Assembly (NCBI RefSeq): GCF_004138485.1
Contig: NZ_RYEV01000003.1
Location: forward strand, 806,001 to 870,000
DNA: 64,000 bases
Direction of reading: 5' to 3'
Source: Peristeroidobacter soli
Lineage (GTDB): Bacteria > Pseudomonadota > Gammaproteobacteria > Steroidobacterales > Steroidobacteraceae
Shown here: positions 1-64,000 of the stretch, piece after piece
Position numbering within the stretch: the stretch's first letter is position 1
Layout of the letters: each line of letters begins with the position of its first letter
Notes under the pieces: model-generated
The model's input: only the letters and a program-made list of their open reading frames with translations
Told to the model about the DNA's origin: nothing
The model's database searches: none
Program-made: the position numbers and the translations under genes

Positions 1-330
1 CATCGTTACAGCCGTACGCGCGATCTGCTCGACGACTTTGCTCGTGTGCTCGCCGCGAATGCCGACGCGCTGATCGTTACTGAAGTTTATGCAGCCGGTG
101 AAACGCCGATCGCAGGCGCCGACGGCAAGGCGATCTGTCGCGCGGTGCGTTCGCATGGCCGCGTCGAGCCGGTGTACGTCGAGAAGATCGATGAATTGCC
201 GCGTGCGCTGATTCAGATCGCTCGCGATGGCGATGTGATCGTGACGATGGGCGCCGGCAGCATCGGCAGCCTGGCGCCGGAATTGCCGGCGGCGTTGACG
301 ACTCTGTCGGCCGAGCGGAGGCAACCGTGA
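1..330 (+). CDS. murC: UDP-N-acetylmuramate--L-alanine ligase, C-terminal part (cut by window start)
   Basis: The window opens inside this gene; about 109 C-terminal codons are present. The reading frame includes [15 protein letters not shown] and ends with the [13 protein letters not shown] segment, both typical of the C-terminal (glutamate-ligase-like) domain of MurC. MurC is the cytoplasmic enzyme that adds L-Ala to UDP-MurNAc using ATP. Its stop overlaps the GTG start of murB by 4 bp (GTGA), so the genes are translationally coupled in the dcw operon. The catalytic Mur core lies outside the window. Confidence 0.93.
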
Positions 331-1229
331 ACGCGTTGTCGCTGCCGCCCGATTTCGAAGCGCGAGTGAAGCGCGGCGAGCCGATGTCGAAGCACACGTC
401 GTGGCACGTGGGCGGGCCGGCGGATTTGTTCTTTTCGCCGCTCGACGTGACCGATGTGTCCGGCTTCCTGCAAGGGCTGGAGCCCGGCACGCCGGTGATG
501 TGGATCGGCCTGGGCAGCAACTTGCTGGTTCGCGACGGCGGCATTCGCGGCGCGGTGATCGAGACGCACGGCATCTTCGATGAGCTGGAGCGTCGCAACG
601 ACAACGAGGTGTGGTGTGGCAGTGGCGTCGCGTGCGCGAAGCTCGCCAAGCAATGCATCAAGTGGGGTCTGGGACCGGCGGAATTTTTCGCGGGCATTCC
701 CGGCACGCTGGGCGGCGCGCTGGCGATGAACGCGGGCGCGTTCGGTGGCGAGACGTGGCAGCACGTCGTTGCCGTCGCGACCATCGATCGCCACGGCGTG
801 CGTCATGAGCGTCCGGCTTCCGAGTACAACATTGGTTACCGCCACGTTGCAGGTCCGAAGGACGAATGGTTTCTCGGCGCGTTGCTGAGATTCGAACAGC
901 GTCCGGGCGTCAGCGACGACGACATCAGGCAACTGATGGCCAGGCGCAAGGCGACGCAGCCGATTCAAGAGTGGTCGTGCGGTTCGGTGTTCACGAATCC
1001 GCCGGGCAATCACGCCGCGCGCCTGATCGAAGGCTGCGGGCTGAAAGGGTTTCGCATCGGCGGCGCGCGAGTGTCGGAGATGCACGCGAACTTCATCGTC
1101 AACGACGGCACGGCGACGGCGACCGATATCGAACAATTGATCCGTCACGTGCAACAGACGGTGGAACAAAAGCAGGGGGTGCGACTCAACACTGAGGTGC
1201 GCATCGTCGGCGAGGTGAGTCATGGCTGA
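327..1229 (+). CDS. murB: UDP-N-acetylenolpyruvoylglucosamine reductase
   Basis: A 300-residue FAD enzyme that reduces UDP-GlcNAc-enolpyruvate to UDP-MurNAc with NADPH. The N-terminal half carries the FAD-binding fold ([11 protein letters not shown] near residue 25, [12 protein letters not shown] near 60, [15 protein letters not shown] near 130). The C-terminal half carries the substrate domain with the catalytic serine in CGSVFTNP and the final glutamate in NTEVRIVGE. The length is that of the short (type II-like) MurB rather than the ~340-residue E. coli form. The GTG start overlaps murC and the stop overlaps ddl by 8 bp. In E. coli murB lies outside dcw; here it is in the cluster. Confidence 0.96.
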
Positions 1230-2196
1230 AGCAAACAAGCCAAAATCCAATAGTCTTGCACCGAAGCGCGTCAGTAATGCGCGTGATTTCGGTCGCGTCG
1301 CCGTGCTGATGGGCGGCACGTCGAGCGAGCGTGAAGTGTCGCTGGATAGCGGCAGCAACTGTCTGGATGCGCTGAAGCGTCAGGGCGTCGATGCCTACAA
1401 AGTCGATGGCATCGCTGCGCTCGTCGATGAGTTGGTGAACAAACGCTGCCAGCGCGTATTCAACATCCTGCACGGTCATGCCGGCGGCGGTGAGGACGGC
1501 ATCCTGCAAGGGTTGCTGGACGCGTTCGGCGTGCCGTACACCGGCTCCGATGTGTTGGGCTCGGCGCTGTCGATGGACAAGATCCGCACCAAACAGGTGT
1601 GGCTGTCGCTCGGCTTGCCGACGCCGAAATATGCGCGTCTCGCCAGGAACAGCGACGTAGCGACGGCGGCCAACCACCTTGGTCTCCCGGTGATCGTGAA
1701 GCCTGCGTGCGAAGGTTCGAGCGTCGGCGTGAGTCGCGTGTTCAAAGAACAGGATCTGCAGCAGGCGGTGGATCTGGCCGCCCGCTATCAAGGCGAGATG
1801 CTGATGGAACAGTTGATCGTCGGCGATGAGCTGACGGTTGCCGTTCTTGGCGACACGGCGCTGCCGAGCATTCGTATCGTGCCGGCCGGCGAGTACTACG
1901 ACTATCACGCGAAGTACAAAGCCGAGGACACGCAGTACATCTGCCCGGGTTTACAAGGTGCTGCTGAAGACGAGATTCGTGCGCTCGCGCTGGAAGCGTT
2001 CCGCACCGCCGGTTGCTCCGGCTGGGGGCGGGTCGATGTGATGCGCGATCGCGCCAGCGGCAAATTTTATTTGTTGGAAGTGAACACCGCGCCGGGCATG
2101 ACCAGTCATTCGCTGGTGCCGAAGTCGGCCAAGACGTTCGGTATCGAGTTCGATGAGCTGGTGTGGCGCGTGTTGGAGACGAGTCTGCCGAGATGA
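1222..2196 (+). CDS. ddl: D-alanine--D-alanine ligase
   Basis: A 324-residue ATP-grasp ligase that makes the D-Ala-D-Ala dipeptide for peptidoglycan precursors. The N-terminal domain shows [17 protein letters not shown], followed by [16 protein letters not shown]. The ATP-grasp core has [18 protein letters not shown] and the Mg/ATP end [20 protein letters not shown], with the catalytic serine in the EGSSVG loop. The ATG start lies inside the end of murB (8 bp overlap) and the stop overlaps ftsQ by 4 bp (ATGA), so it is part of one translationally coupled operon. Confidence 0.96.
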
Positions 2197-3014
2197 TGGG
2201 CTCACGCAAGCGCAATCGACGCAAGGCTGAAGGCGATCAGTTCGATCTGTTCGCCCGGCTCAAGCCCATGGTCACGTCGTTGACCGAGGGTGGCTTGCGT
2301 CCTGTGCTCGGCGTGTCGGGGTTGATCGTGGGGCTCGCGGTGATGGCCTGGGGCCTCGCGGTGTCGTTCGATCGACCGATTGGCAAGGTGGAAGTGGGCG
2401 GGCAATTTCAGCGCGTCACCCCGTTGCAGGTCGAAGAAGTCGTGGCGCGGTTTCGTGGTGCGGGCTTTCTGTCGGTCAACCTGGATGCGCTACGCAAACA
2501 GTTGGAAACCGTTCCGTGGGTGGATCGCGCTCGCGTCGAACGAAAGTGGCCGAATGGTGTGCGCGTGTTCATCACTGAGCATGTCGCGGCGGCTCGCTGG
2601 GGCGAGTCGGGCTTGATGAATACGCGAGGCGAATTGTTTTTGAAGGATGCGCGACACATTCCGCAGGAGCTGCCGCAGCTGGTGGGGCCGGTGGGCACGG
2701 AAGGTCAGGTCGCGAAGCTTTATTTGGAGTCGTATCCGCGCCTGTTGGGCGTAGGCATGCGCTTGAGCAAGGTCGAGCTGGACGCGCGCGGCGCGTGGCA
2801 GTTGACGCTCGGCAATGGCGTGATCGTGCGTCTTGGTCGCCAGGACGTGCCGGCTCGCATGGAAAGATTCATCGCTGTGGCGAGCCCGGTGGTGGCGGCT
2901 CGGGCGGCGGAAGTCAGTTATGTAGATCTGCGTTATAGCAACGGCTTTTCTGTCGGCTGGATCGCTCCAGCCCGAGTCGCGCGCGGCGCCGAGGATGCAC
3001 GTCCTGATGGCTAG
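2193..3014 (+). CDS. ftsQ: Cell division protein FtsQ
   Basis: A bitopic inner-membrane divisome protein of 273 residues. A basic cytoplasmic tail ([11 protein letters not shown]) is followed by one membrane segment ([19 protein letters not shown], about residues 38-58). Next is the periplasmic POTRA domain, with [19 protein letters not shown] and [17 protein letters not shown], and then the beta domain. FtsQ links FtsBL and early divisome proteins. The start chosen is the ATG overlapping the ddl stop as ATGA; an upstream in-frame GTG at 2163 is possible but would overlap ddl further. The 3' end overlaps ftsA. Confidence 0.93.
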
Positions 3015-4242
3015 GAAGAATGACCGGAATTTGATCGTGGGCCTCGACATCGGCACCTCCAAGGTGGTCGCGATCGTCGGCGAGGTCAATCACGAGGGTC
3101 GCATCGAAGTGGTGGGCTTGGGCTCGCATCCTTCGCGCGGACTGAAACGGGGCGTCGTCGTTAACATCGAATCGACGGTGCAGTCCATTCAGCGCGCGGT
3201 GGAAGAGGCCGAGCTGATGGCTGGCTGCGAGATTCATTCGGTGTACGCCGGTATCGCCGGCAGCCATGTGCGCAGCCTGAACTCGCACGGCATCGTCGCC
3301 ATTCGGAATAAAGAAGTGACTTCCGAGGATGTGGATCGCGTGATCGACGCGGCGCGCGCGGTCGCAATTCCGGCCGATCAGAAGATCCTGCACATCCTGC
3401 CGCAGGAGTTCTTGATCGACAGCCAGGAAGGCATCCGCGAGCCGATCGGCATGTCGGGCGTGCGCTTGGAAGCGAAGGTCCACATCGTCACGGGTGCCGA
3501 CAGCGCGGCTCAGAACATCGTGAAGTGCGTGCAGCGTTGCGGCTTGCAGGTCGAGGACGTGGTGCTCGAGCAGTTGGCGTCGAGCTACTCGGTGCTCGCC
3601 GACGATGAGAAGGAACTGGGCGTGTGCCTGGTGGACATCGGCGGCGGCACGACCGATCTCGCGGTGTTCTCGGGCGGCGCGATTCGTCACACCGCCGTGA
3701 TTCCGATCGCGGGCGATCAAGTGACCAACGACATCGCCGTGAGCTTGCGCACGCCGACGCATCACGCCGAAGAGATCAAGATGAAGTTCGCCTGCGCGTT
3801 GTCGCAGCTCGCGAACTCGGACGAGACCATCGAAGTGCCGAGCGTGGGCGATCGTCCGCCGCGAAGGCTGGCGAGACAGACGCTCGCCGAAGTGGTCGAG
3901 CCTCGTTACGAGGAGTTGTTTGCTCTGGTGCGCGAAGAGCTGCGCCGTTCCGGCTTCGAGGAAGTGATCGCCGCGGGCGTCGTGCTCACCGGCGGCAGCG
4001 CGAAGATGGAAGGCGCGGTCGAGCTCGCCGAAGAAGTGTTTCACATGCCGGTACGCCTCGGCGTGCCACAGCACATCACCGGACTGGTGGATGTGGTGAG
4101 CAATCCGATTCATTCGACCGGCGTCGGCCTGTTGCTGTACGGCCGGGAGAATTATCTGCGCGGGCGTCGCGAGTTGCCGCTGGGTGGCAACGTGCGCGGC
4201 ACGCTCGATCGCATGAAAGCCTGGTTTCAAGGAAATTTCTGA
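3007..4242 (+). CDS. ftsA: Cell division protein FtsA
   Basis: The actin-like membrane anchor of FtsZ, about 411 residues. The ATP-binding motifs are visible as LIVGLDIGTSKVVAIVG at the N-terminus and VDIGGGTTDLAVFSGG in the middle, with VVLTGGSAKMEG near the end. The C-terminus ends in an amphipathic helix (LDRMKAWFQGNF), the membrane-targeting sequence. The start chosen is ATG 3007 ([12 protein letters not shown]), which matches the family N-terminus and has GAGG at 2991-2994 upstream; the in-frame ATG at 2995 adds four residues and has poorer ribosome-binding context. Either start overlaps ftsQ. Confidence 0.95.
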   Translation: MARKNDRNLIVGLDIGTSKVVAIVGEVNHEGRIEVVGLGSHPSRGLKRGVVVNIESTVQSIQRAVEEAELMAGCEIHSVYAGIAGSHVRSLNSHGIVAIRNKEVTSEDVDRVIDAARAVAIPADQKILHILPQEFLIDSQEGIREPIGMSGVRLEAKVHIVTGADSAAQNIVKCVQRCGLQVEDVVLEQLASSYSVLADDEKELGVCLVDIGGGTTDLAVFSGGAIRHTAVIPIAGDQVTNDIAVSLRTPTHHAEEIKMKFACALSQLANSDETIEVPSVGDRPPRRLARQTLAEVVEPRYEELFALVREELRRSGFEEVIAAGVVLTGGSAKMEGAVELAEEVFHMPVRLGVPQHITGLVDVVSNPIHSTGVGLLLYGRENYLRGRRELPLGGNVRGTLDRMKAWFQGNF

Positions 4243-4378
4243 TGAACCTGACGCGACGCCATGGACAGGGCCAAAAGAAGGGGATGAGTGGGGAAGATGG
4301 AGCGTGCGGCGGGCCTCTGAACCGGCCGTACGTTGAGTTGCAATTTGCTTTGTCTCGCTGACATTGAGGGGACTAACG

Positions 4379-5563
4379 ATGTTTGTACTAGCTGATACAG
4401 AAAACCAAGGCGCAGTCATCAAAGTGATTGGCGTCGGCGGCGGCGGCGGCAACGCGGTCGCTCACATGATCCAGGCCGGTATCGAAGGCGTGGATTTCAT
4501 TTGCATCAACACCGACGCGCAGGCGTTGAAACATTCCAAGGTGAAAGTCGGTCTGCAGATCGGCTGCAACATCACCAAGGGCCTGGGCGCGGGCGCCGAT
4601 CCGGAAGTGGGCCGTCAGGCCGCGATGGAAGATCGCGATCGCATCATCGAAATGATCGAAGGCTCGGACATGCTGTTCATCACCGCCGGCATGGGCGGTG
4701 GCACCGGCACGGGCGCGGCTCCCGTCGTGGCGCAGGTCGCCAAGGAACTGGGCATCCTCACCGTCGCGGTGGTGACCCGGCCGTTCGAGATGGAAGGCCG
4801 GAAGCGTCACGGTTCCGCTGAGCGCGGCATCGCCGAGCTGAGCAAGCACGTCGACTCGCTGATCACCATCCCGAACCAGAAGTTGCTGACGGTGCTCGGT
4901 GGCGATGTGACCTTGCTGGATGCGTTCAAATCGGCCAACCAGGTGCTGCAGGGCGCGGTGCAGGGCATCGCCGAGCTGATCACCCGTCCCGGCATGATCA
5001 ACGTCGACTTCGCCGACGTGCGTACCGTGATGGCCGAGACCGGCATGGCAATGATGGGCACCGGCATCGCTCGCGGTGAGCATCGCGCGCGTGAAGCTGC
5101 TGAAGCCGCTGTTTCCAGCCCGCTGCTGGAAGATGTGAATCTGCAGGGCGCACATGGCCTGCTGATCAACGTCACCGCCGGCATGGACCTGCGGACCAGC
5201 GAATTCAGCATCGTCGGCGACACGGTCAAGCAGTACGCCTCCGAAGACGCCAACGTGGTCGTGGGCTGCGTGATCGATCCGGAAATGAGCGAGCAGATCC
5301 GCGTGACCGTCGTGGCCACGGGCATCGGTCGCCCGGGTACGCAAATGCAGGCTCCCCAGCAGGACACGCGCCGCATGACCGCCATTGCTGGCGGCCGTCG
5401 TGGCAACGTGCCGACGCTGGACGATCTGCACGTGCCGACCTACATCCGTAACCAGCGCGACCCGCAAGCGGGCCAGGCTCGCCGCGCGGTGGGCGACGGG
5501 TTGACGGCTGAAGATACGTCGATGCTGGATATTCCGGCGTTTCTGCGCCGGCAGGCCGATTGA
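4379..5563 (+). CDS. ftsZ: Cell division protein FtsZ
   Basis: The tubulin-like GTPase that forms the Z ring, 394 residues. The GTP-binding motif [13 protein letters not shown] is near residue 20 and the tubulin signature [13 protein letters not shown] near 105. The T7 loop shows [13 protein letters not shown], and the C-terminal peptide [12 protein letters not shown] is the ZipA/FtsA/MinC-binding tail. The ATG is preceded by a strong GAGGGG site (4366-4371). The 136-base gap after ftsA has no obvious terminator, so ftsZ may be co-transcribed with ftsA and also have its own promoter in the gap. Confidence 0.98.
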
Positions 5564-5729
5564 GGTGTAACGGACTGATGAACCGCGACTGCCGGTGGGC
5601 GGCGGGTCCGGGCGGCAATCTCTATGGGTTACATAGGGAACATGCATGGTGCCCCTGGAACTTCGCCGTACGCTAGCAAGTCGATTCATCAGGACGCGGT
5701 GAGTGCCTTTTCAATGTAAGCAAAAGTAA

Positions 5730-5754
5730 CGGCAAGTCAGAGGCTTGCCGTTCA
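5730..5754. terminator. Hairpin between ftsZ and lpxC
   Basis: Perfect 9-bp arms AACGGCAAG / CTTGCCGTT separated by 7 bases, about 170 bases after the ftsZ stop and 41 bases before lpxC. No T-run follows, so it could be a weak terminator, an attenuator or an mRNA 3'-end stabiliser. It is the only strong structure seen in this 232-base intergenic stretch. Confidence 0.4.
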
Positions 5755-5795
5755 CTTGCCGGCAGTGTTAGGGTCTGCGCCGCTTGGAACCCCTC

Positions 5796-6713
5796 ATGTT
5801 GCGACAACGAACCTTAAAGAACACCATCCGCGCGACCGGCGTGGGCCTTCACTCCGGGAAAAAAGTGCTGATGGTGCTGCGTCCGGCGCCGGTGGACACC
5901 GGCGTTGTGTTCCGTCGCACCGACCTGAACGAGCCGGTGGACGTGCGCGCGTATGCCGAAAATGTCGGCGATACCATGCTGGGCACGTCCCTGTTCAATG
6001 GCCCGGTCCGGGTCAACACGGTCGAGCATCTGTTGTCGGCATTTGCCGGTCTCGGGCTGGACAACGCCTATGTGGACCTGTCGGCCGAAGAGGTCCCGAT
6101 CATGGACGGCAGCGCCGGCCCGTTCGTGTTCCTGTTGCAGTCGGCCGGCATCGAAGAGCAGGCCGCGCCGAAACGTTTCGTCCGAGTGCTCGCGCCGCTG
6201 GAAGTGCGCGATGGCGACAAGTGGGCCCGCTTCGAGCCGTATAACGGCTTCAAGGTCAACATGGAGATCGAGTTCAATCACCCGGTCTTCAAAAAGCGTT
6301 CGCAGACCGCGTCGATGGATTTCTCCACGACGTCCTATCTGAAAGAGATCAGCCGCGCACGGACCTTCGGCTTCATGCGCGATCTGGAATACATGCGCTC
6401 CAAGAACCTGGCGCTCGGCGGCACCCTGGACAACGCCATCGTGCTGGACGAGTACCGCGTGTTGAACGAAGACGGCCTGCGCTACGAGGACGAGTTCGTC
6501 AAACACAAAATCCTGGACGCGATCGGCGATCTGTACCTGCTCGGCAAGAGCCTGATCGGCGAATTCAGCGGCCACAAATCCGGCCACGCGCTCAACAATC
6601 AGCTGGTCCGCAAGCTGATCGACTCGCCGAACGCGTGGGAGCCGGTCACTTTCGACAATGTAAAAGACAGCCCGATATCGTACGTGCCAGCTGCCGCGAT
6701 GGTCAGCGCGTAG
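5796..6713 (+). CDS. lpxC: UDP-3-O-acyl-N-acetylglucosamine deacetylase
   Basis: A zinc amidase of 305 residues that catalyses the committed step of lipid A synthesis. The start [21 protein letters not shown] matches the family N-terminus, which excludes the TTG 12 bases upstream. Zinc ligands are visible as [10 protein letters not shown] (first His, near residue 78) and [11 protein letters not shown] (second His and Asp); the catalytic-site His is in [10 protein letters not shown]. Its presence shows an LPS-bearing Gram-negative host. It follows ftsZ as in the classical dcw layout and faces the reverse-strand dciA. Confidence 0.98.
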
Positions 6714-6811
6714 CCACGGATGTCGCTGTTATTGAACAGCGTACGCATGCCGCCGTCGACGGCGGATTCCCCTGCAGGAACCAGCTAACCCGCGGCGATG
6801 GTCAGCGCGTA
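6696..6811 (+). repeat. Partial duplication of the lpxC 3' end
   Basis: The 17-base string GCGATGGTCAGCGCGTA occurs at 6696-6712, where it encodes the last residues AMVSA and the stop of lpxC, and again at 6795-6811. A shared CCAGCT precedes each copy at a slightly different distance. Both copies run into an in-frame stop (TAG and TAA). It looks like a short tandem duplication that left a decayed second lpxC tail between lpxC and dciA. Confidence 0.7.
6724..6765. terminator. Tandem hairpins between convergent lpxC and dciA
   Basis: Two palindromes lie side by side: CGCTGTT/AACAGCG with a 4-base loop (6724-6741) and CCGCCGTC/GACGGCGG (6750-6765). They sit just after the lpxC stop and before the end of the opposing dciA gene, where a bidirectional transcription end is expected. 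There is no T-tract, so the terminator role is an inference from position. Confidence 0.4.
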
Positions 6812-6820
6812 AATCTGCCG

Positions 6821-7135
6821 TTACTGCTGATTCGGGGCGCGCGGCTTCCTGCCGACGCGAACTTTTAGTTTTGTGACCTTGCTCTCACCGCAACCATTTA
6901 ACAGTTCCAGTAATTGCGTTTGCGCATAACGAATCTGCGGGCACCAGGCTGCCGAGTCGGCCAGCACGACCAGAGTGTCGTCACGGCAACTCGCTGACAC
7001 CACATGATCTTTTTCTGGTCCCGTGAGCGCAGCACGGACTCGCTCGGTCAGTTCGACGTGCGCCGCCACGCGCTGCTCGAGTTGCGCGAATAACGGGCCA
7101 ACGGTCCCGCTCAGCGGTTTGAACCGATCAGTCAT
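6821..7135 (-). CDS. dciA: DUF721 protein, probable DciA-type replicative helicase loader
   Basis: A 104-residue DUF721 protein. DUF721 proteins (DciA) recruit or load the replicative helicase DnaB in bacteria lacking DnaC/DnaI. The KH-like fold is recognisable from VVSASCRDDTLVVLADSAAWCPQIRYAQTQLLELLN, a pattern of a short beta strand, the SAAWxxxxRY helix and a leucine-rich helix (roughly residues 45-80), followed by VTKLKVRVGRKP at the end. The position between lpxC and secA is a familiar one for gammaproteobacterial DUF721 genes. It is transcribed against lpxC and divergently from the M23 gene leader. Assignment to DciA rests on family and position. Confidence 0.82.
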   Translation of the reverse strand: MTDRFKPLSGTVGPLFAQLEQRVAAHVELTERVRAALTGPEKDHVVSASCRDDTLVVLADSAAWCPQIRYAQTQLLELLNGCGESKVTKLKVRVGRKPRAPNQQ

Positions 7136-7204
7136 ACGCTGAAAGCACCAATCTGGGCGCTGGACGCTTGATCTTTTGACGCTTCGTTATGCATATTCCG
7201 ACCA

Positions 7205-7310
7205 CTGTTAAGGGCAAACCCGTCGAAAGGCGGGGACGCAAAGCCACCGGTCTACGGCAGCAGGCACGCATGCAGCGGGTCGCGCCACGATAGCGGGGTT
7301 GCCAGGATGT
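7205..7310 (+). promoter_or_regulatory. Cyclic-di-GMP-I (GEMM-I) riboswitch aptamer
   Basis: The stretch carries the diagnostic blocks of the GEMM-I aptamer in order. AGGGCAAACC starts at 7211, a GTCGAAAGGC tetraloop hairpin follows (CCCG..CGGG arms around a GAAA-type loop), then GGGACGCAAAGCC, then a CCGGTCTACGG-type P3 entry, and finally GATAGCGGGGTTGCC ending at 7303. The closing helix forms between GGCAA (7213-7217) and TTGCC (7299-7303). It lies on the coding strand about 245 bases upstream of the M23 peptidase ATG, in a 420-base gap with no gene, so it most likely controls that peptidase, and possibly secA, in response to c-di-GMP. Confidence 0.9.
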
Positions 7311-7392
7311 ACAACTCGAACATTCGGTTCTACGTCCACCGCAGTTCTGCTCGGGCCGAAGGCTGGCAAAAGTCACGCCTTTTGACGGCCTT

Positions 7393-7419
7393 GTCGAAAG
7401 GGCCTTGGCCGCTTTCGAC
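7393..7419. repeat. GTCGAAAG..CTTTCGAC palindrome, copy A
   Basis: An inverted repeat GTCGAAAG / CTTTCGAC with inner GGCC-TT-GGCC. It lies between the riboswitch and the M23 gene and, as RNA, would fold into a long stem with a single bulge. A smaller hairpin (CAAAAG/CTTTTG, 7367-7384) precedes it. No T-tract follows. Related palindromes occur at 35537-35565 and 44484-44510. It may be part of the riboswitch expression platform or simply a dispersed element. Confidence 0.65.
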
Positions 7420-7555
7420 CGGAGAAGTCTGGCCCGTTTGTCGTCGCGAACCTTGTCGCTGAAAGCGCGCCGGTTCAAGGCGGGTGTGAACGTATTGTCG
7501 TGCCGCCAGTGGAAGCTGGCCGTTTAGGGCGCGAAAGAGAGAAGGTAGTGATCAA

Positions 7556-8476
7556 ATGAACGTCATCGTGTTCTCCAAGCGCTTCGGCAAGGCTCGCCAA
7601 TTCGAGCTTGGCCGCCCCTTGGCGATGACGGTGACGATTGCGAGCGTGGTGTTCGTGCTGGCCGGCGTGCTGTTCGCGGGCGTCCAGCTCGGTCGCGGCG
7701 GCCTGTTGCTGGACCCGGCCGCGCAGGTCACGGAGTGGGGCGCGAAACTCGAGCAGCAACGCCTCGAAGTCGCCAATGCCCGGCGCGATCTGCAGGAACG
7801 GCTCGATGCGCTGACCAGCCGCGTCGGCCAGATGAATGCCCATGTGATCCGCCTCGATGCCCTGGGCCGCCGGCTCACCGAGATGGCCAATCTCGACAAG
7901 GGCGAATTCAATTTCGATAGCGAGCCCGCCGTCGGCGGTCCCGAAGGCCTGCTGGAGGGCGCCACCGTCGCCGCGCCCGAGCTGACCGCGATGCTCGATG
8001 ACCTGACCAACCAGATCCGCGATCGCGAGCGACAGCTGAGCGTGCTGGAGAGCATGATTTCCACACGCAACATGAGTCGTGAGGTGGTCCCGAATGGCCG
8101 CCCGGTGTTACAGGGCTGGATTTCTTCGCACTTCGGCTATCGCGCCGATCCGTTCACCGGTCGCAATGCCTATCACCAGGGCATCGACTTCGCCGGCCCG
8201 GCCGGCTCGCAGGTCCTGGCGGTCGCCTCCGGCGTGGTCACCTATTCCAAGGATCGCTTCGGCTACGGCCGCACGGTCGAGATCAATCACGGCAACGGCT
8301 ATGTCACGCGCTACGGCCACAACTCCAAGGCCCTGGTGCAGGTCGGCGATACCGTCCAGAAAGGCCAGCCGATCGCGCTGATCGGTTCGACCGGCCGCTC
8401 CACCGGCCCGCACCTGCATTTCGAGGTGCTCAAGCAGGGCCGTGCCGTGGATCCGATGACATTCGTGCGTCGGTAA
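7556..8476 (+). CDS. M23-family peptidoglycan endopeptidase, membrane anchored
   Basis: A 306-residue zinc metallopeptidase of the LytM/M23 family, acting on peptidoglycan cross-links in the periplasm. One N-terminal membrane segment (VTIASVVFVLAGVLFAGV, about residues 23-42) is followed by a coiled-coil stretch (residues ~65-100 and 145-175). The M23 domain shows the zinc motifs HxxxD in YHQGIDFAGP and HxH in GPHLHFEVL, plus RYGHNSK. All catalytic residues look intact. The ATG is preceded by GAGAGAAGG. A c-di-GMP riboswitch in its long leader predicts control by second messenger. secA follows 178 bases downstream. Confidence 0.93.
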   Translation: MNVIVFSKRFGKARQFELGRPLAMTVTIASVVFVLAGVLFAGVQLGRGGLLLDPAAQVTEWGAKLEQQRLEVANARRDLQERLDALTSRVGQMNAHVIRLDALGRRLTEMANLDKGEFNFDSEPAVGGPEGLLEGATVAAPELTAMLDDLTNQIRDRERQLSVLESMISTRNMSREVVPNGRPVLQGWISSHFGYRADPFTGRNAYHQGIDFAGPAGSQVLAVASGVVTYSKDRFGYGRTVEINHGNGYVTRYGHNSKALVQVGDTVQKGQPIALIGSTGRSTGPHLHFEVLKQGRAVDPMTFVRR

Positions 8477-8567
8477 AAAAGCACTCATTCCGCTTGTTTT
8501 CGCGATCGCCGCCCCCAGCCAACCGGGCGGTCCGGCCAAAGCCCGCGTTCAGCTGGCGAGACCGTAA

Positions 8568-8595
8568 TTAGAGTCGCCGGGCGCGCGTGTACAAT
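8568..8595 (+). promoter_or_regulatory. Candidate sigma-70 promoter for secA
   Basis: TTAGAG (8568-8573) and TACAAT (8590-8595) are separated by 16 bases, about 60 bases upstream of the secA start. The -10 box is good and the -35 box moderate. This suggests secA can be transcribed independently of the riboswitch-controlled M23 gene. Confidence 0.45.
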
Positions 8596-8654
8596 AACGG
8601 GCTTTTCCCAACAGGCTTTGCGGGCCCTGGCGGCCCCATCCCCGGAGTTTCAGC

Positions 8655-11405
<2,751 letters not shown>

Positions 11406-11436
11406 CGCCACTCGCCGCGCACCGTTCGAAAGCAAA

Positions 11437-11470
11437 ACGCGCCGGGTTCGCCACCCGGCGCGTTTTTATT
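11437..11470 (+). terminator. Rho-independent terminator of secA
   Basis: An 11-bp GC-rich stem (ACGCGCCGGGT / ACCCGGCGCGT) with a 5-base loop is followed directly by a T-rich tract (TTTTATTT). It starts 32 bases after the secA stop and is the clearest intrinsic terminator on the plus strand. Confidence 0.9.
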
Positions 11471-11522
11471 TGTGCGCGAAAAGATATGATCGCAGCGGTC
11501 GACCCTGGGGAGGGTCTTCTCG

Positions 11523-12215
11523 ATGATAGGGACAGCGCTCATGTCGAAGAAGAACGGATCATCGGTCCGCATGAACATCCGCTCCGGGCTGGTTGTTCTT
11601 TGTCTCGCGCTGCCGGGCATCGCGACTGCCTACGAGCCGGATGTCACTCAGCAGCGCGATGAAACCATCGCCGGCACCTCCGACCGCCTCCTTCCCGACG
11701 GCGCCGGGATCGCCGACCGGCGTTGCTCGCGTTGTCTCGCTGAGTTCGGCCGATATCCCTCGTTGGAGCCGGCCTTCGAATGGCAGATCCGCCTGGAGGA
11801 TGGCAAGTATGTGCTGAGCAGCTGGCGGCTGATGCACCCGAAATCGGCCGTGGACTTTCAGCACGTCGAGATGCAGCAGCTCGAGGTCAGCAAGCAGTTC
11901 GCCGAAGTCGTTTACGACATCTGGGCGAACAACATCCTCGAAGCACGCTTCACCCGACACTCACCCACCGGCCTCGACGGTACCAACTACCGGTTCCGAA
12001 CCAATCTCCGAGGCGTCGGTTGGCCCAGCGCCAGCACCTGGTCACCGAGCGCGGATCTTCCGCCCAAGTGGTTGGTGGACAGCGGCGAGGAAATACTTGC
12101 ACTCGCTCGCGCGAAGAGCCCGAAAGAACCCGCGGTCCTGGCGAAGCTGCGGACGGTCAGGAAACGTTTGAACGACTACTATCACCCGCCGCGGAGTTTG
12201 AAAGAGTCTCCGTAG
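11523..12215 (+). CDS. Exported hypothetical protein
   Basis: 230 residues, not recognised. A strong GGGGAGGG site (11507-11514) sits 8 bases before the first ATG, which decides the start; later in-frame ATGs are at 11541 and 11571. The N-terminus has basic residues, a hydrophobic core (SGLVVLCLALPGIATA) and a likely cleavage site after ATA or TAY, so it is probably periplasmic. Two cysteines form CSRC in the mature part. It stands alone after the secA terminator, at the start of an accessory stretch. Confidence 0.75.
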   Translation: MIGTALMSKKNGSSVRMNIRSGLVVLCLALPGIATAYEPDVTQQRDETIAGTSDRLLPDGAGIADRRCSRCLAEFGRYPSLEPAFEWQIRLEDGKYVLSSWRLMHPKSAVDFQHVEMQQLEVSKQFAEVVYDIWANNILEARFTRHSPTGLDGTNYRFRTNLRGVGWPSASTWSPSADLPPKWLVDSGEEILALARAKSPKEPAVLAKLRTVRKRLNDYYHPPRSLKESP

Positions 12216-12369
12216 TCGTTCTGCTTCGCGATATCTCGCGGAGCGCGCTACGTGCCACCGCGCGCGGATCCGCTGCTTCGCGAGGGCGAAGAATTCCTGT
12301 TTAAAACCTATTTGACCGTGAAGTGCCGGGGGTACACTCACCGCATCTGGAGCTGACCCCGGTACGTTT

Positions 12370-12603
12370 ATGACAAGGTCCATTTCGGAGATTGAGCGGG
12401 AAATTCGCAAATTGGAACGCCCGGCGCAGGAACGATTGTTGCGAACGTTGTTGGAAGAGCTCGACGGTCCGGGAGACATGGATGCCGACCGCGCATGGCT
12501 GCAGGAGATCCAGCGGCGCAGCGCTGAGTTCGATGCCGGACTGATGAAAACAATTCCCGCCGAGCAAGTTTTCGAGCGTGCCCGCGCGCGCCTCAAAAGA
12601 TGA
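12370..12603 (+). CDS. Addiction-module antitoxin (Unstab_antitox / TIGR02574 type)
   Basis: A 77-residue acidic/helical protein resembling the putative addiction-module component family: an N-terminal segment ISEIEREIRKLERPAQERLLRTLLEEL, then a central WLQEIQRRSAEFDAG segment and a basic tail. It is expected to bind and neutralise the ParE-like toxin encoded next and to repress their promoter. Its stop overlaps the toxin start (ATGA, 4 bp). An A/T-rich stretch near 12300 may hold the promoter. Confidence 0.82.
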   Translation: MTRSISEIEREIRKLERPAQERLLRTLLEELDGPGDMDADRAWLQEIQRRSAEFDAGLMKTIPAEQVFERARARLKR

Positions 12604-12926
12604 AAGTCGAGTTCTTTCCAGATGCCGCGGACGAACTGCTGGACGCCGCGGCCATCTACGAAAGTGACGTTCGCGGCCTCGGCCACGACTTCATGCTGGA
12701 GGTCGAGCGCGTCATTGCCGTGCTTACCAAATTACCCTATCTTGGAGAAATGCTCGACGACGTTCATCGCCGCATCCCGCTGCGCCGGTTTCCATACGCG
12801 CTCATATTCCGGCACGACGCGAACGTCATTCGAGTAGTCGCGGTCGCTCATTGTCGGCGCCGGCCGCGATACTGGGCGCCTCGCGTTCACGATCGCGGAG
12901 GAATTGTCGATTTGATGCCAGTGTGA
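12600..12926 (+). CDS. ParE/RelE-superfamily toxin
   Basis: A 108-residue protein with the ParE fold pattern: an N-terminal strand VEFFPDAADELLDAAAIYES, a helix with GLGHDFMLEVERVIAVL, then the RRIPLRRFPYALIFR and VIRVVAVAHCRRRPRYW strands. The HxxRxPxYW ending is characteristic of plasmid-stabilisation-type toxins. ParE members poison DNA gyrase; the target here is inferred. The tail after RYW (~17 residues) is longer than usual. Translation is coupled to the antitoxin gene. Confidence 0.85.
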   Translation: MKVEFFPDAADELLDAAAIYESDVRGLGHDFMLEVERVIAVLTKLPYLGEMLDDVHRRIPLRRFPYALIFRHDANVIRVVAVAHCRRRPRYWAPRVHDRGGIVDLMPV

Positions 12927-12944
12927 CGTTTCCGCGGAAACGTC
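12925..12944. terminator. Perfect palindrome at the end of the toxin gene
   Basis: A 20-base perfect palindrome (half site GACGTTTCCG) overlaps the toxin stop codon. It could form a hairpin ending the toxin-antitoxin transcript or be a protein-binding site; no T-tract follows. Confidence 0.4.
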
Positions 12945-13100
12945 TGGCTGGTTGTTGAAACGCTCGTTCCAAGACTTTCGATGGTTTCTCAGTGGCGTGA
13001 AAGATTTGATCTCGCCACGATCGATGGCGGGCTGTCGGGACCTTGATACAATTGCCGCGCTGCTCGGCGAGTGCGCCGACGTCCAGCCGGAGCCTGATAC

Positions 13101-13826
13101 ATGAGCGTGGTCCTTTACTTCATCGTCATCGCCGTCTTTTCCGTTATCTTCACGCGAGAGGTGATCGCGCCTGCTTCCGGGGCGAATTGTGATAAGCGCT
13201 GGCAGTTCTACGCCGCGGCGCTGAGTCTTGCTCAGGTAGCCGCGGCCCTCGGCGCGGGCATTTTGTTTAATGACTTCTTCCGCGCGCACGCTTTGTTTAG
13301 TTTGCCGGCGAGTCTGCCGGCGCCGATTACGGGATTTATTTCATTTGTGGTGGCGAGCCTGGTCGCCTACTGGTGGCATCGGGCCACGCATCGATTCGAT
13401 ATTCTGTGGCGTGTCTTTCACCAGCTGCATCACAGCCCTTCCCGCATCGAATCGCTGACGTCGTTCTATCTGCATCCGTTCGACACTGTCGCCGCGGCCC
13501 TGATCAATGCGCTCTGCGCCTATCTGATCTTCGGACTCGACGCGACGGCGGCTGCGTGGGGATTGTTGTACGCGGCACTCGACAACCTCTTCATCCACAT
13601 GGACCTGCGGACGCCGCGGTGGCTTGGCGTCCTCGTGCAACGGCCCGAGATGCATCGGGTGCATCACAAGCGCAACTTCCACGCGCAAAACTACGGAATG
13701 CCGATCTGGGACCTGCTGTTCGGCACGTTTGAGAACCCGAAGGAGCGGGTCATCGAATGTGGTTTCCCACCCGAAGCGGAGTATCGGGTTAAGGAGATGT
13801 TGCTGTTGAAGGATGTCGACGGTTGA
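13101..13826 (+). CDS. Sterol desaturase / fatty acid hydroxylase family membrane protein
   Basis: A 241-residue integral membrane di-iron oxygenase-like protein. The histidine clusters that bind iron are present: HRATH near residue 94, HQLHH near 108, and HRVHHKRNFH near 187. Hydrophobic segments lie at residues ~3-18, 35-60, 75-92 and 130-160. Family members hydroxylate or desaturate sterols, carotenoids, fatty acids or ether lipids; the substrate cannot be told from sequence. It stands alone and is convergent with the next gene, the two stops being one base apart. Confidence 0.85.
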   Translation: MSVVLYFIVIAVFSVIFTREVIAPASGANCDKRWQFYAAALSLAQVAAALGAGILFNDFFRAHALFSLPASLPAPITGFISFVVASLVAYWWHRATHRFDILWRVFHQLHHSPSRIESLTSFYLHPFDTVAAALINALCAYLIFGLDATAAAWGLLYAALDNLFIHMDLRTPRWLGVLVQRPEMHRVHHKRNFHAQNYGMPIWDLLFGTFENPKERVIECGFPPEAEYRVKEMLLLKDVDG

Positions 13827-13827
13827 A

Positions 13828-14241
13828 TCAGCCCTTGTCCTCCGCCAGCGCATCGGCATGACGATGCATGAGCTTCCTCTCGCCGTTCTCGCGCCGGAAT
13901 ATTTCTGTCACACGTAGCGTCATCGGCACCGCCTCGGGCTTGCCCTGGAGGCGGACGGTTGCGTGTTGCAGGCCGGCCCAGTAGCCGAGATCGCCATCCC
14001 TGCCGCTGTGAAAGACTTGCAGCTCGGTCGTGCCGCCGCGTTGAAATTGTCGAGAGGCCTTTTCGTTGCCTGCGAGTACCTGGGCGGAGCCGTGCTCGAC
14101 ATGGCCGCTGGGGCCGAAGAACGTGGCCGGGTCCGTGGAGGTGGAGATTTCCTTCAGCGGGCCCGGATCGCCATTGACGAAGGCGGCGGCGACGCGCTGG
14201 CGTTGCTGTTCCAGGAACGCTTCGAACGATTGATTGGCCAT
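13828..14241 (-). CDS. NTF2-like / SnoaL-like (DUF4440-type) protein
   Basis: A 137-residue small cone-shaped-fold protein. The N-terminal helix MANQSFEAFLEQQRQRVAAAFVNGDP and strands such as ADPATFFGPSGHVEHG-like and VTEIFRRENGERKLMHRHAD fit the SnoaL/DUF4440 pattern, in which the C-terminal strand carries WR..G.W/KLMHRH. The start is chosen at 14241 because GGGAG lies just upstream. Function unknown; family members are enzymes or ligand-binding proteins. It is divergent from the Tdi1-like gene, sharing a 112-base promoter region. Confidence 0.7.
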   Translation of the reverse strand: MANQSFEAFLEQQRQRVAAAFVNGDPGPLKEISTSTDPATFFGPSGHVEHGSAQVLAGNEKASRQFQRGGTTELQVFHSGRDGDLGYWAGLQHATVRLQGKPEAVPMTLRVTEIFRRENGERKLMHRHADALAEDKG

Positions 14242-14353
14242 GCTTCGCTCCCGGTCGAGTGAATGTTCAGTAAGCCCGAGTTGACGCTTCGAGTTCCGAT
14301 TGTAGGTGGTATAGCATGGCCACGCTGTGTGGTTTTGCCGGGGGTGGCTCAAC

Positions 14354-14827
14354 ATGAAGATCACATGGAACGATCTGACCTTCCTGCCGAGCGATGCGGC
14401 GCTCGCCGAGTTGCGCGCGGCGTGGGCTTGGCGTTTGCCGGAGATATTTGAGCCCGTGATGGGAAGCACGCTGGGCGATGTGTTCTTTCAACAGAGCGGG
14501 CCGGAAATCTATTGGCTCAATACGGGTACGGCTGAGATAACGCGCGTCGCGGCCTCACGCGAGGAGTTCCTCGAGTTGCTAAAGACCGAACGGGCCGACG
14601 AATGGTTCATGCCTCATCTGATCGAGGCGCTGAAAACGGCAGGCAAGGAGCTACGAGCCGACCAGTGCTATACCTATGCGACCCTGCCTGTCTTTCAGGA
14701 AGGAAAGTATGAGGTGTGTAATCTCAATCCGGTGCCGGCCGCCGAACATTTTCGTATCACTGGCGACGTTCATCGTCAGCTGCGCGATCTTCCGGACGGA
14801 GCCCAAGTCCGTATCGACCTCCAGTAA
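14354..14827 (+). CDS. Tdi1 C-terminal-domain (DUF1851) protein, possible orphan immunity protein
   Basis: 157 residues. The pattern LGDVFFQQSGPEIYWLNTGT, the Trp-containing ADEWFMPHLIEALKTAG helix, the ADQCYTYATLPVF block and the closing ITGDVHRQLRDLPDG match the DUF1851 domain, which includes type VI secretion immunity protein Tdi1. No effector or secretion gene is adjacent, so an immunity role is only a possibility. The ATG follows a GGGGTGG site. The methyltransferase starts 12 bases downstream and is probably co-transcribed. Confidence 0.65.
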   Translation: MKITWNDLTFLPSDAALAELRAAWAWRLPEIFEPVMGSTLGDVFFQQSGPEIYWLNTGTAEITRVAASREEFLELLKTERADEWFMPHLIEALKTAGKELRADQCYTYATLPVFQEGKYEVCNLNPVPAAEHFRITGDVHRQLRDLPDGAQVRIDLQ

Positions 14828-14838
14828 CCGATATAAAA

Positions 14839-15459
14839 GTGACCGACACAGAAAATCCAGAGGCCATCGTCGGCCTGTATCAGCGCCACGCCGATGCGTG
14901 GGATCGCGACCGTCGCCCGGAACTGGTGACTGAGCGGGCGTGGATGGATCGATTCACGGCGCTGCTCGAACCGGGGGCGTCGATACTCGATATCGGCTGC
15001 GGCTCCGGACAGCCCATCGCGAAATATCTGCTCGAGCGCGGCTACGCAGTCACAGGCGTCGACTCCTCGTCAGCGCTCATCGAAAAATGCCGTGCTCGCT
15101 TCCCGAGCAACGAATGGATCGTCGCCGACATGCGCACGCTGTCGTTGCGTAAAACGTATGACGCGCTCATTGCATGGGACAGCTTCTTCCACCTGTCCCA
15201 CGACCATCAGCGAGCGATGTTTCCAATCTTCAAACAGCACGCGAACAACGGCGCGCCGCTGCTCTTCACGACAGGCCCCGATCACCGCGTGGCGATAGGC
15301 TCATTTCACGGCGAGCCTCTGTATCACGCGAGTCTGTCGATCGAGGAATATCGAGAGCTGCTCGAGGCGCATGGCTTCAGCGTCATAGCAAACACAGTCG
15401 AGGACCCCGACTGCGGACGCCACACGGTATGGCTCGCGCAATACCGATCGGTGGGATAG
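14839..15459 (+). CDS. Class I SAM-dependent methyltransferase
   Basis: A 206-residue protein with the Rossmann-type SAM motif I SILDIGCGSGQPIAKYL (near residue 48), acidic motif II VTGVDSSSALIEKC and motif III-like DALIAWDSFFHLSHDHQ. It starts with GTG. Substrate unknown. It is 12 bases after the Tdi1-like gene, so the two probably form a small operon. Confidence 0.85.
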   Translation: MTDTENPEAIVGLYQRHADAWDRDRRPELVTERAWMDRFTALLEPGASILDIGCGSGQPIAKYLLERGYAVTGVDSSSALIEKCRARFPSNEWIVADMRTLSLRKTYDALIAWDSFFHLSHDHQRAMFPIFKQHANNGAPLLFTTGPDHRVAIGSFHGEPLYHASLSIEEYRELLEAHGFSVIANTVEDPDCGRHTVWLAQYRSVG

Positions 15460-15496
15460 CAAATACACATTGGCCCCTGATCGATTGGATCTCTAG

Positions 15497-15670
15497 CCTT
15501 GCGACCGCCTCGCTGCGGGTGGCGCCACGCAATGGATTCCTTCGGATCCCGCCGCGGCGAATCTGGTGCTGGACGCGCATGAGCCGACGAAGCGAAACGC
15601 GCCGATCATGCTCACGACCGACCTCGCGCTCAAGGAAGATCCGGCGTATCGCAAGATCACTCAGCGCTGA
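15497..15670 (+). pseudogene. katG: Relic of catalase-peroxidase (katG), about 50 codons
   Basis: In one frame, between an upstream stop (15494-15496) and a TGA at 15668-15670, the translation contains [19 protein letters not shown], then [20 protein letters not shown], then [12 protein letters not shown]. This is a recognisable internal segment of KatG, in which a QWxP motif is followed by [31 protein letters not shown]. The rest of the ~740-residue enzyme is missing on both sides. It occupies the 331-base gap between the methyltransferase and mutT and marks a past deletion or a rearrangement boundary. Confidence 0.85.
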
Positions 15671-15790
15671 CATTGGATCGGTTCGATCTGCGCAGCTGAT
15701 GCAGCGTCGGCGGGCAGGGGCTCAATGCCCTCTGCCCGCTGTCATATACGAAGAGGTAACATGCGCCGGCAAGCAGGAGAATTCCAGATC

Positions 15791-16180
15791 ATGATTCATG
15801 TCGTCGCCGGCGCCCTGTTCGACGGACAGGGGCGCGTTCTCATAGCGCAGCGGCCGCCTGGCAAGCACATGGCGGGTGGCTGGGAATTCCCGGGCGGCAA
15901 GCTGGAGCCCGACGAGCCGCCACTGGCGGGGTTGAAGCGGGAGCTGCGGGAAGAGCTGGGGATCGAAGTGCTGGATGCGACGCCGGTGATCGCCTATGAA
16001 CATGGCTATACCGATCGGCAGGTGCTGCTCGATCTCTGGCTGGTGTCGCTGTACACCGGCGAGGCGAGGTCGGTGGAGGGTCAGCCGCTGCAATGGGTGA
16101 CGCTCGACGAGCTCGAAACGGTGGGTTTGCTGGAAGCGGACCGTCCGATGATTCCGGCGCTGCGACAGGCGCGCCCCTGA
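15791..16180 (+). CDS. mutT: 8-oxo-dGTP diphosphatase (MutT)
   Basis: A 129-residue Nudix hydrolase that removes 8-oxo-dGTP from the nucleotide pool. The start MIHVVAGALFDGQGRVLIAQR is the standard MutT N-terminus; an alternative ATG lies 30 bases upstream. The Nudix box is seen as GGKLEPDEPPLAGLKRELREELG with the REUxEE glutamates intact, preceded by GGWEFPGG. In related genomes mutT lies close to secA and yacG/zapD; here accessory genes separate them on both sides. Confidence 0.93.
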   Translation: MIHVVAGALFDGQGRVLIAQRPPGKHMAGGWEFPGGKLEPDEPPLAGLKRELREELGIEVLDATPVIAYEHGYTDRQVLLDLWLVSLYTGEARSVEGQPLQWVTLDELETVGLLEADRPMIPALRQARP

Positions 16181-16189
16181 GGCGATCGA

Positions 16190-17167
16190 TCAGCCGGCGT
16201 CGATGGTGATCGCGTCGTCGGTACGAATGACCCGCACTGGCAGAATATCGGGCAGGCGATCGACGAACTGATCGATCTGCTCGACGCGCAAGCCGGCGGT
16301 GACTCGGAGTTTGCCGGCTTCCGCAGAGCTCAACGTTACATTGGGTCGATAGCGCGACAGATCCGCAACGACGTCAGCGAGCGTCGCGCCGTCATAGACC
16401 AGGCGGCCTTCCCGCCAGGCTGCGACTTCGCTGCCATCCACTTCGGTCACTGGAGTCATCGCGCCGTCGGGCATCACGTCGATGCGTTGACCGCGGGTGA
16501 GGGCCGACGATCGATTGTTGACCGCGACGACGCCTTCGTCGACGGCCACGCGAACATGACTGTCGCCGACGCGCATGTCGAACCGCGTGCCGAGGACTCG
16601 AACCGCGGTGCCCGGCGCGGCGACATGGAACGGACGAGCCGCATTCTTGGCGACATCGAAGTACGCTTCGCCCCGCTCGAGCTGCACTCGACGCTCGCTG
16701 TCCGTGAAGTTCACGGTGACGCGAGAGCGCGCACCTAGCGTGACGGTGCTGCCATCCGAAAGTTGAATCGCACGCACTTCACCCAGTTTCGTTTGATATT
16801 CCTGGGTCTGCACGACCGACACGGTCGTGACCGGCGGTTGGATCGGCTGTGGCTGGGTCAAGAACAACGCCAATGCGAGGCCGGCAATCGTCGCGGCCGC
16901 GGCGAGCGGCAGCAGTCGACGCGTTACCTTCACTGCCGGGCGTTGAGCGGGACGCGGCGGCGGCACGGGTTCCAATTCCTTGAGCTGATTCAGCGTGGCG
17001 ATATCCCGCCACAGCAGGTGCAGTCCATCGTAAGCCCGCTGATGCCGGGGATCGGCGCGTAGCCAGGCCGTGAATCGAGCGCGATCGGCTTCGCTGGCTT
17101 CGCCCGATTGCATCAGTGCCAGCCATTCGCGGCACTCGCCCTTGATTCTTTTGGCGTCGCCGCTCAT
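16190..17167 (-). CDS. FecR-family anti-sigma/signal transducer
   Basis: 325 residues. Residues ~8-58 form the cytoplasmic DUF4880 domain (ECREWLALMQSGEASE, FTAWLRADPRHQRAYDGL), which holds the sigma factor. One membrane segment follows (LLPLAAAATIAGLALALFL, ~85-105). The periplasmic FecR domain shows IQLSDGSTVTLGARSRV and RGEAYFDVAKNAARPFHV, and the C-terminus resembles an STN-like module (LVYDGATLADVVADLSRY). It should sense the STN domain of the TonB receptor and control the sigma factor, whose stop it overlaps by 4 bp. Confidence 0.92.
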   Translation of the reverse strand: MSGDAKRIKGECREWLALMQSGEASEADRARFTAWLRADPRHQRAYDGLHLLWRDIATLNQLKELEPVPPPRPAQRPAVKVTRRLLPLAAAATIAGLALALFLTQPQPIQPPVTTVSVVQTQEYQTKLGEVRAIQLSDGSTVTLGARSRVTVNFTDSERRVQLERGEAYFDVAKNAARPFHVAAPGTAVRVLGTRFDMRVGDSHVRVAVDEGVVAVNNRSSALTRGQRIDVMPDGAMTPVTEVDGSEVAAWREGRLVYDGATLADVVADLSRYRPNVTLSSAEAGKLRVTAGLRVEQIDQFVDRLPDILPVRVIRTDDAITIDAG

Positions 17168-17712
17168 TCGTAGGCTTCCAATGCCGCTTCGATGGTTTCG
17201 AGCGCGCGCACGATCTGGCGGCGCACGTCGGACTTCGACGAGCCGATGCGTTCGGCAATCTCGCTGTAGGAAAGATCGTGCAGCCGATTCAGCAGCAGCG
17301 CCTGTCGTTGCCGCTTCGGCAAGCTCTCGATCACCGTCGACAACGCGGCCGCGCGTTCCTGCGCCAGCGCGATGCGCTCGGGCGAGAACTCGTCGATGGT
17401 GTGAGCGCCTTCATCCTGCGAGACGCTGAGCGAATGGCGGTTCGCGTGCTTGCGATGACGCGTGATGTCCAGAGCGATGTTGCGCGCGGTGGTATACAAG
17501 AACGCGCGTGGGTTCTCGACGGCTTGCTGATCGTCGATCGACAGGTAGCGTGCGAACGCTGACTGAGCAACATCCTGGGGATCGGGCGGCCCGGCGCCGA
17601 ACGTGGCGCGGATGTGACGGCACAAATCGTTCCAATAGCGCTCATACAGCTGTTTCAGCCGTGCGCTTTCATTGGAGTCGGGTGCGATGCTGTCGAGGGA
17701 AACGCCGGCCAC
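17164..17712 (-). CDS. FecI-like ECF RNA polymerase sigma factor
   Basis: An ECF sigma factor with region 2 (LCRHIRATFGAGPPDPQDVAQSAFARYL, ARAFLYTTARNIALD-type) and region 4 (LPKRQRQALLLNRLHDLSYSEIAERIGSS, a helix-turn-helix). The partner fecR is coupled by a 4-bp overlap. The start is uncertain: GTG at 17712 (182 residues, AGGA 9 bases upstream) is chosen over a TTG at 17781, which would add 23 residues. It is divergent from the TonB receptor gene, the likely main target. Confidence 0.9.
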   Translation of the reverse strand: MAGVSLDSIAPDSNESARLKQLYERYWNDLCRHIRATFGAGPPDPQDVAQSAFARYLSIDDQQAVENPRAFLYTTARNIALDITRHRKHANRHSLSVSQDEGAHTIDEFSPERIALAQERAAALSTVIESLPKRQRQALLLNRLHDLSYSEIAERIGSSKSDVRRQIVRALETIEAALEAYE

Positions 17713-17894
17713 TGCTGGTGGTCCTAACCGAGTGCGATGACTCTTGCGCGCGAAAGTACGTGGGCCGCCTGTGCCGGTCAAGAGAGGGTTGGCACGATTG
17801 GCCGACTCAAACGTCTCATGCTCGGTTACAACTAAAGATGGGGAGTCGGCGCGCTTTACACGAGCGGTCTAAGTGGACCGCGCGCCACGTATTC

Positions 17895-20800
17895 ATGATC
17901 CGCAGCAGTATTCGTTCCTTTCTGCCGAAGCTCACATCGACCGTCGCGGTGGCCGCGCTGATTCTCGGCGCCGCCAATGGCGCTGCCGCTGAAGCCGCGC
18001 GCAATTTCGAGATCCGTTCGCCGGACTTGTCGCGCGCCTTGCTGGCATTCTCACAACAATCGGATCTGGTGGTGGTGGCGGCGGCCGATCTGGTCGCCAA
18101 TCTTCCGGCGCCGTCGGTGTCGGGACGCATGACGCCCGAAGAAGCGATCGAACGTCTGCTGCGTGGCTCGGGCCTGCAGTATGTCCGGGACAAAGATGGA
18201 ACCATACGCATAACCCGCGCCGAGGTCGCGGCGGCGGGGGAGTCCGCAAGCCGAAGTGAAGTGGAGAATGCGGCGGTCGAAGAAATCGTCGTCACTGGTT
18301 CTCACATTCAGGGGCCGGTGGCCGCGGGAATTCTGCCGGTCACGGTGCGTTCGAGCGAGGATATCGCCGCTGTAGGTGTACTCACTGCGGATCAGTTGAT
18401 CGCCTCGATGCCGCAAGCCGGCGGTCAGAACTTCAACAACGAGCAGCAAGGCCCGAATCAAGCGCGCGGCGACGTCTCTTCAGCGAATCTCCGAGGTTTG
18501 GGGTCAGGCAATACACTGGTGCTCCTGAACGGTCGGCGCATGGTCATGCACCCGACCACGCAGCAGGAAGATGGTGTGCCGGTGCAGATCGTCAACGTCA
18601 ACACGATTGCGCCGTCCGCTGTGTCGCGACTGGAGTTGTTGCGCGATGGCGCGGCGGCGATTTACGGCGCCGACGCAACTGCCGGCGTACTCAATTACGT
18701 GCTCGACGACGACTACGAAGGGCTGCAGGTCGGTGCGCGCTATGGATTCTCCGAAGGCACCGATTTCGATGAGACGTCGTTCGACGTGAAGTCCGGCTTT
18801 TCGTTCAACGAGGGACGCAGCCATGTCACGTTGTTCGGCTCATACATGCATCGCGCGCAGATGATGGCGAGCGAGCGTGATTACGCGGCAACCAACAACC
18901 GCAGCGGCTTCGTCTCGTCGCAGTACGCGTCGAGCTTCAATGACTCTTCGACCATCGCGCCTTGGTTGCGTGGCCGCGTTACGACGCCTGTTACTGGCTT
19001 CGGCGCTTCATTCACCCAATTTCATATTCAACCGTGCGGTCTGAGCGGTTCGGATGCAGCGGTGCCGGGAACGCCGGGCGCCTGCATCGACGGCGGCTCG
19101 TCGACGTTGGATGCGTCGTTGCGCACGGACGAAGGCTCGATGTCGACCATGACGCCGGAGTCGAATCGCTTCAATCTCATGAGCACGCTGAAGCACGAGT
19201 TCGACTCGGGCCTCGAAGCGTTCGGCGAGTTGATGTACTACGGCGCGGATTCAACAGCCGTGCGCGGCGGTTCCACCGATCTCACCTCGGCACCGCTGAC
19301 CGTGTCGGCGAACAATCCTTACAACCCGTTCGGCTCCGGCCCGGGACGCCTGGCGGGCTATACCGGCCCGGCGCAGGCGGTGCAGATCGCGGGCATTCGA
19401 GTGTTCGATGCAGGCAATCGGCGCATCGAAGTCGAGTCGAACGCGTGGCGCGTGCTCAGCGGATTGCGCGGTGACATCGGTCGATGGAATTGGGAAACGG
19501 CCGCGTTGTATTCGCGGGCGAACACCGAAGACGTCGAGTACAACCGCGTCAGCAACACGGCGTTGCAGGCCGCGTTGAACAGCTCCGATCCGGCGACCGC
19601 GTACAACCCGTTCAATGGTGGCGATCCCGCGAATCCTGCCGTCGGCGATTCGACGTGGAATCCTGTCGGCGTCACCGATCCATTGCGGATCAATGTGACG
19701 CGCGATAGCACGGCGACGCTGACGTTGGCCGACGCGAAGATCTCCAGCCCCGAAGCGTTCAGCATTCTAGGTCGAGATATCGGTCTGGCGGCCGGTCTCG
19801 AGTGGCGTCGCGAGACTTACGACGACGATCGAGATCCGCGCATCGATGGCACGATCAATTTCGTGTCGACCAGCGGGCTGGTCACGAGCGACGTCATGGG
19901 CACGAGCCCAACGCCGGACACGGAGGGTTCGCGCAATGTCACGTCCGCTTACGTGGAGTGGCAGGTGCCGCTGGTGTTGCCGGAGCAGGGAATCCCGCTG
20001 ATGCAGGCGCTCAACACTCAGATCGCCGCGCGTTACGAGCGCTTCTCGGACATCGAAGACGATGTGTTGAAGCCCAAGGTGGCGATTGCCTGGGAAGTGA
20101 CGGATTGGCTGCAACTGCGGGCCGGTTATGCAGAAGGATTCCGTGCGCCGAACCTGGAGCAGATCAATGCAACGGAGATCCGGCGCGTCGAGGAGAATCT
20201 CACCGATCTGTATCTGTGCGCGCTGAATCAAGGCGCCACATCCATTGCAGCTGTGAACCAGAGTGCGTGCGGCGCCTTTCGATACAACGTCGAAGACATC
20301 CGTCGCGGCGGTGACAAGCTGAAGCCGGAGGACAGCGAGACCATCAGCTACGGCTTTGCGTTGGAACCGATCGATCGACTCACTTTGACCGTCGACTTCT
20401 GGCGCATCGAGCAGACCGGTCTGGTCGGGGTGTTCTCGGCTATCGATCACTTGAATCTGGATGCCGTGCGCCGGCTGGAACAGGGCAGCAGCGATCCGGC
20501 ATTGGAGCGCAATGCGCAGGGTCAGCCGGTGCGGATCTTCAATGAGTTCTTGAATCTGAACTCGCGCGTGGTGCGTGGCATCGACCTGGCTGTGAGCTAT
20601 GACTTCGACACGCCCATCGGCGATTTCCACACCCTGCTCGACTGGTCGCGCCTGACGGACTTCGATGTGTCGCCGTCCACGGAAAGCTCGGAGTTGCTGG
20701 CGGCCGGGTTGCCGGCGACTGCGGGTGGTTCGTTGCTGGAGCGTGATGACAATCCGCGCAATCGTGCGTCGGCGACGTTCAGCTGGCGCCGTGGCGATGT

Positions 20801-21068
20801 GGGCGCGACGTTGTTCGCGCGCTACGTCGGCGAGGTCAAGGACTCGACGGCGTTGAATTATCCAGTCGACGACTGGCTGATCTTCAATGTGTCCGGCAGC
20901 TACACGATGCGCTCCGGCTGGCTGGACGCGACCACCGTGCGGCTCGGTGTGAACAACGTGTTGAACGAAGATCCGCCGCTTGCCGACGAGCCTTTCGGTT
21001 ACTTCGCGACCTTGCACGACAATCGCGGCCGTTACTGGTATCTGCAGTTCACCAAGTCGTTCGAATGA
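17895..21068 (+). CDS. TonB-dependent outer-membrane receptor with STN signalling domain
   Basis: A 1057-residue receptor. A signal peptide (FLPKLTSTVAVAALILGAA, cleavage near AAA-EA) precedes an STN domain (FEIRSPDLSRALLAFSQQ to IRITRAEV, ~residues 38-105). The TonB-box-like EEIVVTGSHI is near 130, followed by the plug (ANLRGLGSGNTLVLLNGRR, RLELLRDGAAAIYGADATAG) and the 22-strand barrel ending GRYWYLQFTKSFE. The Cys-, acidic- and Asn-rich loops give no clear ligand. The STN domain and adjacent FecIR point to ligand-induced transcription. Its stop overlaps the gamma-glutamyltransferase start (ATGA), so receptor and enzyme are translationally coupled, which favours a peptide-like ligand. Confidence 0.95.
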   Translation: MIRSSIRSFLPKLTSTVAVAALILGAANGAAAEAARNFEIRSPDLSRALLAFSQQSDLVVVAAADLVANLPAPSVSGRMTPEEAIERLLRGSGLQYVRDKDGTIRITRAEVAAAGESASRSEVENAAVEEIVVTGSHIQGPVAAGILPVTVRSSEDIAAVGVLTADQLIASMPQAGGQNFNNEQQGPNQARGDVSSANLRGLGSGNTLVLLNGRRMVMHPTTQQEDGVPVQIVNVNTIAPSAVSRLELLRDGAAAIYGADATAGVLNYVLDDDYEGLQVGARYGFSEGTDFDETSFDVKSGFSFNEGRSHVTLFGSYMHRAQMMASERDYAATNNRSGFVSSQYASSFNDSSTIAPWLRGRVTTPVTGFGASFTQFHIQPCGLSGSDAAVPGTPGACIDGGSSTLDASLRTDEGSMSTMTPESNRFNLMSTLKHEFDSGLEAFGELMYYGADSTAVRGGSTDLTSAPLTVSANNPYNPFGSGPGRLAGYTGPAQAVQIAGIRVFDAGNRRIEVESNAWRVLSGLRGDIGRWNWETAALYSRANTEDVEYNRVSNTALQAALNSSDPATAYNPFNGGDPANPAVGDSTWNPVGVTDPLRINVTRDSTATLTLADAKISSPEAFSILGRDIGLAAGLEWRRETYDDDRDPRIDGTINFVSTSGLVTSDVMGTSPTPDTEGSRNVTSAYVEWQVPLVLPEQGIPLMQALNTQIAARYERFSDIEDDVLKPKVAIAWEVTDWLQLRAGYAEGFRAPNLEQINATEIRRVEENLTDLYLCALNQGATSIAAVNQSACGAFRYNVEDIRRGGDKLKPEDSETISYGFALEPIDRLTLTVDFWRIEQTGLVGVFSAIDHLNLDAVRRLEQGSSDPALERNAQGQPVRIFNEFLNLNSRVVRGIDLAVSYDFDTPIGDFHTLLDWSRLTDFDVSPSTESSELLAAGLPATAGGSLLERDDNPRNRASATFSWRRGDVGATLFARYVGEVKDSTALNYPVDDWLIFNVSGSYTMRSGWLDATTVRLGVNNVLNEDPPLADEPFGYFATLHDNRGRYWYLQFTKSFE

Positions 21069-22855
21069 GCTCGACGATGAAGCCATTTGGCGCTGCATTG
21101 CTGGCGTGCGGGCTGTTGTTCGCGGTTGAGGCGATTGCGTCTTCAACGAATGTTTGTTCGGCGCCGGTGCGCGATGGCGAGGCGGCTCAGCGGGCGGTCG
21201 ATGGGGCGTCGTACAACATTCGTTACGACAGCATCGATCACCCGGTCATCGGTCGCGAAGGCATGGTGGTCACGCAGAACGACCTGGCATCGGCCATCGG
21301 TGCTGAGGTGCTGCGTGATGGCGGCAATGCCGTGGACAGCGCCGTTGCCGTCGGCTTCGCGCTGGCGGTGACGTTGCCGCGAGCTGGCAATCTCGGCGGC
21401 AGCGGGTTCATGTTGCTGCATCTCGCGGAAGAGAAGCGCACGGTTGCGTTGGAGTACTACTCGCAGGCGCCGGCGAGTCTTCGTGTCGAGCAGCTGCGCA
21501 AGCCCGATGGCACGGTGGACGAAGAGAAACGTTACAGCCGCTTGGGCGCGGGCATTCCGGGAACGGTCGCGGGGATGTGGCATGTCCATCAGAAGTATGG
21601 AAAGTTGCCGTGGAAACGCCTGATGCAGCCGGCGATCGACCTGGCCGCGAAGGGCATCGTCATCAGCGAGGACTTCGCGTATGCGCTCGATGTGCGGCGT
21701 GATCGCCTGAGTCGAGATCCCGTCGCCGCGAAGGCCTTGTACAAGGCGAACGGCGAGGCGTATCTCGCGGGCGAACGTTTCGTACAGAAGGATCTGGCGT
21801 GGTCGCTGCGTGAGATCTCGAAGGGCGGGGCCGATGCGTTCTATCGCGGCAGTGTCGCGCGCAAGATCGTGGCGGACATGCAGGCGAATGGCGGGGCGAT
21901 CACGATGGATGATCTCGCGCGCTATCAGCTTCGCGAGCAAGAGCCAATCTGGAGCGACTATCGCGGCCATCGAATGGCGCTGATGCCACCGCCGGCGTCC
22001 GGCGTACTGCTCGCGGAGTTGCTCAATATCGTCGAGAACTTCCCGATGAAGGAGCTGGGCTCGAACAGCGTGGCGAGTATTCATGTGATCGCCGAGGCAT
22101 CGAAGCGCGTGTTCGCGGATCGCGGTGTGTACTTCGGCGGCTATCCGGACTATCAGGTGCCCGTCGCTGGGTTGGTCAGCAAGGCGTATGCGAAGTCACT
22201 GGCCCAGACCATCGACCTGGCGAAAGCAAGTGACGCCGCAACGTTGCAGCCCGGCGATCCGATGAAGTACGAGAGTCGGGACACGACGCACTACTCGATC
22301 ATGGACAGCGCGGGTAACGCCGTCAGCAACACATATACCTTGGGCTCGTCCTTCGGCGCGCATGTGATGGTCGCTGGCACCGGCATTCTGCTCAACGATC
22401 ACATCTATAACTTCGCCCTGCATGGCGGACCGGTGATTCCGCACAGCCTGGATACGAGCGTTGCGAACGTGCTGGCGCCTGGGAAGCGCTCCACGTCTGC
22501 CATTACTCCTGTGATTGTGTTCGAGGGCGACCGCCCGTATCTGGTGAGTGGGTCGCCTGACGGCGCGCGAATCATTCCGGCGATGGCGCAGTTGATCGTC
22601 AACGTGGTCGATCACGGGCTGAATGTCGCCGAAGCGACCGGCCGGCCGCGCGTGTTTCAGAACATGACGTCAGGGGAGCTGGAACTCGAGCCCGGACATC
22701 CGATCGATGTCATGCAGCTGTTGCAGGCCCGAGGTCACAAGGTGAAATCTGTGGGCAACATGGGCAGCACGCAGTCCGTGATGTGCACGAACGGCCGCTT
22801 CTTCGGTGGCGCGGACACGCGGCGGCCGGATGCGGCCGCGGTGGGGATCAACTAG
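21065..22855 (+). CDS. ggt: Gamma-glutamyltransferase (exported)
   Basis: A 596-residue Ntn-hydrolase that removes or transfers gamma-glutamyl groups from glutathione and related peptides in the periplasm. A signal peptide (GAALLACGLLFAVEAIAS) is present. The self-processing site is the first Thr of TTHYSIMDSAGNAVSNTYT, residue ~407, which would become the N-terminal nucleophile of the small subunit. Glycine-rich NLGGSGFMLLHL and VSGSPDGARIIP segments match the family. It is coupled to the TonB receptor and ends convergent with the DPP-IV gene (8 bp overlap of the 3' ends). Confidence 0.95.
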   Translation: MSSTMKPFGAALLACGLLFAVEAIASSTNVCSAPVRDGEAAQRAVDGASYNIRYDSIDHPVIGREGMVVTQNDLASAIGAEVLRDGGNAVDSAVAVGFALAVTLPRAGNLGGSGFMLLHLAEEKRTVALEYYSQAPASLRVEQLRKPDGTVDEEKRYSRLGAGIPGTVAGMWHVHQKYGKLPWKRLMQPAIDLAAKGIVISEDFAYALDVRRDRLSRDPVAAKALYKANGEAYLAGERFVQKDLAWSLREISKGGADAFYRGSVARKIVADMQANGGAITMDDLARYQLREQEPIWSDYRGHRMALMPPPASGVLLAELLNIVENFPMKELGSNSVASIHVIAEASKRVFADRGVYFGGYPDYQVPVAGLVSKAYAKSLAQTIDLAKASDAATLQPGDPMKYESRDTTHYSIMDSAGNAVSNTYTLGSSFGAHVMVAGTGILLNDHIYNFALHGGPVIPHSLDTSVANVLAPGKRSTSAITPVIVFEGDRPYLVSGSPDGARIIPAMAQLIVNVVDHGLNVAEATGRPRVFQNMTSGELELEPGHPIDVMQLLQARGHKVKSVGNMGSTQSVMCTNGRFFGGADTRRPDAAAVGIN

Positions 22856-25142
22856 CGTCGTTGGGCGCTTTCAACTCTCGCTCGAAGAATCTCAGCACCA
22901 TCTCGTAATAATGCCGACCCTGCTGCGGCATCCTGACCAAGCCGTGCTTGCCGCCGGGATACGTCATCACATCGAATGGCTTGTTCAGCGACTGCAACGT
23001 CTGCATCAAGCGCGTGCTGTGCGTGAACAGCACATTGTCGTCCGCCATGCCGTGTACGAGCAGCAGTGAGCCGTGCAATGAGTCGGCATAGGGAAGGACG
23101 GCGCTCGCTTTATAGCCTTCCGCGTTGTTCTGTGGCGTGCCGAGGTAGCGCTCGGTGTAGTGTGTGTCATAGAGCGACCAATCCGTCACAGGTGCACCCG
23201 CGACGCCGGCGCGAAATGCTTTGGTTGTGGTCAAGGCCATGAGAGACATGTAGCCGCCATAGCTCCAGCCCATGATGCCGATGCGATCGCCCGCGACGAA
23301 CGGCAACGACTTCAAATACTCCACACCGCGCAGCTGATCTTCGATCTCGGCTTTGCCGGTGCGGCCGGCGATGGCGGTTTCAAAGGCGTTGCCGCGGAAA
23401 CCAGAGCCTCGATTGTCGAGTGTCAGTACGACGAATCCGTTCTGGGCGAGCACCTGGCGGAACAAGCCTTGAGTCGCGCGCGAGCCGCCCATCCAATCCT
23501 GGCGCACGTTTTGGAAATGTGGGCCACCGTACACGTCGATGATCGCGGGATAGCGTTTGCCGGCGACGAGGTTCGACGGTTTGATCAGTCGATAGTTGAG
23601 CTGCTGTCCATCGCTTGCCGGCACCGAGCCATATTTCTCGGCGACTTGATTGGAAACAAACGGGTGATAGGGATGCGTGGCGTCGAGCGCGTTGCGCAGC
23701 AGCCAGTGCTGGAGTGAGCCGTCGAGCTTGCGCAGGCTGGCGGACGGGGGCTGATCCGGCGACGAGTGCAAGTCGAGATAACCGCGACCGCCAGGCAGCA
23801 GCTTCGCATCGTGCCAGCCAGCTTCGCGAGACACACGCGTGATCTTGCTCGCAGCATCCTTCGTCAACGGTGCCGAGTACAACTGACGTTCGAGCGTCGA
23901 ATCTTTCGAGCCGAGGAAGTAGACTCGACCCGCGGCTTCATCGACGCCCACCAAGCCGTTCTCGGAGCCGTCACCGACCACCATCCAGTCGCCGCTGGTC
24001 AACGGATGCAGCAGATTGCCGTCCAGGTCGTACAGGTACAAATGTTTGTAACCGGTGCGACGCGAGCTCCAGATGAACTGCGGCTTCGATTGCAGGAACT
24101 TGAAGTCGTCATTCAGCTCGACCCAATGCGGGCTCGTCTCGGTCAGCAGCACGCGCGATGCGCCGCTCGCGACATCGATCTTGAGCAGATCGAGTTTCTT
24201 TTGATCGCGCGGCTGACGCTGCACGGCCAGCGACTTCGAATCCGGAAACCATTTGACGCGCGCGAGATAACCGTCGCCGAGGCCGAGCTCGATATCGCTG
24301 ATCTTCGCCGTCCCGAGATCGACGACTTTCAGCTCGACCTTGGTGTTGGCAGTGCCGGCGGCGGGATAGCGCTGACGAAACATCCGCGCGCCATCGGCGT
24401 TGATCTCGAAACGTTCCACTTCCTGCACCGGCGAATCGTCGATGCGCGTGAACGCGATACGCGAATCGTCGGGCGACCACCAGTAGCCGGTGCTGCGGCC
24501 CATCTCTTCTTGCGCGACGAACTCGGCCACGCCGTTTTGCACGAGGCCGGCGCCGTCGGTGGTGATGGCGCGCTCCTGGCGGGTGCGTAAGTCGATCACG
24601 AACAGGTTCTGGTCGCGAATGAAACTGACGTAGCGACTGCCGGGCGAGAGCTTCGCGTCGGTTTCGTACGAGGCGCTGTGGGTGAGGCGCGTGACCGGCT
24701 CGGCCTTGGCTTCCAGATCGTACAGATACAAATCGCCGCCCAATGGAATGAGCAGGCGCTTGCCGTCGCTGGAAAACTCATATTCGACGATGCCGCGCAG
24801 CGAGGCGGTGCGCTGGCGCTCGCGGCGGGCTTCCTCTTCGACCGACAGCTTTTCTTCGGCACCGACCAGCTTGCGTGAATCGACCAGCACGCGAGCCGAG
24901 CCGCCGCGGGTGTCGAAGGCCCACAGGTCCAGCTGATCCTTGTTGTCCGCCTTGCCCTGTAAGTAGGTCACGTAGCGGCCGTCGGGCGAGAATTTGGGCT
25001 CGCGCAGCCGCGGCCCGGACAGATCGGGATCCGCGAAAATGCGGGCGATGGTCAAGGGTTCGGCAAAGCTGGCTTCAGTGGACAAGGTGAGGCCCATCAG
25101 GCAGGTCGCAAGGATCGCGACTTTGGTCGTTGTATACCGCAT
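22848..25142 (-). CDS. Dipeptidyl peptidase IV (S9B family)
   Basis: A 764-residue exported serine peptidase that removes X-Pro dipeptides. An N-terminal signal peptide (VAILATCLMGLTLSTEASFA) is followed by a beta-propeller domain containing the double-Glu motif in VAQEEMGRSTGYWW, which binds the substrate N-terminus and marks a DPP-IV-type exopeptidase. The alpha/beta hydrolase domain has the nucleophile in GWSYGG (Ser ~627), Asp in HGMADDNV (~701) and His in GGKHGL (~733). All catalytic residues are intact. It is divergent from the prolyl oligopeptidase gene. Confidence 0.94.
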   Translation of the reverse strand: MRYTTTKVAILATCLMGLTLSTEASFAEPLTIARIFADPDLSGPRLREPKFSPDGRYVTYLQGKADNKDQLDLWAFDTRGGSARVLVDSRKLVGAEEKLSVEEEARRERQRTASLRGIVEYEFSSDGKRLLIPLGGDLYLYDLEAKAEPVTRLTHSASYETDAKLSPGSRYVSFIRDQNLFVIDLRTRQERAITTDGAGLVQNGVAEFVAQEEMGRSTGYWWSPDDSRIAFTRIDDSPVQEVERFEINADGARMFRQRYPAAGTANTKVELKVVDLGTAKISDIELGLGDGYLARVKWFPDSKSLAVQRQPRDQKKLDLLKIDVASGASRVLLTETSPHWVELNDDFKFLQSKPQFIWSSRRTGYKHLYLYDLDGNLLHPLTSGDWMVVGDGSENGLVGVDEAAGRVYFLGSKDSTLERQLYSAPLTKDAASKITRVSREAGWHDAKLLPGGRGYLDLHSSPDQPPSASLRKLDGSLQHWLLRNALDATHPYHPFVSNQVAEKYGSVPASDGQQLNYRLIKPSNLVAGKRYPAIIDVYGGPHFQNVRQDWMGGSRATQGLFRQVLAQNGFVVLTLDNRGSGFRGNAFETAIAGRTGKAEIEDQLRGVEYLKSLPFVAGDRIGIMGWSYGGYMSLMALTTTKAFRAGVAGAPVTDWSLYDTHYTERYLGTPQNNAEGYKASAVLPYADSLHGSLLLVHGMADDNVLFTHSTRLMQTLQSLNKPFDVMTYPGGKHGLVRMPQQGRHYYEMVLRFFERELKAPNDAS

Positions 25143-25219
25143 GAGAGTTGCGCCGGAAATGGAATGACGACGTTACACTAAGCACGGCCCGGCATCCTAC
25201 GTGAACGAGCGAGAGACTC

Positions 25220-27439
25220 ATGCAAAGGAAGATTCTGCTGTTGTTGCCCGCGTTGCTGTTGCTCAGTTCCTGCGGCACCGAGCCGGCAAAGCCCGCGTCC
25301 GGCGGGGCCTCGTCCATGACGGCCAGTACCACGAGTGCCGACCCCTCGATGAAGTCAGCCGCGTTCCAATACCCCGCGACCCGTCGCGTCGACCAGGTCG
25401 ACAACTACCACGGCACGAGCATCGCCGATCCGTATCGCTGGCTGGAGCAGGCCGACAGCGCCGATACCAAGCGCTGGATCCAGGCGCAGAACGCGCTGGC
25501 GCAGCCCTATCTCGAGTCCATCCCGGCGCGGGAGCGCATCAAGCAGCGCATGACGCAGCTATGGAACTACGAGCGCTACGACATCCCGGTGAAGCGCGGC
25601 AATCGTTACTTCTATCTGCGCAACGACGGTCTGCAGAATCAGAGCGTGCTCTACATCACCGAGCGGTTGAACGGCGAGCCGCGCGTGCTGCTCGATCCCA
25701 ATCAGTTGAGCAAGGATGCGACGGTCGCGCTCAGCGAGTTCGTGCCGAGTCCGGACGGGCGGCTGGTCGCATACAGCCTGTCCGATGGCGGCACGGACTG
25801 GCGGACCTGGCACTTCCGCGATGTCGCGACCGGCAAGGATCTGCCGGATGTCCTGCGCTTCATCAAGTTCGTGCCGATCTCCTGGACGGGGGATTCCAAG
25901 GCGGTTTACTACGCGCGCTTCCCGTTGCAAGCGGGCGGCAAGGGCGATGACACCAAACAGCGCGAAGTGTACTGGCACAAGCTCGGTGCCGACGTTGCAG
26001 GCGACCAGCTGATCTTCAAAGTCACCGATCATCCGACCCGCAATCCGTACGTGCAGATCTCGGACGGCGGCAAATATGCGATTTTCTGGCTGTACGACGG
26101 CTCTCAGTCGACTGGTATCTACTACCGCAAGATCGCGCGCGACGGCACGCCGTCCGGCGAGACGGTGCGTCTGATCGACAGCTTCGACGCGAACTATCAG
26201 TTCATCGCCGAGATCGACGATGTCTTCTACATCCGGAGCAACAAGGATGCGCCGAACGCGCAAGTGATCGCGATGCCGGTCGGGGCGACGAAGCAAGCGT
26301 CACGCGTCGTCGTGCCTGAGTCCAAGTTCTCGGCGGACGAGGTGTCCATCGTCGGTCAGCGCATCATCGTGCAGTACTTGCAGGATGCTTACTCCTTGAC
26401 CCGCGTGTTCGATCTCCACGGCAAGGCTCAGTACGACGTGAAATTGCCGGGGCTCGGCACCGCGCTCGGCTTCGACGGCGGCGTGCAGGACACCGAGACG
26501 TTCTTTGGCTACTCGGATTTCCTGACGCCGATGACCATCTCCCGGCTGGATCTGACCACGGGCGCGACGGAGATTTTCCGTGCGCCGAAGCTGGCCGCGG
26601 ATGCGAGCCAGTTCGAGGTCAAGCAGGTGTTCTACAAGAGCAAGGACGGCACCCGGGTGCCGATGTTCATCGCGCACAAGAAAGGGCTGACGCTGAATGG
26701 ACAGAACTTCGTGCAGCTCTATGGCTATGGCGGCTTCAATATCCCGCAGCAGCCGGCGTTCAGCGTGCCGGTGCTGGTGTGGCTGGAAATGGGCGGCGTC
26801 TATGCGGTGGCCAACTTGCGAGGCGGCTCCGAATACGGCGAGGCCTGGCATGCGGCGGGCACCAAGCTGCAGAAGCAGAACGTGTTCGACGATTTCATCG
26901 CCGCCGCTCAGTACCTGGTCGATGAGAAGTACACGGCGCCCGCGAAGATCGCGATTCGCGGTCGGAGCAACGGCGGCCTGCTGGTCGGTGCAGTACTGAC
27001 GCAGCGTCCGGATTTAATTGGCGCGGCGCTGCCGGGGGTCGGGGTGCTCGACATGCTTCGCTATCAGACGCCCAGTTCGAATGCCCGTCAGTGGTCCAGC
27101 GATTACGGGCTCAGCGAGAACGAAGCGGAGTTTCGTGCGCAATTGGCGTACTCGCCGCTGCATAACGTCCACAAGGTCTGCTACCCGCCGACGCTCGTGA
27201 CCACCGCGGATCGCGACGATCGCGTCGTGCCCTGGCACAGCTATAAGTTCGCAGCGACGCTCCAGGCGGCGCAGGCCTGCCCCAACCCGGTGATGCTCCG
27301 GGTGGAGACCCGTGCCGGCCACGGCGCCGGTAAGCCGGTCTGGATGCAGATCGAGGATTACGCGGACCAGTGGGCGTTCCTGGTCAAGTCGCTTCATATG
27401 GAACCGGGAAGGCCTGCTGTCGCCGCAGCGGGTCTTTGA
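25220..27439 (+). CDS. Prolyl oligopeptidase (S9A family), predicted lipoprotein
   Basis: 739 residues. The N-terminus is a lipoprotein signal with lipobox LLSSC, so the enzyme should be membrane-anchored and not cytoplasmic. The S9A N-terminal motif is seen in DNYHGTSIADPYRWLE, then the propeller. The catalytic domain shows RGRSNGG (Ser ~583), DRDDRVVP (Asp) and RAGHG (His ~701). It cleaves short proline-containing peptides. With DPP-IV, gamma-glutamyltransferase and the TonB receptor it completes a peptide-degradation set. Confidence 0.94.
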   Translation: MQRKILLLLPALLLLSSCGTEPAKPASGGASSMTASTTSADPSMKSAAFQYPATRRVDQVDNYHGTSIADPYRWLEQADSADTKRWIQAQNALAQPYLESIPARERIKQRMTQLWNYERYDIPVKRGNRYFYLRNDGLQNQSVLYITERLNGEPRVLLDPNQLSKDATVALSEFVPSPDGRLVAYSLSDGGTDWRTWHFRDVATGKDLPDVLRFIKFVPISWTGDSKAVYYARFPLQAGGKGDDTKQREVYWHKLGADVAGDQLIFKVTDHPTRNPYVQISDGGKYAIFWLYDGSQSTGIYYRKIARDGTPSGETVRLIDSFDANYQFIAEIDDVFYIRSNKDAPNAQVIAMPVGATKQASRVVVPESKFSADEVSIVGQRIIVQYLQDAYSLTRVFDLHGKAQYDVKLPGLGTALGFDGGVQDTETFFGYSDFLTPMTISRLDLTTGATEIFRAPKLAADASQFEVKQVFYKSKDGTRVPMFIAHKKGLTLNGQNFVQLYGYGGFNIPQQPAFSVPVLVWLEMGGVYAVANLRGGSEYGEAWHAAGTKLQKQNVFDDFIAAAQYLVDEKYTAPAKIAIRGRSNGGLLVGAVLTQRPDLIGAALPGVGVLDMLRYQTPSSNARQWSSDYGLSENEAEFRAQLAYSPLHNVHKVCYPPTLVTTADRDDRVVPWHSYKFAATLQAAQACPNPVMLRVETRAGHGAGKPVWMQIEDYADQWAFLVKSLHMEPGRPAVAAAGL

Positions 27440-27462
27440 TGTCGGTTTGGGCCGGCTAGGGC

Positions 27463-27657
27463 CTAGTCGTCGTCCCGATCCCGCTCGTGTTTCGGGCCAT
27501 CCTCGGTTTCGACGATCTCGCCGGGGATGGCGTGTTTTTCGGCGGCCCAGGCGCCCAGGTCGATGAGCTTGCAGCGCTCGCTGCAGAAGGGGCGCCAGCG
27601 GGAGGCTTCCGTCCATTCCACCGAACGCTCGCAGGTCGGGCAACGAACCACGGTCAT
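27463..27657 (-). CDS. yacG: DNA gyrase inhibitor YacG (zinc-ribbon protein)
   Basis: A 64-residue zinc protein with two CxxC/CxxxC-type pairs: [12 protein letters not shown] and [14 protein letters not shown]. The Arg-Phe-Cys-Ser-Glu-Arg-Cys block is the family signature. It binds GyrB and inhibits gyrase. The start is the ATG at 27657, giving the usual ~65-residue size; a TTG 21 bases upstream is less likely. It lies downstream of zapD on the same strand, the common yacG-zapD arrangement. Confidence 0.92.
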
Positions 27658-27783
27658 GACAGGCTCTTCTCTCGCCAACCCAATCTCGCCGCTAGAGCGA
27701 AGATAACCAATTGAGTTGGTCTTACGATCATCTCGGACATCGGGCTCAGGGTAGTCGACGCGCCCGGCTGGGGCCCTGGCGCC

Positions 27784-28578
27784 TCAAGTGCAGACGGTCA
27801 GCTGGAACTGCACATCCTCTGTGGTCTGAACTGGCCGTGAATTCACATCGTTCCAAGACAGGAAGCGGATGCTGCAGCGGTGGTGGCTGCCGCTGATCTC
27901 CGGAAACAGCTGGGTATTCGCCGGCAGGGCCAGGCGCAGCAGCTGGCAGGGATTTTCACGATCGAACGCGATCTGGAAGGTGCCGCCGGTGGCGACTTCG
28001 GGCTTGGGCCGGGCGGCCTCGCGCGTCAGCCACAACAGCTCGGTGACGGCGTCGCACAGCGGCCGGATGGTGGCCATCCAGTCGCCAAACTGCTTGGAGC
28101 GGACCGCAAACGGCTGGTCCAGCCAATGGCGGTAGTCGGGCAGATCGAACTCGCAGGTGCCGCCGGGGATGGTGCTGCGATGCTTGATCGAGTTCAGGAA
28201 TTCCGAATCGCGCAGCCGCTGCATGAACAGCGCGCCCACCGAGTTGAGCTCGGTCCGCAGCCGGGTCAGGTTGCCCAGCACCGCTTTGAGGCGCGAGTTG
28301 TCGACCCCGGCGCGGCTGGCGTAGTCGTGCATCACCGTCATCTGCCGCTCGAGATCCTTGAGCACTTCGCTGCGGATATCGCCGCGCGCGGTAATTGCCA
28401 GGATTTCCAGCAGCGCGCTCATGGCCGCGCGGGTCGACCACTGATCCTCGCGCTCTTCATGGAACAGGGCTTGCTGATAAAGAAAGTCCAGTCGCAGAAA
28501 AGTACGCATCCGCTCATTGAGCGGTTGCTCATAGACGGGGCCGGGCGAGGCGGCGCGTGGGCTGTCGGACGAGGTCAT
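27784..28578 (-). CDS. zapD: Cell division protein ZapD
   Basis: A 264-residue cytoplasmic FtsZ-bundling protein (DUF1342). The characteristic start YEQPLNERMRTFLRLDFL is present, then a helical region (HEEREDQWSTRAAMSALLEIL, VLKDLERQM). The beta-domain shows PGGTCEFDLPDYRHWL. The C-terminal portion RCSIRFLSWND is typical. It crosslinks FtsZ protofilaments, complementing ftsZ and ftsA about 23 kb away. Divergent from the DUF481 gene. Confidence 0.95.
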   Translation of the reverse strand: MTSSDSPRAASPGPVYEQPLNERMRTFLRLDFLYQQALFHEEREDQWSTRAAMSALLEILAITARGDIRSEVLKDLERQMTVMHDYASRAGVDNSRLKAVLGNLTRLRTELNSVGALFMQRLRDSEFLNSIKHRSTIPGGTCEFDLPDYRHWLDQPFAVRSKQFGDWMATIRPLCDAVTELLWLTREAARPKPEVATGGTFQIAFDRENPCQLLRLALPANTQLFPEISGSHHRCSIRFLSWNDVNSRPVQTTEDVQFQLTVCT

Positions 28579-28700
28579 CCTGTGGATTGTGAAGCACTGG
28601 CCGGCAGTTGAAAAACCCTTTTTGATTCGAGCCGGCGCGGCCGGCGGATGCGGGTCATTAAATCGTCGTCACCCGGCGACGCGGAACACACGTCGTTGTT

Positions 28701-28725
28701 GGAAGCATTTACGTATTCTGCTTCC
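28701..28725. promoter_or_regulatory. Inverted repeat upstream of the DUF481 gene
   Basis: The arms GGAAGCA / TGCTTCC are 7 bases each with an 11-base spacer, inside the 220-base region between divergent zapD and the DUF481 gene, about 74 bases before the latter. The symmetry and position would suit an operator; no matching regulator is identified. Confidence 0.35.
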
Positions 28726-28798
28726 ATATTGCGCCCGCTATTTTTCCCGGCGCCGACTCGTCCGGGACGGGCACGCTTTTGTTCACGGAGTTTTATTG

Positions 28799-29530
28799 AT
28801 GCGACGATTGTTGTTCGCGGCCACGGTATTGGCCGCTGCGGTACCGGCCCACGCGCAGTGGACCGGCAAGGGTGAGGCGGGAATGGTGATCGCCAGCGGT
28901 AACACCGAAACCGAGACCGCCAACGCCAAGCTAAACATGAAGTACGAAACCGAGCAGTGGAAGAACATCCTTGGCGGCGCTGCGCTGTATGCGTCCGACA
29001 CGGACGGCAAGACCGCCAACCGCTGGGAGACCTTCGGCGAGCTGGGCTGGAAATTCACCGAGCGCAACTTCCTGTTCGGCGCCGGGCGCTACGAGGAGGA
29101 CGAGTTCAGCGGCTTCGACTACCAGGCCACCCTGTCGGGCGGCGTGGGCCGCCGCTTCCTCGACAACCCCACCACGACCATGGTCGGTACCGTCGGTGCC
29201 GGTTACAAATTTCTCGAGACGCGCGACTCCTTCGACCCGGAGACCGGTGCGTTGATCGAAGCAGGTGACAGCAGCAGCGAAGTGGTGTTCCGAGGCACGC
29301 TCGACTTCGAGCACAAGTTCACGGCCACGACCTCGCTGGTCGACAAGTTCATCACCGAATCGGGCGCGAACAATACGTTCATACAGAACGATATTTCGCT
29401 GCAGGTGAAGATGACGGACGTGCTGGCGCTGGCGGTGGGCTACGGGGTCCGCCACAACACCAACCCGCCGGCGGAGTTCAAGAAGACCGATACGTTGACG
29501 ACGATCAACCTGGTCTACGAGATCAAGTGA
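28799..29530 (+). CDS. DUF481 (YdiY-like) outer-membrane protein
   Basis: 243 residues with a clear signal peptide (RRLLFAATVLAAAVPAHA, cut after AHA). The mature protein shows WTGKGEAGMVIASGNTETET and many alternating beta segments (GYKFLETRDSF, FEHKFTATTSLVDKF, VGYGVRHNTNPP) ending LTTINLVYEIK, as in DUF481 salt-induced outer-membrane proteins. The ATG has a GGAG site. Function of the family is unclear. It ends in a hairpin shared with the opposing dsbA. Confidence 0.85.
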   Translation: MRRLLFAATVLAAAVPAHAQWTGKGEAGMVIASGNTETETANAKLNMKYETEQWKNILGGAALYASDTDGKTANRWETFGELGWKFTERNFLFGAGRYEEDEFSGFDYQATLSGGVGRRFLDNPTTTMVGTVGAGYKFLETRDSFDPETGALIEAGDSSSEVVFRGTLDFEHKFTATTSLVDKFITESGANNTFIQNDISLQVKMTDVLALAVGYGVRHNTNPPAEFKKTDTLTTINLVYEIK

Positions 29531-29537
29531 GGCGAGG

Positions 29538-29566
29538 CGGGCGGTGCTCATTGCGAGGACCGCCCG
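29538..29566. terminator. Bidirectional hairpin between DUF481 gene and dsbA
   Basis: The arms CGGGCGGT / ACCGCCCG are separated by 13 bases in the 42-base gap between two convergent genes. TTCAAACT follows on the plus strand. The location fits a shared transcription end. Confidence 0.55.
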
Positions 29567-29572
29567 TTCAAA

Positions 29573-30199
29573 CTACTTGGCGGCCTGGTCGACCAGCTCG
29601 CGCGTGATGCGGAGCATGTCCGGGAAGTCTTTGCCCATCGCTCGGTATTTGCCGGCGACCGTCAGGGTCGGGATGCCGTTGACCTTGTAGTCGCGTGACA
29701 GCTGTTCGGCGCGCATCGCTTTCTGGGTGATTTCCGCCGAGTTGAACAGGTTGCGGAATTTGTTTGCATCGACGCCGTTCTGCGCGGCCCAGGCGGCCAG
29801 GGCATCCACATCGAACAGTGGCTGCTGTTTGGCATGGATGGAGTCGAACAGCTGCGCATCCAGTCGCTCCAGGTCACCCGTGGCCTCGAGCGTGTAATAC
29901 GCGCGGACCAGCTGACCCCACTCACGCCGGCCGAGCGAGACCGGCACTTTGACCAGCACTGCATTGGCCGGCAGCTGCGTCTTCTTCCATTCCGCCAGCA
30001 GCGGGCTCATGTGATAGCAGTGCGGGCAACCGTACGAGAAGAACTCGATGACCTCGACCTTGCCGGTGGTGGTCTGTGCCTGCGGCGGGTTGATCAAGGA
30101 GTAATCCGTGCCCTGCGTCGGCGCTGCGTGCGCCGACGTGAGGGACAACGGAGCCGCGACAGACAGGAACAGCGCGAACAGGAGCCGAGCTGCGGTCAC
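29573..30199 (-). CDS. dsbA: Thiol:disulfide interchange protein DsbA
   Basis: 208 residues: a signal peptide (LLFALFLSVAAPLSLTSAHA), then a thioredoxin fold with active site CPHC in FFSYGCPHCYHM (near residue 58) and the cis-Pro loop GIPTLTV near 175. It oxidises cysteines in exported proteins in the periplasm, and is expected to be recycled by DsbB outside the window. The start is GTG with GGAG upstream. It lies 34 bases after the FKBP gene on the same strand, a periplasmic folding pair. Confidence 0.93.
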   Translation of the reverse strand: MTAARLLFALFLSVAAPLSLTSAHAAPTQGTDYSLINPPQAQTTTGKVEVIEFFSYGCPHCYHMSPLLAEWKKTQLPANAVLVKVPVSLGRREWGQLVRAYYTLEATGDLERLDAQLFDSIHAKQQPLFDVDALAAWAAQNGVDANKFRNLFNSAEITQKAMRAEQLSRDYKVNGIPTLTVAGKYRAMGKDFPDMLRITRELVDQAAK

Positions 30200-30233
30200 G
30201 ATGGGGCTCTCCGATGTTTACAGCGGAAATCGA

Positions 30234-30956
30234 TTATTGAGCAGGCTGCGCGGCGCCCGGCGGTTCGATGCCGAGCAGCTCCACGTCGAAGATCAGCGTG
30301 GCGCCGGGGCCGATGGTCGGCGGAGCGCCGCGATCGCCGTACGCGATGGCAGCCGGGCACACCAGTTTGCTCTTGCCGCCCACCTTCATCTGTTGCACGC
30401 CTTCGGTCCAGCACGGGATCACGCCGTTCAACGGGAACGTCGCCGGTTCGCCACGCTGCACCGAGCTGTCGAACACGGTGCCGTTCGGCAGCGTGCCGTG
30501 ATAGTGCACCTTGACCGTGTCGGTGGCCTTCGGCGCCGGGCCGGTGCCTTCTTTGACGGTCGTGATGATCAGACCGGACTCGAGGCGCTTCGCGCCCGGC
30601 TCGGCGGCGGCCTTGTCGAGCGCCTGTTTGGCGACGGCGGCAACGCGCTCGTTCTGCAGCTCACGCAGACGCGGGATGTACTGCTGAACTTCGACCTGCG
30701 ACGGCTTGCCCAGCGCGCCATCGGTGAAGCCCTGTTTGACCTTCTCCAGTTCCGCCGGCGTGAAGTTGAAGGAGGCGATGTTCTGAGAGACGGCGACGCC
30801 CAGCGCATAGAAAGCTTTGTCGTCCTCGCTGCCGGTCACGGGCGAAGAGGCCGCTGCCGTCGGTGCCGCGGCATGACCCGCCGGCTCCTTGGTGAAGAAC
30901 TTGACCGCTCCCACGAACACCAGGAATCCGACCAACGCTATGACAAACGCCTTCAT
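30234..30956 (-). CDS. FKBP-type peptidyl-prolyl cis-trans isomerase (FkpA/Mip-like)
   Basis: 240 residues. An N-terminal hydrophobic segment (FVIALVGFLVFVGAV) acts as membrane anchor or signal. It is followed by an FKBP_N dimerisation domain (KAFYALGVAVSQNIASFNF, helical, to ~residue 125) and the catalytic FKBP domain (VKVHYHGTLPNGTVFDSS, GVIPCWTEGVQQMKVGGKS, IPxxLAYG-like AIAYGDRG, LIFDVELLGI). The start is ATG 30956. It accelerates proline isomerisation in exported proteins and partners dsbA functionally. Confidence 0.92.
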   Translation of the reverse strand: MKAFVIALVGFLVFVGAVKFFTKEPAGHAAAPTAAASSPVTGSEDDKAFYALGVAVSQNIASFNFTPAELEKVKQGFTDGALGKPSQVEVQQYIPRLRELQNERVAAVAKQALDKAAAEPGAKRLESGLIITTVKEGTGPAPKATDTVKVHYHGTLPNGTVFDSSVQRGEPATFPLNGVIPCWTEGVQQMKVGGKSKLVCPAAIAYGDRGAPPTIGPGATLIFDVELLGIEPPGAAQPAQ

Positions 30957-30974
30957 TGGGGTCCTTACCGGGCA

Positions 30975-31014
30975 GAAAAAAGGGCGGCCAGCATACAGCA
31001 TTGGCCGCCCTTTT
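30975..31014 (-). terminator. Intrinsic terminator of the M3 peptidase gene
   Basis: The 13-base arms AAAAGGGCGGCCA / TGGCCGCCCTTTT have an 11-base loop. On the minus strand the stem is followed by a run of T (the AAAAAA at 30975-30981 on the plus strand). It lies 44 bases after the stop of the peptidase gene and just upstream of the FKBP gene, so it separates the two transcripts. Confidence 0.88.
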
Positions 31015-31057
31015 CATGTGTTCACCCGCGTCTGCTGGAACAGACTCCGGGCCCGAT

Positions 31058-33229
31058 TCAGTTGGCGGCGCCCTCGGTTCCGCCGGTCAGGCCCCGGGCT
31101 TCCAGCAGCGGTCCGATGTCCGGTGCCGTGCCGTAGAAATCCCGGAAGATGGTCAGCGCATCCGCACTGAAGCCCTTGGACAAGACCTTCGAGCGCAACA
31201 GGTCGCCGTTCTCCCGCTTCAGGCCGCCGTGGGTCTTGAACCAATGCTGGGTGTCCTGTGCCAGCACCTCGCTCCAGATGTACGCGTAGTACCCGGCGGA
31301 ATAGCCGATCGGGCTGGAGAAGATGTGCAGGAAGTAGGTCGACCGATAGCGCGGCGGCACCGGCGCGAAGTCCACATGCGCCGACTTCAATGCGTTCGCC
31401 TCGAAGGCGGCGATATCGCCCGCCGCGGGCGTTTTGCCGGGCGCCAGCTGGTGATAGTGCTGATCGAGGATGGACGCGGCCAGGTATTCCGTGGTCGCGA
31501 AGCCCTGGTTGAACTTCTGCGCTGCCAGCACTTTGTCCATCAATTCCTTCGGCATGGCCGCGCCGGTCTGATGATGCTTCGCGTAGTTCGCCAGCACGCG
31601 CGGCTCGGTGGCCCACATTTCGTTGTACTGAGACGGGTACTCGACGAAGTCGCGCGGCACGTTGGTCCCGGAGAACTGCGGGTACTGCACGCTCGAGAAC
31701 AAGCCGTGGATGGCGTGGCCGAACTCATGGAACGCCGTGGTGACTTCGTCCCAGGTCAGCAGCGTCGGCTGACCGGCCGGCGGTTTGGGAATGTTCAACG
31801 TATTGGTGACGACCGGCTTGTTGCCGAACAGTCGGGATTGTTCGACGAAGCTGTTCATCCATGCACCGCCGCGCTTGTTGCTGCGAGCGTAGGGATCGAA
31901 CAGGAACATGCCGAGCGCCGAACCGTCGCGATCGATCACCTCGAACACGCGCACGTCTTCCTGGTAGACCGGCAGATCCTTGCGCTCCTTGAATTTCAAG
32001 CCATACAGCTCCTGCGCGGCGAACAGCACGCCGTCGACGAGCACGCGATTCAGCTCGAAGTACGGCCGCACCTGCGCTTCGTCATAGGCGTACTTCTTGG
32101 CGCGCACCTGTTCGGCGTAGAAGTCCCAATCCCACGCTTGCAGCTGGAAGCTCGGCGTGCCATTGGCCTTGGCCTGCGCATCGATGAGCTGTTGCATGTC
32201 GGCCGCTTCACGGCGGGCATTGGCCACGGCGGCGGGCGCCAGCTGGTTCAACATGCTGTTCACAGCATCGGCGGTCAGCGCCGTTTCGTCTTCGAGCACA
32301 TACGCTGCGTGATTTGGATAGCCCATCAGCTTGGCGCGGTCGGCGCGCAGTTTGACGATGTCGGCGATCAGCTTGGTCGTGTCGAATTCGCCGCTCCAGC
32401 CGCGATTGATCGACGCCTCGTACAAGCGTTGACGCACGGCTCGATTCTTCAGATCGGCGAGCGGCGGTTGACCGGTCGTGTTCAGCAGCGTCAGCACGTA
32501 CTTGCCTTCCTTGCCGCGCGTCTTGGCCGCTTCGGCAGCGGTGGCGATCTGCGCGTCGCTCAGGCCGTCGAGCTCGGCCTTGGAGTCGACCACGATGGCG
32601 GCGGCGTTGTCGCCCTTGAGCACGAGCTGCCGGAATTCCGTGGTCCTGGACGAAATCTTTTCATTGAGCGCGCGCAATTCTTTCTTCTGCGCTTCCGTCA
32701 GATTCGCGCCGGCGCGCACGAAGTTGGTGTGGTAGCGCTCGAGCAAGCGCAGCGACTCGGGATCGAGGTTCAGCGACTGACGCTGGTCGTAGAGCTGCTT
32801 CACGCGCGCGAACAGAGCGGCGTCCAGATAGATGCCGTCCGAGTGCGCGGACAGCTTCGGCGCCATTTCGGTCTGCGCCTTTTCGATGTCCGGATTGGTG
32901 TTCGAGGAGCTCAGCGCGAAGAAAATCGTCGTCGCCCGGTTCAGCAACTGACCCGAGCGCTCCAGCGCCACGATGGTGTTCTCAAACGTGGGCGCGGCCT
33001 TGTTATTGACGATATCCGCGACTTCTTTGCGCTGCTCGGCCATGCCGGCTTCCATCGCCGGCACATAGTGCTCGTTCTTGATCTTATCGAGCGGCGGCCA
33101 TTTGAATGGCAGCGTGCTTTCGCGGGCAAATGGATTGTCGGGCGACAGGGCAGTAGCGGCGATCGCGTTCATGGTCATCATTCCAAGCGCTGCGGTTAAC
33201 AGCGCGGCGGGGAGCTTGTTGGCTGGCAT
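31058..33229 (-). CDS. M3-family zinc peptidase (peptidyl-dipeptidase Dcp-like), exported
   Basis: 723 residues including a signal peptide (PAALLTAALGMMTMNAIAAT); the start MPANKLP is chosen because it opens this signal. The zinc motif HEFGHAIH is near residue 500 and the third ligand Glu lies downstream in the SQYNEMWATEP region. The overall layout (PFKWPPLDKIKNEHYVPAMEAGM at the front and SVEYPS-like PRDFVEYPSQYNE near the motif) matches Dcp rather than thimet oligopeptidases of similar size. It releases C-terminal dipeptides from peptides in the periplasm. Confidence 0.93.
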   Translation of the reverse strand: MPANKLPAALLTAALGMMTMNAIAATALSPDNPFARESTLPFKWPPLDKIKNEHYVPAMEAGMAEQRKEVADIVNNKAAPTFENTIVALERSGQLLNRATTIFFALSSSNTNPDIEKAQTEMAPKLSAHSDGIYLDAALFARVKQLYDQRQSLNLDPESLRLLERYHTNFVRAGANLTEAQKKELRALNEKISSRTTEFRQLVLKGDNAAAIVVDSKAELDGLSDAQIATAAEAAKTRGKEGKYVLTLLNTTGQPPLADLKNRAVRQRLYEASINRGWSGEFDTTKLIADIVKLRADRAKLMGYPNHAAYVLEDETALTADAVNSMLNQLAPAAVANARREAADMQQLIDAQAKANGTPSFQLQAWDWDFYAEQVRAKKYAYDEAQVRPYFELNRVLVDGVLFAAQELYGLKFKERKDLPVYQEDVRVFEVIDRDGSALGMFLFDPYARSNKRGGAWMNSFVEQSRLFGNKPVVTNTLNIPKPPAGQPTLLTWDEVTTAFHEFGHAIHGLFSSVQYPQFSGTNVPRDFVEYPSQYNEMWATEPRVLANYAKHHQTGAAMPKELMDKVLAAQKFNQGFATTEYLAASILDQHYHQLAPGKTPAAGDIAAFEANALKSAHVDFAPVPPRYRSTYFLHIFSSPIGYSAGYYAYIWSEVLAQDTQHWFKTHGGLKRENGDLLRSKVLSKGFSADALTIFRDFYGTAPDIGPLLEARGLTGGTEGAAN

Positions 33230-33375
33230 GGTGTGCTTCGGTGTCCGGCGAAGACAGCCAGGGTTACAAATGCGCGCCCGTTCATCAAGCACGATGCGAC
33301 GAGCAGGCGTCATGAACGAGCTGGAAGCTCACGGTCCGCACCGGCACTCAATGTATACAAGCAAATTTCGCTATT

Positions 33376-34134
33376 TCAACGGGAGCCGATGCCCGGCGTC
33401 GCGCGCCATTCCGACGGCGTCTTGCCTTGCTCGGCGTGATGCCGGCGTCGGGTCAGCTCGCGTGAGGACAGGTCGTCGCGGAGCATTTCCTCGATCAGCT
33501 CCGTCACGCCGGGCCCATGCCTCGACTTCGTGACGATGTCTGCTTTCTCTTGCACGGCCGGCAATGCATTCGCCACCGCCACGGCGCATTCGCAGATACC
33601 GAGAAACGCGTGATCGTTTTCCGCATCACCGACGCCGACCGCGTTGTGCTCGGACAGGTTCAACTCTTTGAGCGCGGCCTGCAGGCCGGTCGCTTTATTC
33701 ACGCCCGAGGGCAGGATCATCACGGCGCCTTTGTTGAATATCACCTGCAGCTCGAGTCCGAGATCGCGGATGACTTCGAGCGCTATCTTTTCATAAGGCT
33801 CTCGAGTGGCGACGATGGTTTTGCCCACGCTCAGCGGTGTGACGTTGCGTCTCTCCAGCGCCGCGACGAATTGCGGGGGCGGCGGCTCGCACAGAGGCTT
33901 CTGGCCTTGCGTCGCGGGGTTGTAGAGCAAAGCGCCGTTCTCGGCGACGACGAGGTCGAACAAATCCAGCCGAGGGAAAGCCGAGATGAGCTCGTTGAGC
34001 TCACGGCCGGTGACCATGATGAGCTTGCGGCCGGAGTCGCGCAGTCGAGCCAGAGCGTCGATGGTGAGCTCGTCGACCACGCCGTGGTGGGCGAGGGTGC
34101 CGTCGTAATCGGTGCACAGCACTTGGTATCGCAT
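33376..34134 (-). CDS. HAD-superfamily IIB phosphatase
   Basis: 252 residues. The HAD motifs are present: I, CTDYDGTLAHHG; II, LIMVTGR; III, the Lys in FNKGAVMILPSG-type region; IV, GVGDAENDHAFL. The IIB cap lies between II and III. Similar enzymes dephosphorylate sugar phosphates such as mannosyl-phosphoglycerate or sucrose phosphate; the substrate is not determinable. A basic tail (RELTRRRHHAEQ) extends the C-terminus. It is divergent from the DUF411 gene. Confidence 0.83.
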   Translation of the reverse strand: MRYQVLCTDYDGTLAHHGVVDELTIDALARLRDSGRKLIMVTGRELNELISAFPRLDLFDLVVAENGALLYNPATQGQKPLCEPPPPQFVAALERRNVTPLSVGKTIVATREPYEKIALEVIRDLGLELQVIFNKGAVMILPSGVNKATGLQAALKELNLSEHNAVGVGDAENDHAFLGICECAVAVANALPAVQEKADIVTKSRHGPGVTELIEEMLRDDLSSRELTRRRHHAEQGKTPSEWRATPGIGSR

Positions 34135-34244
34135 GTAACAGGCTCGCCGTGGGAAAACGCAACGGCGGAACGCGGCGGGGGAATTTGCAGTTCCGGCGCC
34201 GTGCGTGGCAGGCTCCGCTTTTGGTTTTCCGGCCGGAGATTCTC

Positions 34245-34718
34245 ATGAACCGACGTCAGGCTTTGCTTGGGCTCGTTGCCCTGCCCGCGGTGGCGCAGAT
34301 TGCGGTGGCGGCCGCGACGCCCACCGTGATCGTGAACAAAACGCCGACTTGCGGCTGCTGCGGCGCCTGGGTCAAGCATCTGCAGGCGGCGGGCTTCGCC
34401 GTTCAAGTGCACGACCTGGAGAATCTGGCGCCCATCAAGGAGCGTCTCGGCGTGCCGTTCGGCATGGGCTCCTGCCATACCGCCGAAGTCGGCGGTTATT
34501 TCATCGAGGGTCACGTGCCGGCGGCAGACGTGAAACGACTGCTGAGCGAGAAGCCGGCGGGCAAGGGGCTGACGGTGCCGGGCATGCCGGCCGGATCGCC
34601 GGGCATGGAAGTGCCGGACGGCCGCGTCGATCGCTACGACGTGTTGCTGGTCGACAAGGACGGCAAGACGTCCGTGTTCGCAACGCATGGCCAGCAGAAT
34701 TCGGGCGACAAGAAATAA
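34245..34718 (+). CDS. DUF411 metal-binding periplasmic protein
   Basis: 157 residues with an N-terminal signal (NRRQALLGLVALPAVAQIAVAAAT). The mature part has the DUF411 signature PTCGCCGAWVKHLQAAGF, with three Cys able to bind copper, and the MGSCHTAEVGGYFIEGHVPA block. Such proteins are found with copper-resistance genes; none is adjacent here. GGAG precedes the ATG. exonuclease III follows after 3 bases and is probably co-transcribed. Confidence 0.88.
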   Translation: MNRRQALLGLVALPAVAQIAVAAATPTVIVNKTPTCGCCGAWVKHLQAAGFAVQVHDLENLAPIKERLGVPFGMGSCHTAEVGGYFIEGHVPAADVKRLLSEKPAGKGLTVPGMPAGSPGMEVPDGRVDRYDVLLVDKDGKTSVFATHGQQNSGDKK

Positions 34719-34721
34719 CCC

Positions 34722-35522
34722 ATGAAATTCTATTCGTGGAACGTGAACGGCATCCGGGCCGTGGTGAAGAAGGGAACGTTTCAGGCGTTCGTCAAGGAGC
34801 ACAAGCCCGACGTGCTGTGCCTGCAGGAAACCAAGGCCGAGCAGGGCCAGGCCGAGATCGATCTGGCCGGCTATCACGAGTACTGGAATTCGGCGCTCAA
34901 GAAGGGTTATTCGGGCACCGCGATCTTTTCCAAGCGCGAGCCGCTGAATGTGATCAACGGCTTCCCGAAAGAGTTCGCCAGGAAATTTTCGTTCGCCGAT
35001 GAGTTGAAGCGCGACAGCTCCGATGAAGGCCGCGTCATCACCGCGGAGTTCGACAAGTTCTTCGTCGTCACGGTGTACACGCCGAACGCCAAGGATGATC
35101 TGAGCCGACTGCCGCTGCGACACAAACATTGGGATCCGGCGTTCCTCGCCTACTGCAAACAATTGGAAAAGAAAAAGCCGGTGCTGTTCAGCGGCGATCT
35201 GAACGTCGCGCACACCGAGCTCGATCTGGCGAACCCGAAACCGAATCGCGGCAAGAAAGGGTTCACCGAAGAGGAACGCGAAGGGTTTCAGAACTTCCTC
35301 GACGCCGGCTTCGTCGATACCTTCCGCCTGTTCACGCAAGGCAACGGCCACTACTCGTGGTGGAGCAATTTCTCCAATGCCCGCGCGCGCAACGTGGGAT
35401 GGAGAATCGATTACTGGCTGGTATCGGAGCAACTGCGCAAACAAGTGAAGAAGGCTGAGATCCACGCGGATGTGATGGGCAGCGATCATTGTCCGGTCAG
35501 TGTCACGGTCAACATGGACTAA
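34722..35522 (+). CDS. xth: Exodeoxyribonuclease III
   Basis: A 266-residue AP endonuclease / 3'-5' exonuclease for base-excision repair. The Exo-endo-phosphatase motifs are intact: SWNVNGIRAVVKKG at the start, LCLQETKAE (metal-binding Glu), FSGDLNVAH (catalytic Asp and Asn), RIDYWLVSEQL and GSDHCPVSV (catalytic His). Length fits the ExoA/Xth family. It is transcribed with the DUF411 gene. Confidence 0.95.
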   Translation: MKFYSWNVNGIRAVVKKGTFQAFVKEHKPDVLCLQETKAEQGQAEIDLAGYHEYWNSALKKGYSGTAIFSKREPLNVINGFPKEFARKFSFADELKRDSSDEGRVITAEFDKFFVVTVYTPNAKDDLSRLPLRHKHWDPAFLAYCKQLEKKKPVLFSGDLNVAHTELDLANPKPNRGKKGFTEEEREGFQNFLDAGFVDTFRLFTQGNGHYSWWSNFSNARARNVGWRIDYWLVSEQLRKQVKKAEIHADVMGSDHCPVSVTVNMD

Positions 35523-35536
35523 GCGCCTGTTGTGTC

Positions 35537-35565
35537 GATCGAGAGCGGCCAAGGCCCTCTCGATC
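35537..35565. repeat. GTCGAAAG-type palindrome, copy B (variant arms)
   Basis: The arms GATCGAGAG / CTCTCGATC enclose CGGCC-AA-GGCC. It lies 14 bases after the exonuclease stop. It has the same architecture as the palindromes at 7393 and 44484: an outer 8-9-bp stem, then a GGCC..GGCC core with a single unpaired base. Confidence 0.6.
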
Positions 35566-35571
35566 TCGTAA

Positions 35572-35595
35572 AACGGCCGCGCTTCAGCGGCCGTT
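35572..35595. terminator. Hairpin following exonuclease III
   Basis: The arms AACGGCCGC / GCGGCCGTT have a 6-base loop, immediately after palindrome copy B. Together the two hairpins probably end the DUF411-xth transcript, although no T-tract follows. Confidence 0.5.
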
Positions 35596-35717
35596 CAGAC
35601 ATTCCCTGTCGGCCGATCGCGACGGCCGCGCACGTCTGTTTCACTGCCTTACAGTTTCTTACAAGCGTCGCTTGCAGAATCCCCGCTGAAGTTTTTCGCA
35701 GCGGAGAGATGCCAGCC

Positions 35718-36620
35718 ATGACGCGCGCACCGACTCATCATCCCTTGGATGATCACGACCGCGGCCTCCTGCACGATCTGGAACAGCTCGCGGCTCTGAA
35801 ACAAAGACGGCGCGTGCTCGGCATGATGTTGTCCGGCAGCGCGCTGCTGATGGCGGGCTGCGGCGGCGACGATACGACTGCGTCGAGCGCGGGCGATAGT
35901 TCGGCCGGCGGCACAACGACTGGGGGCACGACGACCGGCACCGGCACTACGAGCGGTAGTTGTACAGCCGTCGCGGAAGAAACCGAAGGCCCTTATCCCT
36001 CCGACGGCTCGAACACGGTCAATGGGGCCGTATCGAACGTGTTGAGCGAGAGCGGTGTCGTTCGCAGCGACATTCGTAACAGCTTCGGCGGCTCCAGCGG
36101 CGTGGCGGAGGGCGTGCCGTTGACGCTGACCCTCACGCTGCTCAATTCAAACAACTTGTGCCAGGCGTTGTCGGGCTACGCGATCTATCTCTGGCATTGC
36201 ACGCGCGATGGCAACTATTCGCTGTATTCCAGCAGTGTGCGCGACGAGAACTTCCTGCGCGGCGTGCAGGTCGCCGACGCCAACGGGCAGGTGACGTTCA
36301 CGACCATCTTCCCGGGCTGCTACTCCGGACGGTATCCGCACATCCATTTCGAGATTTATTCCAGCCTGTCCATGGCCACGCTGTACACGAACAAGATTTT
36401 GACCTCGCAGATCGCGCTGCCGAGGGATGTTTGCAGTACCGTGTATAGTGGCGCGAGCGGCTACAGCGCCAGCGTTACGAATCTGTCGCGCGTGACTATT
36501 ACCAGCGATGGCATTTTTGGCGACAACACGGCTGCGCAGATGGCGGCCATGACAGCGGCGTTATCGGGAAGCGTGGCGGACGGTTACACCGGCACGCTGA
36601 CGGTCGGGGTGCCAGCCTGA
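35718..36620 (+). CDS. Tat-exported lipoprotein with intradiol dioxygenase-like domain
   Basis: 300 residues. The N-terminus has KQRRRVLGMMLSG, a twin-arginine-like stretch, and then a lipobox SALLMAGC. A Thr/Gly/Ser-rich linker (ASSAGDSSAGGTTTGG-type) follows, then a beta-sandwich domain with IYLWHCTRDGNYSLY, NFLRGVQVADANGQVTFTT and GRYPHIHFEIY. In intradiol dioxygenases the iron is bound by two Tyr and two His; the last His pair and YSxY-like positions are present. The substrate is unknown. Start ATG 35718 is preferred to 35709 on ribosome-binding spacing. Confidence 0.8.
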   Translation: MTRAPTHHPLDDHDRGLLHDLEQLAALKQRRRVLGMMLSGSALLMAGCGGDDTTASSAGDSSAGGTTTGGTTTGTGTTSGSCTAVAEETEGPYPSDGSNTVNGAVSNVLSESGVVRSDIRNSFGGSSGVAEGVPLTLTLTLLNSNNLCQALSGYAIYLWHCTRDGNYSLYSSSVRDENFLRGVQVADANGQVTFTTIFPGCYSGRYPHIHFEIYSSLSMATLYTNKILTSQIALPRDVCSTVYSGASGYSASVTNLSRVTITSDGIFGDNTAAQMAAMTAALSGSVADGYTGTLTVGVPA

Positions 36621-36632
36621 AAGAAGGCTGGC
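36611..36632 (+). terminator. Hairpin at the end of the dioxygenase-like gene
   Basis: The perfect 8-bp arms GCCAGCCT / AGGCTGGC overlap the stop codon, with a 6-base loop. There is no T-tract. A second, stronger hairpin follows at 36734-36760. Confidence 0.4.
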
Positions 36633-36733
36633 AATTACCGCCAGCCGTCCAATGTATGCGTGGGAGCATGAAGAGGGCGAACCACCGCTGCCCAGGCGGG
36701 ATGCCTGACGCAGTGGGCGCACGGACGTGCAGG

Positions 36734-36760
36734 AGCTGCCGGCCTTTCAAGCCGGCAGCT
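36734..36760. terminator. Hairpin between the dioxygenase-like gene and fpr
   Basis: The perfect 10-bp arms AGCTGCCGGC / GCCGGCAGCT have a 7-base loop, followed on the plus strand by TTCGTTTATC. It lies 14 bases before the end of the convergent fpr gene, so it can end both transcripts. Confidence 0.6.
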
Positions 36761-36773
36761 TCGTTTATCGGGA

Positions 36774-37550
36774 TTACTTCTCGACGAAGGCGCGTTCGAT
36801 GACGTAGTCGCCAGGCGCGCCGATGTGCTTCGAGATCTCGAAGCCGCGCGCATCGAGAATGGCCGACAGATCCTTCAGCATGGACGGGCTGCCGCAGATC
36901 ATCGCGCGATCGTGTTCGGGATTCAGCGCTGGCAGGCCGATCTGTTCGAACAGTTTGCCGCTCTCGATCAGGTCGGTCAGACGGCCGCGATTGCGATACG
37001 GCTCGCGGGTCACGGTCGGGTAATAGATCAGCTGCTTGCTGACCATTTCGCCGATGTGTTCGTCACGCGGCAGCACGTGCGTCAGATATTCCTCGTACGC
37101 GAGCTCGCTGGTGGCGCGCACGCTGTGCAGGAGCACGACCTTCTCGAACTTCTCATACATCGCCGGATCTTTGACCAGGCTCATGAACGGCGCGAGGCCG
37201 GTGCCCGAGCTCAGCAGGTATACATGCTTGCCCGGCTTCAGATCGTCGATCAGCAGCGAGCCGGTGGGCTTGCGGCTGACCAGCACTTCCTGGCCCGGCA
37301 GCAGATGCTGCAGGCGGGAGGTGAGCGCGCCGTTCTGGACTTTGATGCTGAAGAACTCCAGATGCTCTTCGTGGTTGGCGCTGGCGATGCTGTAAGCACG
37401 GGTCAACGGACGGCCGTCGACGTGCAGGCCCATCATGACGAACTGACCGTTCTCGAAGCGCAGGCCCGGATCGCGGGTCGTGGTAAAGCTGAACAACGTG
37501 TCGTTCCAGTGACGGACCTTCAGAACGCGCTCAGTGTTGAAAGCAGACAT
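36774..37550 (-). CDS. fpr: Ferredoxin/flavodoxin--NADP reductase
   Basis: A 258-residue FAD enzyme. The FAD motif RAYSIASANHEEHLEFF is near residue 50 and the NADP motif LLSSGTGLAPFMSLVKD near 110; the C-terminus ends VIERAFVEK, as in Pseudomonas FprA. The sequence STERVLKVRHWNDTLFSF-type N-terminus (here NTERVLKVRHWNDTLFS) supports the ATG at 37550. It transfers electrons from NADPH to ferredoxin or flavodoxin, linked to oxidative-stress and iron metabolism. Confidence 0.94.
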   Translation of the reverse strand: MSAFNTERVLKVRHWNDTLFSFTTTRDPGLRFENGQFVMMGLHVDGRPLTRAYSIASANHEEHLEFFSIKVQNGALTSRLQHLLPGQEVLVSRKPTGSLLIDDLKPGKHVYLLSSGTGLAPFMSLVKDPAMYEKFEKVVLLHSVRATSELAYEEYLTHVLPRDEHIGEMVSKQLIYYPTVTREPYRNRGRLTDLIESGKLFEQIGLPALNPEHDRAMICGSPSMLKDLSAILDARGFEISKHIGAPGDYVIERAFVEK

Positions 37551-37558
37551 TTGGTTCC

Positions 37559-37900
37559 TCAATTCCTCAACACGCTGACCAGAAAGTGACCCGCCAGGGC
37601 GCAGGCCGGCAACCCCAGCCCTAGTCCGGCGGCCAGCCGAGGTCGATAAGTCAGTAGTAAAACGAAGCTCACGGCGCTTGCAGTGAGCATGCCGAACCAT
37701 TCGACCGTACCTATCGGCCAACCCGCCTGCGCGGCGGCCATCAACAGCGACACGGTCAATGCAATCCAGCCAGCGGCGCGCAGAAGCTGCCTTTGTAAGG
37801 GCGTCGGCTCCCGCTGCAAGACCTCGCGGGCATGGCGGCTCATGGCGAAGCATAGCGCCGCCCACCCCGAGTACGTCAGCGCGAATGGGAATAAGGACAT
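37559..37900 (-). CDS. DUF3325 family membrane protein
   Basis: 113 residues, three or four membrane segments (FPFALTYSGWAALCFAMS, AAGWIALTVSLLMAAAQ, FGMLTASAVSFVLLLTY, LGLGLPACALAGHFLVSV). It matches the DUF3325 pattern seen downstream of PepSY proteins in iron-uptake clusters. The start overlaps the stop of the PepSY gene by one base. Function unknown, probably in siderophore or heme-iron uptake. Confidence 0.8.
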   Translation of the reverse strand: MSLFPFALTYSGWAALCFAMSRHAREVLQREPTPLQRQLLRAAGWIALTVSLLMAAAQAGWPIGTVEWFGMLTASAVSFVLLLTYRPRLAAGLGLGLPACALAGHFLVSVLRN

Positions 37901-39480
37901 TACGCCCGCTCCGCTTCTGCCGGCAGACCGCTTACCTCTACAGCCTGACGCTTCGCGGGCTTACGGCTGGTCGGGGTTCTGGAGGCGTACCAGGCCGTCA
38001 GCGCCAGCAGGGCCGCGATGCCCAGCATTGTCAAATCGAAGCCCGCGTAGACCCAGTTGCCGTGGGCCAGGGTGACACCCAGGTGGGTCTGGGTCGTCGC
38101 TGCGTTGAGCGCTGGCAGGGCGGCAAACAGCGCCGCACCCGCGACGAATTGAGTTGTCCAGTCGGCCCGGGCGGGGCGGATCAGAGGAATCACAAAGCTC
38201 AGCAGCCAGGCGGCGAAGAACGTGCGCACTTCCCAGTCCGCGCGCCCGGCCAGCTCCACCGGCAGCAGCCGATTGGCATAGAAAAAGGCCGCGATGGCGA
38301 TGGGCAGGCCGCTGATCACGCCGATGTTCAGCACTTCGACCAAGCGGTGCCCGAACGGGGTGTAGCCCAGCTTGACCCGCTCCGGCGCGCGCTTCACCGA
38401 CCACAGCACCAGGCCGCTGGCGACCATCAGAATTCCACCGAGCCCGGACAGTGCAAACAACCAGCGCAGAGTGATCGAGGAGAACGTCGCCATGTGCAGG
38501 CCGAACATCACCGCGCGCGTCTGAGACGCCGGCGGCGGTTCGCCCGCCAGCGAGAGCAGCTCGCCCGTCGTGCCGGCGAACTCGGCCGATTGATTGCTCG
38601 TGGACAGCCGGTGCTCGTTGTCCCGACGGATCATGATCCGCGAGTTCGCATCGGAGGGATTGTTGACGGTGATGAACGCCACGTTGGCACCGTCCCAATG
38701 TTCGCGCGCCTGCTCGATCAGTGGCTTGATATTTGTCAAAGTGCCCGGCTGATTGGCGGGTTTGACCTCCGCCGGCACCCCCAGCGCTTCATCGAAAAAA
38801 GCTTCACGATTGTCGCCGTAATTCGCCTGCACGCCCCACGGCATGTACATGAACATCAGCGTCACCAGGCCCGTGTAGGTGATCATCACGTGATAGGGCA
38901 AGGCGAGCACGCCAACTGCATTGTGCGCGTCGAGCCAGGAGCGCTGGCCCTTCTTCGGCCGGAACGTGAAAAAGTCCTTGAAGATCTTTTTGTGAGTGAT
39001 GACGCCGCTGATGATGGCGACGAACATGAACATGGCGCAGAAGCCGACGATCCAGCGGCCCCAGAGGGGCTTCATGCTCAGCTCAAAATGAAACCGATAG
39101 AAGAAGTCGCCGCCGCGGGTCTCGCGTGCGGTCACTTCTTTGCCCGTGGCTGGATCCAGCAGCACGCTTTTGAAGCCTCGCCGTCCTTCGCCGCCGTTCG
39201 GATCCCGGTACGTCACGCGAACCACGGGCTCACGCGCTTCCGGCAATGAAATGAACCAGCGCGGCGAGCTCGGCGCGCGCTCCTGAAGCGTCGCAATTGC
39301 GTGCTCCGCCGCGTTTGCATCAGCCTTGACGTCACGCAGCTCCGGCCGCATCCATTGCGAGATCTCGGGGCGGAAATAACTCAGCGTGCCGGTGACGAAC
39401 ACGGCGAACAGAATCCAGCCCACCACCAGTCCGGACCAGGTGTGCAGCCAGGCCATCGATTGCCGGAAGCCTTCTTTCAT
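37900..39480 (-). CDS. PepSY-domain transmembrane protein (iron uptake associated)
   Basis: 526 residues. It opens with MAWLHTWSGLVVGWILFAVFVTG, the typical PepSY-associated TM segment, and has further membrane segments (WIVGFCAMFMFVAIISGVI, YHVMITYTGLVTLMFMY, LRWLFALSGLGGILMVASG and a C-terminal set). The PepSY-like periplasmic region lies between. Such proteins accompany TonB siderophore receptors and may reduce ferric siderophores. It overlaps DUF3649 by 4 bp. Confidence 0.87.
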   Translation of the reverse strand: MKEGFRQSMAWLHTWSGLVVGWILFAVFVTGTLSYFRPEISQWMRPELRDVKADANAAEHAIATLQERAPSSPRWFISLPEAREPVVRVTYRDPNGGEGRRGFKSVLLDPATGKEVTARETRGGDFFYRFHFELSMKPLWGRWIVGFCAMFMFVAIISGVITHKKIFKDFFTFRPKKGQRSWLDAHNAVGVLALPYHVMITYTGLVTLMFMYMPWGVQANYGDNREAFFDEALGVPAEVKPANQPGTLTNIKPLIEQAREHWDGANVAFITVNNPSDANSRIMIRRDNEHRLSTSNQSAEFAGTTGELLSLAGEPPPASQTRAVMFGLHMATFSSITLRWLFALSGLGGILMVASGLVLWSVKRAPERVKLGYTPFGHRLVEVLNIGVISGLPIAIAAFFYANRLLPVELAGRADWEVRTFFAAWLLSFVIPLIRPARADWTTQFVAGAALFAALPALNAATTQTHLGVTLAHGNWVYAGFDLTMLGIAALLALTAWYASRTPTSRKPAKRQAVEVSGLPAEAERA

Positions 39481-39764
39481 GACGCCAGTCTCTGTAACCA
39501 GACGAGCGCGCCCAGCACGACCATGGGCGCGATGATCCCGAGCCAGGCCCGCGTCGCGGAGCGGGTGGCAAACACCCAGATCACGACGCAGGTGTAGATC
39601 AGGAAGGAGAGCAGCGTCGCCGTCAGCGACGCTTCAGCTCGAGACATCGGCAGGAAGATCGCCAATGCCGTGATCGCGAGCGCCGTCAGCGCGTAGCCAC
39701 CGAGGATGGCGGCCAGCGCGCGGGACGCGACGGCGAGACGATATGAAGCGGTCAGCGATGCCAT
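39477..39764 (-). CDS. DUF3649 family membrane protein
   Basis: 95 residues with three membrane segments (LAAILGGYALTALAITALAIF, LTATLLSFLIYTCVVIWVF, LGIIAPMVVLGALVWL). DUF3649 genes occur at the head of PepSY/DUF3325 iron operons, directly downstream of a TonB-dependent siderophore receptor. That receptor is only a relic here. Its stop overlaps the PepSY start. Confidence 0.82.
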   Translation of the reverse strand: MASLTASYRLAVASRALAAILGGYALTALAITALAIFLPMSRAEASLTATLLSFLIYTCVVIWVFATRSATRAWLGIIAPMVVLGALVWLQRLAS

Positions 39765-39777
39765 CTCGACTCCGTGA

Positions 39778-39960
39778 TCAGAAATCGGTCGTGAAGCTGG
39801 GCAACATATATGTGTTGAGCGAGTCGACCTGCTGTTCGCCGGTGTAGAAGACGCCGCCGATGAGCGTCAGCCCCGGCAGGGCGAGAGCTATCGCCCGGCC
39901 CAAAGTGTTTGCCAGTTTCTTATCGAGCACGCCAAGCCTTCCCGGATCGCACGAGGGCGA
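39778..39960 (-). pseudogene. Relic of a TonB-dependent siderophore receptor C-terminus
   Basis: Read on the minus strand from about 39935 to the TGA at 39778-39780, the translation contains GVLDKKLANTLG, then LPGLTLIGGVFYTGEQQVDS, then LNTYMLPSFTTDF. This matches the end of siderophore receptors (LxGLTLxGGVxYTGxxxVDxANTxxLPSxTxxD), but stops where the last strands should follow, and no receptor coding lies upstream. It directly precedes the DUF3649-PepSY-DUF3325 operon, where a receptor gene normally sits. The remaining part of the 509-base gap to the RND genes holds only repeats. Confidence 0.78.
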
Positions 39961-40164
39961 TGAAATGAGGGGGATGGCTGGCAGGCCGGGGCCGAGGTGT
40001 CCTTACAGGCTCCGAAGCGGGCTGGTCCCGGATGAATTCGATGCGGCGATGATAGTCATTCTTATTTGGGAAGCCAAGGCGAGGTGGCGGGCGCGAGTTG
40101 GCAAATAGGTCAGAGGATTTGACGTTCAGGTCACCCGGGTGTGCCAGCTCGGAGGGCTACGCAT

Positions 40165-40272
40165 GAATAGCTCGATGAATAGATTCGTGAATAGAAGCTT
40201 CAGACCGATTTCCAAGTGATTCATGGGCTTATCGTCTGGCAGTGATCGCCCGTGAATAGATTGATGAATAGA
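40165..40272 (+). repeat. TGAATAG heptamer repeats with 12-base period
   Basis: Five copies of TGAATAG start at 40165, 40177, 40189, 40254 and 40266. Copies 1-3 and 4-5 are exactly 12 bases apart, one helical turn plus about 1.5 bases. The last pair also forms an outer inverted repeat GTGAAT/ATTCAC (40253-40278) that runs into the stop region of the RND fusion-protein gene. The spacing suggests iterated protein binding or replication slippage. Confidence 0.7.
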
Positions 40273-40273
40273 T

Positions 40274-41353
40274 TCACGCCTCCGGCCGAGGCTTGGCTTT
40301 CAGGGCGGCGTCGCGGCTCAGGATGGTGACTCGCTGGCCGTCCTGGAGGCGTTCGACGCCGCGGATGACGACCACGTCGCCGGGGTTGACCGGACCGTCG
40401 ATGGTGACGAGGTCGCCGTCGGTGGTGAGGGAGTTGATGGCGACGCGTTCGGCGGTGTTGTCCCGGCGGATGCGCATCAGGTAGTTGCCGGTCTGGCGGA
40501 CGGCGATGGCGTCGCGGGGGACGACGAGAGCGTCGGTGGCGGCGCGTTCGGGGAGGCCCACTTCGAGGGCGGAGCCGACGTTGAAGGCGCTGTCCGCCAG
40601 GAGCATGCGCAGTTCGAACTGGCGGGAGCGTTCCTCGCCCACGGGCACGACCGTCCGCACCGTCGCGGGGACTTGCTGGTTCGCGACCTTGATGGGCAGC
40701 TCCATGCTCGGCTTCACCGTATTCAGCAGCGCGAGCGGTGCCTGAACGCGTGCTTCGACGTGAACCGTATCGACGAGGCGCGCGATCGACGCGCCGGTTG
40801 CGACGTACTCGCCGCGCTGGGCGAGACGTTCCGTGACGACGCCAGAGAACGGCGCCCGAACTTCCGTCTGTTCCAAATCATGCCGCGCGGAACGATGACG
40901 AACTTCCGCCTGCTGTAACTGAGCCGTGAACATCTGCAACTGCGAGCGCACTTCGTCGAGCTGAGTTTGTGAGATGGAATTGTTCGCGAGCTTCTCGATC
41001 CGTTGCAGTTGCCGTTCGGACATCGCGCGCTGCGCATCGATGCGCGTCATCTCTGCTTTCGTATCTTCGACTCGCAGACGGACCGCCTCGTCCTCCAGCT
41101 TGGCGATGCGCTCGCCGGCCCGAAGCCGCGTGCCGACCTCGGCAACGTATTCCAATCGACCTGCCGCGCTGGTCGCGAGGCGCGCATCGTTACGACTGAC
41201 GACACTGCCGGGAACCCAGCGTCTAGGGGCCACGCGACTCATCGACGCCTGCGCGACTTCGACCATCACCACCGGCAGCTCGGGTCTGGCTTGCTGAGCG
41301 CCCGCGCTCGCGGCGAACAGCAGGAGTAGCAATCCTTTCGTGGCTCGCATCAT
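40274..41353 (-). CDS. RND efflux periplasmic adaptor (membrane fusion protein)
   Basis: A 359-residue HlyD/AcrA-like adaptor. A signal peptide (ATKGLLLLLFAASAGAQQ) is followed by the lipoyl half-motifs (LATSAAGRLEYVAEVGTRLRAG and VRAPFSGVVTERLAQRGEYV), a long coiled-coil hairpin (residues ~95-150), and the beta-barrel and proximal domains (VKVANQQVPATVRTV-like, DALVVPRDAIAVRQTG). It bridges the RND pump to an outer-membrane channel, which is not encoded nearby. The stop overlaps the pump gene start by 4 bp. Confidence 0.92.
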   Translation of the reverse strand: MMRATKGLLLLLFAASAGAQQARPELPVVMVEVAQASMSRVAPRRWVPGSVVSRNDARLATSAAGRLEYVAEVGTRLRAGERIAKLEDEAVRLRVEDTKAEMTRIDAQRAMSERQLQRIEKLANNSISQTQLDEVRSQLQMFTAQLQQAEVRHRSARHDLEQTEVRAPFSGVVTERLAQRGEYVATGASIARLVDTVHVEARVQAPLALLNTVKPSMELPIKVANQQVPATVRTVVPVGEERSRQFELRMLLADSAFNVGSALEVGLPERAATDALVVPRDAIAVRQTGNYLMRIRRDNTAERVAINSLTTDGDLVTIDGPVNPGDVVVIRGVERLQDGQRVTILSRDAALKAKPRPEA

Positions 41354-44300
41354 TGCGCGGTCTCCGTTAGCAAATCGGCGGCGTGCGCCGTGGCAGTCGA
41401 GCGACGCTCATAAACGAGTCGCATCAGGCTGGGCAACAGCACGATCGAGAACACCATACTCACGATCACGCCCGCGACATTCACCGCAGCGAGGCCGCGA
41501 TAAATGGTGCTCGCCGGGCCGGGGTTCACGACCATCGGTAACGCTCCGAGCGCTCCTGTCAGCGTGCTCGCGACCATCGCACGCAGTCGCTGATTGAGCG
41601 ACATCCGCAGCGCTGCTTCGAGGCTGTGGCCGTGATTCATCGCCTCGCGGGTCAGATCGACCAGCAGGATGGCGTGATTGACGATGATGCCGATCATCAT
41701 GATGAAGCCGATCATCGTCAGCAGGTCCAGCGGTTGAAACGTGACGATGTCCAGCAAACGAATGCCAAGCACGCCGCCGGCCAGAGCGAGCGGCACCGTG
41801 AGCACAACTACCAGTGCATCCCGCAGTGAATGGAACATCGCCGCCATCAGCATGAACAACACCAGCAACGCGAGCACGAAATTGCCGCTCATGGTGCCGA
41901 TGATGTTGTCGAGCCGGTCCGCGCTGCCTGCGAGGCGGATGGTTGCATCCGCGGGAAGGTCGGCACGCAGCCGAGGCACGATGTCGCTATTGATCTTGGC
42001 GAGCATGTCTTCCAACGACAGCGTGGGCGGCGGATCGATGGTGAGCGTCACCGTGCGATGATGATCGACGCGCCGGATCTGCTCGGATACGAGTGTCGTC
42101 TCCAGCGTGACCAGCTCACCCAACGGCACGACTTCACCGGACGGCGTAATCAACGGCGCCTGTGCAATGTCCTCGGGAGTTTCACCAAGGTTGGTGCGCA
42201 GAATCACCGGCAGCCGCGCCTGGCCATCGAAGTATTCGCCGAGCCACGCGCCGTCGCCGAGCGATCGCACGACAGTGCCCAATGCCGCGCGGTCCCAACC
42301 AACCTCAGCGATGCGTCGATCGTTCGGTTCGGCGCGCAGCTCCAGCACCTGCACGTCCGTATTCGGGAACGATTGAACGTTCGCGCCAGGGAAGGTTTGT
42401 TCCAGCAATCGCCGACCGGCCGCGGCAGTGGCATTCAGCGACGCGGTGTCGGTCGTTTGCAGATGAATGGCGACGGAGCGCGCCGAACCGCCGATGCCTC
42501 CGAACAGCTCGCCTTCATTGACGAACACTCGCGTGTCGGGAATGCCGACGACGATCTCGTCGCGCACGATGCGTTCCAGCTCGCCGATGCGTTCATCATC
42601 GATCACGCGGGCGCCGAGCGTGCCACCGCCGGGCCACAGCAACACGTAATAGTTCTTGAGTCGCGGTTGCTTCTCACCCCTCATGTACGGCTGCATGCGC
42701 TCCTGCAGCTTGGTGACGATCTCGCGATCCACCGTCGTCGGGCTCATGCCGGGCGGGAAACTGAAGAACGCGTCGATCGCGGCTCGCTTCACCGGCGGCA
42801 GATAGTCGAGCTTGGGCAGAAACGCCCACGACAGCACCAACGGCGCGACCAGCAACACGAGCACCCACATCACTTGCTGGCGCCGTGTGCGCGTCCATTC
42901 GATCACTTTGTCGGTCAGTCCCGGCCAGCCTTCGCCGTAGCCCGACTTCTGCATCGGTCCGCCGAGCCAGCGTCCGGTCGCGGCGGGCACGACGGTAATT
43001 GCCACCAGAATGGAAAATGCCACGGCGATGGAAATCGTCAGCGCGAGGTCCGCGAAGATCTGGCCTTCCACGTCCTTGAGAAACAGCACCGGCAGAAATA
43101 CCGCAATCGTCGTGGTCGTCGAGGCGAACAACGCTGGCACGACCTGACGCGTGCCGTCGTGCGCGGCCTGCTCGATGGGCAGGCCGGTTTCGCGCAGTCG
43201 AATGATGTTGCCGGACACGACGATGGCGCCTTCCACCACCATGCCGACCGCAAACGCCAATCCCGCGAGCGAAATCACATTGATACTGCGACCGGCGAGA
43301 TGCAGCGCGCAGAACGTCGCGAGCAAACAAATGGGAATCGTCGTCGCGATGATCACTGTCGCGCGGACGTTTCGCATGAACCACCACACGCACACCAGTG
43401 CCAGCAACGCACCGACGACCAGATTCTCGATCAGCAGATTGACGGCGCGCGTGATGAACAGCGACGCGTCAAACGATTGCTCCATCCCGAGGCCGCGCTC
43501 GCGTAGCGGGCCTTCACGCAGTTCGGCGACGACCTTCTTCACCTCATCCAACGTACCGAGCACGTTCGCGCCCGGCGCGCGCAGGATCTGCAGATCGATG
43601 GCCGGATTGCCGTTCTGATGCGAGTAGGTGAGCTTGTCGGGCGGCCGCGTCTCGACGACGGCGACATCAGACAGTCGCACGGGCTGACCATCGCGCCACG
43701 CAAGCACGAGCTGACCCAATTGATCGACGTCGTACCGGCCGGCGTAACGCAGGGCATATTGCCGCCGGCCCACGTCGAGCTGCCCTGCAGAAACATTGTT
43801 GGCGCTCGCGGCCAGTCGTGCGATATCGGGAATGCCAACGCCAAGCGCGGCGGCACGAGCCAGATCGACGGTGATGCGAATGTCGTTGGGCGAGCCGCCG
43901 TTCACCAACACGCCGCCCACGCCGGGCACGGACTCGATGCGTGGCCTCACGACGTCCTCGACGAAGCGGCGGTACTTGTCGACCGGCCCTTCCGTCCCCG
44001 GCAACAGCTGCACGAAAAAGAATGTGAGGTTCTGATTCGCGTCGCCGCCGAGTCCGCCCAACTGCACGACGGGCCGATCGGCGTCGCGCGGCAACGGTGG
44101 CAAGCGACTCATGCGACCGATCACGTCGACGAGTGCCGCCTTCATGTCGGTACCGATGGCGAACGTGAGCACGATGTCGGTGCCGCCGCTGTTGGCGTTG
44201 CCGGTAATTTCCTCCACGCCCGACAGGCCCTGGAGCACTCGCTCCTGCGGCTCGAGCAGCTCGGCTTCGGTTTCCTCGGGCGAGGCGCCGCGCCAGGCCG

Positions 44301-44445
44301 TAGTGATGGCGATGGTTGGCCGCTCGATATCGGGAAACAGCTGTAGCGGCAGTTCGCGCAGGCTGAGCGAGCCGAACAGGGCGACGAGCAGTACCGTCAC
44401 TCCGACGGCAATGGGGTTGCGGATGGCAGCGGCAATGACGCGCAT
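41350..44445 (-). CDS. RND-family efflux permease with atypical proton-relay residues
   Basis: A 1031-residue AcrB-type transporter with 12 membrane segments and two large periplasmic domains. TM1 (AVGVTVLLVALFGSLSL), TM4 region (GLAFAVGMVVEGAIVVSGN) and TM10 region (IGFIMMIGIIVNHAILLVDL) are clear. In AcrB, TM4 carries two Asp (407, 408) and TM10 a Lys (940), the proton relay. Here the equivalents are Glu405-Gly406 and Asn923. It therefore either uses a different relay or is a divergent subfamily. It works with the adjacent adaptor; no outer-membrane factor is present. Confidence 0.93.
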   Translation of the reverse strand: MRVIAAAIRNPIAVGVTVLLVALFGSLSLRELPLQLFPDIERPTIAITTAWRGASPEETEAELLEPQERVLQGLSGVEEITGNANSGGTDIVLTFAIGTDMKAALVDVIGRMSRLPPLPRDADRPVVQLGGLGGDANQNLTFFFVQLLPGTEGPVDKYRRFVEDVVRPRIESVPGVGGVLVNGGSPNDIRITVDLARAAALGVGIPDIARLAASANNVSAGQLDVGRRQYALRYAGRYDVDQLGQLVLAWRDGQPVRLSDVAVVETRPPDKLTYSHQNGNPAIDLQILRAPGANVLGTLDEVKKVVAELREGPLRERGLGMEQSFDASLFITRAVNLLIENLVVGALLALVCVWWFMRNVRATVIIATTIPICLLATFCALHLAGRSINVISLAGLAFAVGMVVEGAIVVSGNIIRLRETGLPIEQAAHDGTRQVVPALFASTTTTIAVFLPVLFLKDVEGQIFADLALTISIAVAFSILVAITVVPAATGRWLGGPMQKSGYGEGWPGLTDKVIEWTRTRRQQVMWVLVLLVAPLVLSWAFLPKLDYLPPVKRAAIDAFFSFPPGMSPTTVDREIVTKLQERMQPYMRGEKQPRLKNYYVLLWPGGGTLGARVIDDERIGELERIVRDEIVVGIPDTRVFVNEGELFGGIGGSARSVAIHLQTTDTASLNATAAAGRRLLEQTFPGANVQSFPNTDVQVLELRAEPNDRRIAEVGWDRAALGTVVRSLGDGAWLGEYFDGQARLPVILRTNLGETPEDIAQAPLITPSGEVVPLGELVTLETTLVSEQIRRVDHHRTVTLTIDPPPTLSLEDMLAKINSDIVPRLRADLPADATIRLAGSADRLDNIIGTMSGNFVLALLVLFMLMAAMFHSLRDALVVVLTVPLALAGGVLGIRLLDIVTFQPLDLLTMIGFIMMIGIIVNHAILLVDLTREAMNHGHSLEAALRMSLNQRLRAMVASTLTGALGALPMVVNPGPASTIYRGLAAVNVAGVIVSMVFSIVLLPSLMRLVYERRSTATAHAADLLTETAQ

Positions 44446-44483
44446 CGCAGGGTCCTTGGGGGTACGGCCGACTGATCGAATGG

Positions 44484-44510
44484 GTCGAAAGTGGCCGAGG
44501 CCCTTTCGAC
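44484..44510. repeat. GTCGAAAG..CTTTCGAC palindrome, copy C
   Basis: The outer arms GTCGAAAG / CTTTCGAC are identical to those at 7393-7419, with inner T-GGCC-GA-GGCC. It is located in the 208-base divergent region between the RND pump and the DHA2 transporter genes, about 144 bases before the latter start. The rest of the gap shows no clear feature. Confidence 0.65.
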
Positions 44511-44653
44511 TTGGAGATTGGACCGCAGCCCGGTCCGGCGGTTGTGGCCATTGCGACCAGCCGAAATCAAATCACGACGGGCCGAACACGTGGTGCGGGG
44601 CGGCGGCGGACGGTTTAAGCTCTCGGGCGTTTTTTGCGACTCAGAATCCCCCC

Positions 44654-46691
<2,038 letters not shown>

Positions 46692-46699
<8 letters not shown>

Positions 46700-47933
46700 C
46701 GCGACCACCACAGCGCCGACGCATCGTTCATTCGCGGCCCTGCGCCACGCGGGTTATCGCGGCTTCTTCCTCAGTTTCGCCGGCGCGATGATGGCCGACA
46801 GTATCGAGCACGTCATCAGCTACTGGATGATGTTCCAGAAGTTCCAGTCGAACGCGCTCGGTGCGTTCGCCGTGGTGTCGCACTGGCTGCCGTTCCTGCT
46901 GCTGTCGTTGCCGGTCGGCGCGCTCGCCGATCATTTCGATCCGCGTCGACTGATTCAGATCGGCATGGTGATGTTCATGGGCGTGTCCCTGACGTGGGGT
47001 GCGCTGTTCGTGACGGACACGCTCGAAGTCTGGCATGCAATGGCGTTGCTGACGTTGCATGGCATTGCGGGCGTGTTGTGGACGCCCGGCGCGCAGGTGC
47101 TGCTTCACCACGTCGTTCCCAAGGAAGATCTGCAAAGCGCCGTGCGTTTGAACGCCACGTCGCGCCAGCTCGGAATGCTCGGCGGGCCGGCGATTGGTGG
47201 CGCGCTGTTGATGCTGCTCGGTCCGTCGCACGGCATCTTGCTGAACGCGTTCTTCTATGTGCCGACGATCATCTGGTTGTGGAAGGCGCCGTATTCGCGT
47301 GCTGAAGCCGGGCAGGGGCCGCCGCGTCGCGCGTTGCTCTCGCTGGCCGATGTCACGTCCACGCTTCGACGCATCGGTTCAATTCCGACGCTGCTCGCAA
47401 TGATTCTGCTGGCGGGTGGCGCATCGTTCTTCATCGGCAATGCTTACTTGCCGCAGATGCCTGACTTCGCACGTTCGTTGGGTCACGCGAATGCGGATCT
47501 TTCTTACAGCGTGCTGTTGGGCGCCGATGCAATCGGAGCGCTGACGGCCGGCTTCATATTGGAGAGTCGCGGCTGGCTGCAGCCCAATCCGCGCACGGCG
47601 ATGATTCTGGCGATGTTCTGGTGTGTCGCGCTGGCTGGTTTCGCCATGTCGTCGATTTATTCGTTGGCGGTGCTGTTGCTGTTCGTCGCCGGCTTCATGG
47701 ATCTGTCCTTCAACTCCATGGCGCAGACGCTCGTGCAGCTGAACGCGCCAGCCGATATTCGCGGTCGCGTGCTGGGCGTGTTCTCGATGATGGCGTTGGG
47801 ACTGCGGACGTTCAGCGGCGTAACGGTCGGGTTGATGGGCGCCGCGATCGGCATCCATGCCTCGCTGACCCTCAGCGCGCTGGCACTGATCGCGCTCAGC
47901 GCGCTGTTGCTCGTGCGCACCTCCAAGTCGTAG
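46692..47933 (+). CDS. MFS transporter (MFS_3 / EntS-like)
   Basis: A 413-residue, 12-TM major facilitator. GFFLSFAGAMMADSIEHVISYWMMF at the start, PVGALADHFDPRRLIQIG after TM2, and LNATSRQLGMLGGPAIGG are features of the EntS-like siderophore/drug exporter family. The start is GTG, overlapping the DHA2 stop by 8 bp. The substrate is unknown. Two consecutive coupled exporters suggest co-transcription. Confidence 0.85.
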
Positions 47934-47954
47934 TTGGAGCGGCGCACAGCGAGC

Positions 47955-48155
47955 TCATTTCTTCTTCGAGCTCTTCTTCTTGGGAACCTTTGCTCCAGAG
48001 CGCCGTGCTTCGGACAAGCCGATCGCAATCGCCTGCTTGCGGCTCTTCACCTTCTTGCCGGAGCGGCCGCTGCGCAACGTGCCGGCCTTGCGCTCGCGCA
48101 TCACCTTTTCAACTTTCTTCGAAGCCTTCTTGCTGTACTTACGCTTCGTCGCCAT
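47955..48155 (-). CDS. DUF6496 small basic protein
   Basis: 66 residues, extremely Lys/Arg-rich. The conserved core KVMRERKAGTLRSG-GKKVKSRKQAIAIGLSEARRSGAKVP is that of DUF6496. A C-terminal KKKSSKKK tail is present. Such proteins are probably nucleic-acid binding, but no function is established. It is convergent with the MFS gene and not coupled to any neighbour. Confidence 0.85.
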   Translation of the reverse strand: MATKRKYSKKASKKVEKVMRERKAGTLRSGRSGKKVKSRKQAIAIGLSEARRSGAKVPKKKSSKKK

Positions 48156-48231
48156 GACGACTCCTCGTGTATCGGGATGAGTTAGTCCCGACCCACCAAC
48201 GCCTTGCTACAGCAGGCTGTTCCGAGGGCAG

Positions 48232-49434
48232 TCAGCGATAGATCAGGAAGTCCATGCGTTCCTCGGCCCAGGCCTTCTCATCGGGCTGAGTGATCGCATC
48301 CAGATCCGCCGGCGTTGACTGCGCATCGTCGACCCAGTCGCGCAGCCCCGGGCCGCCGTTGATGATGTCGATGGCGAGGCGGTCTTTCTCATATTCATAG
48401 TGAAAGTCGCGCCACAGCGGATAGTCGGGATGCAGGCGACGGATGGCCTTGAATGCCAATGTTTGCAGTCGCCACGGCAGGAAGGCCTGGTGATCGTAGC
48501 TCGGATCTTCGACGTGGATCTGCAGGCCTGAACAAAGTTTCCCGACATGTTTATGAAAGGTCGGCTCAAAGTAGCAGGGACGCAGACGGCAGCCATTCAG
48601 CCATTGGGGTGCCAGCGAGCGCATCTCGGTCAATACCTTGTTCGCGTCGATGTCGGGCGCGCCGAACAATTCGAGCGGTCGGGTCGTGCCGCGTCCTTCG
48701 GACAGCGTCGTTCCTTCCAGCATCACCGTGCCGGCATATGCGCGGGCCATCCAGAGATTCGGTGCATTGGGGCTGGGATTGACCCAGGTTCGTTCGCCGA
48801 GCGGCCAGCCGTAACCCGGCGCGGCGTCGGGCTGCCAGCCTTGCATTTCGATCACACGATAATCGACGTTGAGCTTGAGCGTACGCACGAACCAGTGCGC
48901 GAGCTCGCCGAGCGTGAGGCCGTGTCGCATCGGCAGCGGTCCCGCGCCGACGAAACTTTCCCAACCGGCGCGCAGACGCAAGCCTTCGATCGGTCGGCCG
49001 GCGGGGTTCGGGCGATCCAGCACCCATACCGACTTGCCATGTTTCGCCGCTGCTTCGAGCACGTAGCGCAGCGTCGTGATGAATGTGTAGATGCGGCAGC
49101 CGAGATCCTGCAGATCGACCAGCAGCACATCGAACGGCTGCATCATCTCGTCGGTGGGTCGGCGCACTTCGCCATACAGACTGAACACCGGAATGCCGTG
49201 GACCGGATCGTTGAAGGTCGGCGACTCGACCATGTTGTCCTGCTTGTCGCCGCGCAGGCCGTGCTGAGGGCCGAACGCAGCGGTGAGCTTCACTCCAGCC
49301 GCTGCGAGTGCATCCAGGGAATGAGTCAGATCCGGGGTGACGGAGGCGGGATGAGCCAGCAGCGCGACGCGCTTGCCTTGTAACTCACGACGCAGCGACG
49401 GCTCTTCGAGCAGCCGATCGATACCGAACTTCAT
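48232..49434 (-). CDS. namZ: Exo-beta-N-acetylmuramidase NamZ family (DUF1343, GH171)
   Basis: 400 residues. DUF1343 features: ALLAHPASVTPDL, FGPQHGLRGDKQDNM, FDVLLVDLQDLGCRIYTF and LDRPNPAGR, with GGTTLSEGRGTTRPLELFGAP near the middle (here EGTTLSEGRGTTRP). NamZ proteins release N-acetylmuramic acid from peptidoglycan fragments. Unlike the secreted B. subtilis enzyme, no signal peptide is seen at the start MKFGIDRLLEE, so it would act in the cytoplasm on recycled fragments. The upstream DOMON-like gene ends 3 bases before it, an operon. Confidence 0.86.
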   Translation of the reverse strand: MKFGIDRLLEEPSLRRELQGKRVALLAHPASVTPDLTHSLDALAAAGVKLTAAFGPQHGLRGDKQDNMVESPTFNDPVHGIPVFSLYGEVRRPTDEMMQPFDVLLVDLQDLGCRIYTFITTLRYVLEAAAKHGKSVWVLDRPNPAGRPIEGLRLRAGWESFVGAGPLPMRHGLTLGELAHWFVRTLKLNVDYRVIEMQGWQPDAAPGYGWPLGERTWVNPSPNAPNLWMARAYAGTVMLEGTTLSEGRGTTRPLELFGAPDIDANKVLTEMRSLAPQWLNGCRLRPCYFEPTFHKHVGKLCSGLQIHVEDPSYDHQAFLPWRLQTLAFKAIRRLHPDYPLWRDFHYEYEKDRLAIDIINGGPGLRDWVDDAQSTPADLDAITQPDEKAWAEERMDFLIYR

Positions 49435-49437
49435 GCT

Positions 49438-49998
49438 TCAATCTCCGGCCAGCCGCAGGGCAAAGCCATCGCGATGGTGAAAGTCGGGCTTGCCCGCCGG
49501 ATGCGCGAGCGCCCAATAACAGATCCGGCCCTGATCGTTCTTCATGACCGCCGAAACGGCCAGCCGCAGCTCACGACCTTTGATCTCGCTGGCGGTCAGT
49601 CCGGGAATGGCGCCGAGATGAATGTCCACGTCGGCTTCGAGCCAGTCGCCATGACGGCGCACGATCACGCGCGGCGACGGCATCGGGTTGATCGGGGTCA
49701 CGCCCTGGCGATAGTTCTCGAATCGATACACGGCCCACTGGCTCGAGGGCGAGAAGTTGAATTCGAAATAGCTGTCGCTGTCGGTGAAACCGATGAACGC
49801 TTCCAGGCAGGTGTGTTGCCACAGCAGGTCCTGGAACTTGCTGGCGGCCTGCGCGGGCAGCTGCAGGCGATCGATGTCGCCGCGAATCCGGTAGTCCAGC
49901 ACCAGCAGATCGGTCGTGAGCGAGTCCACTTCGACGGTGATGTCGGTGACCACGTCGTCCGGCGTCGAGGGGTGGCACAGCAGGGCAGTGGGATTCAT
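49438..49998 (-). CDS. DOMON-like domain protein
   Basis: 186 residues in a beta-sandwich pattern (TDITVEVDSLTTDLLVLDYRI, WQHTCLEAFIGFTDSDSYFEF, NFSPSSQWAVYRFENY, LAVSAVMKN, CYWALAHPAGKPDFHH). It matches the DOMON-like/CBM9-like group of unknown ligand. Like NamZ, it lacks a signal peptide. The 3-base spacing from namZ and shared strand suggest a joint role with cell-wall sugar handling. This is an inference. Confidence 0.75.
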   Translation of the reverse strand: MNPTALLCHPSTPDDVVTDITVEVDSLTTDLLVLDYRIRGDIDRLQLPAQAASKFQDLLWQHTCLEAFIGFTDSDSYFEFNFSPSSQWAVYRFENYRQGVTPINPMPSPRVIVRRHGDWLEADVDIHLGAIPGLTASEIKGRELRLAVSAVMKNDQGRICYWALAHPAGKPDFHHRDGFALRLAGD

Positions 49999-50087
49999 GC
50001 GGCTATTCTATGCCACTCCTCCACGTCGCGGGTGCCGGGGCCAGTTCGCGATTGCCGCAATGGGGGCTTACGGGCATCCTCCGCGCC

Positions 50088-51404
50088 ATGCATTCACAAC
50101 AGCAGCCGGCTGATGGGCAGGATGCCCGAATAGCGGGGACGCAGGGAGGCGCAGCACCGGCCGGGCAAGCAGCTGTCGACGACAAGGCACGCGTAGGCTG
50201 GGGATTCATCACGCTCCACGCGTTGGCCTACACAGGGACGTGGCTGGCGTTGCTGACGCCGGTGCTCGTGACCATTGCCTTGAAGGTGCGGCATCTCGCG
50301 CCGGAAACCGCCGCGTCGAGTTTGTCTCTGGTGCTCGGGCTGGGCGCGTTCTTCGCGCTGGTCGGCAATCCTTTGTTCGGTCGATTGAGCGATCGCACCA
50401 CATCGCGTTTCGGCATGCGCCGGCCGTGGTTGATCGGCGGCGTGATTTGCGGCGCGCTGGCGCTGTTGTTGATTGCGACGGCACAGAGCATTGCGATGGT
50501 GCTCGTCGGTTGGTGTCTGGCGCAGCTCGCATTCAATGCGGTGCTGGCCGCCATCATCGCGGTCCTGCCCGATCAGGTTCCCGTCGCACAGCGCGGAACA
50601 GTCGCGGGCGTGATGGGTGTTTGTTTGCCGCTGGGACAGGTGAGCGGTACGTATCTGGTGCAGTCGGTGGCCACCTCGACGCTACATACATTCATGCTGC
50701 CGGCGTCGATCTGCGTCGTGCTCGTGCTGGTGTTCGCACTGACGTTGCGCGATCGGCATCTGGCGCCGGGCGAAGTCGAGTCGCTGGGCTGGCGCGATGT
50801 GATCGCGATCTATTGGGTGAATCCTCGCCACTATCCGGACTTCGGCTGGACCTGGCTGAGTCGTCTGTTCTTCGTGCTGGGCAGCGCGTTTCTCAACACG
50901 TATCAACCGTTTTATCTGATCGACAAGCTCGGTCATACCGAAGGGCAGCTGCCCACGCTCATCTTTCGAGGCATCCTGGCGCAGACCGTCGCCATCGTGG
51001 CGGTGAGCATTCTCGGCGGACGGCTGTCGGATGCGATCGGTCGTCGCAAGGTATTCGTGGCGATCGGTGGGGTGGTGTATGCAATGGGATTGTGGGTGAT
51101 CGCGGTCGCGCCCGACTATCCGACGTTCCTGCTCGGCATGACCATCACCGGCATCGGTCACGGCATTTATTTCGCGGTCGATCTGGCATTGGTCACGGAT
51201 GTGTTGCCGAATCGCTGGCGTGATGCCGCCAAGGATCTGGGCATCTTCAACGTCGCGAATGCTTTGCCTCAGGCGATCGCGCCCGCCGTCGCGCCGGTGA
51301 TCCTTGCGCTTACAGGTGGGAATTACACGTGGTTGTTCGCGGTCGCCGGCGCGATCACGTTGCTGGCGTCGATCAGCATCCTGCCCGTCAAAAGCGTTCG
51401 CTGA
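50088..51404 (+). CDS. MFS transporter (sugar/sucrose-type, SLC45-like)
   Basis: A 438-residue 12-TM transporter. The N-terminal tail (~30 residues, Gln-rich) precedes TM1. Recognisable motifs are FGRLSDRTTSRFGMRRPWLIGG after TM2 (the RPW form is typical of glycoside/sucrose-type MFS), LPDQVPVAQRGTVAGVMG and GGRLSDAIGRRKVF. It is placed between the DOMON gene (divergent) and the kinase (convergent). The sugar is unknown. Confidence 0.83.
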   Translation: MHSQQQPADGQDARIAGTQGGAAPAGQAAVDDKARVGWGFITLHALAYTGTWLALLTPVLVTIALKVRHLAPETAASSLSLVLGLGAFFALVGNPLFGRLSDRTTSRFGMRRPWLIGGVICGALALLLIATAQSIAMVLVGWCLAQLAFNAVLAAIIAVLPDQVPVAQRGTVAGVMGVCLPLGQVSGTYLVQSVATSTLHTFMLPASICVVLVLVFALTLRDRHLAPGEVESLGWRDVIAIYWVNPRHYPDFGWTWLSRLFFVLGSAFLNTYQPFYLIDKLGHTEGQLPTLIFRGILAQTVAIVAVSILGGRLSDAIGRRKVFVAIGGVVYAMGLWVIAVAPDYPTFLLGMTITGIGHGIYFAVDLALVTDVLPNRWRDAAKDLGIFNVANALPQAIAPAVAPVILALTGGNYTWLFAVAGAITLLASISILPVKSVR

Positions 51405-51429
51405 GCGTTGCCCGTTGGCGGCTTGGTTC

Positions 51430-54147
51430 TCACATCGCGATCGCACGCCGGATCCGTTGGGTTTGCGGATGGTCCGGCCCGAGCTGCGATTCCATCGTGG
51501 CGAGTGACTGCTGGATCAGGTCCTTGCCTTCGGGCTTGCCGGCGGCGACTTGCGCTTCTCCCAGTCGGGCACGGGCTTCGGCGAGCTCCCAGCTCTGTTC
51601 CCACATGACTCGCTCGCGGAGCTTCACGGCTTCTTCGAGCACAGGCGCGGCCTCGGTGGCATGGCCGTTCTGGATCAGCAGTTCGCCTTGAGCGACCAAT
51701 GCCTGGCCGAGCGCCAACTGCGCGGCGGGGCCGCCGGCGCGGAGTTTGGTGATTACGTCGGCGAGTTCGGCGGAGGCGGCAGCGAACGGCTGTTGTTTGG
51801 TAGCGAGGCGGGCCTTGGCCAGCCGCGCCCGCTGCGTGAATAGATGGTCGTCGCCAAACTGCTTGCGTGCCAGAGCCAGTGCTTCATCGGCAATCTGGTT
51901 TGCATCTTTCGGACGTCCGGCCGCTGCGTGTGCCTCGGCAAGAAACGTCCGATTCTGCACATGAAGCGCACTGCCGGTCGCGGTGAACTTCTCGGCCATG
52001 CGGGCCGCTTCTTCCAGAATGGGAATGGCCTGATCGGGCCGACCGAGCGCTGTCTGCAACGAACCGTACTGCCCCATCGAAGCAGCGACCGCCGCGGAAT
52101 CGCCCGACAACGCCCGCTGACCCTCGAACGCGTGTTTCAATTCGCGCTCGGCATCCGCAACGCGGCCGACACGATACGACAGCGTGCCCACATTCGCTCG
52201 CATCACCAATGCGGGGACATCTTCACCGGTGCCGAGCGCATCGTGAATGGCGAGCGCCTTCCGATAGGCAGACGTCGCCTCCTGCAGTCGATTGGCATTC
52301 ATCAGCGCGATGCCCAGCGAGTTATAGAGAATCGCCGTCTCGCTGTGATTCTCTCCGGAAAGCGCAACGCGCTCGGCGATCGCCTGCTCGTTGGTCGCGA
52401 TGGAACCGGACAGATCGCCTCGAGCGCGCAGCACGCGTGCTTTGATGGTGAGCCATTCCAGATGTTGCTCGGCGTAGCGCTTGCGATCGGTGTTCCAGAA
52501 TTGCTCAGCGGACTGAAGCAATTCATCGGCGCGCTGCAAATTGCCGCGCGCCAGTTCGGCGTGCGCCAGTTTCTGTTTCACGAGCGCGACGGTCTCGGGA
52601 TTCGCCTCCGGGCCGGCTTGTTTCAAATAGCCTTCGAGCAGGGGCACCTGTCCGGCGACATCTTCGAGTGCGCCATACAAATCGGCGAGCGTCTCGACCA
52701 CTTTGCCGGCGAGGTGAGGATCGTCGCGGTACTCCTGCAACACCCGCTCGGCGCTACGGTCGAGCATGGTCTTCGCTGTGGTGGTGCCGGAGCCGTCCGC
52801 AGTGACTGAGTTGCGAAACATGCGCGTCAAATACATGCGCACCGCTTCTTCACGCGCTGCGGCTCGACGAGCGATATCGCGTTCGACTGCAATACGCGCT
52901 GCCTGCTCGCGGGCCTCGCGAGCTTGCCAGAGCGCGACACTGGCGCCAGCGAGAATGGCGATGAGTACGGCGGCGGCCGCGGCGGTGCCCGCGCGATTGC
53001 GGCTGACGAATTTGCTGAAGCGGTACCACGCGCTGTCGGGCCGAGCCTGGATGGGACGACCGTGCAAGTGGTGGTCGATATCCAGGGCGAAGGCATCGGC
53101 ACTCGCATAACGTTGGGTCGGAGCCTTCTTGAGCGCACGATTCAGAATCGCGTCGATATCGCCCCGCAAGCGGCGGCCGCGCTGATGATCCTGAGCGGTC
53201 TCGCTCGCGAGGGATGCGTCGACCTCGGTGATGGCGCGTTCGAGCTGCTGGCCGTTGCCGGTGTGTTTGGGTGAGTAGGGCAGTGCGCCGGTCAGCAATT
53301 GATAGCTCACGACCCCCAACGAATAAACGTCGGTGGCTGTGCTGATGGACTCGCTCTTGATCTGCTCGGGCGCTGCGTATTCAGGAGTGAAGGCGCGCAC
53401 GGCGAATTGGGTTTGTTCGCCGGGCTGGTTTTCCAGGAGCTTGGCGACGCCGAAGTCCAGCAGTCGCACCGAGCCAGCGGCGGTCACGAGAATATTGCTG
53501 GGCTTGAGGTCGCGATGGACGACCAACCGCGCATGCGCGTGAGCGACAGCACGGGCCACTTGCAGAATCAGCTGCAGAATCTGTTCGACGCTGAGCGAAT
53601 GCTCGGCGCAGTAGCGATCGATGGTTACGCCTTCCACATATTCCATCGCCATGAACGGCCGGCCGAGATCGTCGACGCCGGCGTCGTAGAGTCGCGCGAT
53701 GTTGGGATGCTCGAGCGTCGCGAGAATGTCCCGCTCGCGGGACATGCGTTCGGCGAGCCCCCCGATCCAGGTGACGTGCGGCAGCTTGAGCGCGACGTTT
53801 CGTTTGAACGTGCCATCGGCGCGCTCGGCGAGCCACACACTGCCCATGCCACCACGGCCCAGTTCGCGAACCAGGCGATAAGCGCCGATGTGATTTCCTG
53901 GTGAGGGCGAGCTGAGCGGAGAAGTATTGATGCCGGTCAAGCTGGTGAACTGCGGCAGGTCGCGCAGGAATGCATCGCTGTCGCGGTTCGCATGCTTGGC
54001 GAGCAGTTCGCGAAGTGCGGGTTTGAGCCGTTCGTAATCTCCGCAGAGTGCATCGAGCCAGGGGTTGCGCTCGCCCGGTGGCAGGTCGAGTGCGGTATCG
54101 AGCAGCTCGAACATCTGTTTCCAGTCTTCGGGCCCGATGCGTTGCAT
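51430..54147 (-). CDS. Membrane Ser/Thr protein kinase with C-terminal TPR domain
   Basis: 905 residues. A Hanks-type kinase at about residues 90-355: glycine loop LGRGGMGSVWLAE, Lys121, HRDLKPSN (~211), DFG (231-233) and APE (259-261). One membrane segment (AAVLIAILAGASVALW, ~387-407) then leads to a ~480-residue extracytoplasmic region of tetratricopeptide-like repeats (ETLADLYGALEDVAGQ, LAHAELARGNLQRADEL, YNSLGIALMNANRLQEA and others). All catalytic residues are present. The partner sigma factor stops 4 bases upstream. The TPRs may sense peptides or proteins outside the cytoplasm. Confidence 0.93.
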   Translation of the reverse strand: MQRIGPEDWKQMFELLDTALDLPPGERNPWLDALCGDYERLKPALRELLAKHANRDSDAFLRDLPQFTSLTGINTSPLSSPSPGNHIGAYRLVRELGRGGMGSVWLAERADGTFKRNVALKLPHVTWIGGLAERMSRERDILATLEHPNIARLYDAGVDDLGRPFMAMEYVEGVTIDRYCAEHSLSVEQILQLILQVARAVAHAHARLVVHRDLKPSNILVTAAGSVRLLDFGVAKLLENQPGEQTQFAVRAFTPEYAAPEQIKSESISTATDVYSLGVVSYQLLTGALPYSPKHTGNGQQLERAITEVDASLASETAQDHQRGRRLRGDIDAILNRALKKAPTQRYASADAFALDIDHHLHGRPIQARPDSAWYRFSKFVSRNRAGTAAAAAVLIAILAGASVALWQAREAREQAARIAVERDIARRAAAREEAVRMYLTRMFRNSVTADGSGTTTAKTMLDRSAERVLQEYRDDPHLAGKVVETLADLYGALEDVAGQVPLLEGYLKQAGPEANPETVALVKQKLAHAELARGNLQRADELLQSAEQFWNTDRKRYAEQHLEWLTIKARVLRARGDLSGSIATNEQAIAERVALSGENHSETAILYNSLGIALMNANRLQEATSAYRKALAIHDALGTGEDVPALVMRANVGTLSYRVGRVADAERELKHAFEGQRALSGDSAAVAASMGQYGSLQTALGRPDQAIPILEEAARMAEKFTATGSALHVQNRTFLAEAHAAAGRPKDANQIADEALALARKQFGDDHLFTQRARLAKARLATKQQPFAAASAELADVITKLRAGGPAAQLALGQALVAQGELLIQNGHATEAAPVLEEAVKLRERVMWEQSWELAEARARLGEAQVAAGKPEGKDLIQQSLATMESQLGPDHPQTQRIRRAIAM

Positions 54148-54151
54148 GGCG

Positions 54152-54706
54152 CTACTGTGCCAGAGTCGTCGCCAGGAACAAGCGCGCCTTTTCCCAGTCG
54201 CGGGCCACGGATCGCACGCTGCGATCGAGGGCGTCGGCGACTTCTTCCTCGGTCATGCCGGCGAAGTAACGCATCTCCACGACCTTGACCAGTCGCGGAT
54301 CGATCTTCGCCAGCTCCTGGAGCGCTTCGTGAATCTGCAAAACCTCTCGCTCGCGCGGATCTTCGATATGGGCGGCGGCTACGTCGATGTCGACATGAAT
54401 CGCGTCACCGCCGCGGCGGTCGGCCGAACGACGACGCACGAAGTCCACGACGATGGACCGCATGACCTGCGCGGCGTAACCCATGAAATGACCGCGATCG
54501 TTGGCTTCGATGGCACCGGCTTTGAACAGGCGCAGATAGGATTCGTGGACCAGCGCGGTCGTGTCGAGCAGGGTGAACTGGCCGCTGCGGCGCAGCCTGG
54601 CGTGGGCCAGTTGACGAAGATCGTTATAAAGCAGATCGAACAGCTGCTCGACGGCGCCAGCATCGCCGCGCCGAGAGGCATCGAGCAGTAGAGTAACTTG
54701 TGACAT
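54152..54706 (-). CDS. ECF sigma factor of the kinase-associated (TIGR02999/ECF43-like) type
   Basis: 184 residues. Region 2 is seen in LYNDLRQLAHARLRR and LVHESYLRLF, then FMGYAAQVMRSIVVDFVRRRSADRRGG; region 4 in MTEEEVADALDRSVRSVARDWEKARLFL. No anti-sigma gene is nearby; a Ser/Thr kinase follows instead. Where most ECF factors have an acidic DAED before LVQE, this one has TLLDTTALVHES, with Thr49-Thr50, which fits activation by phosphorylation. The ATG at 54706 is used; a TTG 9 bases upstream is possible. Confidence 0.9.
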   Translation of the reverse strand: MSQVTLLLDASRRGDAGAVEQLFDLLYNDLRQLAHARLRRSGQFTLLDTTALVHESYLRLFKAGAIEANDRGHFMGYAAQVMRSIVVDFVRRRSADRRGGDAIHVDIDVAAAHIEDPREREVLQIHEALQELAKIDPRLVKVVEMRYFAGMTEEEVADALDRSVRSVARDWEKARLFLATTLAQ

Positions 54707-54877
54707 GAACGTCAATCGGCCGCTGATGGGCAGAATTTAGCACACGGCGTTGTCGCTGCCGGTCCGCCGGCTGCTGGGCGGCCAAGCCTTCGTTACATAA
54801 ACGCCGTCCCGCAGGCCACGCATGCCATGCATGTGCTCGCTGCGTTCAGGCATCAGGGGTCTATCGCACGCGGCTGT

Positions 54878-56689
54878 TCAGCTCTTCGCGGCCGCCTCAG
54901 CCTTGGCTTCGAGCGTCGACCAGCGTTCGAACTTCTCCGACATCTCGCGTTCCAGGTCTTCCGCCAGCTTGCGATCGGCCTTCAGCTGATCCGGGCCTTG
55001 CTTGTGATAATCGGCCGAGCTCATGCGCGCCGTCAGTTCCTGTTGCCGCTGTTCGATCGCTTCAATCTCCGCGGGCAGCTGTGCGAGCTCGCGCGTTTCC
55101 TTGTAGCTGAGCTTCACCGGTGCCGGCGCGCGAGCGGCCGGTTTGTTTTCTTGTTTGGGCTTGGACGAAGCAGCAGGCGACAGCGGTGCAGGGCGCTGTG
55201 CGAGCCAGTCGCTGTAACCGCCGACATATTCCTGCCATCGGCCGTTGCCTTGGGCGACCAGAGTCTGCGTGACCACGTTGTCGAGGAACGTTCGGTCGTG
55301 GCTCACCAGCAAGAGCGTGCCGGGATAGGTTTGCAAGGTATCTTCCAGCAGCTCCAGCGAATCGATGTCGAGGTCGTTGGTGGGCTCGTCCATCACCAGC
55401 ACGTTCGCGGGCCGGGCGAACAGACGTGCCAGCAACAATCGATTGCGCTCGCCGCCGGACAGCGCTTTCACCGGCGAATTGGCCCGCTGCGAGGAGAACA
55501 GGAAATCGCCGAGATACGTCATCACGTGCTTGCGCTCGGTGCCGATCTCGACCCAGTCCGATCCCGGGCTGATGGTCTCGACGACGGATTTCTCCGGGTC
55601 GAGCTGTTCGCGCAATTGATCGAAGTACGCGACGGAAATATTGGTGCCGAGACGCACGTTGCCGCTGTCCGGCTCGAGCTTGCCGAGGATGAGCTTGATG
55701 AGCGTCGACTTGCCCGCGCCGTTCGGGCCGATCAGGCCGAGCCGGTCGCCGCGCATGATGCGCATGGAAAGATCGCGAACGATCGGGCGCTCGCCGAAGG
55801 ACTTCTCGACATCGGTCAACTCAGCGACCAGCTTGCCGGAGCGCTCACCCGAGTCGAGCGAGAGTTTGACGCTGCCCATTTGCTCGCGGCGCGCGGCGCG
55901 CTGGTCGCGCAACGATTCGAGCCGGCGCACGCGACCTTCATTGCGGGTGCGGCGGGCTTCGACGCCTTTGCGAATCCAGACTTCTTCCTGGGCCCAGAAC
56001 TTGTCGAACTTGCGATTCATCACTTCTTCGGCGGCGAGCTGCTCGCTCTTGCGCGTCTCGTACGCGGCGAAGTTGCCCGGATAGGAGCGCAGCAGGCCCC
56101 GGTCGAGTTCGATGATGCGGGTGACGACGCGATCCAGGAACGAGCGGTCGTGAGTGACGACGATGGACGCCGGTCCCTTGATCAGCAGTTCTTCCAGCGC
56201 GGTGATGCCGTCGATGTCCAGATGGTTGGTGGGCTCGTCGAGCAGCAGCAGGTCCGGTTCCAAAGCCAGTGCCAATGCCAGCGCCGCGCGCTTGCGCTCG
56301 CCGCCCGAGGTCGTTTCGGGGGCGCGCTCGGCGGCGACGCCGAGGCGCTGTAAGAATTCACTGAGGCGTGCTTCCAGGCGCCAGCGTTCGCGCTCGTCGT
56401 GGATATCTTCGAGCTGGCCGCGCAGGACCAGACTGTCACGCACGGTTTCGGCCGGCGGCAACAAGGGTTCCTGCTCGACCAGCACGACCTTGAGCCCGTC
56501 CAGCCGCGACACCTCGCCGTCATCCAAAGGCGCCAGGCCCGTGATGACTTTCAGTAACGAGGATTTGCCGGTGCCGTTGCGGCCGATCAGGCCGACGCGC
56601 TCGCGCTCGTCGATGGCGAAATTGGCCCTGTCCAGCAGGGGATGCAGGCCATAGGCGAGTTCGGCATTGCGCAGCGTGAGCAGGGGCAT
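54878..56689 (-). CDS. uup: ABC-F ATPase Uup
   Basis: 603 residues with two ABC cassettes and no membrane segments. Cassette 1: GLIGRNGTGKSSLLK, signature SGGERKRAAL, Walker B LLLLDEPTNHLDID. Cassette 2: GLIGPNGAGKSTLIK, LSGGERNRLLLARL, VLVMDEPTNDLDID. A C-terminal coiled-coil (residues ~545-600, ELAQLPAEIEAIEQRQQELTARM) is the Uup DNA-binding domain. Uup acts in genome stability and at the ribosome. It stands alone; the gene ends in an 171-base gap with nothing recognised. Confidence 0.95.
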   Translation of the reverse strand: MPLLTLRNAELAYGLHPLLDRANFAIDERERVGLIGRNGTGKSSLLKVITGLAPLDDGEVSRLDGLKVVLVEQEPLLPPAETVRDSLVLRGQLEDIHDERERWRLEARLSEFLQRLGVAAERAPETTSGGERKRAALALALALEPDLLLLDEPTNHLDIDGITALEELLIKGPASIVVTHDRSFLDRVVTRIIELDRGLLRSYPGNFAAYETRKSEQLAAEEVMNRKFDKFWAQEEVWIRKGVEARRTRNEGRVRRLESLRDQRAARREQMGSVKLSLDSGERSGKLVAELTDVEKSFGERPIVRDLSMRIMRGDRLGLIGPNGAGKSTLIKLILGKLEPDSGNVRLGTNISVAYFDQLREQLDPEKSVVETISPGSDWVEIGTERKHVMTYLGDFLFSSQRANSPVKALSGGERNRLLLARLFARPANVLVMDEPTNDLDIDSLELLEDTLQTYPGTLLLVSHDRTFLDNVVTQTLVAQGNGRWQEYVGGYSDWLAQRPAPLSPAASSKPKQENKPAARAPAPVKLSYKETRELAQLPAEIEAIEQRQQELTARMSSADYHKQGPDQLKADRKLAEDLEREMSEKFERWSTLEAKAEAAAKS

Positions 56690-56781
56690 CGGCGGGTCGG
56701 GCGTGGGCGTCGGGGCCCGAATGATACCGGCGAAGCCAATTGCGGGGCTGGAAATCGTCGCCGCGGCCCTACAATAGGCGC

Positions 56782-57009
56782 ATGCGTATCGCCAAACCGA
56801 TGTTGATGATCACGACCCCGGTCGGCCTGGTCCTGGGCCTGTACGAGGGCTGGCGGCTGGCGGGCGGGTTGGTGTTCATCATGGCCGCGCTGATGCTGGT
56901 CATTGCCGCCGCTTTCGGGTCGGTGATCTACACGATCCGCAAAGAGCGGGCCGAGGAAGAACGGAAGAAGGCGGAGGCGGCGCAAGCGCCCGCGCCACCC
57001 GGGTCGTAG
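56782..57009 (+). CDS. Small two-TM hypothetical membrane protein
   Basis: 75 residues with two hydrophobic segments (MLMITTPVGLVLGLYEGW and LVFIMAALMLVIAAAFGSVIYTI), then a charged helical tail (RKERAEEERKKAEAAQ). Start ATG 56782 is chosen over an in-frame upstream GTG/ATG-like codon because it fits the first helix. Not recognised. It is divergent from uup and convergent with the thioesterase (4 bases apart). Confidence 0.7.
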   Translation: MRIAKPMLMITTPVGLVLGLYEGWRLAGGLVFIMAALMLVIAAAFGSVIYTIRKERAEEERKKAEAAQAPAPPGS

Positions 57010-57013
57010 TTTT

Positions 57014-57796
57014 CTACTTCACGCGCCGTTCGATCACCAGACTCTGGATGGCGCGGCCGAAATAACCGCGCTCGTCGCCCAGCTTCGCGAACGCCAGGCC
57101 GGCGCCGTGATCGCCCAGCCAGGTCTGCGCATCCAGCAGAATCCATTCGCCCACCGGCATGCGGGCCAGACTGATGGTCAGGTCGGCGTTGATGAAGGTC
57201 CACTCCTTGAAGTCGAGCACCGACGAGACGCCGTTACAGAAGTCGCCGGTCATGGCGGCGCGCATCAGCGGCGTGATGGCCTCGCCTTCGATGATCTGTC
57301 GATGCGCTCTGAACCACAGCGCGCCGGGCCCCAACTCGCCAAACGAGCCGCGCACCGAACGTAACGTCACGCCCGCGGCGAACTGTTCATGCGAACTGAA
57401 ACGAATTTTGGCATCGCGACCCTCCTCGGGGCCGGGCAGCGTCACGGGCTCGTCGATCACATGATCGGGCAGTTCCATGTCCGCCCGGCGAATCTTCAGC
57501 ACCGTGGCGCGCACACACACCACACCCTCGTGCGACAAAGTCACATTGCACACCTGGATCTTGCGACCCTCGCGCTGCACGTCGATTTTGATTTCCAGCG
57601 GCGCGACCGGAATGGGGCGTAACAAGTCGAACGTCATGCGCGCGACGTGCATGGGCTCACGCATCGGCATGCGCTCGACGGCCCAGGCAATCAGCGAGGC
57701 GGGCGCGCCGCCGTGCTGCATGCCGGGATCCCAAGGGCCGGCGGAGCAGGGTTGGGCGTGTGCGATTGAACCTTCGATTCGGTAGACGTAACTCAT
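57014..57796 (-). CDS. Acyl-CoA thioesterase-like (4HBT_3 / hotdog) protein
   Basis: 260 residues with a double hotdog pattern: GGAPASLIAWAVERMP and MTFDLLRPIPVAPLEIKIDVQREGRKIQVC at the front, ADLTISLARMPVGEWILLDAQTWLGDHGAGLAFAKLGDERGYFGRA at the back. The DxxTWLGxxGxGLA-G...GRAxQSL ending is typical of TesB-like members. The substrate is unknown. Its start overlaps the end of the regulator gene (4 bp), so the regulator and enzyme are coupled. Confidence 0.82.
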   Translation of the reverse strand: MSYVYRIEGSIAHAQPCSAGPWDPGMQHGGAPASLIAWAVERMPMREPMHVARMTFDLLRPIPVAPLEIKIDVQREGRKIQVCNVTLSHEGVVCVRATVLKIRRADMELPDHVIDEPVTLPGPEEGRDAKIRFSSHEQFAAGVTLRSVRGSFGELGPGALWFRAHRQIIEGEAITPLMRAAMTGDFCNGVSSVLDFKEWTFINADLTISLARMPVGEWILLDAQTWLGDHGAGLAFAKLGDERGYFGRAIQSLVIERRVK

Positions 57797-58587
57797 AACG
57801 GCATCTGTCGGAGCGCGGCGGCGGTGGCCGCGTCGGCGGGGAAGAACGATTCCAGCGCCAATTCTGACAGAGTTACGTCGATCGGAGTGCCGAAGACGGT
57901 GGTGGTACTGATGAAACTCAGCACGCCCAGCGGAGTCGCCAGTCGCATCGGTACGACAAACGCGTTGGCGAGCTCGCCCTTGCCGCGAGTTGGATGCTCC
58001 GGCGCGGGATAGTCGGACAGTTCTTCCAACAAGGAGGTCAGCACCGGGTCGGCGGATACTTCGATCTGCCGGCGCAGGCGCGCGAAGATATGCGCACGCC
58101 ATTGCCCGAGATTCACGATTCGTGGCGCCAGTCCCTCGGGATGCAGGCTCGCTCGCAGCACATTCATCGGTGGTGTCAGCAATTCCGCTTTGATGCCGCT
58201 CAACATCGGTGCGACGGCGCGATTGGCCGCGAGCAAAGTCCAATGTCGGTCGACCGCGATGGCCGGATAGGGCTCGTGACCCTTGAGCACCAATTCCATC
58301 GCGTCGCGCGCGGCCTGCAATGACGGGTCATCCAGTTTGCGCTCGGTGAACATGGGCGCGAACCCCGCTGCGATAAGTAAAGTATTGCGTTCCCGCAGCG
58401 GCACTTCGAGCAACTCGGAGAGCTTCAACAGCATCTCCCGGCTGGGGCGCGAGCGGCCGGTCTCCAGAAAGCTCAGATGTTTGGAAGAGATCTCGGCTTC
58501 GACGGCGAAGTCGAGCTGGCTCAGGCGCCGTCGCTGGCGCCATTCGCGCAGCAGGTCGCCGATGGGTCGGAGGGCGGTTGCGTTCAT
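57793..58587 (-). CDS. XRE-family regulator with MmyB-like ligand domain
   Basis: 264 residues. The N-terminal HTH (LREWRQRRRLSQLDFAVEAEISSKHLSFLETGRSRPSREML, residues ~13-55) is followed by an MmyB-type region (DRHWTLLAANRAVAPMLSG, LRASLHPEGLAPRIVNL) that may bind fatty-acid-like ligands. The coupled downstream gene is an acyl-CoA thioesterase, so a lipid or acyl-CoA response is plausible. A divergent membrane protein gene begins 111 bases away. Confidence 0.9.
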   Translation of the reverse strand: MNATALRPIGDLLREWRQRRRLSQLDFAVEAEISSKHLSFLETGRSRPSREMLLKLSELLEVPLRERNTLLIAAGFAPMFTERKLDDPSLQAARDAMELVLKGHEPYPAIAVDRHWTLLAANRAVAPMLSGIKAELLTPPMNVLRASLHPEGLAPRIVNLGQWRAHIFARLRRQIEVSADPVLTSLLEELSDYPAPEHPTRGKGELANAFVVPMRLATPLGVLSFISTTTVFGTPIDVTLSELALESFFPADAATAAALRQMPL

Positions 58588-58698
58588 GGCAGGGACGATA
58601 GCTCAGGCCTCGGGCGAGGCTCCATTACCTGTCGGGTAATCGACCAGGCGCCGGCGCGCGGCCATGCTGGAGCCGTCGTAAACATGAGGAGTCGAGAC

Positions 58699-59109
58699 AT
58701 GAGCTACATCCAAACATCCACTTTCCTGCGTCGTGTACTGGTGCTGGATGCGGTCGGCTGCGCCGGCCTGGGAGTGCTGTTGGTTGCATTTGGCAACGGG
58801 TTGTCCGGTGTGCTGGGTCTGCCGGTCGAGTTGTTGCAGCAGGCGAGTGTCGTGTTATTGCCCTTTGCTTTGGTGCTGGCGTTGCTGAGCACGCGGGCCC
58901 GGTTGCCGCGAGCGGCGGTGTGGGCGGTGATCGTGGCCAATGCCATCTGGGCGATCGACAGCATCGTGCTGCTGTTCACCGGCTGGGTGCAGCCGAGCTT
59001 GCTGGGGCACCTGTTCGTAGCCGGGCAGGCCGCGTTCGTCGCGGTGGCGGTGGAGCTGGAATATATCGGCCTGCGCAAGTCGCCCGCGGCCACGCCCCTG
59101 CATGCTTGA
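58699..59109 (+). CDS. Hypothetical four-TM membrane protein
   Basis: 136 residues with four hydrophobic segments (LDAVGCAGLGVLLVAFGNGL, ASVVLLPFALVLALLS, AAVWAVIVANAIWAIDSIVLLF, LGHLFVAGQAAFVAVAVEL). The start is the ATG with GAGGAG upstream. It is divergent from the XRE regulator and may be one of its targets. Not recognised further. Confidence 0.7.
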   Translation: MSYIQTSTFLRRVLVLDAVGCAGLGVLLVAFGNGLSGVLGLPVELLQQASVVLLPFALVLALLSTRARLPRAAVWAVIVANAIWAIDSIVLLFTGWVQPSLLGHLFVAGQAAFVAVAVELEYIGLRKSPAATPLHA

Positions 59110-59204
59110 ACCCACGCTGAATGGGCGCGCTGAACGAAAGATGCATCTAACCGGCCCGTGGCTGCGATATGCTTCAAAGGTCGCAGCACGGGTGACGCTT
59201 TCGC

Positions 59205-59906
59205 ATGAAACAACAACGAGTTTTCGCTGCCGCCCTTGCGGCGGTCGTGCTCGCCACGGCCGCCTCGATGCCTGCCGCGCAGGCCGCGCAACCCGGTTTC
59301 TATATCGGCGGCTTCTACGGCCAGAGCGACAAGGACAGCGACATCCAGGATTACCGCACGTACGCCGCCACCCGGATCTACCCGAGTCCGGTGGTCCAGC
59401 TCACCGTGGAACAGCTGACGGACTCGCTGGACACCAAGGATTCGGCGTTTGGCTTCTTCGCCGGCTATCGATTCAACACGCACTTCGCCGTCGAGGGCGG
59501 CTACATGGACCTGGGCAGCGTGAAATATCGGGGCAGGGCTCGCGGCAACATCACGGGCGTTCCCACCGATGCCACGCTCAACTTCGACAGCTCGAGCGCC
59601 GGGCTCAACGTGTCGGCGCTGGGCATCTGGCCGCTGAGCTATCGCTGGGAAGTCTATGGCCGCGCCGGCGCGCTGTTCTCCAGCAACGATTTCAGCATCT
59701 ATTACGACGACGTCGAACAGAGCCCCAGGACCGACCGGTTCTCCGATAACGACGTGGATTTTTTCGCCGGCGTCGGCACCAGCTTCAACTTCCTCGAGAT
59801 CTACGATGTGCGTCTGGAGTACCAGCACATCCTCGACGCGGGCGACAAGAATACGGACGAAGCCAACGCCAACGTGATCACGATCGGCATCACGGTGGTG
59901 TTCTGA
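59205..59906 (+). CDS. OmpA-type eight-stranded beta-barrel outer-membrane protein
   Basis: 233 residues with a signal peptide (RVFAAALAAVVLATAASMPAAQA). The mature part shows repeated strand-turn features (GFYIGGFYGQSD, FGFFAGYRFNTHFAVEGGYMDLG, LNVSALGIWPLSYRWEVYGRAGALF, DVDFFAGVGTSFNF, VITIGITVVF ending in Phe), as in outer-membrane beta-barrel porin/OmpA-like families. The last strand ends in F, a normal C-terminal signal for barrel insertion. Its 3' end overlaps the hutI gene by 17 bp (convergent). Confidence 0.85.
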   Translation: MKQQRVFAAALAAVVLATAASMPAAQAAQPGFYIGGFYGQSDKDSDIQDYRTYAATRIYPSPVVQLTVEQLTDSLDTKDSAFGFFAGYRFNTHFAVEGGYMDLGSVKYRGRARGNITGVPTDATLNFDSSSAGLNVSALGIWPLSYRWEVYGRAGALFSSNDFSIYYDDVEQSPRTDRFSDNDVDFFAGVGTSFNFLEIYDVRLEYQHILDAGDKNTDEANANVITIGITVVF

Positions 59907-61149
59907 CGATCTCGATGGGTCGGTGCACGCCGATCTCCGCGCACAACTGCTCCGGATGACGTAGTCGCCAGATCGCCAGGTCCGCCCGCGATCCCACGGC
60001 AAGCGTGCCTCGATCCTGTGCCAGGCCCAAGGCCTTTGCGGCGTTGATGGTCACGCCCCGCAGCGCTTCTGCCGCCGTCAAACGAAACATCACGCATGCC
60101 ATGTTCATCGCCGTCAGCAAGGATGCGATGGGTGACGTGCCGGGATTGCAGTCCGTCGAGACTGCCATGGGAATATTCAGTTCGCGCAGGCGCTCGATGG
60201 GCGGCGGTTTGGTCTCGCGCAAATAATAAAACGCGCCGGGCAGCAGTCCCGCGACGACGCCGCGCTCGGCCATGCGTTGCAAGGAGCGCTCGCTCGCATG
60301 TTCGAGATGATCGGCTGAGAGCGCGCCGTACTCGGCGGCGATCTCGCCGCCATTCGCGTCGCTCAATTGGTCCGCGTGCAAGCGTGCGGGCAACCCGAGC
60401 TCGCGCGCACGATCGAAGATGCGACGCGTCTGTTCCTGAGTGAACGCGATGCGCTCACAGAAAACATCGACCGCATCGGCGAGCTTCGCCGCGGCGACGG
60501 CCGGGAGCATGTCGTCGCACACATGGCGAACGTAGTCTTCCTGACGGCCCGCGAACTCCGGCGGCAAAGCATGCGCGCCGAGAAAGGTCTTGATCACGCT
60601 GAGGCCGGTGATCTCACCGATGCGCTGCGCGACCCGAAGCATCTTCAGCTCGTTGTCCAGATCCAGGCCATAGCCGGATTTGATTTCGAGCGTCGTGACG
60701 CCCTCGGCCGCGAGCGCCAGGGCGCGGGGCAGCGATTGATCGAGCAACTGATCTTCGCTGGCGGCGCGGGTGGCTTGCATCGTCGAGACGATGCCGCCGC
60801 CGGCGCGGGCAATCTCTTCATACGTGGCGCCCTGCAATCGGGCGGCGAACTCGTTGCTACGATCGCCGCCGTAAACCAGATGGGTGTGGCACTCGATCAG
60901 CCCGGGCGTGATCCACAGGCCGTCGGCCAGGGTGACGCTGGCGGCCGACCATTGCAGGGTGTCGAGTTGCTGGCGGGTGCCGATCCAGGCGATGCGGCCC
61001 TGCTTGATGGCGAGCGCGGCGTTTCGCACTTCGCCCAGCTCGTGCGGGCCGTGTCGGTCGTTGTATGCAGGCGCGCCCGGCATCGTGGCCAGGTTTGCAC
61101 CCAACCACACCCGATCCCAGGCCGATGGACTCGCGGTCGACGCTTTCAT
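59890..61149 (-). CDS. hutI: Imidazolonepropionase
   Basis: 419 residues; converts 4-imidazolone-5-propionate to N-formimino-L-glutamate in histidine degradation. The amidohydrolase metal motif is seen as ECHTHLVYGGDR, then EIKSGYGLDL, HADQLSDANGGEIAAEYGALSADHLEH and STDCNPGTSP. The N-terminus is slightly long; GTG 61110 is a possible shorter start. It is divergent from hutF, only 26 bases apart, and convergent with the outer-membrane protein gene. Confidence 0.96.
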   Translation of the reverse strand: MKASTASPSAWDRVWLGANLATMPGAPAYNDRHGPHELGEVRNAALAIKQGRIAWIGTRQQLDTLQWSAASVTLADGLWITPGLIECHTHLVYGGDRSNEFAARLQGATYEEIARAGGGIVSTMQATRAASEDQLLDQSLPRALALAAEGVTTLEIKSGYGLDLDNELKMLRVAQRIGEITGLSVIKTFLGAHALPPEFAGRQEDYVRHVCDDMLPAVAAAKLADAVDVFCERIAFTQEQTRRIFDRARELGLPARLHADQLSDANGGEIAAEYGALSADHLEHASERSLQRMAERGVVAGLLPGAFYYLRETKPPPIERLRELNIPMAVSTDCNPGTSPIASLLTAMNMACVMFRLTAAEALRGVTINAAKALGLAQDRGTLAVGSRADLAIWRLRHPEQLCAEIGVHRPIEIVRTPP

Positions 61150-61163
61150 GCCCTGCGAAGTCT

Positions 61164-61169
61164 TATACT
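61164..61169 (+). promoter_or_regulatory. hutF: Possible -10 box for a near-leaderless hutF transcript
   Basis: TATACT ends 6 bases before the hutF ATG and no Shine-Dalgarno sequence precedes that ATG. A transcript from this box would begin at or next to the start codon. No good -35 element is seen at the right distance, so this is a suggestion only. Confidence 0.25.
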
Positions 61170-61175
61170 CCTCGC

Positions 61176-62564
61176 ATGTCCATGCAATCCCGCTATCGCT
61201 TCACCTGTGCGTGGCTGCCCGACGGTTGGCATCGCAATGTGGTGATCTCGGTCGACCCCGGCGGGGATATCGTCGATGTCGCCGCGGACGACACCGTCAC
61301 GGCCGCCAGAATGATCAACGGCGCGGCGATCGCCGGCATGCCCAATATCCACAGTCACGCGTTTCAGCGCGCGATGGCCGGTCTGGTCGAGCAGCGCGGC
61401 GGCGAGGGCGACAGTTTCTGGACCTGGCGCGAGACCATGTACGACGTGGCCAGCCGCATTTCGCCGGAGTGTCTCAATGGCGTGGCGGCGCAGTTGTATG
61501 CAGACATGGTCAAGGCCGGTTACACCTCGGTGTGCGAGTTCCACTACCTGCACAGTCACGGCGAGGCGTCGAACCGTTCGCCCGAGCAGCGGCTGGCCAT
61601 GAGTCAGGCGTTGATGGACGCGGCCACCACGGCTGGCATCGGGCTCACGCTGTTGCCGACGCTGTATCAAACATCCGACTTTGGTGGGGCACCGCCGAGC
61701 GAACGGCAGCGGCAGTTCTCCATGCAGACGCGCGAGTACCTGGATCTGCTCGACGCGCTCCGACAATCGTCGCAACGTTCGCCGCAGCTCGAAGTGGGCA
61801 TGGCGTTGCACAGTCTACGCGCCGTGCCGCCCGAGTCGCTGCGAATGGTGCTCGACTCGCAGCGGGACGGGCAGCCGATTCACATCCACATCGCCGAGCA
61901 GGAACGCGAAGTGCAGGCGTGCCTGGAGCGCACCGGCAAACGGCCCGTCGAATGGTTGCTCGAGAATGCGCCGGTCGATCGCCATTGGTGCTTGATCCAC
62001 GCGACGCATGCCACGGCTGAAGAGCTGCAAGGTGTCGCGAAGGCGGGCGCGGTGATCGGGTTGTGTCCCACCACCGAAGCAAACCTCGGCGACGGTATCT
62101 TCCCGATGGAAACATTGCTGGCGGCGGGCGGGGCGTTCGCCATCGGCTCGGACAGTCACATTTCGTTGTCGCCCATCGAGGAGTTGCGCTGGCTCGAATA
62201 TCAGGCGCGGCTGGCCCGTCGCCAGCGTGGCGTGCTCACCGACGGCACGCTGTCCGGTGGCTCGCTGTTGTGGCAGAAGGCATGCATGGCCGGTGCGCGT
62301 GTTTCGGGCCGGCCGATCGGCGAGCTCGCGGCCGGCAGGCGGGCTGACGTTGTGGTGTTGGATATCAACTCGCCGTTGTTCGCGGCACGCAGCGACAGTT
62401 CGATCATCGATACGTTTGTTTTCTCCGGCACCAGCGAATCGGTGCGGGACGTCATGGTGGGCGGACGCTGGCTGGTTCAGGACCGCCGCCATTTCGCCGA
62501 GACGGCGGTATCCGCCGGCTACAGGCGCGCCCTGCAAAAGATGTTCAAGAAGGATCGAGTGTGA
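61176..62564 (+). CDS. hutF: Formimidoylglutamate deiminase
   Basis: A 462-residue amidohydrolase that deiminates N-formimino-L-glutamate to N-formyl-L-glutamate. Motifs: MPNIHSHAFQRAMAGL with the metal HxH pair, HIHIAEQEREV, CLIHATHATAEEL, and GSDSHISLSPIEELRWLE. Start ATG 61176 (a second ATG is 6 bases on); neither has a Shine-Dalgarno. The presence of HutF with HutG indicates the five-step pathway ending in N-formylglutamate. It overlaps hutG by 4 bp. Confidence 0.95.
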   Translation: MSMQSRYRFTCAWLPDGWHRNVVISVDPGGDIVDVAADDTVTAARMINGAAIAGMPNIHSHAFQRAMAGLVEQRGGEGDSFWTWRETMYDVASRISPECLNGVAAQLYADMVKAGYTSVCEFHYLHSHGEASNRSPEQRLAMSQALMDAATTAGIGLTLLPTLYQTSDFGGAPPSERQRQFSMQTREYLDLLDALRQSSQRSPQLEVGMALHSLRAVPPESLRMVLDSQRDGQPIHIHIAEQEREVQACLERTGKRPVEWLLENAPVDRHWCLIHATHATAEELQGVAKAGAVIGLCPTTEANLGDGIFPMETLLAAGGAFAIGSDSHISLSPIEELRWLEYQARLARRQRGVLTDGTLSGGSLLWQKACMAGARVSGRPIGELAAGRRADVVVLDINSPLFAARSDSSIIDTFVFSGTSESVRDVMVGGRWLVQDRRHFAETAVSAGYRRALQKMFKKDRV

Positions 62565-63355
62565 CCATGAATGTTTATGACTTTCACCAGGGCTCGGTGC
62601 CGCTGCTGATCAGCATTCCGCATGCGGGCACCCATGTGCCGGAAGCGATCGCGCAACGCTTCACGCTGGCGGGCGGTCACCTGGCCGATACCGATTGGCA
62701 CGTTCATCATCTTTATGACTTCGCGCGCGATCTGGGCGCGTCGATCCTGAAGGCGAACTACTCGCGCTACGTCGTGGACCTGAATCGCTCGCCGGATTCG
62801 TCGTCGCTGTACGTCGGCAAGCCAACCTCGCCGGTGTGCCCGCTGCTGACGTTCAATGACGAGCCCATTTACGCGCCGGGTCGCGAGGTCACCGCAACCG
62901 AAATCGATGCGCGGGTCGAGCAATACTGGCAGCCGTATCATCGGCGCCTGATCGAGGAGTTGCAGGTCATCCGTCAGCGCCATGGTCATGCGTTGCTTTG
63001 GGATGCGCATTCGATTGCGAGCGAAGTGCCCTCGTTGTTCATCGGTGTGTTGCCCGAATTCAACTTCGGCACGCGTGACGATGCGAGCTGTCCGCGCGCG
63101 GTCGCGGATCAGCTGCTCGATCTGGTGACAGCCGATGGCAAGTTCGGCGCCGTGCTGAACGGCCGCTTCAAGGGCGGTTACATCACGATGAAGTATGGTC
63201 GGCCGCAGGAAGGCGTGTATGCCGTGCAGCTGGAGCTGTCCCGACGCGTATACATGGATGAGGCTGCCGGTACCGGCTGGAATCCCGAGCGGGCGACATC
63301 AGCGCAGACCCTGATTTCCCAGCTGCTGACGCGCTTTCTGAAGGCGCGCGCCTAA
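62561..63355 (+). CDS. hutG: N-formylglutamate deformylase
   Basis: 264 residues; releases formate and L-glutamate from N-formylglutamate, the last step of the HutF route. The family start DFHQGSVPLLISIPHAGTH is followed by DTDWHVHHLYDF, YVVDLNRSP and DAHSI blocks, and C-terminal GRPQEGVYAVQLELSRRVYMDE. The GTG start overlaps the hutF stop (GTGA) and an ATG two codons on is possible. It is convergent with a response regulator, with stops overlapping by 4 bp. Confidence 0.95.
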   Translation: MTMNVYDFHQGSVPLLISIPHAGTHVPEAIAQRFTLAGGHLADTDWHVHHLYDFARDLGASILKANYSRYVVDLNRSPDSSSLYVGKPTSPVCPLLTFNDEPIYAPGREVTATEIDARVEQYWQPYHRRLIEELQVIRQRHGHALLWDAHSIASEVPSLFIGVLPEFNFGTRDDASCPRAVADQLLDLVTADGKFGAVLNGRFKGGYITMKYGRPQEGVYAVQLELSRRVYMDEAAGTGWNPERATSAQTLISQLLTRFLKARA

Positions 63356-63735
63356 CAAGCGTTCGATTCGACGGCGATGGCCGAGGCCTGCACGGCCGCG
63401 ATGACCTCGGCGGGCAGGAAGGGCTTGCCGATGAAACCCAGCGGCCGCAGCCCGGCGACCTTTTTACGCACCTCGTCGTCGATGTTTGCACTGATGAACA
63501 AACATCGAATGCCGTGCTCTTCATACAACTGATGCGCGACGTCGATGCCGCTCTCGCCGTGCGCCAGCCGAAGATCCATGATGGCGATGTTGGGAGGCTG
63601 ACGCGCAGCCGCGGCCATCGCGCTGGGGCCGTCGTGCGCGACCTCGCTGACCCGGTGCCCCGCCTCTTCCACCAGGTCCTGCAGGTGAATGGCGATCAGC
63701 ACCTGATCTTCGACGATCAGGACTTCGAGTCCCAT
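63352..63735 (-). CDS. Single-domain response regulator
   Basis: A 127-residue CheY-like receiver with no output domain. The acidic pocket VEDQ (near residue 9), the phospho-acceptor Asp in IAIMDLRLAHGESG (~54), the Ser in LFISANID and the Lys in GFIGKPFLP are all present. Its start lies within the 3' end of the histidine kinase gene (19 bp overlap), so the two are coupled and form a signalling pair. The output is unknown. Confidence 0.9.
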   Translation of the reverse strand: MGLEVLIVEDQVLIAIHLQDLVEEAGHRVSEVAHDGPSAMAAAARQPPNIAIMDLRLAHGESGIDVAHQLYEEHGIRCLFISANIDDEVRKKVAGLRPLGFIGKPFLPAEVIAAVQASAIAVESNAC

Positions 63736-64000
63736 GTCGCTGCGGGCTGCTGTGGGAGTGGGAATGTGATGTGAGCGGCGTAGCCGTCGGTGTGCTCGAC
63801 GCTGAGTTGTCCGCTCAGTTGCCGCACCAGCATGCTGATGAGGCGGGTTCCCAATCCGGTGGAGGGCTTCGCGGCGCTGGCCGGGTCGCCGGCGACCAGG
63901 CCCGGGCCGTTGTCGGCGATGGTGAGTCGTGCCTGGCCGGGCTCGATCCGGCGCAGACTGACCTTGATGATGGCGGAGCGGTCGTTCGGTCGACCATGCT
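63717..64000 (-). CDS. Histidine kinase, C-terminal part (cut by window end)
   Basis: About 94 C-terminal codons are present, with the 5' end beyond the window. The ATP-binding domain shows the G1 box IADNGPGLV and the G2-type STGLGTRLISMLVRQLSGQL followed by EHTDGYAAHITFPL. The pattern is like that of HWE/HisKA_2 kinases. Its end overlaps the response regulator start. The sensing domain is not visible. Confidence 0.85.
   Translation of the reverse strand, partial: HGRPNDRSAIIKVSLRRIEPGQARLTIADNGPGLVAGDPASAAKPSTGLGTRLISMLVRQLSGQLSVEHTDGYAAHITFPLPQQPAATWDSKS

Follow-up and report, generated by a model that had tools for sequence, protein, structure and literature searches.

The 64 kb stretch of DNA analysed here, referred to as the window, contains the gene order lpxC, dciA (divergent), M23 and secA, with a structured RNA element placed directly in front of the third of these genes. 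dciA occupies 6821..7135 on the reverse strand (PF05258, 42.5 bits), while the M23 peptidase gene (7556..8476; PF01551, 124.3 bits; zinc-site residues present) and secA (8655..11405; SecA domains) both lie on the forward strand. The first-pass annotation had placed the aptamer before an M23 peptidase within an ftsZ-lpxC-secA setting, and this placement in the lpxC-dciA-M23-secA neighbourhood is upheld. The peptidase is of the LytM type; H207, D211, H286 and H288 do not vary among 14 sequences, and the zinc-site pattern is intact. Its M23 domain is C-terminal and its N-terminus is, by our reading, membrane-anchor-like. The protein matches the NCBIfam models for MepM, ShyA, EnvC, NlpD and others, each below cut-off, and is plausibly an active endopeptidase. 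The closest named relatives are found in a Steroidobacter MAG (94%) and in S. agaridevorans (93%), which places the window in Steroidobacter or near it.

The same annotation had set the element in front of both M23 and secA. The aptamer does lie in cis before M23, and secA as a joint target is weakened. A -10 box of secA itself, (GTG)TACAAT, is located at 8590..8595 on the forward strand, in the gap between the two genes, and GTGTACAAT occurs there in all 11 genus loci with a readable gap. Five other genera show a less strict TANNAT box in 30 of the 32 loci listed. With a conserved -10 box of its own, secA is rejected as the main target, which leaves M23 as the gene most likely served by the riboswitch; read-through of its transcript into secA is possible. 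The genome, of 9.37 Mb, carries seven GEMM-I elements and 45 GGDEF domains, from which it follows that c-di-GMP is probably made. Three GEMM-I aptamers lie within 2.2 kb at G000:C6:183200-185304 (L005, L006 and L007), with a spacing of 120 nt between two of them and with Ig-like and fibronectin-type proteins encoded close by, and a GAF/HD-domain protein, a possible c-di-GMP phosphodiesterase, is encoded upstream of L007. A further GEMM-I element (L001, G000:C7:104659-104745) precedes a gene whose product matches the SPOR domain marginally, at 20.6 bits for a cut-off of 21, and is possibly a second cell-wall target.

The promoter of the M23 transcript is located at 7168..7197 on the forward strand and consists of TTGATC (7168-7173) and CATATT (7192-7197) separated by 18 nt, conserved in genus and family loci. 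GCATATT is present in 13/13 genus loci, the sequence reading CTTGATCTTT in 12 and CTTGATATTT in L052. Written as a regular expression, the promoter pattern matches 99 of 120 family loci, whether or not they carry an aptamer, as against 5 of 2400 single-base shuffles. In 40 of the 42 loci that have an aptamer the pattern ends 3–18 nt (mostly 5–7) ahead of it, so that transcription is expected to start at the aptamer or immediately 5' of it. A generic sigma-70 scan of the region did not report the promoter at 7168-7197.

The element itself is a c-di-GMP-I (GEMM-I) aptamer at 7204..7307 on the forward strand and the sole Rfam match in the window (cmscan; RF03167, E 4.3e-14, 68.5 bits against a gathering score of 59). 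With the general model of the class, RF01051, it reaches 74.1 bits against a gathering score of 35, and the choice of RF03167 by cmscan was presumably settled by E-value. RF03167, named c-di-GMP-I-GGC, is the best clan match kept by the program and differs from the RNA at one telling position: its printed consensus reads GACGCGAA where the window RNA reads GACGCAAA, which by our reading of the consensus line places a G at the A47 position. The window has A7240 there, so the "GGC" variant label is rejected and the name is regarded as misleading rather than as a sign of changed ligand. Vc2 numbering was fitted by us from the ligand roles of Vc2 residues G20, A47 and C92 described in PMC4744006. 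The three equivalents are all present on the forward strand, namely G20 at 7213 (of the 58 M23-linked aptamers 52 have G, 4 A and 2 C), A47 at 7240 (A in 58/58) and C92 at 7302 (C in 57/58). The element had been put forward as a c-di-GMP-I riboswitch from the letters alone, and the covariance-model matches and pocket residues bear this out.

Riboswitches for 3',3'-cGAMP are GEMM-I RNAs with A at position 20, and a G20A mutant is reported to bind cGAMP (review PMC7288161). With G7213 the window does not fall into this group, and a likeness exists only in the M23-linked aptamers of L081, L113, L154 and L182, which carry the A20 linked to 3',3'-cGAMP binding. Those of L122 and L128 have C at this position. 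Judged by these bases, the orthologous aptamers before M23 may no longer all prefer the same ligand.

The fold was assessed on a MAFFT alignment of 58 M23-linked homologues, built without structure. Across it 96.8% of cells are paired, two-sided changes occur at 10 of 21 pairs and the covariation score is 0.205 compared with 0.155 in shuffles, with none of 500 shuffles attaining any of the five fold measures. P1 is formed by CUG (7205..7207) and CAG (7303..7305), with two-sided changes at two of its three pairs, the middle one being UA in 38, CG in 13 and UG in 4 homologues. P2 is a hairpin with a GAAA loop (7219..7234) and two-sided changes at 6/6 pairs, while the P3 arm (7242..7300) pairs 7242-7252 with 7289-7300 in 97.8% of cells. 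An earlier assignment of P1 to 7213-7217 and 7299-7303 (GGCAA/TTGCC) was right in that these strands are complementary, but they are not P1: the helix has no two-sided change, its middle pair is broken in 16 of 58 sequences, and its bases hold the pocket. Directly 3' of the aptamer a conserved hairpin, GGAUGUA...UACGUCC (7305..7337), shows 81% column identity in the 13 genus loci compared with 32% just downstream; 95.8% of its cells are paired, yet its covariation is not above that of shuffles. The RF01051 score, the pocket residues and the covariation of P1, P2 and P3 agree, and the window element is, judged by its sequence, a canonical, conserved c-di-GMP-I riboswitch with which the M23 mRNA is expected to begin.

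An M23 protein match (E up to 1e-45) is present in 127 of 150 family genomes, and 125 loci were searched using a model derived from this family's GEMM-I aptamers, that of the window among them; the set does not include the M23 matches of G095 and G143, the additional ones of G084 and G114, or L082, which is a truncated duplicate of L154. A strong aptamer (at least 55 bits) precedes M23 in 42 of the 125 and a weak one (17–34 bits) in 4. All lie on the M23 strand, about 18–270 nt upstream of the M23 start, the 18-nt distance belonging to L083, the M23 start of which is uncertain. In the genus that holds the window (g1) the aptamer precedes M23 in 13/13 loci, and in several other genera in none; G141, of the same genus, has a match to the riboswitch family and no M23 match. 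An Rfam run on 20 family loci found the aptamer in 18, one of the two misses being L067, where the contig begins inside the M23 gene. Among named loci 34 of 80 carry it before M23, seven of these labelled Woeseiaceae, and one Woeseiaceae locus (L250:116-229, reverse strand) holds a second aptamer-like match of 47.8 bits on the opposite strand. Conservation at this locus in relatives, proposed as a check of the original reading, is thereby supported by genus, family and named loci. It does not extend class-wide: 126 of 229 genomes have the M23 protein and only 2 of these 126 the aptamer before it, as compared by eye from the lists of M23 and GEMM-I places under stricter filters, and in class-wide loci that were scanned the count is 1 of 29. 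The two carriers are the window's genome and G315 (same order, other family), the latter with 18 GEMM-I matches in a 4.7 Mb genome.

An M23 tree with 119 rows requires 12 changes of the aptamer trait, compared with 34.6 for shuffled labels, a count in which gain and loss are not told apart. The weak copies are those of L129 (33.8 bits), L074 (28.8), L126 (25.4) and L098 (17), and pocket bases are changed in all four. The changed pocket bases of L129, L074 and L126 favour losses, and the four copies likely represent riboswitch decay, a changed ligand being possible. Possible remnants noted by eye in L158, L160, L159, L116, L093, L106 and L150 did not score as aptamers at that position and are rejected, so decay rests on L129, L074 and L126 and more weakly on L098, whose 17 bits stand little above the 15 scored by unrelated sequence at two places in other loci.

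The leader between aptamer and gene (7311-7555) harbors no intrinsic terminator. A scan of 7000-8700 gave 2 terminator-like sites, with 1.6 expected by chance, both outside the leader, so this control element is rejected and the original description of the 245-base leader as lacking a classical terminator is correct. With the aptamer set apart, folding leaves the M23 start without consistent change (41 loci, mean -0.017, Wilcoxon p 0.28); the M23-start folding values lie below those of shuffled leaders (p 0.0008, 41 loci). Leader strands complementary to the 3' part of the aptamer are not above chance (33 loci, mean z 0.20), nor are those complementary to its 5' part or to the M23 start (mean z -0.09 and 0.09, 33 loci).

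Nor should the leader be regarded as plain untranslated RNA. An open reading frame of 51 codons plus stop, with a frame conserved in relatives, begins at 7307 (7307..7462, forward strand), its start abutting P1 and its stop lying 93 nt upstream of the M23 start. The control mechanism, first called unclear, is narrowed by this aptamer-abutting start and, in many relatives, by an ORF coupled to M23. The likely Shine-Dalgarno sequence of the ORF, GGGGU (7295..7299, forward strand), is found 7 nt before the ATG and is also part of the 3' strand of P3 (alignment columns 106-110, paired with 48-53). Its anti-SD dG is -6.2 kcal/mol in the window, and the mean of 52 loci, -6.05, is only slightly lower than the -5.49 obtained when shuffled. 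M23 often has its own ribosome site as well (-6.4 kcal/mol in the window, mean -5.44).

Comparison of leaders covers 67 distinct loci, which are 75 (41 family, 33 named and L259) minus exact copies, near copies remaining; L083 and L224 were excluded from leader tests, their M23 start being uncertain. Fifty-two of the 67 have a start codon in the span -3..+3 around the end of the aptamer, and 15 lack one there. The frame from this start stops at most 12 nt from the M23 start in 44 of 67, usually with an ATGA overlap, against means of 6.0 (max 11) in full shuffles and 16.1 (max 24) in shuffles with the start kept, 200 of each type, where relatedness of the loci inflates the tests. For 45 long leaders, using the longest ORF among starts within -3..+3, stops number 13 in the ORF frame versus 83 and 55 in the other two, 36 leaders are stop-free in the ORF frame versus 9 and 18 in the others, and the M23 start is in ATGA phase of the leader ORF in 34. 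Grouping of 58 long leaders into 29 similarity clusters, the sole correction for relatedness, with the first start used, gives 19 coupled by majority, 8 without a start and 2 early, L180 and L182 being counted as early although a later start is coupled. The cluster holding the window contains 8 early, 7 coupled and 2 without a start. Early ends (more than 12 nt) occur in 8 of the 52 frames, namely those of the window, L049, L050, L051 and L056, which are five of the 13 genus loci, and of L076, L181 and L211. In genus g23 the leaders are only 49% identical on average and the frame is kept in 6/6.

The frame is also found where the leader is very short. Eight leaders measure only 27–54 nt (L102, L138, L090, L113, L114, L122, L128 and L105), and those of genus g6, at 27–40 nt, contain frames of 10–13 codons ending at +4, +1 or -6. 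Among loci with the promoter pattern such a frame (start at -3..+11) is present in 22 of 40 with an aptamer versus 6 of 55 without. Of 30 further GEMM-I elements examined in the family, 8 are followed as closely, within 3 nt, by a start codon. At L033, L040 and L043 a GTG abuts the GEMM-I aptamer and directly opens a frame of 172 codons. A conserved leader protein is rejected: the peptides are unalike, except at M-Y-N-T/S-N within the genus, and the window's peptide has no NCBIfam match. Positional GC of the leader frames is 0.59/0.61/0.65, compared with 0.70/0.44/0.78 in M23, a weak third-position bias.

On balance, these features argue for a translational OFF switch, probably relayed to M23 by the coupled leader ORF, as the more credible account of the element. 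Binding of c-di-GMP would stabilise the aptamer and hide the GGGGU ribosome site; since GGGGU lies in P3 and the start abuts P1, folding of the aptamer should block leader translation, and the liganded fold and a ribosome at 7307 would be mutually exclusive. When c-di-GMP falls, ribosomes would translate the leader frame, the peptide of which is not conserved, and pass to M23 by termination-reinitiation, with the net effect that less of a cell-wall hydrolase would be made when c-di-GMP is high. The window's frame ends 93 nt early, and the hand-over would therefore be looser there, or leader translation would work in some other way, such as holding the leader in an open or protected state. Counted against the OFF relay are the early stops, the 15 of 67 loci without a start, the weak GC bias and M23's own ribosome site, together with the null results from folding and from the searches for anti-aptamer strands. 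P3 may also fold when no ligand is bound, in which case GGGGU could be masked irrespective of c-di-GMP. A broader statement, that in Steroidobacteraceae and Woeseiaceae these riboswitches dispense with a separate expression platform, the ribosome site being embedded in P3, the signal relayed from stop to start and only leader translation selected, is offered tentatively and carries somewhat less than an even chance.

Other explanations share parts of this evidence. The element could be an ordinary GEMM-I riboswitch that governs transcript elongation or decay (Rho, RNase) within a long leader, with the ORF as a by-product of the leader's high GC content. That neither a terminator nor sequestration of the M23 start was found is in keeping with such a mode, as is the uncoupled ORF of the window, and GC-rich leaders are stop-poor in any frame, which the 9 and 18 of 45 leaders stop-free in the other frames illustrate. 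The depletion of stops specifically in the ORF frame (36 of 45 stop-free) and the coupling in 19 of 29 clusters are less easily explained as a by-product, however, and the eight leaders of 27–54 nt leave little room for Rho loading, which makes this mode rather unlikely, if still the strongest competitor. It overlaps with the question of sign. The aptamer might instead be an ON switch that raises M23 expression when bound, as is reported of Vc1 in front of gbpA; Vc1 regulates its gene positively in response to c-di-GMP (PMC4744006), and the direction is not readable from sequence. A likely leader ribosome site in P3 and a start at P1 speak for the opposite sign, as a folded aptamer should block this site, and an ON switch appears unlikely, a little more so than elongation or decay.

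The conserved AGGAUGU that follows the aptamer in the genus raises a further reading, compatible with the others, in which it would be a CsrA binding site with c-di-GMP and CsrA competing. The motif, which we take to resemble the CsrA consensus, is invariant in 13/13 genus loci and the genome has one CsrA gene, but AGGAUGU is missing after the aptamer in most of the other loci listed and its GGA is at the base of the predicted stem rather than in a loop; CsrA involvement is accordingly improbable. Least probable is a relic aptamer, functionless in the window's species. Diverged copies with changed pocket bases do exist in the relatives L129, L074, L126 and L098, whereas pocket and P1–P3 are intact in the window and aptamer and promoter are retained in 13/13 genus loci with the M23 gene. 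Should the OFF relay hold, a probable peptidoglycan hydrolase would answer directly to c-di-GMP across many members of one family and of another, and a simple answer would be available for a class I c-di-GMP aptamer with neither terminator nor detectable anti-aptamer strand; the leaders of only 27–40 nt make the mechanism easy to test.

Searches of an open-access library found no report of a GEMM or c-di-GMP riboswitch with peptidase M23, alone or together with secA, of a riboswitch in Steroidobacter, or of a c-di-GMP riboswitch with a uORF. c-di-GMP riboswitches do occur in papers that also mention peptidoglycan and endopeptidases, those listed being mostly on Clostridioides difficile. The case is one of a known riboswitch class on an M23 target for which these searches found no report, with a coupled leader ORF that is unusual and, in the window, incomplete. 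Vc2 and Vc1 of Vibrio cholerae (RF01051) resemble the window element in sequence, fold, the residues G20, A47 and C92 and a position in the 5' leader; unlike them, it has an M23 peptidase before secA as its target and an ORF starting directly after the aptamer. For the arrangement of the leader the closer parallel is the ppe2 B12 riboswitch of M. tuberculosis, where a leader ORF out of frame with the main gene overlaps it by AUGA, the downstream gene depends on that ORF and termination-reinitiation was demonstrated by experiment (PMC11260477). Both systems place a riboswitch before a leader ORF, and an AUGA-type overlap is found in most coupled relatives but not in the window, where the stop is at -93 nt. 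Compared with ppe2, the aptamer class and ligand are different here, the relay is deduced rather than experimental, and M23 often has a Shine-Dalgarno motif where PPE2 has none. Candidate features for leader control of the ppe2 type in the window are the start abutting P1 and the likely ribosome site within P3, and it is in this last respect that the M23 system stands apart from ppe2, the leader's likely ribosome site being situated in the aptamer itself.
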